A stretch of DNA of 49,679 bases, from contig JAIPHA010000009.1 of NCBI GenBank assembly GCA_021735445.1, positions 5,001 through 54,679 on the forward strand, in the 5' to 3' direction. Positions within the stretch are counted from its first letter, which is position 1. The number at the start of each line of letters is the position of its first letter. This document shows positions 1-49,679 of the stretch, piece by piece. The translations under genes were made by a program, and so were the position numbers. The stretch comes from Candidatus Omnitrophota bacterium (GTDB lineage: Bacteria > Omnitrophota > Gorgyraeia > Duberdicusellales > 4484-171). The notes under the pieces are model-generated. The model saw only the letters and a list, made by a program, of their open reading frames with translations. It made no database searches and was not told the DNA's origin.

Positions 1-808
<808 letters not shown>

Positions 809-820
809 ATCGTTGAATTA

Positions 821-848
821 TTGATTAATATTGCCTTTGTGTTATAAT
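821..848 (+). promoter_or_regulatory. Sigma70-like promoter upstream of the tRNA-Ser/tandem-repeat region
   Basis: TTGATT (821-826) - N16 - TATAAT (843-848). Confidence 0.5.
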
Positions 849-874
849 TTTTTAACTTTACAATAAAATACTTA

Positions 875-1076
875 TCGCTTCGCTCCAGGGAACCTGAGAC
901 ATGTTGGAGAGGTGGCAGAGTCCGGTTTCCTGTCGCTTCGCTCCAGGGAACCTGAGATAGGTTGGAGAGGTGGCAGAGTCCGGTTTCCTGTCGCTTCGCT
1001 CCAGGGAACCTGAGATGCGTTAGGTAGTTTTACTTTGGTTTCCTGTCGCTTCGCTCCAGGGAACCTGAGATATGTT
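875..1076 (+). repeat. Tandem repeat (about 58 bp unit) carrying a hairpin and copies of the 5' 23 nt of the adjacent tRNA-Ser
   Basis: TCGCTTCGCTCCAGGGAACCTGAGA starts at 875, 933, 991 and 1046; GGAGAGGTGGCAGAGTCCGGTTT occurs at 906 and 964 and again at the real tRNA start, 1077. Confidence 0.9.
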
Positions 1077-1168
1077 GGAGAGGTGGCAGAGTCCGGTTTA
1101 ATGCGGCGGTCTTGAAAACCGTTGTGGGGTTAAACCCACCGGGGGTTCGAATCCCTCCCTCTCCGCCA
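1077..1168 (+). tRNA. tRNA-Ser (anticodon TGA), CCA encoded
   Basis: Acceptor GGAGAGG/CCTCTCC, anticodon loop CTTGAAA, long variable arm, T-arm GGTTCGAATCC, 3' GCCA. Confidence 0.95.
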
Positions 1169-1243
1169 TATAATGATATAGGTAGCAATTATGTTTGAAA
1201 TATTAAAGAATCAATGCGAAATGCATTGTAGTGGGGTGTAAAA

Positions 1244-2662
1244 ATGAACAATCTGAACAAAGACACAAAAGAGATTACCGAAGTTATTTTAAAAGCTAAA
1301 GAAAAAGCTTATGCTGAATTAGATACTGGAGCAGAATCTGAATTTGTGAGAAATGTTAAATGGCCGGTAGATTGTGTGGTTGGGCCAGGCCTGGAAGGAG
1401 CCATCGCCTGCGAGAGTAAAGTTGGTTATGTAAATGGTTCAAAAGGCTGGTTGGTTTACCGTGGTTATAATATTTTTGATCTTTGTGCCTACTCTAGCTT
1501 TGAAGAAGTCTCTTATCTTCTTTTATATGGAAAATTGCCTACAGAGAATCAACTTAAGAAATTTAAAGAAAAATTAAAAGGCTATCGTAATATTCCAAAA
1601 ACTATTCGGCTTTTGTCCAGTTTTCCTGTCCAAGACATGAATGCAATGGGAGCTGTTCGTTTGGGAACAAACCTTATGCGCCAGGAGTGTACATTTGTCG
1701 ATAAAAAAGAATATAAACCAGATGTAAAAACTGCCATAAGTGCTGATGAAGATTCTATCCCAATGGAAACCCGGCCGATGGGGGAAAGAAAAGCGATTTA
1801 TTCTTTAAAACAAGCCGAAGGAATCACAAGGCCTAGCGGTTTAAGCAAGGATTTACATATGCCTGTAGGCTTTGAACCAGCTCTTCATCTTATTTCGGGT
1901 ATCCCGACAATCGCCGGAGCTGTGGCGCGCTTGCGAGTGGGAGAATTACCGCTTAATCCTGATCCGGAGTTAAGCCATGCCGGTAATCTAATTTATATGA
2001 TAACCGGACGCAAACCCACTCCTGTTGAAGAAAGAATTATGGATATATCCCTTATTCTCCATGCTGATCATGGCATGAATGCATCGACTTTTGCCACCAT
2101 GGTGGTAGCTTCTACTCTATCGGATCTTTATTTCGCAGTTGGTTCTGGCATTGCTGCACTTAACGGTTCTTTGCATGGAGGAGCTAATGAACGAGTTGTT
2201 AAAATGCTTTCTGAGATTGGTGACTCTAAAAATGTTAAAAAGTGGTATAAGAAAAAAACTGCAAAGAAGGAAAAGATCAGTGGGTTTGGCCACAGGGTTT
2301 ACAAGGCCTACGACCCAAGAGCAAGGGTTTTAGGTCCCTTAGCCCATTTTTTAGTTAAATCTGAAAGCGATAAAAAGATTGCAGGTTTATTTAAAGTGGC
2401 GCAAGAATTAGAAAAAGAGGTTGTTTCTACGCTAGGAGAAAAAAAGAAAGTTTTTCCAAATGTTGATTTTTATTCCGGCATTGTCTATTCATGCCTTGAT
2501 ATACCAACTGAACTTTTTACTCCAATTTTTGCGGTTAGCCGGGTTTCTGGCTGGACTGCAAGAGTGTTAGAATATCTCAAAAACAATCGTATTTTTCGGC
2601 CCAGAGCCGTTTACTCCGGGCCTTTAGAAGAGAAATATGTCCCGCTTAATAAGCGTAAATAA
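1244..2662 (+). CDS. gltA: Citrate synthase
   Basis: 472 aa; LILHADHGMNASTFATMVVASTLSD, GSLHGGANERVVKML and GFGHRVYKAYDPRA motifs. Confidence 0.93.
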   Translation: MNNLNKDTKEITEVILKAKEKAYAELDTGAESEFVRNVKWPVDCVVGPGLEGAIACESKVGYVNGSKGWLVYRGYNIFDLCAYSSFEEVSYLLLYGKLPTENQLKKFKEKLKGYRNIPKTIRLLSSFPVQDMNAMGAVRLGTNLMRQECTFVDKKEYKPDVKTAISADEDSIPMETRPMGERKAIYSLKQAEGITRPSGLSKDLHMPVGFEPALHLISGIPTIAGAVARLRVGELPLNPDPELSHAGNLIYMITGRKPTPVEERIMDISLILHADHGMNASTFATMVVASTLSDLYFAVGSGIAALNGSLHGGANERVVKMLSEIGDSKNVKKWYKKKTAKKEKISGFGHRVYKAYDPRARVLGPLAHFLVKSESDKKIAGLFKVAQELEKEVVSTLGEKKKVFPNVDFYSGIVYSCLDIPTELFTPIFAVSRVSGWTARVLEYLKNNRIFRPRAVYSGPLEEKYVPLNKRK

Positions 2663-2667
2663 TTCTC

Positions 2668-2696
2668 TTGACTTACTTTTCAGAAAAACTTATAAT
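2668..2696 (+). promoter_or_regulatory. Sigma70-like promoter for the 2758 ORF
   Basis: TTGACT - N17 - TATAAT. Confidence 0.65.
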
Positions 2697-2757
2697 TAAA
2701 AAACTCCAATAAAATCAAAACATAGCATAGCTATTGCTAAGATAAAAAGGGGGGCCA

Positions 2758-2943
2758 ATGGTTGAGAAGACTTTTAAAATCATTTCTAATTCGAAAATGC
2801 ACCTGACTGCCGATCTGATTTCTGAAGCACTTTTGAATTATTTCACGCTTGATCCTACAAAATCTGATGTAGTTTTTGGGGTGCTCGAAGAAAAAGTTAA
2901 GAGCAAAAAAACAAAAAACTACAAAGTAAGCCTTGAAGTTTAA
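2758..2943 (+). CDS. Small hypothetical protein (61 aa)
   Basis: Good promoter upstream; GGGG-containing RBS region directly before the ATG. Confidence 0.6.
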   Translation: MVEKTFKIISNSKMHLTADLISEALLNYFTLDPTKSDVVFGVLEEKVKSKKTKNYKVSLEV

Positions 2944-3034
2944 AATAATTTAGCGGTTTTTGTCAACGAATCTTACCTCTTTTTATTGTTTCTGGTACAG
3001 TCTTAACAGTTGAAAGTAAAAAAGGAGAAGCTGA

Positions 3035-3469
3035 ATGAAAAAAATGGTCTTTGCCTTTATTGTTGGATTAGCATTCTTTTCATGCAACCTTAACGCTCAA
3101 CCAGAGAGCAATAAATATTTAAAAAATACACTTGAGTTAATTGCCGACAGGGCTCTTGAGGCTTATAATTCCGAAGATTACATAGATTTTTTTAAATACT
3201 ACACAAATAGTTTAAGCCAGTTAAAGACAAAAAGGTATTTTGATAATTTATTTATTTCGGTGTATAAGGATAGTTTTGGTGATATAATTTTTAAAGAACT
3301 AGTTGAAAGCAAGAGCTCTTTTAATCCGGATTACCCCAGGCTGGTCTATAAAGCCAAATGCGTAAAACATGACAATGTGTTGATTCAAATAAATTTTCAG
3401 GAGGAATCCGGAAATTATAGAATTAATCGAATCACCTTTGACCGCAAGCCCCAAGGCCAAAACTATTAA
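3035..3469 (+). CDS. Hypothetical secreted protein / putative lipoprotein
   Basis: Signal-like MKKMVFAFIVGLAFFSCNLNA; RBS aaaggaga upstream. Confidence 0.65.
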   Translation: MKKMVFAFIVGLAFFSCNLNAQPESNKYLKNTLELIADRALEAYNSEDYIDFFKYYTNSLSQLKTKRYFDNLFISVYKDSFGDIIFKELVESKSSFNPDYPRLVYKAKCVKHDNVLIQINFQEESGNYRINRITFDRKPQGQNY

Positions 3470-3498
3470 TTATAAAATTGCTAATTATCCAGAAGGTT

Positions 3499-3573
3499 GC
3501 GCCCGTAGATCAATTGGATAGATCGTTTGGCTACGGACCAGAAGGTTGCAGGTTCGACTCCTGCCGGGCGCAT
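3499..3573 (+). tRNA. tRNA-Arg (anticodon ACG), CCA not encoded
   Basis: Acceptor GCGCCCG/CGGGCGC, anticodon loop CTACGGA, T-arm GGTTCGACTCC. Confidence 0.93.
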
Positions 3574-3695
3574 ATTGTTCTTAATTTCAATAATTAGTTT
3601 TGCTAAGTAAAGTTTTGTGTCGTCTGGGAGTTTTCGTCGGAACAAATGAAATCAATTTAGGTGCAGATGAAGCTTTGGCTTTGCCAAAGATTTGT

Positions 3696-3718
3696 TTCGA
3701 CTCCTGCCGGGCGCATAT
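3696..3718 (+). repeat. 23-bp duplicate of the tRNA-Arg 3' end (att-like scar)
   Basis: TTCGACTCCTGCCGGGCGCATAT identical to 3554-3576. Confidence 0.85.
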
Positions 3719-3803
3719 GTTCAGTCATAAGTCATAAGTTGTAAGTTAAAAGTCACAAGTTATATGTTGCGAGTTGTGGGTTGTTTTTTAAGCAGGGGGT
3801 TTT

Positions 3804-4277
3804 ATGAAAGTTATAGTTCTTTATTATTCGCGAGGTGGGACCACCAAAAGAATAGCAGAATTGCTGGCTGATTTTGTTAAAGAAGAAAAAGTTGATGTAG
3901 ATATAGCAGATACCGAAAATTTTCAAGTGGATAAATTGCTTGATTATGATGGGATAATCATTGGTTCGCCTACTTATTATGGTAGCTTGGCAGCTTCAGT
4001 GAAGAATCTTTTTGACCAAAGCGTAGCTTTTCATGGAAAATTGGATGGCAAGGTAGGGGCGGCATTTTCAACTTCAGCAAATTTAGCGGGCGGCAACGAA
4101 ACAACGGCTTTAAGCATCCTGGAAGCCATGCTTATCCATGGCATGATTATCCAGGGCGATTTTAAGGGTGACCATTATGGTTCTGTGGCTGTTGGTAAGG
4201 TTGATTATCGAGCTGAGCAAAACTGTAAGAGGCAGGCACAAAGATTTGTGGCTTTATTAAATAGCATAAAGAGTTAA
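3804..4277 (+). CDS. Flavodoxin-like / NAD(P)H:quinone oxidoreductase (WrbA-like)
   Basis: MKVIVLYYSRGGTTKRIAE FMN-binding loop; GIIIGSPTYYGSL. Confidence 0.85.
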   Translation: MKVIVLYYSRGGTTKRIAELLADFVKEEKVDVDIADTENFQVDKLLDYDGIIIGSPTYYGSLAASVKNLFDQSVAFHGKLDGKVGAAFSTSANLAGGNETTALSILEAMLIHGMIIQGDFKGDHYGSVAVGKVDYRAEQNCKRQAQRFVALLNSIKS

Positions 4278-4278
4278 A

Positions 4279-4602
4279 ATGATATTGGTTTTGATAACTG
4301 TGCCGGAAAAAGATGCTAAAAAAGTTGCTAAAAATCTTTTAGACAAACAACTTTGTGGCTGCGTTAACATTATTGATTCAATTGAATCTTTGTTTCTTTG
4401 GCATGGTAAAATTGATAGAGAAAAAGAATCTCTTTTAATCGTAAAAACTATAGATGGTTTATTTAAGAAGCTGGAAAGAGAGGTTATAAGAGTCCACCCG
4501 TATGATGTTCCGGAGATAATCAGTTTTAAATTAAACAAAGTTAGTAAACCGTATGCAAGTTGGTTGAAGAAAGAGTTGAGCGCTGTTGACAATGTTAACT
4601 GA
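4279..4602 (+). CDS. cutA: Divalent-cation tolerance protein CutA1
   Basis: VPEKDAKKVAKNLLDKQLCGCVNII...WHGKI...VHPYDVPEIISF. Confidence 0.92.
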   Translation: MILVLITVPEKDAKKVAKNLLDKQLCGCVNIIDSIESLFLWHGKIDREKESLLIVKTIDGLFKKLEREVIRVHPYDVPEIISFKLNKVSKPYASWLKKELSAVDNVN

Positions 4603-5305
4603 TGTATTGGTTAAATTAGAAGAATTGTTTAGAGCTTCTCCTTTTCTTGGTTTAGGGGTTAGCTTTTTAGCCGGAATCTTAATTAGCTTTTCTCCATGCA
4701 GCTACCCTTTGATTGCAGTTACCTTAGGCGTAATCGGGGTTGCTTCTTTGCGGTCTCGAGTCAAAAGTTTTCTTCTTAGCCTTTTGTTTGTTTCAGGAAT
4801 CATCTTTGTCTATGTGGTTTTTGGGGTGATTGCTTCCCTGGCGGGTATCTTTCTCGAAAATCTATATATAAACCCTTTTACTTATTTATTACTTACAATC
4901 TTTTTTCTTATTTTTGGCCTGGCTCAACTAGATATAATTAAATTAAAAATACCTTATTTTCACAAAGTTTCTCCGGTAAATAAAGAAAAAAACAAAATAT
5001 CAATATTTTTATTTGGAATATTGTCCGGATTAGCGATAATACCATGTAATTTTCCGGTTTTGGGGGCAATTTTTAGTTTGATTTCTCTTAAGCAAGATGT
5101 TGTTTATGGATTTTTTTCTTTGTTTTTATTTTCGCTGGGATATGGTATGATTTTTCTTATATTGGGGAGTTTTGCAACCTTAATCCGAAAATTGCCCAGA
5201 TATAATATAGGATTTCAAATTATTAGAAAGATTCTTGGGGGTTTTTTGATTCTAATCGGATTATTTTTTCTAAGTAAAACCGTACTTTTGTTTAGATTGA
5301 GATGA
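4586..5305 (+). CDS. ccdA: Cytochrome c biogenesis / thiol:disulfide transmembrane protein (CcdA/DsbD family)
   Basis: FLAGILISFSPCSYPLIAVTLGVIG and GILSGLAIIPCNFPVLGAI paired Cys helices. Confidence 0.85.
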   Translation: MTMLTDVLVKLEELFRASPFLGLGVSFLAGILISFSPCSYPLIAVTLGVIGVASLRSRVKSFLLSLLFVSGIIFVYVVFGVIASLAGIFLENLYINPFTYLLLTIFFLIFGLAQLDIIKLKIPYFHKVSPVNKEKNKISIFLFGILSGLAIIPCNFPVLGAIFSLISLKQDVVYGFFSLFLFSLGYGMIFLILGSFATLIRKLPRYNIGFQIIRKILGGFLILIGLFFLSKTVLLFRLR

Positions 5306-5745
5306 TAAAAAAAAATATTTGTTTAATTATGGTATTGTTGTGTGTGAGTTTGGCTGGCGCTAAAGCTGACAGCTTGTTTGATTTTGACAGAAACCCTGTC
5401 AACTATCAGGAAATTATTTCTTCTCCTAAGACGATTCTTTTTGTTTGGACAACCTGGTGCCCTTATTGCCGAATACAACTAAAAAAAATATCGCAATATT
5501 GCCATGATCAGGATATTGAAATTATTCTAGTCAATAGCGGAGAAAAAAGGGCGGCGGTAGAGAGATTTGTGGAAAATCAAGATTTTTCAGAATGCATGAA
5601 TAAAAGCATAGTTTTAGATAAACAGTCAATGATTGCCAGGAAGTTCTCTGTGCTGGGGTTTCCTACTTTTATTTTTTTAAAAGACGGCAGGTATCTGACA
5701 AGGTCCCATTATTTAAATCAAGATTTAATTGATAAGATATATTAG
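5302..5745 (+). CDS. Thioredoxin-like (TlpA/ResA-type) periplasmic protein
   Basis: Signal peptide; WTTWCPYCRIQL active site; LGFPTFIFLKDGR. Confidence 0.87.
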   Translation: MIKKNICLIMVLLCVSLAGAKADSLFDFDRNPVNYQEIISSPKTILFVWTTWCPYCRIQLKKISQYCHDQDIEIILVNSGEKRAAVERFVENQDFSECMNKSIVLDKQSMIARKFSVLGFPTFIFLKDGRYLTRSHYLNQDLIDKIY

Positions 5746-5772
5746 CCTTCTAAATCTAAATCTAAGTTTAGA

Positions 5773-6657
5773 TTGACACCTCATTTTTTTTGTGATATTT
5801 TACCCACCGTATTAGAAAAATGCACAAACAAAGGGTTGAAAAAAGTGAAAAAGCAAAAAATAATTGGCGTAATCGGTTTAGGCACCATGGGCGGAGCTTG
5901 TGCAAAAAATATTGCTTGTTTTAGTAGCTACAAAATTTTAGCTTATGATAAAAAAAATAAGAATAAGCAACTCCCTAAGATAAGTAAAACAAAAAACGTT
6001 AAAGAGCTGATTACAAAATCCCAACTACTTTTTTTAGCGATAAAACCTCAGGATTTAGATTCCTTTTTGAGAAAAAATAGAGATATTGTTTTGACTGCTA
6101 AGCCTTTGTTGGTTAGCATCTTAGCCGGAGTTTCGATTAAGAGTATTGAAGCGGCTTTACCGGGCGTAAAAGTTATCAGAGTAATGCCTAATCTTGCGGT
6201 TCAAATCAGAGAGTCGATAAGTTTTGTTGCGGCCGGAAAATTTGTCAAACAAAAAGAGTTAAAAGAGGTAAAAAATATATTTTCATTGATGGGTGAGGTT
6301 CTTGAAAGTAAAGAAGAAAATATGGATAAGACTACTGCGCTTTCCGGAAGTGGGCCGGGTTTTATATATTACTTCATGGAATCTTTTTATAGTACGGCTA
6401 TACAAATGGGATTTAAGAAACAAGAAGCAAGAAGAATTGTGGCTCAAACCTTTCAGGGGGCATCCCGGCTAGCCCTAGAGTCTGGCCAGGATTTTTCAAA
6501 GCTTGTTAAAAGTGTTGCTTCGCGTGGAGGAACAACGGAAGCGGGGGTTTCTTTTTTTAATAAAAAACAACTCTCTGAAAATATATCCAAAGGCCTTTTT
6601 GCCGCCTACGAGAAGGCAAAAAAAATATCGGCTAGCTTTAAAGAGGAGAAAAAGTGA
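5773..6657 (+). CDS. proC: Pyrroline-5-carboxylate reductase (start probably GTG 5845)
   Basis: IGVIGLGTMGGACAKNI; ALSGSGPGFIYYFMES; VASRGGTTEAGV. Confidence 0.92.
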   Translation: MTPHFFCDILPTVLEKCTNKGLKKVKKQKIIGVIGLGTMGGACAKNIACFSSYKILAYDKKNKNKQLPKISKTKNVKELITKSQLLFLAIKPQDLDSFLRKNRDIVLTAKPLLVSILAGVSIKSIEAALPGVKVIRVMPNLAVQIRESISFVAAGKFVKQKELKEVKNIFSLMGEVLESKEENMDKTTALSGSGPGFIYYFMESFYSTAIQMGFKKQEARRIVAQTFQGASRLALESGQDFSKLVKSVASRGGTTEAGVSFFNKKQLSENISKGLFAAYEKAKKISASFKEEKK

Positions 6658-7511
6658 AAAGATTAGGAATCATTGGTGGAACTGGAATCTATAATTTGGA
6701 AGGATTTAAGAAAAAGGAAGAATTAGAAGTCGTTACTCCCTTTGGCCTGCCATCGGCGAAATATATTGTGAGTGAGTTTGCCGGGAAAGAGGTTGTTTTT
6801 TTGCCCCGGCACGGATTAAATCATGAGATTTCCCCCTCATCAATCAACTATCAAGCAAATATATATGGAATGAAAAAATTGAATGTTTCTAAGATTTTAT
6901 CTGTTTCTGCATGTGGATCGCTTAAAGAGAACTTCAAGCCTCTTGATCTTGTAATTCCAGACCAGTTTATCGACCGCACTTTTATGAGAAAAAACAGTTT
7001 TTTCGAAAAAGGAGTGGTGGCTCATATTGCTTTAGCTCATCCGGTATGTGATAAGGTGGCAAAAACTGTACAACAGGCGGTAAACTCAGCCGGACTGCAA
7101 AGCCACCTCGGCGGTATTTACCTAAACATAGAAGGCCCTCAATTTTCAACTAAAGCCGAGTCAAATCTTTACCGCAGTTGGGGAGCTGATATTATCGGTA
7201 TGACTAATTTTAGCGAAGCCAGGCTTGCCCGAGAAGCTGAGATTTGTTATCTAAGCCTATCGGCGGTTACAGATTTTGATTGTTGGCATCCGGATTTTGG
7301 CGAGGTTAGTATTGAAGTTATTGTAAAGTACCTACAACAAAATTCTCTGAATTCTAAAAAAGTTATCAAAGAGTTTGTCTTGCTGGAAGACCCTGAAAAA
7401 AAATGTGATTGTCATCAAGCTCTGCAAAATGCTATAGTCACAAAACTAGAAGCTATTTCAAACCAGACAAAGGAAAAGCTTAATATTTTAATTGAGAAAT
7501 ATATAAAATGA
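6654..7511 (+). CDS. mtnP: S-methyl-5'-thioadenosine phosphorylase family
   Basis: GIIGGTGIYNLEGF; FLPRHGLNHEISPSSINYQANI; NIEGPQFSTKAES; IIGMTNFSEARLAREAEICY. Confidence 0.9.
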   Translation: MKRLGIIGGTGIYNLEGFKKKEELEVVTPFGLPSAKYIVSEFAGKEVVFLPRHGLNHEISPSSINYQANIYGMKKLNVSKILSVSACGSLKENFKPLDLVIPDQFIDRTFMRKNSFFEKGVVAHIALAHPVCDKVAKTVQQAVNSAGLQSHLGGIYLNIEGPQFSTKAESNLYRSWGADIIGMTNFSEARLAREAEICYLSLSAVTDFDCWHPDFGEVSIEVIVKYLQQNSLNSKKVIKEFVLLEDPEKKCDCHQALQNAIVTKLEAISNQTKEKLNILIEKYIK

Positions 7512-8413
7512 GTATTGTCGTTGTTGGTTCTGTTGGCCTAGATTCAGTAAAAACTCCGTTTGGAGCCGTCAAGAAGGTTTTAGGCGGTTCAGCTAGTTAT
7601 TTTTCTTATGCAGCTGGTTTGTTTTCGCAAGTCAATTTAATTGCAACTGTTGGAGATGATTTTCCTAAAAAATATATAAAATTATTCAATCAAAAAAATA
7701 TAATGCTTGACGGGCTTAGCCAAGCTCCCGGTAAAACTTTTAGCTGGTCCGGCCAGTACGGTTGGGATATGGCCGATCCGAGAACGATCTCAACAGAATT
7801 GGGCGTATTTGCCGATTTTCGTCCTAAATTACCGATTCAGTACGAAAAAAGTAAGTATATATTTTTAGCTAATATCGATCCCGAACTACAAAAGAGCATA
7901 CTCAAACAAGTAAAGAGAAAAAAATCCAAAATTATTGGTTGCGATACGATGGATTTTTGGATTAAAAACAAGAAAAAAGAGTTGTTAGATCTGTTAAAGG
8001 ATATTGATATATTTTTTATTAACGAGTCCGAGGCTCGTCAACTAACCCAGGAGCCAAATTTACTTAAAGCAGCCCGGGCCATATTGAAATTCGGGCCTAA
8101 AAAAATATTTATAAAACGGGGTGAGCATGGAGTCTTATTAGTTTCCGGCAAGCATTTATTTACTGCTCCGGCTTATTTAATGGAATCGGTAGTTGATCCT
8201 ACAGGTGCCGGAGATACTTTTGCCGGAGGAGTTATGGGTTATTTGGCGATGACCAAAAGTAAAACTATTGATACTCTAAGAAAAGCAGCAATTTATGGCA
8301 CGATTATGGCGACTTTTGCGGTCGAAGATTTTAGTTTAGGAAGCCTGGAAAAAGTTACTTCGGCTAAGGTGAAAAAAAGAATAAAGAAGTTTAAAAAGCT
8401 GGTTTTATTTTAA
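7508..8413 (+). CDS. PfkB-family carbohydrate kinase
   Basis: VLGGSASYFSYAA; DPTGAGDTFAGGVMGY signature. Confidence 0.88.
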   Translation: MSIVVVGSVGLDSVKTPFGAVKKVLGGSASYFSYAAGLFSQVNLIATVGDDFPKKYIKLFNQKNIMLDGLSQAPGKTFSWSGQYGWDMADPRTISTELGVFADFRPKLPIQYEKSKYIFLANIDPELQKSILKQVKRKKSKIIGCDTMDFWIKNKKKELLDLLKDIDIFFINESEARQLTQEPNLLKAARAILKFGPKKIFIKRGEHGVLLVSGKHLFTAPAYLMESVVDPTGAGDTFAGGVMGYLAMTKSKTIDTLRKAAIYGTIMATFAVEDFSLGSLEKVTSAKVKKRIKKFKKLVLF

Positions 8414-8414
8414 T

Positions 8415-11186
8415 ATGAAATATAAAGATACTTTAAATCTGCCTAAAACATCTTTTTCTATGCGGGCTAACTTAGCTAAGCGTGAACCTGAGAGAATTGA
8501 AGCTTGGCAAGGTTTTGATGTTTACAATCATCTCCGCAAGAAAAGATCGGGTAAAGACAAATATATTCTTCATGACGGCCCTCCTTATGCTAACGGCCCG
8601 ATTCATATCGGACATGCGCTAAATAAAATTTTAAAAGATATAATTATAAAATTTAAGTTTTTAGATGGGTTTGATTGTCCTTTTGTGGTGGGGTGGGATT
8701 GCCATGGACTCCCTGTCGAACACCAGCTATTTAAAGAAATCAAACGAACCAAGCATGATGTTGATGTTATTGAATTTCGTAAAAAAGCTCATGCTTATGC
8801 AGAAAAGTTTGTTAAGCTACAGACTGAAGATTTTAAACGCTTAGGTATTTTTGCTGACTGGGAAAATCCTTACCTTACTTTTAATCCCGGTTATGAATAT
8901 TCAGTAATGAAGTTGCTCAAAGAGCTAAACAAAGAGGGTTATATCTATCGCGGCAGAAAGCCGGTTAACTGGTGTTCAACTTGTGAAACTGCTTTAGCAG
9001 AAGCAGAGGTTGAATATAAGGATAAAAAATCCGAATCTATCTATTTCCTTTTTAAAGCCCAAGACCTAAATCAAAAAATTTCTGAAAACCTGGAAAAGGA
9101 AGCTTTTTTTTGTGTTTGGACAACTACTCCTTGGACTGTTGTTTCAAATGTAGCAGTTGCTGTTAAGTCAACTCTTGTTTACAATTTGGTTTCTTATAAA
9201 GATAAATATATTGTTATTGCTCAAGATTTGCAGGAAAGCTTGGAAGCAAAATTAGATTGTAAGTTAAAAGTAGTTAAAACTATCCCCGGAAAAGACCTTC
9301 AAGGGGTTAAGTTAACCCATCCTTTTCTAGAACGGACTTCTCCGGTTGTTTTGGCGGATTTTATTTCTTCGGATGAAGGAACGGGCTGTGTGCATATCGC
9401 TCCCGGCCATGGCCAGGAAGACTTTTCTTTACAAAGGAAATATAATTTAGAAATTATAATGCCGGTAGCTGAGGACGGAAGGTTTATCCGGCCAGAAGAA
9501 TTTAAGGGAAGAAGCATTTATCAGGCAAACGAATTGGTGATAAACAAGCTAAAGGAAAAAGAAAAACTAGTTTGGCATGAGTCTATTAATCATTCCTATC
9601 CGCATTGTTGGCGCTGCAAGAGGCCGATAATCTTTCGAGCCACCTATCAATGGTTTTTTAACGTTGATCATAATGATTTGCGTAAAAAACTCTTCGACAA
9701 GATAGACCAGGTGAATTGGGTCCCTCCTAATGGCCAGGAAAGGATGAAAACAATGATTCGCTTGAGGCCTGATTGGTGCCTTTCCCGCCAGCGTCTCTGG
9801 GGAGCGCCAATACCGGCTTTAAAATGCGAGTCTTGCCAGAAAGTTTTTCTTGATTCAAGAGTTATTTCGAAAACCGCAGATGTATTTAAAGAACATGGCA
9901 GCAACTCTTGGTTTTCGAATTCCTTAGAAGATTTTTTACCGGAAAATTTTAACTGTCCTGGTTGCGGAGGTAAAGAATTTGTTAAAGAGTTTGATATTTT
10001 AGATGTTTGGTTTGAATCGGGAGCGAGTTTTAAAGCTGTTTTAGAAAGCCGGGATCATCTGCATTGTCCTGCTGATTTGTATTTAGAAGGAAGCGACCAG
10101 CATCGGGGTTGGTTCCAGGTGTCTTTAATGCCAGCGGTAGCATCAAAATCTTTAGCTCCTTTTAGGTCGATTTTGACCCATGGTTTTGTGGTTGATCAAG
10201 ATGGTAAAAAGATGTCAAAATCCTTAGGCAATGTTATTGCGCCTCAAGATATTTCGAAAAAATATGGCGCAGAGATTCTGCGCCTTTGGACTGCTTATTC
10301 AGATTATCGTGAAGATGTAAAAATATCAGAAGATATTATAAAGCAATTATCTGACCTTTATCGAAAGATTCGCAACACAATTCGCTATATTCTCGGCAAT
10401 ATCTGCGACTTCAATCCTGAAGAACATAAACTTGATTTTTCTGAGCTAACGGAATTAGACAGGTATATGCTTTCAAAAACAATGTTGTTTTTTGCAGAAA
10501 CCCGTAATTTATATAATGCGTATAGCTTCTACAAGGTCTGTCAAACTATCTTTAGCTTTTGCAATCAGCTTTTAAGTTCTTTTTATCTTGACATTTTAAA
10601 AGACCGCTTGTATACTCATGCCCCTGATTCTCAGACTCGGCGCTCAGCTCAATTTGTTCTTTCAAAAATTTTATTTATATTATTAAAGCTAATCTCGCCA
10701 ATACTTTCATTTACAGCAGAAGAAGCTTATAGTTGTTGGGAGGTGGAAGGCAAGGATTTGTCTATATTTACCTCAGAAATTAAAGATTTATACAAACAGA
10801 GCTATATTGATCAAGAACTTCTCGATAAGTGGGAAAAACTAATATCTTTGCGTCAAAAGGTTTTAAAAGAAATTGAAAAGAAGAGAGAAGAGGATTATAT
10901 TGGAAGTTCCTTACAGGCTCATGTCGTATTATCATTTAATAAAAAAGAAGCGCAGTTTTACCGCGAAAATAAGGAAAATCTAACAGAAATATTTATCGTT
11001 TCAGAGGTTACCATTAACGAGGCTGAGTTCAATATTGAAGTGAAGAAAGCCGAGGGCCAAAAATGTATTCGTTGTTGGAATTGGAAAAAAGATATCGGAG
11101 AAAACAAGGAGTTTCCACAAATATGCACAAGATGTGTTAAGGCAATTAAGGAGGCAGGATATGAAAAAAAAGAGCAGTCAAGCTAA
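8415..11186 (+). CDS. ileS: Isoleucyl-tRNA synthetase
   Basis: HDGPPYANGPIHIGHALNKILKD, GWDCHGLPVE, KMSKSLGNV, C-terminal zinc site CIRCWNW...CTRC. Confidence 0.97.
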   Translation: MKYKDTLNLPKTSFSMRANLAKREPERIEAWQGFDVYNHLRKKRSGKDKYILHDGPPYANGPIHIGHALNKILKDIIIKFKFLDGFDCPFVVGWDCHGLPVEHQLFKEIKRTKHDVDVIEFRKKAHAYAEKFVKLQTEDFKRLGIFADWENPYLTFNPGYEYSVMKLLKELNKEGYIYRGRKPVNWCSTCETALAEAEVEYKDKKSESIYFLFKAQDLNQKISENLEKEAFFCVWTTTPWTVVSNVAVAVKSTLVYNLVSYKDKYIVIAQDLQESLEAKLDCKLKVVKTIPGKDLQGVKLTHPFLERTSPVVLADFISSDEGTGCVHIAPGHGQEDFSLQRKYNLEIIMPVAEDGRFIRPEEFKGRSIYQANELVINKLKEKEKLVWHESINHSYPHCWRCKRPIIFRATYQWFFNVDHNDLRKKLFDKIDQVNWVPPNGQERMKTMIRLRPDWCLSRQRLWGAPIPALKCESCQKVFLDSRVISKTADVFKEHGSNSWFSNSLEDFLPENFNCPGCGGKEFVKEFDILDVWFESGASFKAVLESRDHLHCPADLYLEGSDQHRGWFQVSLMPAVASKSLAPFRSILTHGFVVDQDGKKMSKSLGNVIAPQDISKKYGAEILRLWTAYSDYREDVKISEDIIKQLSDLYRKIRNTIRYILGNICDFNPEEHKLDFSELTELDRYMLSKTMLFFAETRNLYNAYSFYKVCQTIFSFCNQLLSSFYLDILKDRLYTHAPDSQTRRSAQFVLSKILFILLKLISPILSFTAEEAYSCWEVEGKDLSIFTSEIKDLYKQSYIDQELLDKWEKLISLRQKVLKEIEKKREEDYIGSSLQAHVVLSFNKKEAQFYRENKENLTEIFIVSEVTINEAEFNIEVKKAEGQKCIRCWNWKKDIGENKEFPQICTRCVKAIKEAGYEKKEQSS

Positions 11187-11658
11187 GCAGACAGCGAAAA
11201 AAAAGCGCGGTACAACCAAAAAGACAACCGCAAAAAAGAAAACTACTAAGAAAAAAACCGCAAAAAAGAAAAAAAGGTTTTTAAAAAAGGAATTAAATGC
11301 TTATCGGGAAAAGTTATTAGATCTAAAAGATGACATAATGAAGCAAATCCAAGAGATTTCCGATGAATCTTTACGTAAATCACAACAAGAGGCATCCGGA
11401 GATATTTCTGCCTATAGCCTGCACTTGGCAGACCGGGCTTCTGATAGCTATGAACGAGATTTTAACCTGGGGTTAATTTCTTCAGAAAGAAGGACAGTTA
11501 TGGAAATTGATGAAGCCTTAAAAAGAATTGACGATAATCAGTATGGCTTTTGCCAAATGTGTAAAAAACCGATTGCAAAGAGAAGGTTAGACGCCATACC
11601 TTACGCCCGATATGGAACAAAATGCCAGCAAAAAATTGAAAAAGAACAAGGCAGATAA
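11161..11658 (+). CDS. TraR/DksA-family zinc-finger protein with Lys-rich histone-H1-like N-terminal tail
   Basis: In-frame ATG at 11161 (ORF track starts 11134); AKKKTTKKKTAKKKK tail; GFCQMCKKPIAKRRLDAIPYARYGTKCQQK. Confidence 0.87.
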   Translation: MKKKSSQAKQTAKKKRGTTKKTTAKKKTTKKKTAKKKKRFLKKELNAYREKLLDLKDDIMKQIQEISDESLRKSQQEASGDISAYSLHLADRASDSYERDFNLGLISSERRTVMEIDEALKRIDDNQYGFCQMCKKPIAKRRLDAIPYARYGTKCQQKIEKEQGR

Positions 11659-12100
11659 GCTAAAATTTTTATTAACTCCTTCTATTGCTCTTTTTATCAT
11701 TGGTTTAGACCTTTGGATAAAAACCTATCTGCGCCTTAATTTTTCCTTTCAATCTTTTCCCCTAATAGATAATTTAGTCTACATTACAGTTGTGTTTAAT
11801 ACCGGCATGGCCTTTGGCCTTTTTCCCGGTAAAACTAATTTATTAATTTATTTAACCTTAATTTTAATTCTGGTGTTTTTGTTTTTTTTCAAAAAAGAGC
11901 AAAAGAAAAAAATAAATTTTTTGATTTCAACCGGCCTTATTTTTGGAGGCGCTGTCTCCAATCTTATTGACCGCCTAACACTTGGTGCTGTGGTTGACTA
12001 TATTGATTTGAGGTTTTGGCCGGTTTTTAATTTATCTGATTCTTGCATTACTGTTGGCGCAGTTCTTTTAATCATAGATTCTTTTCGAAAAAATAGATGA
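11612..12100 (+). CDS. lspA: Lipoprotein signal peptidase II
   Basis: IGLDLWIKTYL; VFNTGMAFGLF; GAVSNLIDRLTLGAVVDYID. Confidence 0.93.
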   Translation: MEQNASKKLKKNKADKLKFLLTPSIALFIIGLDLWIKTYLRLNFSFQSFPLIDNLVYITVVFNTGMAFGLFPGKTNLLIYLTLILILVFLFFFKKEQKKKINFLISTGLIFGGAVSNLIDRLTLGAVVDYIDLRFWPVFNLSDSCITVGAVLLIIDSFRKNR

Positions 12101-12981
12101 AAAAAATATTTGAAGCCAGCCTCGATGAAGGTAAAATTCGCCTTGATAAATTTTTATCTTGCCAGCTTACAGATGTTTCCCGCTCAAAAATATCTTCTTT
12201 AATTAAAAAAGGATTAGTCAGGGTAAACCAGCGTTCTAAAAAAGGGAGCTATCTGCTTTCTTCCGGAGATAAGATTGAAATTGAAATACCTAAAGTAAAT
12301 AAAGGATTAAGGCCTTATCGGTATTCTGTTTTGGTAATTTGGGAAGATGATGATCTTTTGGCAATATATAAGCCTCAAGGCTTAGTTGTCCACCCTCATG
12401 GACAAAATAAAGATAAAACCTTAGTTAACGCTTTACTGTATATGAACAAGCAGCTTTCCGATCTGGATCCGCAAAGGCCCGGGGTAGTGCACCGCCTTGA
12501 TAAAGAAACCAGCGGGGTAATGGTTTTAGCTAAAAATAACCGGGCTCATAAAGCTTTGGTTGAACAATTCAAAAAGCGTCAAATCAAAAAAGAGTATTAT
12601 GCCTTAGTTTGGGGGCAACCGAAAAATGATAAGTTTGAAGCTAATTTTTCTTTACGGAGAAATAAAAAGAACCGGCTTAAGATGGAAGTCGGTTTATCCG
12701 ATTCAAAAAGCGCACAGACTAATTTAGAAGTGCGTAAAAAACTAGACGGTATGACACTTTTATCAGTATTCCCCCGGACCGGGCGCATGCACCAAATTAG
12801 GGTACATTTAAGGTTTTTAGGGTATCCGATAGTTGGAGATAAAAAGTATGGTAAAAAAGATAATTATAAAAATCTCTTTTTGCATGCTTACCGGTTAAAG
12901 ATAGAACACCCCCGAACCGGCCGGCCATTAGAGTTTAAAGCAAAACTTCCCCAATATTTTAAAAAAATGATAGAGGAATAA
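12097..12981 (+). CDS. rluD: RluA/RluD-family 23S rRNA pseudouridine synthase
   Basis: S4-like N-terminus; VVHRLDKETSGVMVLAKN; RTGRMHQIRVHLRFLGYPIVGDKKYG. Confidence 0.9.
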   Translation: MKKIFEASLDEGKIRLDKFLSCQLTDVSRSKISSLIKKGLVRVNQRSKKGSYLLSSGDKIEIEIPKVNKGLRPYRYSVLVIWEDDDLLAIYKPQGLVVHPHGQNKDKTLVNALLYMNKQLSDLDPQRPGVVHRLDKETSGVMVLAKNNRAHKALVEQFKKRQIKKEYYALVWGQPKNDKFEANFSLRRNKKNRLKMEVGLSDSKSAQTNLEVRKKLDGMTLLSVFPRTGRMHQIRVHLRFLGYPIVGDKKYGKKDNYKNLFLHAYRLKIEHPRTGRPLEFKAKLPQYFKKMIEE

Positions 12982-13039
12982 GCCGCTATCGCTGCTTCTT
13001 TGTTGGAATTCGTATCTTTGTGTGCTAAAATATATAGCT

Positions 13040-14368
13040 ATGTATACTATCGAGCCAATAAATGAAATAAAAACAGAAGTAACCGTACCGGCTGATAAGT
13101 CTATTTCCCATCGGGCTGTGTTTTTTTCAGCTATCGGCGATAAAAAAATAAAAATCTATCCTTTTTTATCCAGCAATGATACTCAAGCAAGCTTAGATTG
13201 CATAAAAAAACTTGGCATAGAGTATTGCCAAGATGATTCTTCCCAAAAAACAATCTACTTGCAAGGCAAGGGGCTATATTTTCCAAAAGATAAGAAAGTG
13301 GAGCTTTTCGCCGGTGAATCCGGGACCACTATCAGAATATTATCCGGTTTATTGGTCGGCCAAAAATTTAGTTCAGTTTTTCGCGCCGGTAATTATCTGG
13401 ATAAAAGGCCAATGGGCAGGATTGTTTATCCTTTAAGAGAAATGGGGGCAAACATTGATGGGGATAAAATGGTCAAACAAGAACAAGGAGATCTTTATCC
13501 TCCTTTAAAGATTGAGCCTGCATCTGGGCTAAAGGGCAAAAGCCATACGTTGAACATAGCTAGCGCCCAGGTAAAGTCAGCTCTTCTTTTAGCAGGTCTG
13601 TATGCAAAGGGTGAAACTGTGGTTGAGGAGCCTTATAAATCACGCGATCATACTGAAAGAATGCTTCAGGCGTTCGGGGCCAATATTGAAATCGACAAAA
13701 ACAGGGTTAGCCTAAAACCTGGTGCGCAGCTTAATTTGCCGAATGAGATATTTATTCCTTCTGATTTTTCAGCAGCTGCTTTTTTTATTGTTTTGGCGCT
13801 TATTTTAGAAAAAAGCCGGATAATTGTTAAGAACGTTAACCTTAACCCAAGCCGTTGCGGGCTTTTGAAGGTCCTAAGAAGGATGAATGCTGATATAACT
13901 ATTGAAAATAAAAAGGAAAAAATTGAACCTTATGGAGATATCGTGGTAAAGAGTTCAAGGCTTTGTTCAACCGTAGTTGAGCAAAGTGAAATAGCGGCAA
14001 TGATCGATGAGGTACCGATTTTGTGTGTGGCTGCAGCCTATGCTAAGGGCCAGACTCAGATTAAAGGATTAGAGGAGTTGAGGGTTAAAGAGACCGATAG
14101 AGTTTTTTCTATGGTTTCTAACCTTTCTCAAGCTGGCGTAGACATACTGGATAAAGACGACAGTCCGGATGGTTGCCAAATTATAATCAATGGCGGTTGT
14201 GGCTATAGAGGTGTTGATTTCAAAAGCTTTGGCGACCATCGCACTGCAATGAGTTTAATAATTTTTTCGTTGGCCGCAAAAGAAAAAAATAAAATAGATG
14301 ATATAAGGTGTATAGATAAATCATTTCCCGGTTTTATTAAAATAATAAAAGAATGTAAAACGCCATGA
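13040..14368 (+). CDS. aroA: 3-phosphoshikimate 1-carboxyvinyltransferase
   Basis: PADKSISHRAVFFSAI; AGESGTTIRILSGLL; ELRVKETDR; FGDHRTAMS. ORF track starts 13022; ATG 13040 more likely. Confidence 0.94.
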   Translation: MYTIEPINEIKTEVTVPADKSISHRAVFFSAIGDKKIKIYPFLSSNDTQASLDCIKKLGIEYCQDDSSQKTIYLQGKGLYFPKDKKVELFAGESGTTIRILSGLLVGQKFSSVFRAGNYLDKRPMGRIVYPLREMGANIDGDKMVKQEQGDLYPPLKIEPASGLKGKSHTLNIASAQVKSALLLAGLYAKGETVVEEPYKSRDHTERMLQAFGANIEIDKNRVSLKPGAQLNLPNEIFIPSDFSAAAFFIVLALILEKSRIIVKNVNLNPSRCGLLKVLRRMNADITIENKKEKIEPYGDIVVKSSRLCSTVVEQSEIAAMIDEVPILCVAAAYAKGQTQIKGLEELRVKETDRVFSMVSNLSQAGVDILDKDDSPDGCQIIINGGCGYRGVDFKSFGDHRTAMSLIIFSLAAKEKNKIDDIRCIDKSFPGFIKIIKECKTP

Positions 14369-14985
14369 AAATTCCTTTTTCAAATTTACCGGAAAAAATT
14401 GTGTTAGTTGGCCTAAATTATAAAGATCATGCTAAAGAGATGGGTATGGAAATTCCCAGCGAACCGATTATTTTTTTAAAACCATTGTCGGCATTGATTA
14501 GATCTGGGGATAAGATTATCTATCCCGAGCCGGTAAAACGTCTTGATTATGAAGCAGAATTGGCAGTGATTATTAAAAAGGCAGGCAAGAACATACCTGA
14601 AGAAGAGGCAAAAGACTATATTTTAGGTTATAGTTGCCTTAATGACGTAACCGCGCGGGATTTGCAAAAAAAAGATGGCCAATGGTCCAGAGCTAAATCT
14701 TTTGATACTTTTTGCCCGCTCGGGCCCTGTATCGAAACAGATTTGGATCCCAATGGTATTAAGATTCAAAGTTATCTTAACGGAGAGTTAAAACAAGATT
14801 CAAATACTTCTAATTTTATCTTCTCGGTTGATTTTCTTGTTTCTTTTGTTTCACAAATCATGACTTTAAAGCCCGGGGATGTAATTTCAACCGGCACTCC
14901 AGCCGGGATTGGGCCGATGCAAAAGGGCGACAAGGTTAAAATAGCAATAGAAGGCATTGGATCCTTAGAGAATCAAGTGGTTTAG
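14365..14985 (+). CDS. Fumarylacetoacetate hydrolase family protein
   Basis: VGLNYKDHAKEM; DYEAELAVII; GYSCLNDVTARDLQ; GDVISTGTPAGIGPM. Confidence 0.9.
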   Translation: MKIPFSNLPEKIVLVGLNYKDHAKEMGMEIPSEPIIFLKPLSALIRSGDKIIYPEPVKRLDYEAELAVIIKKAGKNIPEEEAKDYILGYSCLNDVTARDLQKKDGQWSRAKSFDTFCPLGPCIETDLDPNGIKIQSYLNGELKQDSNTSNFIFSVDFLVSFVSQIMTLKPGDVISTGTPAGIGPMQKGDKVKIAIEGIGSLENQVV

Positions 14986-15000
14986 CAAAAGGAGGCGAAA

Positions 15001-15417
15001 ATGAAAAGTTTAACTAAGTACCTTACTTTTAATACTGAAAAAGAAATAGATTTTATTAATATTACCAGCAAAATCGAATCATTAGTCGCTCAAAGCAAGA
15101 TTCAGGAAGGGATTTGCCTGGTTAATGCTATGCATATTACAGCTTCAGTTTTTATTAATGATCAGGAAGAAGGGCTAAAGCAGGATTTTAAAGATTGGTT
15201 AGAGAAATTTGCGCCGCGTGATCCTTCTTTATACCGGCATAACTTAGGCTCAGAGGACAACGGACATGCTCATCTAAAAAGAACTGTTATGGGCCGGGAG
15301 GTGGTTATTGCCATAACCGGGCAAAGACTTGATTTTGGGCCCTGGGAGCAGGTTTTTTACGGTGAATTTGACGGGAAACGCCCTAAAAAAGTTTTAGTTA
15401 AAATTATTGGGGATTAG
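15001..15417 (+). CDS. yjbQ: YjbQ / UPF0047 family (secondary thiamine-phosphate synthase-like)
   Basis: [41 protein letters not shown]. Confidence 0.88.
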
Positions 15418-15427
15418 AGAAAATCTG

Positions 15428-15456
15428 TTGTATTTTTCCCTTCCTTATTATATAAT
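15428..15456 (+). promoter_or_regulatory. Sigma70-like promoter upstream of valS
   Basis: TTGTAT - N17 - TATAAT. Confidence 0.5.
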
Positions 15457-15500
15457 TCATTAAAATAAAATTAGCTAATAATAGAAAGATCACATTTTAT

Positions 15501-18182
15501 ATGGAAATTCCACCAAGATATAATCCAAAAGATAGAGAAAGTAAAATTCTCCAAAAGTGGTTAGAGGGGGCTGTCTACCATGCTGAGCAGAACCCTTCTC
15601 AGAAGCCATTTTCGATTGTGATACCGCCGCCTAATGTTACCGGTATATTGCATATGGGGCATGCTTTAAATAATACTATTCAGGATGTGCTGATTCGCTA
15701 TAGGCGCATGCAAAAATATCAGGCGCTTTGGATGCCGGGCACCGACCATGCTGGGATTGCTACTCAGAATGTGGTTGAGCGCGAACTGGCTAAAGAAGGT
15801 AAAACCAAAGAAGACATAGGCAGAGAGAATTTTTTAAAACGCCTTTGGCAGTGGCGGGATAAGTATGGCTCTACAATAATAAATCAGCTTAAAAAAATCG
15901 GCTCCAGCTGTGATTGGCAAAGGTTGAGATTTACTATGGATGAAGACTATAGCCAGGCTGTAGGTGAAGTTTTTCTCCAACTTTTTAACCAAAACTTGAT
16001 TTATCGCGGTAATTATATAATAAACTGGTGTCCACGCTGCCAAACAGCGCTCAGCGATGAAGAGGCGGCTCATAAAGAGGTTGACGGATGGCTCTATTAT
16101 TTACGCTATCCGGTTAAAACCAAAGAAGGCAATCCAAGCTTTATCACTGTAGCCACAACCCGGCCCGAAACCATGCTGGGCGATACAGCTGTTGCGATAA
16201 ACCCTCAAGACAAAAGATATAGTTGGCTTAAAGATTCTGAGGTGATTTTGCCGATTGTGGAACGTTCTTTGAAAATTGTCGAGGATGAGGCTGTTGACCC
16301 GGAGTTTGGGACCGGAATCGTTAAGGTTACTCCGGCTCACGATCCGGTTGACTTTCAGCTAGGCAAAAAACACAATCTTGAATTTATCAATATAATGAAT
16401 AAAGATGCAACGTTAAACGGGAATGTGCCGGAAGATTTTCAAGGGATAGATCGTTTTGAGGCCAGGGCTATGTTGATTGAATTGTTAACTCAAAAAAAGC
16501 TAATTGAAAAGAAAGAGCCTTATAACCTGGGGGCTGGGCATTGTTACCGATGCAGTACTATAATCGAGCCCAGAATATCCTTACAATGGTTTGTCAGGAT
16601 GAAGCCTCTTGCTCAGGAAGCGATAAAAGTTGTCCAGCAAGATAAGATAAAATTTCATCCGCATAGATGGAAAAAAGTTTATCTTAACTGGATGTTTAAC
16701 ATCCAAGATTGGTGTATTTCCCGTCAAATCTGGTGGGGGCATCGAATTCCGGTTTGGTATTGCCAAGATTGTTATAATTCGGATTCAAATGACAGAAAAG
16801 GAATTATCGTTGCTAAAGAAGCGCCGGAAAAATGCCCTGATTGTGGTGGTGGCAAATTAGCCCAGGATCAGGATGTGTTAGATACCTGGTTTTCAAGTTG
16901 GCTTTGGCCTTTTGCTACTTTTGGCTGGCCGTTTGAAAAATCAGAAGATAGAAACCAGAAAATAGAAGTTAGAAAAAAGGAATTCGAGTATTTTTATCCA
17001 ACCAATACTTTAGTAACCGCCTCAGAAATTCTTTTTTTCTGGGTGGCCCGGATGATTATGGCGTCGTTGAAATTTACTGGAAAAATTCCCTTTTCTGATG
17101 TTATTATCCATGGAACAGTCAGAGACGATAAGGGAATAAAGATGTCAAAATCTTTAGGCAATGTTATTGATCCTTTAGAAATTGTTGATAAATATGGCGC
17201 TGATGCTTTGCGTTTTTCTTTAATGTTTTTAGCGGCGAGCGGTTCAGACGTTTATTTGTCTAATGATAAATTTTTAATGGGGAGAAATTTTTCAAATAAA
17301 ATATGGAATGCTAACCGGTTTATTTTCTCCCAGCTTCGTGATAAAAAGATTAACATTGATAAATTAGGCTATAAAATCGAAGATGAATCAGATGCCTGGA
17401 TTTTGGACCATTTGAACAAAACAATTACCGCTTGCACTGAGTCGATAGAAAATCAGAGGATTGATGAAGCAATAAAAACAGCTTATGATTTCTTTTGGCA
17501 TTTTTTTTGTGACTGGTATCTAGAAATCATTAAAGACAATTTTAGCCAAATTAAAGCAAATAATTCAGTTTTTATTTTATTATCAGCTCTTAAATTATTA
17601 CATCCTTTTATTCCGTTTATTAGCGAAGAGATTTTTTCTCTAATTAAGAAAAATACTTCTTTAGATTTAACTGAATTTATATCGGAATCAGGTTGGCCGG
17701 AAAAAGAAAAGATAGACATAGACTCTAATAGCCTTGTTATCTTTACAAAAATGATTGATACTGTAGATAAAATCAGGGACTTAAGGGGTAATCTCGGCCT
17801 GGCCCAGGAAAAAATATCTTTAGAAGTTAGGACTGACGCAAGCTTAAAAGAGTTTTGGGCCCGGCACCAAGGTTGGTTCAACAAACTAATTGCCGCAGAA
17901 TCTATTAGTTTAGTTGATAAGCTAGACAGGGTTTTTTACCAAAATAAATATTGGGAAATAAATTTAAAAATCGATTCGGCAGATTTAGCTAAGTTCAAAC
18001 AGGTTTTAGATAAAAAGATTAGCAATTTCACTTCTTTAATCGCAAAAAGTAAAACCAAACTAAACAATAAAAAGTTTGTTGAAAAAGCGCCTAAAGATAT
18101 TGTGGAAAAAGAAAAATCTAAACAAGATGATTTTTCGAGACAACTTATTCGTCTTAAAAATTTAAAGGAAATAATCGTTTAA
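15501..18182 (+). CDS. valS: Valyl-tRNA synthetase
   Basis: PPPNVTGILHMGHALNNTIQD; MPGTDHAGIATQ; KMSKSLGNVIDP; C-terminal coiled coil. Confidence 0.97.
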   Translation: MEIPPRYNPKDRESKILQKWLEGAVYHAEQNPSQKPFSIVIPPPNVTGILHMGHALNNTIQDVLIRYRRMQKYQALWMPGTDHAGIATQNVVERELAKEGKTKEDIGRENFLKRLWQWRDKYGSTIINQLKKIGSSCDWQRLRFTMDEDYSQAVGEVFLQLFNQNLIYRGNYIINWCPRCQTALSDEEAAHKEVDGWLYYLRYPVKTKEGNPSFITVATTRPETMLGDTAVAINPQDKRYSWLKDSEVILPIVERSLKIVEDEAVDPEFGTGIVKVTPAHDPVDFQLGKKHNLEFINIMNKDATLNGNVPEDFQGIDRFEARAMLIELLTQKKLIEKKEPYNLGAGHCYRCSTIIEPRISLQWFVRMKPLAQEAIKVVQQDKIKFHPHRWKKVYLNWMFNIQDWCISRQIWWGHRIPVWYCQDCYNSDSNDRKGIIVAKEAPEKCPDCGGGKLAQDQDVLDTWFSSWLWPFATFGWPFEKSEDRNQKIEVRKKEFEYFYPTNTLVTASEILFFWVARMIMASLKFTGKIPFSDVIIHGTVRDDKGIKMSKSLGNVIDPLEIVDKYGADALRFSLMFLAASGSDVYLSNDKFLMGRNFSNKIWNANRFIFSQLRDKKINIDKLGYKIEDESDAWILDHLNKTITACTESIENQRIDEAIKTAYDFFWHFFCDWYLEIIKDNFSQIKANNSVFILLSALKLLHPFIPFISEEIFSLIKKNTSLDLTEFISESGWPEKEKIDIDSNSLVIFTKMIDTVDKIRDLRGNLGLAQEKISLEVRTDASLKEFWARHQGWFNKLIAAESISLVDKLDRVFYQNKYWEINLKIDSADLAKFKQVLDKKISNFTSLIAKSKTKLNNKKFVEKAPKDIVEKEKSKQDDFSRQLIRLKNLKEIIV

Positions 18183-18183
18183 A

Positions 18184-19050
18184 ATGATTACAAATAAAAC
18201 TAAGCAAATTATCCAAATCGCTTTGTCAGAAGATAAGGTGAGCCGGGATAAGACTACAAATTTGGTTATGCCGGCTAAAGAAAAAGGTAAAGCCGCAATT
18301 ATTGCCAAACAAAAAGGTATTCTCTGCGGGGCAGAGGTGGTAAGGTTTATCTTTAAAAAAATAGATAAAGAAGCCAGAATAAAATTTTTTGCTAAAGATG
18401 CTGACTCGGTCGGCAAAAATCAAAGAGTAGCTGTTATTTCAGGCAACTTACAAACCATATTAAAAGCCGAAAGGGTTGCTTTAAACTTTTTATCTTTACT
18501 CTCCGGGGTCGCTACTGCGACTCGTCTGCTTATCAATAAGGTAAAGAAAACAAAAGTGGTTATAAAAGATACACGTAAAACCACCCCCGGTTTACGCGAG
18601 TTAGAAAAGTATGCTGTTTCAATTGGCGGGGGCAAGAACCATCGTTGTAACTTAGCCGAAGGTATTATCGTAAAAGATAACCACCTAAAAGCGGCTGCAA
18701 TAGTTAGTAAAAAAAATGAGGTTAATCATAAGCGGCTGGAATCAGCTATGAAGAACCTAAGGAAGAAGACAAAATTTCCTATTGAGATTGAGGTTGAAAA
18801 TTTCAAGGAGTTTCTTGAGGTCGCCAGGCATCATCCGGATATAATAATGCTTGATAATTTTTCTAAAAATAATTTAATTAAAGCTGTCAACCACCGTAAT
18901 CAATATTTCCCTAAAATAGAGATTGAAGCATCCGGAGGCATAAGCTTAGAAAATATTGAAAGGGTTGCTTCAACCGGTGTTGATTCTATTTCGATTGGCT
19001 CAATTACCCATTCTCCCAATGCGCTTGATTTTTCTCTAGAGATTGATTAA
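18184..19050 (+). CDS. nadC: Nicotinate-nucleotide pyrophosphorylase (carboxylating)
   Basis: DTRKTTPGLRELEKYAVSIGGGKNHR; IEVEVENFKEF; ASGGISLENIERVASTGVDSISIGSITHS. Confidence 0.94.
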   Translation: MITNKTKQIIQIALSEDKVSRDKTTNLVMPAKEKGKAAIIAKQKGILCGAEVVRFIFKKIDKEARIKFFAKDADSVGKNQRVAVISGNLQTILKAERVALNFLSLLSGVATATRLLINKVKKTKVVIKDTRKTTPGLRELEKYAVSIGGGKNHRCNLAEGIIVKDNHLKAAAIVSKKNEVNHKRLESAMKNLRKKTKFPIEIEVENFKEFLEVARHHPDIIMLDNFSKNNLIKAVNHRNQYFPKIEIEASGGISLENIERVASTGVDSISIGSITHSPNALDFSLEID

Positions 19051-19062
19051 ATCCAGTCCAAG

Positions 19063-21039
19063 ATGCATAATTTTAAACTAAAGAGTAAATTTCAGCCTAC
19101 CGGAGACCAGCCGGAGGCAATCAAAAAACTCACCGAAAGGATAAAAAATAATAAGTCGTATTCTACTCTTTTGGGGGTGACGGGATCGGGTAAGACTTTT
19201 ACCTTAGCGGCTACTATCGAAAAAATCAACCGGCCGGTACTTTTAATTTCCCATAATAAAACCCTGGCTAGCCAGCTTTATGCAGAGTTTAAGGATTTTT
19301 TTCCGCAAAATTCGGTAGAATATTTTGTTAGTTATTATGATTATTATCAGCCGGAAAGCTATATCCCCCAAACCGATACTTATATCGAAAAAGATGCTTC
19401 TATTAATGACCGGCTTGACCGGTTAAGGCTTTCGTCTACCAGCTCTTTGCTTACCAGAAGAGATGTAATCGTTGTCGCTTCAGTTTCTTGCATTTACAAT
19501 CTCGGTTCACCCCAGGAATATCGTGACTTTGCTTTTTATATAAAGATCGGGAATTCTATCTCTCAAGACAGGCTTTCACATAAATTAGTCGATTTACAAT
19601 ACCAGCGGAATGATTATGATTTTTCCCGGGGCACTTTTCGCGTAAAAGGAGACGTTGTCGATATATACCCTGCTTATAGCCAAAGAGCTAACCGGATTGA
19701 GTTTTTCGGCGATGAAATCGAAAAAGTTTATGAGTTTGATCCGGTAAGCGGAAAAAAAATAACTGAATTAGATGAAGTCGCTATTTATCCGGCCAAACAC
19801 TTCCTAATCGGAAAAGATAAAGTAGATGCCGGGATAAAAAGCATTAAAGCAGAGTTGGGCCGACATCTTGAATTCCTTAAAAAGAAAGACAAGCTTCTTG
19901 AAGCTCAGCGCTTGCGTCAGAGGACAATGTTTGATTTAGAAATGTTAGCCGAATGCGGTTGGTGCCACGGAATCGAAAACTATTCCCGCCATTTAAGCGG
20001 CAGGCCGGAAAGGTCCAGGCCGGATTGCCTAATTGATTATTTCCCCAAAGATTTTATTACGATTATCGACGAAAGCCATGTAACCATTCCTCAAATAAAA
20101 GGGATGTACCTCGGGGATAAATCCCGGAAAGAGACTCTTATCGACTATGGGTTCCGGCTTCCCTCTTGCCTTGATAACCGCCCGCTTCGTTATCAAGAGT
20201 TTGAAGATATCACCCCTCAGACTGTTTTTGTTTCCGCAACGCCTTCTAACTATGAGATTGAATTGTCAGAGGGGGAATTAATCCAACAAATTATCCGTCC
20301 GACCGGACTGCCTGATCCTAAAATTGAAGTAAGGACAACTAAAAATCAAATTGATGACTTAATCGCGCATATAAAGAAAAAAACAAGAGCCGGGGAGCGC
20401 ACCCTGGTTACTACATTAACTAAACGAATGGCTGAGGAGCTTACTGAATACCTAAAAGAGGAGTCTTTGTCAGTTGCCTATATTCATTCTGAGGTTGATA
20501 CCTTAGAAAGGACAAAAATATTAAGGCAGCTACGCTTAAAAGAATTCGATAGCTTGATTGGGGTAAATTTATTAAGAGAAGGGCTGGACTTGCCGGAAGT
20601 TTCTTCGGTGGTGATTCTGGATGCCGACAAGGAAGGATTTTTGCGTTCAGCTACATCTTTGATCCAGGTTGCCGGAAGATGTGCTCGCAATATTAATGGT
20701 GAAGTTATTATGTACGCGGACACAATCACAAAGTCGATGCATAAGGCAATCAGTGAAAGCGAAAGAAGGCGCGCGATTCAAATAGAGCATAACAAGAAAC
20801 ACAACATAACCCCTCAATCCATTAAATCAGCAGTAAAAGAAGGTATAGAAACTTATTTAAAGGAAGAGGAAAAGATATATCAGCAACTCGGTTTAGATAA
20901 CCAAGAAGCAGATTTACATCAAATTATAGCTCAATTAGAAAAAGAAATGTATATTGCGGCAAAGAACCTTCACTTTGAAAAAGCAGCCCAGCTACGCGAT
21001 AAAATAAAAAATCTAAAAAAGGCTATTAAGGAAAAATAG
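19063..21039 (+). CDS. uvrB: UvrABC system protein B
   Basis: FQPTGDQPEAIKKL; LLGVTGSGKTFT; YYDYYQPESYIPQTDTYIEKD; C-terminal UVR domain. Confidence 0.97.
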   Translation: MHNFKLKSKFQPTGDQPEAIKKLTERIKNNKSYSTLLGVTGSGKTFTLAATIEKINRPVLLISHNKTLASQLYAEFKDFFPQNSVEYFVSYYDYYQPESYIPQTDTYIEKDASINDRLDRLRLSSTSSLLTRRDVIVVASVSCIYNLGSPQEYRDFAFYIKIGNSISQDRLSHKLVDLQYQRNDYDFSRGTFRVKGDVVDIYPAYSQRANRIEFFGDEIEKVYEFDPVSGKKITELDEVAIYPAKHFLIGKDKVDAGIKSIKAELGRHLEFLKKKDKLLEAQRLRQRTMFDLEMLAECGWCHGIENYSRHLSGRPERSRPDCLIDYFPKDFITIIDESHVTIPQIKGMYLGDKSRKETLIDYGFRLPSCLDNRPLRYQEFEDITPQTVFVSATPSNYEIELSEGELIQQIIRPTGLPDPKIEVRTTKNQIDDLIAHIKKKTRAGERTLVTTLTKRMAEELTEYLKEESLSVAYIHSEVDTLERTKILRQLRLKEFDSLIGVNLLREGLDLPEVSSVVILDADKEGFLRSATSLIQVAGRCARNINGEVIMYADTITKSMHKAISESERRRAIQIEHNKKHNITPQSIKSAVKEGIETYLKEEEKIYQQLGLDNQEADLHQIIAQLEKEMYIAAKNLHFEKAAQLRDKIKNLKKAIKEK

Positions 21040-21046
21040 GATAATT

Positions 21047-21781
21047 ATGATTGGAATAGATATCGGTAACACCGCTATAAAATTCGGTATATTTAATAAA
21101 GATAAACTAACAAAAGTCTATCTTTTAGACAAAAAAGAAGCAAGTGTAAAATCAATAAAGCGTTTTTTGTCAAAAATTGATAAAAGGCATCCAATTCTTA
21201 TTTGCTCGGTGGTACCGGAAATTAACCATTTGTTTCTTAAACTAAAGAGAGATGTTTTTGTAGCCGGAAAAGACATAGAGATACCAATAAAGTGTTTTTA
21301 TGATAAAAATAAAGTCGGGCCTGACCGTCTATTAGCAGCTTATGCTGCAAAAAAAATAGAGGGCTCGGTAAGGTTAATTCTTGATTTTGGAACTGCAATA
21401 ACATTGGATTTTTTGTCGAAAAAAGGAGATTACCAGGGCGGAATTATTCTACCCGGAATAAATTCAACCCTTACAACATTTAAGAGGTGCGCGCTTCTTC
21501 CTGATTGTATAAAAATTAAAGCAACGAGAAAGATAATTCCCCAAAATACCTCTGAAAGCATAAATAAAGGCCTCCAAGATGGTTTTAGTATAATGATTAA
21601 CGGATTAATTGCTAAATACCGGCAAAAATTAAAGCTTTCGCAATCCGATAAAATATTGATAACCGGTGGTGATTTTTCTTTGCTGAAATCACGTTTTGAG
21701 TTTAATTTTCACTACAAAAAACACTTAGTTTTACAAGGTTTATTTTATTTGTATCAAGATTTTTTCGCTGATGATTTATAA
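21047..21781 (+). CDS. coaX: Type III pantothenate kinase
   Basis: GIDIGNTAIKFG; VGPDRLLAAYAA; LDFGTAITLD; GGIILPGI. Confidence 0.92.
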   Translation: MIGIDIGNTAIKFGIFNKDKLTKVYLLDKKEASVKSIKRFLSKIDKRHPILICSVVPEINHLFLKLKRDVFVAGKDIEIPIKCFYDKNKVGPDRLLAAYAAKKIEGSVRLILDFGTAITLDFLSKKGDYQGGIILPGINSTLTTFKRCALLPDCIKIKATRKIIPQNTSESINKGLQDGFSIMINGLIAKYRQKLKLSQSDKILITGGDFSLLKSRFEFNFHYKKHLVLQGLFYLYQDFFADDL

Positions 21782-21831
21782 CTTATTGCCAACCAAATAT
21801 TTATAAAATATAAAAAAATTTTAGAAAAGAC

Positions 21832-21859
21832 TTGACAACTGGCTACAAATTAGTAAAAT
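21832..21859 (+). promoter_or_regulatory. Sigma70 promoter of groESL
   Basis: TTGACA (21832-21837) - N16 - TAAAAT (21854-21859), just upstream of the CIRCE element. Confidence 0.8.
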
Positions 21860-21861
21860 AA

Positions 21862-21888
21862 TTAGCACTCTTGCCTGGAGATTGCTAA
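21862..21888 (+). promoter_or_regulatory. CIRCE operator (HrcA binding site)
   Basis: TTAGCACTC-N9-GATTGCTAA; one mismatch to TTAGCACTC-N9-GAGTGCTAA; upstream of groES. Confidence 0.9.
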
Positions 21889-21932
21889 TTTAAGTGATTT
21901 ATAATTTTAAACCGTATTAAAGGAGGTGTGAT

Positions 21933-22220
21933 ATGAAGGTTAAACCTTTAGGCGACAGAATCTTGATTAAGCCAGTAGAAGCAGAGGAGAAAACTTCTGG
22001 AGGCATTGTGATTCCTGATACTGCGCGAGAGAAACCACAACAAGCCGAAGTAGCAGCTGTAGGTGACGGCAAAAAGAAGGCAGACGGTTCAGTTATCCCT
22101 TTATCGATTAAGGAAGGGGATCGTGTTCTTTATGGAAAATATTCTGGTACCGAGATTACAATTGAAGGCCAGGATTATTTGATTGTAAAGGAAGAAGACA
22201 TTCTTGGAATTGTAACATAA
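21933..22220 (+). CDS. groES: Co-chaperonin GroES
   Basis: [36 protein letters not shown]; full-length 95 aa. Confidence 0.98.
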
Positions 22221-22233
22221 GCTAAGGAGGTAA

Positions 22234-23886
<1,653 letters not shown>

Positions 23887-23906
23887 ACCCAGATTAGTAA
23901 GTTATT

Positions 23907-23943
23907 AAAAAGGGTGGTCCTTAGGGGCTGCCCTTTTTTTTTT
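23907..23943 (+). terminator. Rho-independent terminator after groEL
   Basis: AAAAGGGTGGTCC-TTAG-GGGCTGCCC followed by a 10-T tract. Confidence 0.85.
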
Positions 23944-24009
23944 GAAAAAATTTCCTTTTTTAATTTTAATTTTATTGGTTTGTGTTATAATTCTATAAAT
24001 AAAAATCTT

Positions 24010-25350
24010 ATGAAAAAAAATAATAATTTTTTACTCACCAGTGTTGCCGCTAACAATCTTCAGATTGGATTATTCCGCTATTCCATAAAGCCTGAGAAAA
24101 AGTTTCTTTCCTTCAACAAAACTTTTTTAGATTTAACCGGACATAGCCAGATTACTCTTTTAGGCAAAGATTTCGATATTTTATTTTCTTCTCAGTCCGA
24201 TAAAAATATTTTTTTCAAGCTTCTTAACCGGGGTGGGCCGGTAAGGCTATTCCACACGAAGCCAAAAAATAAAAATAATTGGTTGGCAATATCGGCTGCG
24301 ATTATTTATAGTGAAAATAATCAAAAAATCATCGAAGGTGTCATCCAGGATATATCCCATCAGAAAAAGATGCATGATCATATTTTTATCGAAAAGCATT
24401 TTCTCGAAAATCTCCTCGATAATCTTCCTGATGCAGTTTATTTTAAAGATATAGAAAGCCGGATTATAAAAGCGAACCGGTTTTATATCCAGGGAACAGG
24501 CCTTTCTAAAGAAGAGATAATGGGTAAAACAGATTTTGATTTCTTTTCTATTGAGCAAGCCCAGGAGATGTTTAACGATGATCAGCAAGTAATAAATGAA
24601 GGCAAGCCGCTTGTCGGAAAAATTGAAAGAACGGTTTTGTCAAATGGCCAGAAAAACCAGGTTATAACCACAAAGATACCGATGCGTGATAAACAAGGTA
24701 AGATTATCGGAACTATGGGGATAACCAGAGATATGACTGCTCATGCAAATTTAGAGGAAGAAAAATTTTCAATGATGATTAACACTTTAGAAGTATTGGG
24801 AAAAGCGTTGGAACTAAGAGACCCTTATACTTTTAATCATACTCGTTTTGTCTCAAAAATAGCCCAAAACATCGCTTCAGAGTTAAAGTGGGATGCTCAT
24901 AAGCTTTTAGGGATAAAACTGGCCGGAGAGCTTCATGATTTGGGAAAAATTGCTATCCCTATTGATATATTAAACCGGCCCGGAAAGCTTTCTGATCTTG
25001 AATATAATTTAATTAAAGAGCATTCCCAAAGCTGCTATGAGTTAATGAAAGATTTTGCGTTTCCTTTTCCTTTGGCCCAAGCTGTCTATCAGCACCACGA
25101 AAGAATAGATGGCACTGGCTATCCGCAAGGCTTAAAGAAAAAAGAAATTATAACCGAAGCTAAAGTTTTAGCGGTAAGCGATGTCTTAGAGGCTATGACT
25201 AGCCATCGTCCTTATCGAGAGGCTTTGGGAATTGGAGTTGCAAAGGAGGAGTTAAAAAAAGGAAAAGGCTCTAAGTATGATTCTGAAATTGTTGATATCG
25301 CAATAAAATTAATTGAAAAAAACAACAATAAGATTTTTTGGAAAAATTAA
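24010..25350 (+). CDS. PAS-domain and HD-GYP (putative c-di-GMP phosphodiesterase) protein
   Basis: ORF track starts 23914 inside the terminator; ATG 24010 likely. LAGELHDLGKIAIP, HHERIDGTGYPQGL, PAS region ending IIGTMGITRDMT. Confidence 0.88.
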   Translation: MKKNNNFLLTSVAANNLQIGLFRYSIKPEKKFLSFNKTFLDLTGHSQITLLGKDFDILFSSQSDKNIFFKLLNRGGPVRLFHTKPKNKNNWLAISAAIIYSENNQKIIEGVIQDISHQKKMHDHIFIEKHFLENLLDNLPDAVYFKDIESRIIKANRFYIQGTGLSKEEIMGKTDFDFFSIEQAQEMFNDDQQVINEGKPLVGKIERTVLSNGQKNQVITTKIPMRDKQGKIIGTMGITRDMTAHANLEEEKFSMMINTLEVLGKALELRDPYTFNHTRFVSKIAQNIASELKWDAHKLLGIKLAGELHDLGKIAIPIDILNRPGKLSDLEYNLIKEHSQSCYELMKDFAFPFPLAQAVYQHHERIDGTGYPQGLKKKEIITEAKVLAVSDVLEAMTSHRPYREALGIGVAKEELKKGKGSKYDSEIVDIAIKLIEKNNNKIFWKN

Positions 25351-25361
25351 CAAATTTTAAC

Positions 25362-25390
25362 TTGCGTTTTTTTTAAATCCGTGATATAAA
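25362..25390 (+). promoter_or_regulatory. Promoter-like sequence for the PFOR operon
   Basis: TTGCGT - N17 - TATAAA. Confidence 0.5.
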
Positions 25391-25446
25391 CTTTCCTTAC
25401 GTCGCACGAATATAAATAAAATACTAATTAAATAGAATAAAATCAA

Positions 25447-25983
25447 ATGAAAGAAATAAAAATATTTGCACGAGCCGGCCAGGGAGCGATTACTACAGCT
25501 GCGATATTAGGCGAGGCTCTTTTTTATGAAAATAAATTTTCCTATGCGTTCCCGCATTTTGGTGCAGCCCGTATGGGCGCTCCGATGAATGCTTTTTTGC
25601 GCTTTGATCAAAACCCGATAAGGCTGCGTTCTCAAATTTATAATCCTGACTATATAATAGTAATCGATCCTACCTTGATTGAGGCTGAGCAATGTTTCGA
25701 TAACCTAAAGGACAATGGCAAAGCTGTTGTGGCAGTAAGAGAAAATACAAACATTAATCATAAACAAAATATAGCCATATCAAGCTTGCCGGCTGAAAAA
25801 ATCGCAATGGATATTATTGGCAGGCCTTTTGCTAACACTGTTCTTTTAGGTGCATTTTCGAAAGCAACCGGAGAAGTTAAGCTTGATTCTATTTTAAAGT
25901 CAGTAGAGGTGCGGTTTAAGAGTAAACCGGCAATTTTAGATAAAAATATTGAAGCTGTAAAAAAAGGATACGAAAGTGTTTAG
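25447..25983 (+). CDS. porG: 2-oxoacid (pyruvate):ferredoxin oxidoreductase gamma subunit
   Basis: IFARAGQGAITTAAILGEA; FPHFGAARMGAPMNAFLR. Confidence 0.9.
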   Translation: MKEIKIFARAGQGAITTAAILGEALFYENKFSYAFPHFGAARMGAPMNAFLRFDQNPIRLRSQIYNPDYIIVIDPTLIEAEQCFDNLKDNGKAVVAVRENTNINHKQNIAISSLPAEKIAMDIIGRPFANTVLLGAFSKATGEVKLDSILKSVEVRFKSKPAILDKNIEAVKKGYESV

Positions 25984-26254
25984 TATATTAGCTGCAAAAC
26001 CCAAGTCGTCAGAGAGGAACAAAACCGGTTCTTGGCGTTCGACAAAAATGCCTCGTCTTTTAAAAAAAGAATGCATTAATTGCGGCCTTTGCGCTTATAT
26101 CTGTCCCGAAGGCTGCATTGAAGGCAAAGATAAAAATCAATATTCTGTTGATCTTGATTATTGTAAGGGTTGTGGGCTTTGCGCCTATATTTGCCCAAAA
26201 AATGATGTAAAGATGGTTGAGAATCAACCACAAGGGGAGAGCAAGGAAAAATGA
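25976..26254 (+). CDS. porD: Pyruvate:ferredoxin oxidoreductase delta subunit (2x[4Fe-4S])
   Basis: CINCGLCAYICPEGCI...CKGCGLCAYICPKNDV; between gamma and alpha subunits. Confidence 0.9.
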   Translation: MFSILAAKPKSSERNKTGSWRSTKMPRLLKKECINCGLCAYICPEGCIEGKDKNQYSVDLDYCKGCGLCAYICPKNDVKMVENQPQGESKEK

Positions 26255-27426
26255 AGCAATTCCTAGAAGGATCATTTGCAATGGCGCAAGCGGCAAAATT
26301 ATGCCGCCCCGGTGTTATAGCCGCCTATCCCATTACTCCCCAAACTCATATCGTTGAAAACTTATCCCAATTTATTGCTGATGGAGAGCTAGATGCTAAA
26401 TCAGTCAATGTTGAAAGTGAACATTCGGCTGCATCCTGTGTTTTAGGTTCTCAGGCTGCCGGGGTGAGAAGTTTTACTTGTTCCAGCTCACAGGGTTTAA
26501 TTTTAATGTCTGAGGTCTTATTTTGTATTGCCGGAATGCGGTTGCCAGTAATGCTGGTTTGTGCCAACCGGGCACTTTCAGCGCCGATAAATATCTGGAA
26601 TGATCAGCAAGATTCAATTGCTGTTCGCGATGCCGGCTGGATACAGCTTTATGCCGAAAACAATCAAGAAGCAGTGGATTTAATCATTGCCAGCCATAAG
26701 ATAGCCGAAGACCCGAAAGTAATGCTTCCGGCGATGGTTTGTGTAGACGGCTTTATTTTAACTCATGGAATGGAAGTGGTGGATATTCCGGAACAAAAAG
26801 ATGTAGATGAATTCCTTCCCCCTTATAACCCACCCTATAAGCTTGACCCGAAAAATCCGATGAGTTTTGGTTTGCTGGGTACCCCGGATGTCTACCTGGA
26901 AACTCGCTACGCGATCCAAAAAACTCTTGGCGATGTGCTGAAAATGATCCCAACAGTAGGTAAAGAATACCAAGATAAGTTTGGCAGAGATAGCCTAAGG
27001 TTAATTGAAGAATATAAAACAGATGATGCTGAAACAATTTTGATTGCGATGGGTTCAGTTTGCGGAACGATCAAAGACGTAGTAGATAGCCAGAGGAAAC
27101 AGGGCAAAAAGGTAGGATTATTAAAAATTGTCAGTTACCGCCCTTTTCCCAAACAGGCAATCAAAAAAGCGTTGGATTCGGCAAAAAATATTGGAGTTAT
27201 CGATAAAGACATCTCTTTAGGCTCAGACGGAGCTTTATACTCGGAAGTAAAATCAGTAATTTCTTCGGATAAAAAGATTAGTGGTTTTATTGCTGGCTTA
27301 GGAGGAAGAGATATTAAAGCAAAAACTGTCGAAGAAATCATAAATTTAAGCGAAAAGGAAGAAAATAGCTGTAGATTTATCGACTTAAATAAGAACATAC
27401 TCTGGGAAGAGTTTAAAACTATTTAA
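26251..27426 (+). CDS. porA: Pyruvate:ferredoxin oxidoreductase alpha subunit
   Basis: AAYPITPQTHIVENLSQF; VNVESEHSAASCVLGSQAAGVRSFTCSSSQGL. Confidence 0.93.
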   Translation: MKQFLEGSFAMAQAAKLCRPGVIAAYPITPQTHIVENLSQFIADGELDAKSVNVESEHSAASCVLGSQAAGVRSFTCSSSQGLILMSEVLFCIAGMRLPVMLVCANRALSAPINIWNDQQDSIAVRDAGWIQLYAENNQEAVDLIIASHKIAEDPKVMLPAMVCVDGFILTHGMEVVDIPEQKDVDEFLPPYNPPYKLDPKNPMSFGLLGTPDVYLETRYAIQKTLGDVLKMIPTVGKEYQDKFGRDSLRLIEEYKTDDAETILIAMGSVCGTIKDVVDSQRKQGKKVGLLKIVSYRPFPKQAIKKALDSAKNIGVIDKDISLGSDGALYSEVKSVISSDKKISGFIAGLGGRDIKAKTVEEIINLSEKEENSCRFIDLNKNILWEEFKTI

Positions 27427-27430
27427 TATT

Positions 27431-28315
27431 ATGAAAAAAGAGCATTTCCAAGAAAATTGTTATGTTTCCGGCCATACCGCTTGTGCAGGTTGTGGCCAAT
27501 CGATGGCAGTAAGGATTGTAATGAATACTGCCGGGAAAGACACTATCGCCTCAAACGCTACCGGCTGTTTGGAGGTGTTTTCCAGCAAAGCTCCTGAATC
27601 TGCCTTTGGCGTACCCTGGATTCATTCTTTATTTGAAAATTCTGCCGCAGTAGCTAGCGGCGTAGAGACTGCTTTAGTCCATCAGGGCAAAAAAGAAGGA
27701 ATTAACGTTATCGCTCAAGCTGGCGACGGCGGAACCGCCGATATTGGCCTTCAGGCCCTCTCTGGGATGCTGGAACGCGGCCACGATGTATTATTTGTCT
27801 GTTACGATAATGAGGCTTACATGAATACCGGAATTCAACGCAGTGGATCAACTCCTTTTAGCGCAAGCACCACTACTTCGCCTTCCGGAAAGCATTCTAC
27901 CGGAAATCCACGCCCGAAAAAACCGATGGTAGAAATTTGCGCTGCACACCATATTCCTTATTCTGCCACTAGTTCGATAGCCAATCCCAAAGATATTGAA
28001 ATTAAAGTAAAAAAAGCTTTAAAGATTAAAGGGCCAAAATATTTACAAATTCATGTCCCTTGCCCTTTAGGCTGGAGATCAGACCCTTCACAATCAATTG
28101 ATGTCGCCAAAAAAGCAGTGGAAACTGGCCTTTATCCGATAGTTGAGTATGAATACGGTAAATTAACCAAATCTCGCAAAATAAGCTCACCTAAACCGGT
28201 ATCTGAGTATTTAAAATTGCAAGGCCGCTTTAGGCACCTTTTAAAAGACGCTAAAGCCTTAGCCGAGGTGCAACAAGTTGCCGATAAGAATATCGAATAT
28301 TACGGTCTTAAATAA
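27431..28315 (+). CDS. porB: Pyruvate:ferredoxin oxidoreductase beta subunit (TPP-binding)
   Basis: HTACAGCGQSMAVRIV; AGDGGTADIGLQALSGMLERGHDVLFVCYDNEAYMNTGIQRSGSTP. Confidence 0.94.
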   Translation: MKKEHFQENCYVSGHTACAGCGQSMAVRIVMNTAGKDTIASNATGCLEVFSSKAPESAFGVPWIHSLFENSAAVASGVETALVHQGKKEGINVIAQAGDGGTADIGLQALSGMLERGHDVLFVCYDNEAYMNTGIQRSGSTPFSASTTTSPSGKHSTGNPRPKKPMVEICAAHHIPYSATSSIANPKDIEIKVKKALKIKGPKYLQIHVPCPLGWRSDPSQSIDVAKKAVETGLYPIVEYEYGKLTKSRKISSPKPVSEYLKLQGRFRHLLKDAKALAEVQQVADKNIEYYGLK

Positions 28316-28324
28316 ATTAAACTC

Positions 28325-28507
28325 ATGAAAATAACAATTGACGAAAATGCTTGCGTTGGCTGTGGTTTATGTGTAAACCTTTGCCCGGAAATATTTGCGC
28401 TTAAAGATAATAACATAGCTCAAGTAAAACCTGAAAATTCCTGCGATAAAAATCTTCACAAAATTGCTTCACAGTGTCCGGTTAATGCTATTTTAGTTAA
28501 CGATTAG
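28325..28507 (+). CDS. Ferredoxin (60 aa)
   Basis: DENACVGCGLCVNLCPEIF...CPVNAI. Confidence 0.88.
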   Translation: MKITIDENACVGCGLCVNLCPEIFALKDNNIAQVKPENSCDKNLHKIASQCPVNAILVND

Positions 28508-28509
28508 TT

Positions 28510-29919
28510 TTAACGGGGTAAATTTAAATTAAAAGATAATTCTTGGCGGAGTTTGCTTAGGTAGATTATTTTCTCACGCAGTTCTTTTCTCTCTCTTATT
28601 GACTGGCGGTATTCTTCTTTCTTTTTTTCAAAATTTTCTTGATCGAGATCAGTTTTTTTATCCAGTTTTACAATATAAACGCCATTTTTTCTAACTAGAG
28701 GGTTGGGGTAAACCTGGCCTTCTTTTAGTTCAAAAAAGACTAATTGGCTCAGATTGCGGCTTAAGCCAACCCCTTCAATATAGCCAGAATATTTAAAAAA
28801 ATCAGTTTGTTTAAACTGAATGTTTTTATCTTCTGAATATTTTTTTAGTTCTTTATTATTTGTTGCTTTGATTTCTTCTATTATGCTTTCTGCAAGTTTT
28901 TTTGTTTGGTTTTCTGCCTGATTCTTTATATAAGCTTCTTTAACTTCTTCTTGGATCTCAGAAAAAGGCGGGGTAAACTCATCTTTTTCATCTATTTTTT
29001 GAAAAACCAAAATTTTATCTTTCGCTGAAACAGGATTGCTCAACTGATTGTTTTCCAGCGAAAAGAGAAGCTGGTTGACCTGGGGCATAAAGCCGAGATT
29101 TTTAATTGGCTCGTTTTTCGCAAAAAAATCAGTTTCTTCTATAGTAACTTCTTCTAATTTTTCAAAGCTATCATTTTTTTCTAATTTTGCGATTATATCT
29201 TCGCTTTTTTTTGTATCTGGCTCCAGGCTGATATAGCGTGCTTTAACTTTTGGTTTTCGCCTGAAAAGATTTTTGTTTTCTTTGTAGAAGTCTTCAAGTG
29301 TCGAGAGAGGAATATTTTCATCTATCGCAGCTGATTCATAGGGGATAAGAAGGTAAGAAATTTTTGCTTCTTGTGTTTCGACTTTGTAAGCTTTTCGTAT
29401 TTCTTGTTCGGTAACTTCTACATCAATATTTTTATCCAATAGTCTATCTTTTTTAAGGATGTTGCGAATATATTCTTCGAAGTTTCGGGCTGTAAAATTT
29501 CGCCCCATCCGTCTTTGGATAGCTCTTATAAATTGTTGATACTTTTTTGGGTCAAACTTATCTTCGCTTGCAAAAAAAGGAATGCTTCGGATGTAACCAA
29601 CAACCTCTTGGTCGGGAATTGAAATTTTTTCTTTGTCGGCTTGGTAGGATAAAAGGTAAAAATCTCCTGCCAAAGCTGTTATATCTTCTTTTTCTAATTC
29701 TTGGTCTTTTTCTGCGTTCATCAACCAGTAGAGCTGTGCTGATTCAAGATAAGGAATAAATTCATCTCGTTTTATTGGTTTTTCCTCAATTTCGCCAATT
29801 ACGTTGGCATTGTTGCCGCGCATTGCAGAACTGCCCCAGAGAAGGAAGGCTGGGACAATGACAATCAACATGGCCCAGAGTATGCGCTTTTTGTGTTTGT
29901 TGGTTAGCTTAATAAACAT
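28510..29919 (-). CDS. SurA/PpiD-like peptidyl-prolyl isomerase-family protein
   Basis: N-terminal TM anchor KRILWAMLIVIVPAFLLW; SurA_N-like region; the only long minus-strand CDS in the window. Confidence 0.8.
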   Translation of the reverse strand: MFIKLTNKHKKRILWAMLIVIVPAFLLWGSSAMRGNNANVIGEIEEKPIKRDEFIPYLESAQLYWLMNAEKDQELEKEDITALAGDFYLLSYQADKEKISIPDQEVVGYIRSIPFFASEDKFDPKKYQQFIRAIQRRMGRNFTARNFEEYIRNILKKDRLLDKNIDVEVTEQEIRKAYKVETQEAKISYLLIPYESAAIDENIPLSTLEDFYKENKNLFRRKPKVKARYISLEPDTKKSEDIIAKLEKNDSFEKLEEVTIEETDFFAKNEPIKNLGFMPQVNQLLFSLENNQLSNPVSAKDKILVFQKIDEKDEFTPPFSEIQEEVKEAYIKNQAENQTKKLAESIIEEIKATNNKELKKYSEDKNIQFKQTDFFKYSGYIEGVGLSRNLSQLVFFELKEGQVYPNPLVRKNGVYIVKLDKKTDLDQENFEKKKEEYRQSIRERKELREKIIYLSKLRQELSFNLNLPR

Positions 29920-29993
29920 ATTGTTAATATATTAACTAGAATTTAAAAATCTTCAAGCTTTTTCTGTTACACTGATTACACAGATAAAATATT

Positions 29994-30052
29994 TGTCATT
30001 GTGAGGCGGCGAAGCAATCTTTATGCCATTCTGAGGCAAAGCCGAAGAATCT
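29994..30052. repeat. Two degenerate tandem copies of a GAGGC..GCGAAGAATCT-type element
   Basis: TGTCATTGTGAGGCGGCGAAGCAATCT and TGCCATTCTGAGGCAAAGCCGAAGAATCT. Confidence 0.7.
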
Positions 30053-30085
30053 CTATCTTATTCATTACAAAGCGCTGAAAAATGT

Positions 30086-30114
30086 TTGAAATTAGGCTTT
30101 ATATATGTTATAAA
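30086..30114 (+). promoter_or_regulatory. ssrA promoter
   Basis: TTGAAA - N17 - TATAAA, 22 nt before the mature 5' end. Confidence 0.65.
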
Positions 30115-30135
30115 AGGAGTGCTGTTTGATAATTT

Positions 30136-30496
30136 GGGGGTGAATGGACTCGACCTAAAAGGTGATGTGAAAGGGAGCATGCCGCGGATGTAAGCTTCCT
30201 GCGTTAGTGGCGCTTGCAAAAAAATAAAGGCAAAACCTTTTACTACAGCTCCTGAATACGCGTTAAGCTAAACAGGAGATTCTTATATTCCTTGCCTCAG
30301 GGGATATAAGGGTTCGGTTTGAGGCTATAGAGTAAGTTTTTGCCTTTTGGGCTTGCTCTTAAAACATAAAAAGGCTGCTTTCTGGTAAATCCTGCCTCTT
30401 GGAGTTACCAGGGAAAAGATAAAGAAGAGGCTAAGCATGTAGGGTCCTTTTGCTGAAATTTTAGGGACGCGGGTTCGATTCCCGCCACCTCCACCA
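30136..30496 (+). ncRNA. ssrA: Transfer-messenger RNA (tmRNA)
   Basis: 5' GGGGGTGAATGGACTCGACC; 3' GGTTCGATTCCCGCCACCTCCACCA; internal tag ORF GCAAAACCT...TACGCGTTAAGCTAA (30230-30271). Confidence 0.96.
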
Positions 30497-30506
30497 ACAT
30501 TTTAAC

Positions 30507-30534
30507 AGACAAGCCAATAGGGGCTTGTCTTTCT
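30507..30534 (+). terminator. Terminator after ssrA
   Basis: AGACAAGCC-aatagg-GGCTTGTCT followed by TTCT. Confidence 0.75.
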
Positions 30535-30740
30535 GCTAAAATCTACAATTTATCTAACAAAATAAAACTTTTCATTACTTTAGAAAGCTTAGATTAGTTT
30601 TCTATAGCCTTACCCATTTATTTAAAAAAGGAAAAAATAATTGTGGTCAGAGGGAAAGAATAGTTGACGTTTATCAGTCAGATTATACAATGTATAATAG
30701 GTTTATATAAATAAATACGAAAGTATAGAGGAGGTTTGGC

Positions 30741-31193
30741 ATGCGTAACTTTATCTATTTCTTTATAATTGCAACCCTGGCTGCAGGTTGTTTGCCCAAA
30801 GGTAAAAGCCTTAAAAGATTAGAGGATGCTAAGATCGAAGAAAAGATGCACGACAAGAAAGCTCAAGCTATGCGTGAGGACTTTTTGAAGCAGAATAAAA
30901 AAAATCTTTCTGACTTATCGACTGGTATTAGCAAAGCTGAGGCTATGGCTATAATGAGGACGAAAATGGATAAATTTCCAGTTTGGCTTCAAACTCTCAA
31001 TCCATACAAAAGCGAGACCTTGACCATCGGGGGAGAAACATACAAAATAGTTTATTACTATACTCAGACAAAGGATAACGACGGTAGCGTTTCAGACGAT
31101 GAGCTAACTCCTTTGGTGTTTAAGCAGGATGAATTTTTAGGAGCAGGCTACCGCTTTCTATGCTCTGTTTTTATCGAAGCAGCGCGCAGATAA
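30741..31193 (+). CDS. Putative lipoprotein (DUF3192-like)
   Basis: Lipobox ATLAAGC; RBS gaggagg upstream. Confidence 0.7.
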   Translation: MRNFIYFFIIATLAAGCLPKGKSLKRLEDAKIEEKMHDKKAQAMREDFLKQNKKNLSDLSTGISKAEAMAIMRTKMDKFPVWLQTLNPYKSETLTIGGETYKIVYYYTQTKDNDGSVSDDELTPLVFKQDEFLGAGYRFLCSVFIEAARR

Positions 31194-31265
31194 AAAAATA
31201 CAGTTTTCAAATCTTCTAAATCCCAATAAAATCAATAAAAGTGGCAAGGCCGGTTCAATTATCTC

Positions 31266-31437
31266 TTGACCAACTATGATTTTAGAGCTATATTAAACCT
31301 ACAATTAGTCATTAGTCCCGAGTTGGAAGGATTAAATCCCGGACTATCCCGGCAAACAGCCGGGACCAGCCTAAACAAAAAAGTGGTGGCTGGTAAACAA
31401 GTAAAACCTTCGCTGGCAACGGCGAGGGATTTTTTAA
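31266..31437 (+). promoter_or_regulatory. Structured leader element copy A (promoter + hairpins), upstream of RhuM-Doc
   Basis: TTGACC-N17-TATATT, then GTCC...GGAC, a TCCCGGC-AAACA-GCCGGGA hairpin, and AAAACCTTCGCTGGCAACGGCGAGGGATTTTTT. Confidence 0.7.
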
Positions 31438-31457
31438 TTTTAGGAGGTTCATGTTTT

Positions 31458-32444
31458 ATGAAAAATAAAAAAATAAAAAAAGGTAAAGTAATTGTATATA
31501 GAAATAAGGTAGAAGTTCGTTTAGAGAAGGAAACTGTATGGCTTACTCTTAATCAAATTTCATATTTGTTTAAAAGAGACAAATCTGTAATATCACGTCA
31601 CTTGCGAAATATTTTCAAAGAAAAAGAATTAACTAAAAAATCAACTGTTGCAAAATTTGCAACAGTTCAAAAAGAAGGGGAGCGTCAAATAGTTCGTGAT
31701 ATTGAGCACTACAATTTAGACATGATTATTTCTGTAGGCTACAGAGTTAATTCTAAACGCGGCACTCAATTCCGGATCTGGGCTACTAATGTTTTGCGTA
31801 AGCATTTAGTTAACGGCTACACCTTAAACCAACAATGTCTTGTCAAAGATGCGACCAAATACAAAGAATTGCAAAAAGCTATAGAACTGATAAGCAATGT
31901 TGAATCTCTTTCAGATTTATCTCCAGATGCTAAAGGTATTATCCGGGTTATCTCTGATTATCGGCGAGCTTTAGATATTTTAGATGATTTTGATCATCAA
32001 AATCTTTCAACTCCTAAAGGGACTAAAAAAACTAAATATAAACTTACCTATAAAAAAGCACGAAAAATAATTGATACTCTAAGGAAAAAATTTAAAGATT
32101 CGGATTTAGTTGGCCAAGAAAAAGATCAAAGTTTTAAGAGTTCAATCGGAGCAATATATCAAACCTTCGGCAAAAAAGAGCTATATCCTACTCTTGAAGA
32201 AAAAGCCGCTTATCTTTTGTATTTTGTAGTCAAAAATCATAGCTTTGTTGACGGAAATAAACGGATAGCCGCAGCTTTGTTTATCTGCTTTTTAGATGAG
32301 AATGGCTTTTTATATAAGAAAGATGGAACCAGAACTATCGATGAAAATGCTTTAGTAGGCTTAACCCTGATGATCGCGTCCAGCAATCCTAAGGAAAAGG
32401 ACAAAATGATTAGAGTTACCCTAAACCTATTGCATAATAAATGA
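31458..32444 (+). CDS. RhuM-family / Doc(Fic)-domain fusion protein
   Basis: RhuM-like VWLTLNQISYLFKRDKSVISRHLRNIF...GYRVNSKRGTQFRIWATNVLRKHL; Doc motif NHSFVDGNKRIAAALF. ORF track start 31266 is inside the leader; ATG 31458 follows AGGAGG. Confidence 0.88.
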   Translation: MKNKKIKKGKVIVYRNKVEVRLEKETVWLTLNQISYLFKRDKSVISRHLRNIFKEKELTKKSTVAKFATVQKEGERQIVRDIEHYNLDMIISVGYRVNSKRGTQFRIWATNVLRKHLVNGYTLNQQCLVKDATKYKELQKAIELISNVESLSDLSPDAKGIIRVISDYRRALDILDDFDHQNLSTPKGTKKTKYKLTYKKARKIIDTLRKKFKDSDLVGQEKDQSFKSSIGAIYQTFGKKELYPTLEEKAAYLLYFVVKNHSFVDGNKRIAAALFICFLDENGFLYKKDGTRTIDENALVGLTLMIASSNPKEKDKMIRVTLNLLHNK

Positions 32445-32447
32445 AGA

Positions 32448-32495
32448 CACCTCCGAGGTGCAGATAAAAGAATTACTCTAATCACCTCGGAGGTG
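32448..32495. repeat. CACCTCCGAGGTG hairpin repeat, copy 1
   Basis: CACCTCCGAGGTG (32448-32460) / CACCTCGGAGGTG (32483-32495), 13-bp inverted arms. Confidence 0.9.
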
Positions 32496-32562
32496 GAGAA
32501 ACAGCTAATTAGCCTTAGGGTAACTTAAAATATTATAAACAAATTAAACAGGAGGTAGTTTC

Positions 32563-33291
32563 ATGTCCAAGACGTTAGTTGCAATTTTAATTACGGTAAT
32601 CTTGGCAGTATCTTTTCTGGCTGCGGCAAAGATTTTTTCTGATACTGCAATAAGCATCAAAAACAAGGGGTATGTGAAAGTTAAAGGGTTTGCCAAGCAA
32701 GAAATTAAATCAGATCTAGGCATATTTAAGGCCAAGCTTGCAACTGAAGGCGCGGACTTAAAACTCTGTTATAAAAACCTTAAAGAAGATAAAGATAAAA
32801 CTAATGATTTCTTAAAAAACTTTGGAGTTAAAGAAGCCGAAATCGAAATGTTTCCGGTTCAAGTAGTTGAAGAATACAAGATAAACGAAAGAGGCCACGA
32901 GACAGATGAATTTGTTAAGTATATCCTAAAGCAGAAGTTTAAAATTGAATTATCTGATGTTAAAAAAATTGCTGCTCTCTCAGAAAAGATCTCCGAATTA
33001 CTAGATAAAGGGGTAAAAATTTCTGCCTATGAGCCTAAATATGTTTATACTAATCTTGATGACCTAAAAGTAGAGATGATTGGCAAAGCTACCGCCAATG
33101 CCAAAGAAAGAGCCAAAATAATAGCTAAACAAGGCAGTTTTCGCTTAGGCCCGATTGCATCGGTAAGAGTAGGAGTGTTTCAAATAACTCCAGCTCATTC
33201 TACCAGAGTATCTGGTTATGGGATAAATGATACCTCAAGCATTGATAAAGAAATCAAAAGTGTAGTTGAGATCGAGTATTTTGTAAAATAA
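32563..33291 (+). CDS. SIMPL-domain (DUF541) protein
   Basis: N-terminal TM helix; VKVKGFAKQEIKSDLGIFKAKLATEGADL; KATANAKERAKIIAKQ. Confidence 0.85.
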   Translation: MSKTLVAILITVILAVSFLAAAKIFSDTAISIKNKGYVKVKGFAKQEIKSDLGIFKAKLATEGADLKLCYKNLKEDKDKTNDFLKNFGVKEAEIEMFPVQVVEEYKINERGHETDEFVKYILKQKFKIELSDVKKIAALSEKISELLDKGVKISAYEPKYVYTNLDDLKVEMIGKATANAKERAKIIAKQGSFRLGPIASVRVGVFQITPAHSTRVSGYGINDTSSIDKEIKSVVEIEYFVK

Positions 33292-33325
33292 TGATACCAG
33301 ATCCGCAAAACAAATTTTTGCCAGA

Positions 33326-33375
33326 CACCTCCGAGGTGGCCGCTGGCAGCTACATTAACGGACTCCTCGGAGGTG
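33326..33375. repeat. CACCTCCGAGGTG hairpin repeat, copy 2
   Basis: CACCTCCGAGGTG (33326-33338) / CTCCTCGGAGGTG (33363-33375); shares flanks GGCCGCTGGC and GGCGAAGCA with copy 3. Confidence 0.9.
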
Positions 33376-33398
33376 GCGAAGCAAGGTTAATTTCCCCC

Positions 33399-33520
33399 TT
33401 GACCAATCCTAATTATAGAGTTATATTAAACCTACAATTAGTTATTGTCCCGAGTTAGAAGGGGTAAATCCCGGACATTAAAAAAGCAAAACCTTCGCTG
33501 GCAACGGCGAGGGATTTTTT
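33399..33520 (+). promoter_or_regulatory. Structured leader element copy B (promoter + hairpins)
   Basis: TTGACC-N17-TATATT; GTCCCGAGTTAGAAGGGGTAAATCCCGGAC; AAAACCTTCGCTGGCAACGGCGAGGGATTTTTT. Confidence 0.7.
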
Positions 33521-33615
33521 ATTTTTTACTCAATAATAAAAAGATAAGAAAAATTAGGTTTATGTTGACACAATTATTTAGGGAGATATAATTAATTTAC
33601 TCACCGTTATTTGTT

Positions 33616-35196
33616 ATGAAATTATTAATTAATCGTTATATTGTTAGTCTTCTTTCCTTTTCATTGCTTATTTTCAACTTTCCTTTAATATCATTTGCTA
33701 AAACAAGAAAAAAACAAGTTAGGTTTCGGGGCGGCATAAAGGCGGAATGGAATTTTTATGCTCAAAACTATACTGAAGCAATTAATTTCTTTGAAACAAT
33801 AAAGCAGAAGGGAGATAAGAATTATGCTTTGGTTAACAATCAATTAGGTTCAATATATTTAACAACAAAAAATTATAAAAAAGCCTTAGATTCTTTTTTA
33901 GAAGCGTATTATTTAATGAATGATGTGGATGCATTTAAAAACTTAGAGTCTAAAGCTATTTCTTTAATTGGAGCGGAAGCAGAAAAAGCCTATAAAGGGG
34001 ATCCCTATGAAAAGTTATATAATTCTCTTTATACTGGGTTGTTGCTTTATAAAGAAGGTGAAAATGATAATGCATTAGCAGCATTTAAAAATGGAATATT
34101 ATGTGATTCAGATGTAAAAGCTGATCTATATCAAAGCGATGCTTATATTTTATATCTAATGGCTTCAAGACTAGCTTTAAAGATGGGCAAAAAAGATTTG
34201 AGTAAAAAATATTTTAAAAAAGCAAGTAATGCATTTTATTTAACTAGGCCAATTAATCAAAGATTAGCGATGAAAAAGCAAGCACAATTGTTTTTGTTGA
34301 AAGATAAAAAGAAAGAAATTGACAAGCTAAAGAATCCAGAAAAGTATTCCAAGAAAAAGAAGAAAAAAAAGGAAGGCTTTATCATCCAAGGGAAGGAAAT
34401 GGAGGATTCCAAAGAAAAAACTTATCAAGAAGCTCCGTTAAGCCAGAGGACCTTAGACAAAATTGAAAATATAAAAAATGAAATAAAAAAAGTTGATAAG
34501 AATATAGACAAATTGGAATCTAAGCTTAATAAGAATAAAAAAGATATAGATATAAATTTCCTGAAAAAATTCATTGATTTAAAAAATAATGTTTTACTAT
34601 GTATTGAATTTGGAAATTCTCCTTTAAAATATGCTGTTGGAAAATATGGTGAGTTGGCAGTTTTTACTATTAAGCCTTCAGGAATCAGAAATATTGAGAT
34701 AACCGTAAATAATCGAAAAATTTTTCAAAGTGTAAGCCCTTTAAGCAGTGACGTATACTTTCAGGCAATTACCAGGGGCGGTAGAGAAATGGATTATATC
34801 CTAAAAGATCAAGCTCAATTTAAGCAAACTACCGCAGAGATGTCTATGGCTATGAGCAGGGTTTCTCAAAATGTGCTCAATCAAGCTAATCAAATGGCTA
34901 TGCAAAATCCGTACTATAATCCTTCCGGTGCTTATGCTGCTGCAGGTGTGATTGCCTTAATAGGGCTCTGCTCTGCTTTAGCAAGTGCAGCTTCTAATCC
35001 TGCAGCTGATGTCAGGCATTGGAGCTTTTTGCCAGGTAATCTTGCAATTTTGCCCATTACGTTAAATCCAGGAAATCATTCTCTTAATGTTAAAATAGAA
35101 TCTAGAACTGGAGACATATTGAAGGATGAAGATGTTAAACTTGAAATAAAAGAAAATAAGGATAACATAATATTTCATCGAATATTTATTAACTAG
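33616..35196 (+). CDS. TPR-containing envelope protein, COG3014-like
   Basis: Signal peptide, TPR-like N-terminal half, C-terminal DVRHWSFLPGNLAILPITLNPGNHSLNVKIE; adjacent to LpoB/YcfL-like genes. Confidence 0.65.
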   Translation: MKLLINRYIVSLLSFSLLIFNFPLISFAKTRKKQVRFRGGIKAEWNFYAQNYTEAINFFETIKQKGDKNYALVNNQLGSIYLTTKNYKKALDSFLEAYYLMNDVDAFKNLESKAISLIGAEAEKAYKGDPYEKLYNSLYTGLLLYKEGENDNALAAFKNGILCDSDVKADLYQSDAYILYLMASRLALKMGKKDLSKKYFKKASNAFYLTRPINQRLAMKKQAQLFLLKDKKKEIDKLKNPEKYSKKKKKKKEGFIIQGKEMEDSKEKTYQEAPLSQRTLDKIENIKNEIKKVDKNIDKLESKLNKNKKDIDINFLKKFIDLKNNVLLCIEFGNSPLKYAVGKYGELAVFTIKPSGIRNIEITVNNRKIFQSVSPLSSDVYFQAITRGGREMDYILKDQAQFKQTTAEMSMAMSRVSQNVLNQANQMAMQNPYYNPSGAYAAAGVIALIGLCSALASAASNPAADVRHWSFLPGNLAILPITLNPGNHSLNVKIESRTGDILKDEDVKLEIKENKDNIIFHRIFIN

Positions 35197-35210
35197 AGAG
35201 TAAGAAAGAA

Positions 35211-35780
35211 ATGAAAATATTTTTTAATAACATACTTGTTTTTATTTTTACATGTATAATTTTATCAGGTTGTGCAAATCCACGCTTACTTTTGCGAAAG
35301 AATCAAGAAGAATTAGAGTTAAAGCCAAATCAAGGCGGAGTATTATTTTCTTTGCACATACATGGGCATAGAAGCTTTTGGCCTCAAGGTGTTGTTGTAA
35401 GGGAAATAAATCAATATGAAACCTATCAACAAAATAAGGTTGATATAATTCCATTATCTGGATATGGTGGTAAGCTTTATAGAGGAATGTATTTATTTAA
35501 TATGCGCTTACCACGCGGCACATATCAACTTTCTCATTTTACAGGAATGTTAGGAGGTGTTTTTGGCCAAAAAAGTATATTACCCTGTAATAAAGTATTT
35601 GATATTTATCCTCAAGAAATTGCTTATATCGGAAGAGTTAATGAACGATTATATGTAAATAATAGAAAAATAAATTATGATATTAAAATTGAAGATTATT
35701 ATAAAAGCGATTTAGAAAAATTTAGACAATATTATCCAATACTTAATCAAATAGACATAAAAAAAGATTTAATCTATTAA
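35211..35780 (+). CDS. Putative lipoprotein
   Basis: Lipobox IILSGC; RBS upstream. Confidence 0.7.
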   Translation: MKIFFNNILVFIFTCIILSGCANPRLLLRKNQEELELKPNQGGVLFSLHIHGHRSFWPQGVVVREINQYETYQQNKVDIIPLSGYGGKLYRGMYLFNMRLPRGTYQLSHFTGMLGGVFGQKSILPCNKVFDIYPQEIAYIGRVNERLYVNNRKINYDIKIEDYYKSDLEKFRQYYPILNQIDIKKDLIY

Positions 35781-35796
35781 AAAAGGAAGGTTTTAT

Positions 35797-36390
35797 ATGA
35801 AAAAAAATGTGTTTTTAGGAATTTTATTGTTATTTCTTTGTGCGTGCGCAAGCGTAGGAACATCTTCTTATCAAAATACAATATTGCCCGATGAAGATGA
35901 CCGGCTAGGAGGAACTGGTATTGAATCAACAGACATAAGAACTGTTGCTAGAAAAATGGCTGTGTCTATTCTGGAGGTTCCAGAAATATCTAATGCACAG
36001 GGAATTCCAAGAATAGCATTATTGCCGGTTAAAAATTCTACTAGGTTTGTGATAAATAAAGATATTTTTACAAAGAAAATTAGAATAGAGCTCAATAAAA
36101 ATGCGACAGGAAAAATGAGATTTCTTGCTAGAAAACGTATCAAAGATATTTTAAAAGAACGGGAGAGTAAAAGAGAAGGGCTATTTACAAGCAGCAAAGA
36201 AGCTCAGCTTTTAGGGGTAGATTTCTTTTTAACCGGAGAACTCGCCGGTTTAAGTAAAGCAAGTAGTGGGCACAGATCGGATTATATTATAATGTCTTTT
36301 CAGCTCATAGATGCAGAAACAAGTGATATAATTTGGGAAGATGCTTATGAAATAAAAAGAGTTGGTATTACCGGAACTGTATACCAATAA
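35797..36390 (+). CDS. LpoB-like penicillin-binding protein activator lipoprotein
   Basis: Lipobox LFLCAC; STDIRTVARKMAVSILEVPEI; RIALLPVKNSTRFVINKDIFTKKIRIELNKN; VDFFLTGELAGLSKAS. Confidence 0.82.
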   Translation: MKKNVFLGILLLFLCACASVGTSSYQNTILPDEDDRLGGTGIESTDIRTVARKMAVSILEVPEISNAQGIPRIALLPVKNSTRFVINKDIFTKKIRIELNKNATGKMRFLARKRIKDILKERESKREGLFTSSKEAQLLGVDFFLTGELAGLSKASSGHRSDYIIMSFQLIDAETSDIIWEDAYEIKRVGITGTVYQ

Positions 36391-36406
36391 ATGTTAAGGA
36401 GGAAAG

Positions 36407-36817
36407 ATGTCTTTTGCTAAATATTTAATTTGCTTTTTAAGTGTATTGTTGATTGTTGGTTGTGCTTCAGGACCACGTAAAGGGATAGGAGTGGTTAGGA
36501 AATATGAATTATATGAAGATAAAGAAACTTTAGTTATGTTAGATGATACGGTTCGCAGACGACTATACGTTGTTGATCAATCTGCTTCATGGACCGATGA
36601 TGGGCGTTTGACAGCAAAAGCAAGATTCTTAAATAAAAAGGATGAAACTCTTAGGGTACAAATCCAGACAATTTTTAAAGATGAAGAAGGCTATAAAGTT
36701 GATGAAACTAATTGGGAGTTAATCTTAATTCCCAAAAATTCTTATCATTATTATGAAGCAAAATCTTTAAATGATAAAGCTAGCAAATACACTATAAGAT
36801 GTAAGCTAGCACAATAA
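36407..36817 (+). CDS. YcfL-like lipoprotein (DUF1425)
   Basis: Lipobox LIVGC; YVVDQSASWTDDGRLTAKARFLNKKDETLRVQIQTIFKDEEGY; next to the LpoB-like gene as in enterobacteria. Confidence 0.7.
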   Translation: MSFAKYLICFLSVLLIVGCASGPRKGIGVVRKYELYEDKETLVMLDDTVRRRLYVVDQSASWTDDGRLTAKARFLNKKDETLRVQIQTIFKDEEGYKVDETNWELILIPKNSYHYYEAKSLNDKASKYTIRCKLAQ

Positions 36818-36828
36818 AGGTAGGTTTT

Positions 36829-38487
36829 ATGATGAAAAAAAAATATCTTATTTTTATAATTTTATTAATTTTTTGTTTTTCTGTAAAAATTAATATATAT
36901 GCTTCCGATGATAGGCATAAAGATGTTTCAAGTCCAACTATTCCGTCTCACTCAAAAAATGAATCTAAACAGCAGATGCAAAAAACGTTTGTTTATGAAC
37001 AAAAAAGCATTCAGAATGTAAAAAAGAAGAATTTAAAAATTAAAGTAGCTGTTTCTCGGTTTGAAGAAGATTTAAAAATTGAAGGGAGTATGTTTAACCC
37101 ACAAGAAGAAACAGAAGATGTAGATGAAACTATCGAGATTAAGGATTCTAAAGTAAAAATCAAAATAGATGAAGATCAAGCAAAGGAAATTACTAAAAGT
37201 CAAATGCTTACAGGTCTTTTTATTAGCGCGTTAAACCAAACAGATCGATTTATTGCAGTTGAAAGAAAAAATATTAATGAATTAATCAGAGAAATAAATT
37301 TTCAGAATTCTAAATGGACAGCTAATGAAGCTGCTAATAGTCTTGGAAATATATATGGTATCCAATATATTATTACTGGTGATTTATTAACGAATAAAGA
37401 AGATGAGAGATTCGGCCCCAAAAAGTATACTTTAGCAGCAAGGATGTATGATATTAATACTGGTGAAATTATATCAACTTCAACTACAAATACATCTTAC
37501 CTAAAAAATGCTGTAGAGTCAGCTGTACAAAAATTAGCAAATAAAATTCAAACAAAGGCTTGGGCTTGCAGGGTGGTAGGCGTAAACAAAGAAGGTATAT
37601 ATATTAATGCTGGTTTTGGAGATGAAATTGAGAAGGGTGATGTTTTTTTGGTGTATCGGATAAAAGGAAAAGTAATTGACCCTGAAACCAAAAAAGTGTT
37701 AGGTGTAAAAAGAGATAATATAGGGTATTTAGAAGTAGAAGAAGTCTTGGGTAAAAACTTGTCTATTGCACAACTTCAGGAAAACAATAAAGATATATCA
37801 ATAGGCGATATTGTATCGGCCGAAAGGATCAAAGATGAAGCATCTTCTGAGTTTGAATTATGGAGCAATATATATGATGGATCTCAATCAATAGAAGAAA
37901 AAGGCTTTGAAAAATATTCATTGTCTACCAAGCAGTTGTCTCCTGAATTTATAATGGGAACATATGGGCAATCTGTGGTAAAGATTCAAACTGGATTTTC
38001 GTTAGGTAGTGGTTTTATAGTAAATCCAGAGGGTTATGTTGTTACTAATTTTCATGTTATTGATAATGCAAAAACGATAAATATAAAAATGATTGAAAAA
38101 AAACAATACTTTAACAGTATTAAAGTTATAAAAACTGATCCAGTGCGGGATATTGCATTACTAAAAATAAATAGTTCAGAAACTTTTCCTGCTGTCAGAT
38201 TGGGCGATTCTGATTCCATCAAGATTGGTGAAGAAGTAGTTGCTATAGGGAACCCAGAAGGATTTGAAAATACAATAGCTGATGGGTTAGTTAGCGGGTT
38301 GAGGAAGCATAATGGGGTAAAGTTAATACAAACCAGTGTTCCTGTTAGTCATGGAAGTAGTGGAGGCCCTTTATTAAATAAAAGAGGAGAAGTGATTGGT
38401 ATCGTAGCAGCTGGATTGGACAAGAAAGGTAATATTAATTTTGCAGTTCCTATTAATTACATTAAAAGAGAGCTTTTAGAATATTAA
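36829..38487 (+). CDS. CsgG-like N-terminal domain fused to HtrA/S1C trypsin-like serine protease
   Basis: N-term KVAVSRFEED...SQMLTGLFISALNQTDRFIAVERKNINELIREINFQ...GIQYIITGDLL; C-term GSGFIVNPEGYVVTNFHVID, DPVRDIALLKI, QTSVPVSHGSSGGPLLNKRGEVIGI. Confidence 0.85.
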   Translation: MMKKKYLIFIILLIFCFSVKINIYASDDRHKDVSSPTIPSHSKNESKQQMQKTFVYEQKSIQNVKKKNLKIKVAVSRFEEDLKIEGSMFNPQEETEDVDETIEIKDSKVKIKIDEDQAKEITKSQMLTGLFISALNQTDRFIAVERKNINELIREINFQNSKWTANEAANSLGNIYGIQYIITGDLLTNKEDERFGPKKYTLAARMYDINTGEIISTSTTNTSYLKNAVESAVQKLANKIQTKAWACRVVGVNKEGIYINAGFGDEIEKGDVFLVYRIKGKVIDPETKKVLGVKRDNIGYLEVEEVLGKNLSIAQLQENNKDISIGDIVSAERIKDEASSEFELWSNIYDGSQSIEEKGFEKYSLSTKQLSPEFIMGTYGQSVVKIQTGFSLGSGFIVNPEGYVVTNFHVIDNAKTINIKMIEKKQYFNSIKVIKTDPVRDIALLKINSSETFPAVRLGDSDSIKIGEEVVAIGNPEGFENTIADGLVSGLRKHNGVKLIQTSVPVSHGSSGGPLLNKRGEVIGIVAAGLDKKGNINFAVPINYIKRELLEY

Positions 38488-38545
38488 TATTTTCAAAATT
38501 ATTTTACTTATTATCATTTAAAAAAGTAGAACATAATCAGTAACA

Positions 38546-38625
38546 GTCCCGTGTTAGAAGGATTAAATCCTGGACTATAATCAAGCAAAACCTTCGCTGG
38601 CAACGGCGAGGGATTTTTAATTTTA
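38546..38625 (+). promoter_or_regulatory. Structured leader element copy C
   Basis: GTCCCGTGTTAGAAGGATTAAATCCTGGACT then AAGCAAAACCTTCGCTGGCAACGGCGAGGGATTTTTAATTTT directly upstream of a GGGAG RBS; the TTGACC/TATATT part is missing. Confidence 0.7.
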
Positions 38626-38636
38626 GGGAGCAAAAA

Positions 38637-39572
38637 ATGTCAACTCCAATATACCAATCAGATCATACAAAAATAGACAAAAGAGAAAAGACAAGTGTTT
38701 TGTTTCTAGGAGATGAAGGGAAATCAATTAGATGCCTAAATTGCAAAACTATAATAGAAGGAAGTGATAAAGTTAAGTGGATTAATAAGAAACTAAGAAT
38801 ATTTAAATGCCCGGCTTGTAATAAAAGTTTGGGCATTAAAAAAAATATTAAAGCTATAGATAAGCGATGGTTTTTAGTAGATCTGATGCCCGATGATGCT
38901 ATAACGTGTGATATATGTGGTGATACTATATATTGGGGGGATGATGCTCCTTGGCAAGATAGCCTAAGGGGCTTAAGAAATATGAAAGAAGGTAAAACCA
39001 TACATTTTCCTTGTTGTGGTGGCTCTAAGCTTTCGCTTAAGAGGAAGAACAATAGTTTATTATTGGATAGTGTTTATAGCGAAGATGAAAATTTAGTTTA
39101 CCTTGAAGAGAAACCAATTACGAAGTTATTGTTCAAAATAAGCTTTAAAATTACTACTCGAATTCCTTTAGACATTAAAGATACTATAGAATATATAAAG
39201 AACTGCCTTGAAATGCGGGGTTTTTCTTATCAGGAGGTATTTAGTTCCTGGAGAGACCCCATTAGGTACCAAATTAAGAAAATAACTTTTCGCACTACAC
39301 TTGATTGGCTAAATACAGATTCAGCAAAAGAAGCGATCCCAAAAAGATATTTCCGGATTGCTCTAGAAAGTTGTTTCCGTATTGATAATAGTAGGAGTAA
39401 TGATTTAGGTAGCCCGATGAGATCATATCATGAGGCGATAAGGGAAGACTTATTATGGGGGCTGGAGCAAAGTTTTTATCAAGTTTATGATATGTCGATT
39501 AAGAGTTTTTCAATAGTAGATAGTTTTATCTCTGGTTTCCAGACAAAAAGTAAATATAGTGGAATAACTTAA
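38637..39572 (+). CDS. Hypothetical multi-zinc-ribbon protein
   Basis: CLNCKTIIEGSDKVKWINKKLRIFKCPAC, CDICGDTIYWGDDAPW, FPCCGG. Confidence 0.7.
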   Translation: MSTPIYQSDHTKIDKREKTSVLFLGDEGKSIRCLNCKTIIEGSDKVKWINKKLRIFKCPACNKSLGIKKNIKAIDKRWFLVDLMPDDAITCDICGDTIYWGDDAPWQDSLRGLRNMKEGKTIHFPCCGGSKLSLKRKNNSLLLDSVYSEDENLVYLEEKPITKLLFKISFKITTRIPLDIKDTIEYIKNCLEMRGFSYQEVFSSWRDPIRYQIKKITFRTTLDWLNTDSAKEAIPKRYFRIALESCFRIDNSRSNDLGSPMRSYHEAIREDLLWGLEQSFYQVYDMSIKSFSIVDSFISGFQTKSKYSGIT

Positions 39573-39593
39573 CTCTGATGTGAAGAGGTAATT

Positions 39594-40301
39594 ATGAAAT
39601 ATGTTGGTATTGATGGATGCAAGAAAGGATGGTTTGCTGTAACAGTAGAGGGCAGTGATCAATCCTATGAAGTAAAAGTTTTTGAAAATATTAAAAAACT
39701 TTGGGAGCATTATAAAAATGATTCTTTAAAAATTGCAATTGATATTCCAATTGGCTTGCCAGATAAGAAAAATAAAGTGCGCCAATGTGATATTAAGGCT
39801 AGAAAAGAACTGGGTAAACCAAGAGGCGCTGGGGTTTTCCCTCCCCCAAGTGAAAAAGTTTTAAATGCAGAGACTTACGAAGAAGCATGCGTTATAAATA
39901 AGAGAGAACTTGGTAAAAAAATATCAAAGCAAACATGGAGCATTCTACCAAAGATCAAAGAAGTAGATAGTTTACTTTCAAAAGATAAAAAGACTGGAAG
40001 AAACATCATAGAGATACATCCAGAGGTATGTTTTTGGAGTTTAAATAATAAAAATGCGATGAAGCATAACAAAAAAAAGAAGGAAGGTTATGAAGAAAGA
40101 TTGAAGTTATTGAAATGTAAATATCATTTTACAGATAAACTTCCCAATTATGCTTTAAATAATTTCAAACGAAAAGAAGTTGCTAAAGATGATATTCTCG
40201 ATGCTTTGGTTGCTGCCTATACAGCAGAACAAGCTGCAAACGGAAATGCTATAGCATTTGGTGGTCCGGATGAAGGCCAGATTTGGTTTCCGAATAGTTA
40301 A
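39594..40301 (+). CDS. DUF429 family protein (predicted RNase H-fold nuclease)
   Basis: YVGIDGCKKGWFAV; IAIDIPIGLPD; GAGVFPPPSEKVL; DDILDALVAAYTA. Confidence 0.85.
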   Translation: MKYVGIDGCKKGWFAVTVEGSDQSYEVKVFENIKKLWEHYKNDSLKIAIDIPIGLPDKKNKVRQCDIKARKELGKPRGAGVFPPPSEKVLNAETYEEACVINKRELGKKISKQTWSILPKIKEVDSLLSKDKKTGRNIIEIHPEVCFWSLNNKNAMKHNKKKKEGYEERLKLLKCKYHFTDKLPNYALNNFKRKEVAKDDILDALVAAYTAEQAANGNAIAFGGPDEGQIWFPNS

Positions 40302-40318
40302 ATACAGGAGGTTTTTAT

Positions 40319-41548
40319 ATGAAAAAAATGCTTATAATCTTTTTGTCTTTATTTTTTATTAATAATTTAGTCTTTGCAAAAGTAGCCTCAGACTATTCAA
40401 GTCCAGAAAGGCTTTTCAAGCCTTCCACAGAAGAAGAAAAAACAATAAATGCTATAAAACGTATAGAAGAATTAAGTGAAGAAGACCCAAAAAGTTATCA
40501 ACACTATGAAAAACTTTCTGTACTTTATAATTATATCGGCCAATATGAAAAAGAGTTAGAGGTTCTTAAAAAAGCAATAAAGTATTATCCAAAGGACGGG
40601 AAGGATAAAGATATATTATACGGTAATCTTGCCCGTACTTATCTTATTCTTAATCGGCCAGACGAAGCAAAGCAAGCTCTGGATAAAGCAACAAAAATAA
40701 ATCCTAAAAATCCTATAAATCAAATGCATTTAGTTCAATATTATATGAAAAAGAGAGAATTAAAAAAATCTGCATCAGCACTAAAAAGATTAAATGATTT
40801 AGTGTCAGATGCTGAGCAATATTATAAAGCTTACAATCATGCATTTTTAGAAGAAAAAATGAATAATGAAGAATTAATAGCTATATTTAGAGAACTTGCA
40901 AAAATTGATCCTCAAAATAGTGAAGCGCATAAGATGTATGCTACTGCTTTACGTAATGATTTTAGTAATATCAATAAAAATTTTCCTACAATTATGAAGG
41001 AATATAAAAAAGCTATCAAGTTAGACCCGAGAAATATTTTTAATTATATAACTATTGCTAATACCTACACAGTAAAAGCCAGGATGAATAAAGATGATAA
41101 ATACTTTCAGAATGCTTTAGATTGGCTGAAAAAGGCAAAAAATATTGATCCAGATCATAAGAAATTACCTTTTGTTTTTGGGTATTGTTATCTTTATATG
41201 GGAGAATATGATAAAGCAATAATAAATTTAGAGAAGGCAGTAAGAAATAATCCAAAAGAAGAAGAGCCCCTAGAAATTCTACTCAATGCTTATAATGGAA
41301 AAGCATATCAAGCTTATAAAGAAGGTAAGAACCTTGAAGAAGGCATAGATATTATTGATAAGGCACTTTCATATCAACCTGAAAACGGAATTTTTCTATC
41401 AACCAAGGCAGAGCTTCTTTATAAGATGGGTAGATACCAGGAGGCTTATGAATATATCAAGCGAGGGATTGCTTTAGAACCTGATTATCCAGAGATACAA
41501 CAAGACTTGAAGATGATAGAAGAAGCCTTGAAAGATAAAAAAAATTAG
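40319..41548 (+). CDS. Secreted TPR-repeat protein
   Basis: Signal peptide; several TPR units (YIGQYEKELEVLKKAIKYYPKD; GEYDKAIINLEKAVRNNPKEEE). Confidence 0.85.
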   Translation: MKKMLIIFLSLFFINNLVFAKVASDYSSPERLFKPSTEEEKTINAIKRIEELSEEDPKSYQHYEKLSVLYNYIGQYEKELEVLKKAIKYYPKDGKDKDILYGNLARTYLILNRPDEAKQALDKATKINPKNPINQMHLVQYYMKKRELKKSASALKRLNDLVSDAEQYYKAYNHAFLEEKMNNEELIAIFRELAKIDPQNSEAHKMYATALRNDFSNINKNFPTIMKEYKKAIKLDPRNIFNYITIANTYTVKARMNKDDKYFQNALDWLKKAKNIDPDHKKLPFVFGYCYLYMGEYDKAIINLEKAVRNNPKEEEPLEILLNAYNGKAYQAYKEGKNLEEGIDIIDKALSYQPENGIFLSTKAELLYKMGRYQEAYEYIKRGIALEPDYPEIQQDLKMIEEALKDKKN

Positions 41549-41592
41549 CTATGCCAAATCCAGATTTTTGGGATGCTTCGACTTCGCTCAGC

Positions 41593-41615
41593 ACCAGCAA
41601 AGCTGGTTTCTTTTT
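41593..41615 (+). terminator. Rho-independent terminator-like hairpin
   Basis: ACCAGC-AAA-GCTGGT-TTCTTTTT, preceded by TTCGACTTCGCTCAGC. Confidence 0.6.
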
Positions 41616-41634
41616 AGAAGGTGGCGATGAGCTG

Positions 41635-41760
41635 ATGAATACCGAACAATGCCCGCATTGTGGTGGGGTAATCTATCTTGATCAGAAAATAGAGTGGATT
41701 GATCAAGCAAAAAACATTGCCAAATGCCCGCATTGCGGAAAAGAGGTAAAGCTCGACTGA
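41635..41760 (+). CDS. Mini zinc-ribbon protein (41 aa)
   Basis: MNTEQCPHCGGVIYLDQKIEWIDQAKNIAKCPHCGKEVKLD; ORF track start 41551 would read through a terminator-like hairpin. Confidence 0.55.
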   Translation: MNTEQCPHCGGVIYLDQKIEWIDQAKNIAKCPHCGKEVKLD

Positions 41761-41980
41761 TTCGCAAAACGAATTTTTTGCCGGACCGTCAAAAACTCCG
41801 GCGTAGTTTTTGCCTGGTAGCTTCGGCCGAAAATCCGTCGCTTCGCGCCGGAACCATGCTTTTTGGCCTCAGAACCTCCGCAAAAATTGTTTTGCTCCTC
41901 ATTTGCGAAAAAAGCCACCTCCGAGGTGGCCGCTGGCTACTACATCGCCGGCCTCCTCGGAGGTGGCGAAGCACGGTTAA
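41757..41980. repeat. Composite inverted-repeat element including CACCTCC hairpin copy 3 (41915-41966)
   Basis: TTCGCAAA/TTTGCGAA arms, CAAAAACT/AGTTTTTG hairpin, CACCTCCGAGGTG/CTCCTCGGAGGTG; flanks shared with copy 2. Confidence 0.8.
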
Positions 41981-42032
41981 GCTATTACCTCATACTTTGC
42001 AAATAAGGGGAATCTGGTATAATTGAAACGAT

Positions 42033-42956
42033 ATGAAAAGTACAAAAAATAAAGCTAAGCCATTTTTAAAGTGGGTAGGAGGCAAAACTCAGCTTCTTGA
42101 TCAGTTGGAATCAAGGCTACCTCAAAAGGTTCGAAAGACTGGTGTTATTGAAAGATACATTGAGCCATTTGTTGGGGGTGGAGCATTATTTTTTTATTTA
42201 AAGAGTAAATATAAAATAAAAAAAGCATACTTAATTGATACCAATGAAGATTTAATTTTAACCTATAAAGTTATTAAAAAAGAACCCAAAAGCCTTATAA
42301 AAGTATTGAAGGGCATAGAAACTCGTTATTTAAAGAAAAATGAGAGCGAACGAGCCAAATATTATTATCGTATTCGAGACAGATACAATAGACAAAAAGA
42401 TAAAATTAATTATCGTAAGTTAGATAAGCTATGGATGAAGCAAGCAGCTTACCTTTTATTCTTAAATAAGACATGTTTTAATGGCTTGTTTAGACAAAAT
42501 AGGCAGGGTAAATTCAACGTGCCTCATGGCCGATATAAAAATCCTAAGATATGCAACGAAGATAATTTAATAAAAGTAAATATTGCATTAAAAGACACAC
42601 AAGTTATTTATGGAGATTTTTCAAAATGTAGAAAATATGCTAAACCCAAAACACTTATTTATTTTGACCCGCCATACCGCCCTATCAATATTACTTCTAA
42701 TTTTACATCGTATACTAGAAATGGATTTTGTGATAAAGAACAAATACGCTTAGCAAAATTATCCAAAGAACTTTCTGAAAAAGAAGTTTATGTTTTATTA
42801 AGCAATTCAGATCCCACTAATGGGAGCAATCAGGATAATTTTTTTCATAAAATTTATAATAATTTCCAAATAAAACGTGTATTTGCTAACCGAATGGTTA
42901 ATTGTAATGGAGATAAAAGGGGTCGAATCAAGGAATTGCTGATAGCAAATTATTGA
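42033..42956 (+). CDS. D12-class N6-adenine DNA methyltransferase (Dam/DpnII type)
   Basis: KPFLKWVGGKTQLLDQL; YIEPFVGGGALFFYL; NKTCFNGLFRQNRQGKFNVPHGRY; TLIYFDPPYRP. Confidence 0.93.
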   Translation: MKSTKNKAKPFLKWVGGKTQLLDQLESRLPQKVRKTGVIERYIEPFVGGGALFFYLKSKYKIKKAYLIDTNEDLILTYKVIKKEPKSLIKVLKGIETRYLKKNESERAKYYYRIRDRYNRQKDKINYRKLDKLWMKQAAYLLFLNKTCFNGLFRQNRQGKFNVPHGRYKNPKICNEDNLIKVNIALKDTQVIYGDFSKCRKYAKPKTLIYFDPPYRPINITSNFTSYTRNGFCDKEQIRLAKLSKELSEKEVYVLLSNSDPTNGSNQDNFFHKIYNNFQIKRVFANRMVNCNGDKRGRIKELLIANY

Positions 42957-42962
42957 TATATT

Positions 42963-44180
42963 ATGTCTGATTTTTTATTTTTCCTCAAAAGATTAACTAA
43001 CCATTTAAATTTAAGCATATCTTTCGATACTATTTTAAAAAACACTAAAGATGAGTATGAATTAGCAGCATTTATGTTGTATGAAATTAATAAATTTCTT
43101 TATCAAAAGAATACCAAACTAGAAAATAATTACATATCAGAGTTTCATAAATATTGGAAAAAAAACCATGAGAAAGTATTACAACCCATTATAGAAAAAA
43201 CTGAAGCATTTGAAGTTGCTAAAATATTAGAAGACATTTATGCTCACAATAAAATTAAAACTCAACTGAATACTTTAGGGCTAAGTAAAAAAAGAATTGC
43301 AAATGTACGGTTTTTTACCGCTATTCAGGATTTTAAAACAGACATAAATGCAAAAGTAAATCCTTTTGAGCTATATAAGATTCAACCAGATTTTTTTAAA
43401 CCAAAAAAAATCCTAAAAAATGAATTACTTATAGATGAGCTTTTAAATCGAATTGGTGCAGATTCTCAAATAGATAAAAGAAAACCATGGATGCGAAAAG
43501 CAGCAGAGTTGTTGATTGAAAAATATGATGGTTGTGCTTTTAACATAAATAAAGCTCATAATGGCGACGTTTTGGAAATAAAAAAATCATTAGTCGATCC
43601 TGGGAAGTATGGTTTTTCCCAAAAAAAAGCTGATATGTTTTTGCGTGATATGGTTGATTTGGGTGTTTGGGAATATAGAAAAAATATCGATAAAATAAAC
43701 GTTATGAGTGACAAAAACACAATGAGAATAGCACTAAGGACAGGTATATTACAATTCCGCATTCCCTTATTAGCCAGTTATATGGATGTTTATTGTTATC
43801 AATACGGACTTGTAGATCGATGGAGTGCAAAAGCTTGGAGAGAAGTATGGGTTCAATGGGATTCTATAAAAAATAATCATCGTCCAGCTACGCCAGCATC
43901 AATAGATTATTTTATTTATAGGATGGGGAAGTTAGCTTGTTGGAAGTCTGAAACACGAAGGAAATGTCCCCCGGGTAATCCTATTTCAAATAGAAGGTTA
44001 GAAGCATTAGTAATTCAAGATAAATTAATTTTCAATGAACGCAATTTTTGTGTTTTTGAGAGAGTATGTAAAGATAAAAATAAAATTCTTAAACACCCGA
44101 TGTCAATTTCTATATATGGACGAACTGGTTGGAAAAGTGGGATTACAGACGAAGGTGGTGGCGGTGGTATACAAAGTTAA
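42963..44180 (+). CDS. HhH-GPD-like (DNA glycosylase superfamily) protein, possible restriction/repair effector
   Basis: YGFSQKKADMFLRDMVDLGVWEY (HhH-like) followed by INVMSDKNTMRIALRTGIL (GPD-like Asp block); C-terminal Cys set CWKSETRRKC...CVFERVC. Family call is by eye. Confidence 0.55.
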   Translation: MSDFLFFLKRLTNHLNLSISFDTILKNTKDEYELAAFMLYEINKFLYQKNTKLENNYISEFHKYWKKNHEKVLQPIIEKTEAFEVAKILEDIYAHNKIKTQLNTLGLSKKRIANVRFFTAIQDFKTDINAKVNPFELYKIQPDFFKPKKILKNELLIDELLNRIGADSQIDKRKPWMRKAAELLIEKYDGCAFNINKAHNGDVLEIKKSLVDPGKYGFSQKKADMFLRDMVDLGVWEYRKNIDKINVMSDKNTMRIALRTGILQFRIPLLASYMDVYCYQYGLVDRWSAKAWREVWVQWDSIKNNHRPATPASIDYFIYRMGKLACWKSETRRKCPPGNPISNRRLEALVIQDKLIFNERNFCVFERVCKDKNKILKHPMSISIYGRTGWKSGITDEGGGGGIQS

Positions 44181-44946
44181 TATAAAAAAGGGTAGCAACA
44201 AAAACCAACCAGAAAATTTTGAAATCGAAGCTACAACTGTCTGGTCTTTTCCTAAAAGAGGCGCTTGGGCAACACATCATCCTAAATTCCGAGGTAATTG
44301 GGCTCCTCAAATTCCCCGCAATTTAATTCTTCGTTATTCAAAACCCGGAGATTTAGTTTTAGATTCTATGTGTGGAAGCGGGACAACATTGATTGAGTGT
44401 AAATTAACAGGAAGGAATGCTTTAGGTTTTGATGTAAATCCAAAAATGGTAGAGTTATCTAAAAATAGCTTAAATTTTGATACCGATGAAACAATACCAA
44501 AAACTAAAATAAAAATTAACAAGGGAAATGCATGCTGCTTGAGTGAAGTACAAGACAACTCAGTTGATTTAATCGCTACTCATCCACCATATGCAAATAT
44601 TATTAAATATAGTGAAGGAGAAATAGAAGATGATTTATCAAATATTTCAAATATCGACAAATTTTGCGATCAGATGAAACAAGTTGCTTCTGAGTGCTAT
44701 CGGGTTTTAAAACCATCAAAATATTGTGCTATTTTGATGGGTAATACAAGAAGAAAAAAATATTTTATCCCCATGGCTCATAAAGTTATGCAAAACTTCA
44801 TTGATATAGGCTTTAAGCTCAAAGAAGATATCATAAAACATCAATGGAATTGTAAAACCACCCCTTACTGGGCTAATATGTCAAAAAGATATAATTTTCT
44901 TATGATAATGCACGAACATTTGTTTGTGTTTGAGAAGTGTGGGTAA
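44155..44946 (+). CDS. N4/N6-type DNA methyltransferase
   Basis: HHPKFRGNWAPQIPRNLILRYSKPGDLVLDSMCGSGTTLIECKLTGRNALGFDVNP; IATHPPYANIIKYS. ORF track start 44035; GTG at 44155-44164 more plausible. Confidence 0.85.
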   Translation: MVAVVYKVNIKKGSNKNQPENFEIEATTVWSFPKRGAWATHHPKFRGNWAPQIPRNLILRYSKPGDLVLDSMCGSGTTLIECKLTGRNALGFDVNPKMVELSKNSLNFDTDETIPKTKIKINKGNACCLSEVQDNSVDLIATHPPYANIIKYSEGEIEDDLSNISNIDKFCDQMKQVASECYRVLKPSKYCAILMGNTRRKKYFIPMAHKVMQNFIDIGFKLKEDIIKHQWNCKTTPYWANMSKRYNFLMIMHEHLFVFEKCG

Positions 44947-44959
44947 TTTTAATGAATTT

Positions 44960-45175
44960 ATAAATCGCAAAAGCTAAAATTGATTCTCTAGATGAACCCG
45001 GTATTAAAGAAGTTTGGTATTTATTTTCAGATATGGGAATGGAATTAATAGCATCTAAGGAAGAAAAAGGGTCTGACCCTTTTTCTTTTAGACAAAGAAG
45101 GGATGGGTTGCGCCCAAGCGAGATTATCGCGATTATCCTGTGTTTACCCGAAGAGATATTGTTAAAATAAAAAAA
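44960..45175 (+). pseudogene. Gene remnant without start, interrupted by a GGGTC palindrome
   Basis: Open frame IAKAKIDSLDEPGIKEVWYLFSDMGMELIASKEEKGSDPFSF... with no usable start codon. Confidence 0.4.
45061..45087. repeat. GGGTC palindromic element 1
   Basis: AAGAAAAAGGGTC-T-GACCCTTTTTCTT, 13-bp arms. Confidence 0.9.
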
Positions 45176-45194
45176 TGGAGAAATATTTTGAAAA

Positions 45195-45221
45195 AGAAAA
45201 AGGGGTCCGACCCCTTTTTCT
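45195..45221. repeat. GGGGTC palindromic element 2
   Basis: AGAAAAAGGGGTC-C-GACCCCTTTTTCT, 13-bp arms. Confidence 0.9.
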
Positions 45222-45240
45222 CTTCCTATAAGTAATCCTT

Positions 45241-45498
45241 CTGCCTATTACGTTGACCAGATAAATGGAGTTATTTATAATGCTTTAAAAAATGGTGATA
45301 TAGAAGGTTATAATAAGAAAAGAGTAGGAACAGTTTTTAAAACAATAGCAATACAAGAAGGCGATTATGATACCAATGACGGCAGAAACGCTATGGAGAT
45401 AATGAGAGATTATTGGGGAGAAGAAGAGTTTGAATGGTATAAAAGAACTTATCCTGAGAAGTTTGAGGCTTTGATAGAGATAGATAGGAGGGCGAAAT
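45241..45498 (+). pseudogene. Truncated gene 3' end
   Basis: Open frame AYYVDQINGVIYNALKNGDIEGYNKKRVG...PEKFEALIEIDRRAK ending at TGA that overlaps the ATG of the next CDS; no start found. Confidence 0.45.
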
Positions 45499-46201
45499 GA
45501 AGAAAGTAATTTATTTATTAGCTTTAGTTTTGGTTTTTAGTGGTTGTGCTAAAGTAGGAACTTCTACTTTCAAATATACTAAACCCGATTTTAAAAGAGT
45601 AACTAATTCAACTATTATAGATAAACCTTTCTCTAAGGTATGGGATAAATTAGTAGAAAAACTATCAGAAAGTTTTTTTGTAATTAATAACATTGATAAA
45701 GATTCTAGAATAATAAATGTATCATTTTCGACATCACAACCAGAAGAGTATATTGATTGCGGTAATACCTCTAGAACCTTTGAGAGAGGAAAACAATTTC
45801 ATAGTTATAACTACAACGTAGCTGAGCCATCTTCTTTTAAAATGACTGGTGGAACACCAAATAATACAGCATTTGAAATTACCCATGTTATAAACAGAAA
45901 ACCTTCTCTTGAAGGAAGAGTTAATATTTATGTAGCACCTCAAGATAAAAATTCCACCAAGGTGCTAGTAAATACTAGATATATATTTAATGTTGACGCA
46001 AGAGGACAAACTCTATTTATCAGTCCAATAAGCAAACAAACAACAAGCCGACAACCTATTCCACCACTAAGCAACTCTCTGTCATTTACGACCAATCAAA
46101 AAAATAGTAAGGATTGGGGAGAAGTTGGAAACCACGTATATGTTACTTGTCAATCTACTGGTGAATTAGAAAATCAAATACTAAATTTTATTAAGAAATA
46201 A
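45497..46201 (+). CDS. Putative lipoprotein
   Basis: Lipobox LVFSGC; RBS ggaggg upstream. Confidence 0.75.
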   Translation: MKKVIYLLALVLVFSGCAKVGTSTFKYTKPDFKRVTNSTIIDKPFSKVWDKLVEKLSESFFVINNIDKDSRIINVSFSTSQPEEYIDCGNTSRTFERGKQFHSYNYNVAEPSSFKMTGGTPNNTAFEITHVINRKPSLEGRVNIYVAPQDKNSTKVLVNTRYIFNVDARGQTLFISPISKQTTSRQPIPPLSNSLSFTTNQKNSKDWGEVGNHVYVTCQSTGELENQILNFIKK

Positions 46202-46210
46202 ATAAAAATA

Positions 46211-46432
46211 ATGAATAAACGCTTCTTAAATATTTCCGAGCTATCTGAATATACTGGAATGAATAAAAAGACTCTATATAATTGGGTAAGTGAAAAAAGA
46301 ATTCCCTATGTCAAAATGGGAAATACTTTAAGGTTTGATATAAAAGAAATAGAAGACTGGATAAATAAAAATAGAGTTAAGCCTCATTTGGTTTGGGATA
46401 AATATAGGAGGAATTATGGGAAAATACATTAA
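46211..46432 (+). CDS. Helix-turn-helix, excisionase-type DNA-binding protein
   Basis: LNISELSEYTGMNKKTLYNWVSEKRIPYVKMGNTLRFDIKEIEDWINKN. Confidence 0.85.
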   Translation: MNKRFLNISELSEYTGMNKKTLYNWVSEKRIPYVKMGNTLRFDIKEIEDWINKNRVKPHLVWDKYRRNYGKIH

Positions 46433-46886
46433 AGACTTTCTGAACTGGTTTAAATATGGAATAAAAGTTGGTTGGGCAATATTTATTTTTATTATTGGTT
46501 TAACATTAAGTTTCGCAATTCCACTGGGAACTTCTGTTGGAAGTTATATTATTGGATATCACATGCCTTATGCTGATACTATTGTAACTATTGAAAGACT
46601 ATACAAGGAATACCCCTCTTTTAAAAAAGATATCGATAAAGCTGTTGCTAATAATTACACTCCTAGTGAAATCTGTAGTATTATAAAAAAAAGGGAATCT
46701 GGAATAAATTTTCATTGTTTGTTCCAGAAAAGATTTCCCATAGCTTATAGATTTAGGCATTTATTAAAAATAGCTACCTGGATAGGGTATATAATATCTT
46801 TTATTTTATTTGTTGGATTAATTCTTTCTATAGGAAGAATTAATTTTAAATATTTAATTAATAGGATTAAAAACGTTCCGAAGTAA
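46416..46886 (+). CDS. Hypothetical membrane protein
   Basis: Two hydrophobic regions; overlaps the preceding CDS end; RBS ataggagg. Confidence 0.65.
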   Translation: MGKYIKDFLNWFKYGIKVGWAIFIFIIGLTLSFAIPLGTSVGSYIIGYHMPYADTIVTIERLYKEYPSFKKDIDKAVANNYTPSEICSIIKKRESGINFHCLFQKRFPIAYRFRHLLKIATWIGYIISFILFVGLILSIGRINFKYLINRIKNVPK

Positions 46887-46887
46887 A

Positions 46888-47763
46888 ATGAAACACTTAT
46901 TCCTATCATTGTTAACACTTTTCTTATTAATCAATCCACTCATTGCAGAAGATAAATTATCCTTAGTATCTGAAGAAAATTTGAGAGAAGAATATATTAT
47001 TGGTGATTATACTGTAAAGATTTATAGAGACTATCCTACTGGTGAAGGTCTATTACATATTTTTAAAGATGATGAATTAGTATATTCTGAAAAAAACTGG
47101 AAATTTAGGATAGGCCATGTTTACAAGCAATTAGATGAAATTTCTTCAATTGAAATCGGGCAAGATATTACTGGTGATGGTGAATCGGATTTAATCGTTT
47201 CGCATTGGTCAGGCGGAGCCCATTGTTGTTATAGTTTCTATGTATTCTCATTGGGAGAAAAATTTAGGTTTATAGATAAGATAGAGGCAAAAGATAGTGA
47301 TTTGGCAAAGTTTAAAGATATTAACAATGATGGTATTTTTGAATTTGCTGCTGCTGACTGGAATTTTGCTTATTGGCATGAATGCTTTGCTGGCTCACCG
47401 GCTCCTAGAGTTATATTGAGTTATATAGACGGTAAATACAAACTTGCTATGGATTTAATGAAGAAACCGTTACCGTCTCCAAAAAAAGAAAAAGCAATTA
47501 TAGAAGCAATCCAGACTTCAGATAGATGGTTAAGTAAGGGGGATTTTTGGTGTAAAGAACTTGAAACTTGTCCGCCATCTGATACTTGGGGATATATGCT
47601 AGAACTTATTTATACTGGCCATCCAGAGGAAGCGTGGAACTTTTATGATAAGATATGGCTTGAAGATAAACCAGGCAAAGAAGAATTTCTGGCTGAGTTC
47701 AAGGAAGTGTTGGCAGAGAGTCCTTATTGGGATTCTTTAAAAAATATTCAAGGGATGAAATAA
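46888..47763 (+). CDS. Hypothetical secreted protein with VCBS/FG-GAP-like repeats
   Basis: Signal peptide; DITGDGESDLIVSHWSGG and DINNDGIFEFAAADW. Confidence 0.7.
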   Translation: MKHLFLSLLTLFLLINPLIAEDKLSLVSEENLREEYIIGDYTVKIYRDYPTGEGLLHIFKDDELVYSEKNWKFRIGHVYKQLDEISSIEIGQDITGDGESDLIVSHWSGGAHCCYSFYVFSLGEKFRFIDKIEAKDSDLAKFKDINNDGIFEFAAADWNFAYWHECFAGSPAPRVILSYIDGKYKLAMDLMKKPLPSPKKEKAIIEAIQTSDRWLSKGDFWCKELETCPPSDTWGYMLELIYTGHPEEAWNFYDKIWLEDKPGKEEFLAEFKEVLAESPYWDSLKNIQGMK

Positions 47764-47802
47764 AAAAATAGCTACAATTTAGAACTGATAAAGATAGCAA
47801 TA

Positions 47803-47873
47803 AAAAGGGGTCACACCTAATTATTTTTAAATCATCTGCGACCGCCCAACATCACCAGATTTTTCAGACAGAA
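47803..47873. repeat. Dispersed repeat copy 1
   Basis: AAAAAGGGGTCACACCTAATTATTTTTAAATCATCTGCGACCGCCCAACATCACCAGATTTTTCAGACAGAAAG; near-identical at 49334-49407. Confidence 0.85.
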
Positions 47874-48021
47874 AGACGAATGCTTATAAGATGGTACCGA
47901 TAGCTGAGAATTAAGCAACGTAGCTCATGGCTCATGGTTATGTAAGAAGATAGAGGGTAAAGATTAGAAGTTAGAGGAAAGAGAAATTGTATTAATATGG
48001 TTTTCCTTTTATAATAGAAAC

Positions 48022-48603
48022 ATGCCTAACCAGTCTCCTTTAGATAAATACAAGGGAAAAAGAGATTTTCAGAAAACTTCTGAGCCGAAAGCATTTATAC
48101 CAGAGAAGAAAAACAAAGAACCTATATTTGTAGTTCAAAAACATGATGCCAGCCGCCTTCATTATGATTTTAGGTTAGAGATTGATGGCGTGCTTAAATC
48201 TTGGGCAGTACCTAAAGGCCCTTCCCTCAATCCAGCTAATCGGCGCCTAGCAATCGAGACTGAAGATCACCCCCTTGATTATGCTAATTTTGAAGGGATA
48301 ATCCCAAAGAATCAGTATGGCGGCGGGGTGGTGATGGTTTGGGATAAAGGCACTTATAAAAATATAAAAAAAGATAAAGATGGCAAAGAGATTAAAATTT
48401 CTGATGCTTACAAAAAAGGACAGATAGAAGTTCAACTACACGGAAAAAAGCTAGAAGGGAAATTTGCTTTGATAAAGACAAAATCGAAAAAACAATGGCT
48501 TTTGATTAAAATGAAAGATGAATTTGGGAATAAAGGAGAAGAGATAACAAAGCTAAAACCCAATTCTTCTTGCTCCGGAAAGAGTTTAGAAGATATTAGG
48601 TAG
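48022..48603 (+). CDS. Stand-alone LigD 3'-phosphoesterase domain protein
   Basis: FVVQKHDASRLHYDFRLEIDGVLKSWAVPKGPSLNP; EDHPLDYANFEGIIPKNQYGGGVVMVWDKGTY. Confidence 0.93.
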   Translation: MPNQSPLDKYKGKRDFQKTSEPKAFIPEKKNKEPIFVVQKHDASRLHYDFRLEIDGVLKSWAVPKGPSLNPANRRLAIETEDHPLDYANFEGIIPKNQYGGGVVMVWDKGTYKNIKKDKDGKEIKISDAYKKGQIEVQLHGKKLEGKFALIKTKSKKQWLLIKMKDEFGNKGEEITKLKPNSSCSGKSLEDIR

Positions 48604-48687
48604 AAACACTTAATAACCGATAATGAAGAAAAAGGGGATAGTGACCTTTTTGCTAAAAATTAAGTATTGTATCCCCCGAATTTTCAG

Positions 48688-48718
48688 TGGACTGTTCTCG
48701 CGGCTCACCGCGAGTCCA
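48688..48718. repeat. Strong GC hairpin
   Basis: TGGA-ctgtt-CTCGCGG-ctca-CCGCGAG-TCCA. Confidence 0.75.
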
Positions 48719-48755
48719 GCCGCTGATCTTTATGTTAGATGCAAAAAATAAAATT

Positions 48756-49307
48756 ATGAGAATAATAAAATACTTATTCGCGGCAACACTTGCTTTGGCC
48801 TTTTTTTCTTCAGTAACTACTTTATATGCGAAAAGGTTACCCCCTAAAGAGGTTTCTCCTGCAATTTACAACAGTATAGAATTCAGAGCTTCTCACAATA
48901 AAATGGGATATATTGAGGCTTTCGATGTCGAGACCGGTGAAAAATTGTGGGAAGAAAAAGTTTATCATGTAAAAATTGATCCCAAATTAGAAACCGACGT
49001 ACAATGGATATTTATTACTGAGTTAAAACTCAGGAGTAATAAACTGGTAATCATTAACGAACGAGGCAATGAATACAAGGTAAATATTATAATCACAAAA
49101 GAAAGGGCCATTATTCTTGTTAAAAATTACATCAAAAAACATAATATTGAAGTTATTGATATCAATACCCCTTTAGAAATATCCGAAAACGAAGATTGCT
49201 GGAATATTAGTTATAATATAAAACAAGAACCTATTATTTTACCACCTATTAGAAGTTTCAATGTTCATAAGGATACTGGTTATACATACGAAGTTCCAAG
49301 AGAGTAA
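48756..49307 (+). CDS. Hypothetical secreted protein
   Basis: Signal peptide MRIIKYLFAATLALAFFSSVTTLYA; ORF track start 48687 lies inside a hairpin. Confidence 0.65.
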   Translation: MRIIKYLFAATLALAFFSSVTTLYAKRLPPKEVSPAIYNSIEFRASHNKMGYIEAFDVETGEKLWEEKVYHVKIDPKLETDVQWIFITELKLRSNKLVIINERGNEYKVNIIITKERAIILVKNYIKKHNIEVIDINTPLEISENEDCWNISYNIKQEPIILPPIRSFNVHKDTGYTYEVPRE

Positions 49308-49333
49308 AAAAATATTGAAAATTATAAAAAATA

Positions 49334-49407
49334 AAAATGGGTCACACCTAATTGTTTTTAAATCATCTACGACCGACCAACACCGCCAGATTTTTCCGAC
49401 AGGAAGT
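49334..49407. repeat. Dispersed repeat copy 2
   Basis: AAAAATGGGTCACACCTAATTGTTTTTAAATCATCTACGACCGACCAACACCGCCAGATTTTTCCGACAGGAAG. Confidence 0.85.
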
Positions 49408-49469
49408 TTAATTTGGGACAGATGCAATAAAAGACTTAGGACTATGGATTGTGGACTATGGACTTTACT

Positions 49470-49679
49470 ATGAAACCCGGCGACATCCTACTATTTAAAG
49501 CCGAGCGTGATTTTATCTCCCGACTTATTGCTTGGGGGACGGGGAGTAAGTATTCTCACGTGGCAATATGCGTTTCGCCGAAGATAGATCTAGCAATTGA
49601 GGCGATTGCAAGGGGTGGGATAAGAGCCCGGGATATTAGAAAGATACCCAGGGATTATGATATTTATAGAGTAAAGGAA
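49470..49679 (+). CDS. YiiX/YycO-like NlpC/P60-superfamily protein, N-terminal part (truncated by window edge)
   Basis: MKPGDILLFKAERDFISRLIAWGTGSKYSHVAICVSPKIDLAIEAIARGGIRARDIR, open to the window end. Confidence 0.7.
   Translation, partial: MKPGDILLFKAERDFISRLIAWGTGSKYSHVAICVSPKIDLAIEAIARGGIRARDIRKIPRDYDIYRVKE

Follow-up and report, generated by a model that had tools for sequence, protein, structure and literature searches.

Among described systems, the preQ1 class I riboswitch is a small H-type pseudoknot in which an A-rich loop L3 contacts the minor groove of stem P1, with a terminator or SD platform next to it (PMC11625349). The Omnitrophota RNA described here resembles it in having a stem P1, a loop predicted to pair with a downstream strand, an A-rich candidate L3 that would lie along P1, and then a terminator. 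It differs in its unrelated sequence, its longer P1 and the absence of queuosine genes downstream. In addition, the 3' strand of the putative pseudoknot is the 5' arm of the terminator, so that the pseudoknot would turn the genes on, whereas in the Bacillus subtilis preQ1-I switch the pseudoknot favours termination.

Other known systems share parts of this layout. Like orphan riboswitch candidates and structured leaders in Rfam, the element is a phylogenetically conserved leader RNA that contains an intrinsic terminator and to which no ligand has been assigned, but it matches no family of Rfam 15 (among 4227 families, none reached the gathering threshold, and permissive E-values gave only sub-threshold chance matches). 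LoaP and RfaH leader elements are likewise short and precede diverse accessory operons, where they overcome termination; the source assembly (84% complete), however, carries no second NusG, and the Omnitrophota RNA has its own terminator, predicted to be mutually exclusive with the pseudoknot. The Type III toxin-antitoxin RNA toxI has the same order of promoter, pseudoknot-like RNA, short terminator and gene, whereas the Omnitrophota RNA precedes many unrelated families instead of one toxin family and lacks a tandem toxI repeat set. In the literature searched, no paper pairing Omnitrophica with riboswitch or Omnitrophota with noncoding RNA was found. The RNA family appears to be undescribed. 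It has more than 100 examples, covaries strongly, shows a clear switching architecture and belongs to a phylum of which almost no cultures exist.

Three copies of a leader RNA in the window

The window, i.e. the whole stretch of 49,679 nucleotides that was analysed, contains AAAACCTTCGCTGGCAACGGCGAGGGATTTTT, a 32-nt terminator hairpin with U-tract, in three exact copies (31403, 33488 and 38587, all on the + strand); the number of exact repeats expected by chance is 0 (100 shuffles). Folding gave a 9-bp stem with a GCAA loop, followed by the U-tract (-15.7 kcal/mol, z -5.0). An upstream GTCCCGNGTTRGAAGGNNTAAATCCNGGAC block is common to the copies, and repeat search and alignment recovered the three-copy block as well as the upstream hairpin block. 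Copies A and B also share a two-copy promoter block, which consists of TTGACC-N17-TATATT plus ATTAAACCTACAATTAGT. No copies beyond A, B and C were detected in the source genome (1.17 Mb, 37 contigs, 84% complete).

Copy A starts with the promoter TTGACC-N17-TATATT at 31266..31294 (+), identified by sequence, and its leader RNA (about 31300-31436, +), which includes an insert, was detected by covariance model R2 at 31301..31435 with 44.4 bits (E 1.6e-7). The P1 hairpin (31315..31344, +) is formed by GTCC (31315-31318) and GGAC (31341-31344), is supported by covariation and carries GAAGG in its loop (31326-31330). Between P1 and the linker lies a 47-nt insert (31347..31393, +) with two extra hairpins read from the sequence, at 31347-31365 (TCCCGGC/GCCGGGA) and 31366-31393 (CCAGCC/GGCTGG). 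The terminator (31407..31435, +) opens with the 5' arm CCTTC (31407-31411), which is complementary to the loop GAAGG. It is followed by a RhuM-Fic gene (31458..32444, +; Pfam Virulence_RhuM and Fic) and, as second gene, by a SIMPL/DUF541 gene (32563..33291, +; Pfam).

Copy B represents the canonical form (33434..33520, +; model R2, 94.7 bits, E 6.2e-19), with the same promoter at 33399..33427 (+). Its P1 hairpin (33447..33476, +; GTCC 33447-33450, GGAC 33473-33476, loop GAAGG 33458-33462) is followed by the A-rich linker ATTAAAAAAGCAAAA (33477..33491, +), which is near-invariant among homologues and is the candidate pseudoknot loop L3, and by the terminator (33492..33520, +; CCTTC 33492-33496, U-tract to 33520). 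Between this terminator and the first gene, which encodes a TPR protein (33616..35196, +) and precedes LpoB-like and CsgG/trypsin-like genes, a separate perfect promoter, TTGACA-N16-TATAAT, is located at 33565..33592 (+). Because the gene has its own promoter, copy B might act differently from the other two.

Copy C (38533..38619, +; model R2, 84.1 bits, E 1.6e-16) has no recognisable promoter of its own. Its P1 hairpin (38546..38575, +) consists of GTCC (38546-38549) and GGAC (38572-38575) with the loop GAAGG at 38557-38561, and its terminator (38591..38618, +; CCTTC 38591-38595) is directly followed by an SD and the ATG (38637). The gene starting there (38637..39572, +) is without Pfam match, and DUF429 and TPR genes come next.

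The initial annotation of this region, made from sequence alone, had described three copies with a shared terminator and upstream block, the promoter TTGACC-N17-TATATT in A and B, a first hairpin (GUCC...GGAC) followed by a terminator-like hairpin with U-tract, and extra hairpins in copy A. All of these claims held, the two hairpins being confirmed by alignment and folds. Its heading of a three-copy promoter held only in part, as copy C lacks a recognisable one, and the promoter-leader layout that it gave for copy B has to be corrected for the gene's own promoter behind the terminator.

Distribution, structure and placement of the RNA in Omnitrophota

In relatives from the same family the whole element is present, each time ahead of another gene: a promoter is followed by ACAATTAG close to where transcription is expected to start, then by GTCCYGAGTT.GAAGG..TAAATCCYGGAC and the A-rich linker, and finally by the terminator, an SD and the ATG. 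With covariance model R1 the RNA was detected in 23 of the 37 genomes of the source family. Covariance-model searches further identified it in the class (156 of 384 sampled genomes, 1-9 copies each, E<=1e-3) and in a phylum sample (137 of 384 genomes, 9 of them outside the class, E<=1e-4). When 85,462 species were scanned with a strict pattern, 26 stretches came back, and every one of them was titled either Omnitrophota/Omnitrophica or an unnamed 'bacterium'; IMG/VR (pattern scan), phages and plasmids gave no matches. The three repeats of the window are copies of a previously undescribed regulatory RNA family found throughout the Omnitrophota. At one locus (L031), four near-identical copies lie within 9.7 kb, each with different genes.

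About 130 distinct elements were collected, 114 of which form alignment A6, and covariation was assessed on this alignment by shuffles and slid registers (not by R-scape). Pairing in P1 and the terminator was found in 94.8% of cells compared to 85.5% after shuffling (0 of 500 shuffles), with 161 double-changed cells vs 62 in shuffles and a covariation score of 0.330 vs 0.166; when the partner was slid by one column, pairing fell to about 53%. Counting only P1 stems with four pairs, the variants GTCC/GGAC (104), GTGG/CCAC (14), GTCG/CGAC (4) and GTGC/GCAC (1) were obtained. Without this requirement, 459 of 544 P1 cells pair in fixed register, vs 412 in shuffles (maximum 433). Pairs of P1 change jointly, from CG to GC in 13 and 14 rows of A6, and at the fifth position a coupled non-Watson-Crick combination, C.C or U.U, is found in 90 of 96. 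Hardly any variation occurs in the loop GUU-N-GAAGG or in the linker UUAAAAAAGUAAAA. Hairpin inserts in homologues occur at a single tolerated site in the linker, the same place as the insert of copy A. The terminator interior, of which 89 distinct sequences exist among 96 elements, is always complementary, and all of them fold better than shuffles (mean z -3.6). Despite this freely varying interior, the 5' arm opens with a near-invariant CCUUC, although the invariance of CCUU arises partly by construction, because search and alignment were seeded on CCTT.

A promoter of the form TTGA-N16/18-TANNNT precedes 89 of 133 elements (3 expected from shuffles), its -10 box ending mostly 16-23 nt before P1. 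The first long downstream ORF shares the strand of the element in 112 of 116 cases and is opposite in 4; in 54 of the 116 the gene begins no more than 60 nt from the U-tract, and only 4 have a separate promoter in between. Eleven elements directly follow another element, and 9 of these second-in-tandem copies have no promoter, as would be the case for tandem attenuators that share a leader. At two loci (L014 and L236) a group II intron is located directly 3' of the U-tract, consistent with terminators. Class C group II introns prefer terminators.

Three of the four properties required of an attenuator are present, namely a conserved secondary structure with compensatory changes in P1 and terminator, an intrinsic terminator hairpin with U-tract, and a position between a promoter and a same-strand gene. 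The fourth, a mutually exclusive alternative structure, is only suggested by the complementarity of loop and terminator, which is too invariant to show covariation. Computationally, these data show a conserved structured RNA with leader placement, promoter and terminator. The gene-facing orientation, the adjacent start codons and the promoterless tandem copies argue that it is a cis-acting attenuator RNA and not a mobile repeat. The initial annotation had proposed a leader with attenuator, riboswitch or thermosensor layout heading different modules, and had named random orientation or missing covariation as signs of a MITE/REP-type repeat. Neither sign was seen: the covariance-model search that it suggested yielded many homologues across the phylum, compensatory changes were found in P1 and terminator, and the 5' placement is consistent (same-strand genes in 112 of 116). 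The attenuator or riboswitch layout is supported by covariation, placement and the many relatives, and nothing was found in support of a thermosensor.

Predicted pseudoknot and alternative readings

The complementarity between the GAAGG loop and the CCUUC of the terminator, absent from that annotation, gives a likely switching mechanism. All five pairs can form in 75 of the 96 elements, and four or more in 93 of them. In A6 95.4% of the cells of this helix pair, with almost no covariation, as both strands hardly vary; some loops, e.g. that of L153, break one or two of the pairs. In the terminator column pair 69/102, U is kept in 114 of 114 sequences although its partner is G in 38. If the pseudoknot exists, it is expected that this U is never C, because it must also pair with an A of the loop. 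Column 68 shows the same retention, but the search pattern itself required a U at that place. The predicted geometry (L1 of 1 nt, L2 of 3-4 nt, A-rich L3 measuring about 15 nt) matches an H-type pseudoknot. Pseudoknot and terminator would share the same CCUUC and would consequently be mutually exclusive. Since the isolated pseudoknot helix is weak (5 bp, about -4 kcal/mol) compared to the terminator (about -14.5), we infer that an effector which stabilises the pseudoknot is likely.

In the proposed mechanism, each copy would form the 5' leader region of its transcription unit, where it would act as a transcription attenuator. RNA polymerase would start about 10-15 nt 5' of P1, and P1 (GUCCYG/CYGGAC type, with a GUU extension) would be the first to fold and present the GAAGG-containing loop. 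Once CCUUC emerges past the A-rich linker it would pair with GAAGG, which creates an H-type pseudoknot with the linker along P1, withholds CCUUC from the terminator and lets transcription continue into the gene. Without a lasting pseudoknot, CCUUC would pair with the later GRAGG arm, the terminator would form and transcription would stop. An effector (a small molecule or protein, not identified) may keep the pseudoknot in place during synthesis of the terminator and thereby make the leader an ON switch. We consider a cis-acting transcription attenuator with a terminator-blocking H-type pseudoknot the likely reading. It is inferred, without expression or termination data, that the pseudoknot forms, that the switch works in the ON direction and that there is an effector. 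A small-molecule riboswitch, for which no biochemical data exist, is plausible, and a protein-bound attenuator is not excluded. The pseudoknot-versus-terminator model and the effector are open to standard in vitro transcription and probing assays.

The conservation of GAAGG and CCUUC could conceivably reflect recognition by a protein instead. In such a leader, an antitermination factor (a LoaP/RfaH-like NusG paralogue or another RNA-binding protein) would recognise hairpin, linker and CCUUC, and the complementarity would be secondary. This alternative may apply: loop and linker are conserved in sequence and not in structure alone, and other bacteria have operon-specific antiterminators that work on accessory operons. 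Against it, only a single NusG was found in the source genome and most copy-bearing relatives (the assemblies are incomplete, the source being 84% complete), and a protein-based model does not need the GAAGG/CCUUC complementarity. It is very unlikely that the element is a stand-alone gene for a trans-acting small RNA (promoter, about 90 nt, terminator) that lies upstream of genes by chance. The compact promoter-RNA-terminator unit and the separate perfect promoter after copy B would fit this idea, but 112 of 116 genes point in the same direction, 54 of the 116 start close to the U-tract, only 4 of the 116 have a promoter in between, and most second tandem copies are without one of their own. 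It is all but excluded that the element is a mobile or recombinational repeat of MITE/REP type, or a cassette recombination site, without regulatory role. The cluster of near-identical copies with different genes at L031 and the accessory nature of the partner genes speak for it, whereas the compensatory changes, the constant distance to the promoter, the strict orientation, the count of 1-9 copies per genome, the phylum-wide age and the lack of matches in IMG/VR, phages or plasmids speak against it.

Several specific candidates were rejected or found no support. Orientation-neutral dispersal, as of REP/MITE elements, is not seen (112 on the same strand, 4 opposite). For leader-peptide attenuation a conserved leader ORF is unlikely, with any ATG before the end of P1 in only 16 of 126 leaders. 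A LoaP/RfaH-dependent element would call for a NusG paralogue, and only one NusG is present in the source genome (assembly 84% complete) and in most copy-bearing relatives. The preQ1-I riboswitch was dismissed for want of a Rfam match and on account of downstream genes other than queuosine genes. For a Type III toxin-antitoxin RNA, the downstream genes are diverse and no toxin family recurs.

Genes downstream of the RNA

The favoured attenuator RNA has a promoter on one side and, on the other, any of many unrelated accessory genes (for DNA modification, CRISPR or the envelope). The first genes after 92 elements were compared by Pfam counts with 92 random genes of the same phylum. SIMPL/DUF541, the most frequent partner in relatives, was found 13 times vs at most once in controls (p 0.001), and DNA methyltransferases (PF00145, PF01555, PF02384) up to 14 times vs at most 4 (p 0.02). 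DUF3857/transglutaminase genes (7 vs at most 1) were not significant alone (p 0.06). The control maxima follow from a 25-row listing, and the methyltransferase sums assume that no protein matches two families. PADLOC was not used for enrichment because its broad models also match control genes and because it lists families, not members. Further families among the first genes are RadC, ORF6N, RhuM, Fic and alpha-2-macroglobulin domains, and Cas6, Cas3, a PD-(D/E)XK nuclease, YhcG, DUF3800 and radical-SAM/HhH proteins occur as single cases.

In a bolder reading, which is no more than possible, the RNA would be a riboswitch of a new class confined to Omnitrophota; it would sense a signalling molecule (e.g. 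an alarmone or cyclic nucleotide), and its pseudoknot antiterminator would switch on one dispersed regulon. As part of the same tentative claim, this regulon would comprise accessory and defence genes (restriction-modification, CRISPR-Cas, RadC, RhuM/ORF6N, SIMPL). If a phylum-wide leader heads restriction-modification, CRISPR and other accessory genes, this would suggest a shared signal that controls them at the RNA level.

An additional set of elements, mostly from other classes of the phylum, gave a similar picture, with two Dcm, HsdM, two N4/N6 methylases, RhuM and SIMPL. In a reverse test, SIMPL genes were drawn from genomes of the class regardless of the element; 11 of 26 have an element no more than about 1.2 kb upstream of them on the same strand, where well under one is expected from about two elements per 1.5 Mb.

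Features flanking the leader copies in the window

A palindromic repeat, CACCTCCGAGGTG, which is distinct from the leader RNA, was found on both sides of the SIMPL/DUF541 gene, the second gene after leader copy A (32449-32503 and 33327-33380), and again near 41.9 kb (41913-41931). Exact copies of this repeat occur five times in the genome, four of them on the contig of the window. Between leader copy B and its gene, a sigma-70 promoter with a perfect match (12/12) was detected at 33565-33592. Since this promoter intervenes, the gene of copy B possibly does not rely on the leader alone. The accessory cluster containing copies A, B and C is preceded, at a distance of less than 1 kb, by a tmRNA gene (30136-30496), which might mark an integration hot spot.

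Element copies in other stretches

Four near-identical copies of the element are located on a single 9.7-kb contig (L031 at 167, 1146 and 7629; L032 at 1606), each with different downstream genes, in a cassette-like array. Immediately 3' of the terminator of the element, a group II intron RNA was observed in stretch L014 (35-205) and a group II intron maturase gene in L236 (108-1454). The random control stretch L174 by chance carries an element at 1230-1314 (-), approximately 30 nt upstream of a DNA methylase gene.

Coupled positions within P1

Within P1, the 5' stem of the element, columns 21 and 44 of the 114-sequence alignment A6 are coupled pyrimidine-pyrimidine positions: of 96 elements, 90 carry either C.C or U.U there. 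This coupling represents an unexplained non-Watson-Crick covariation.
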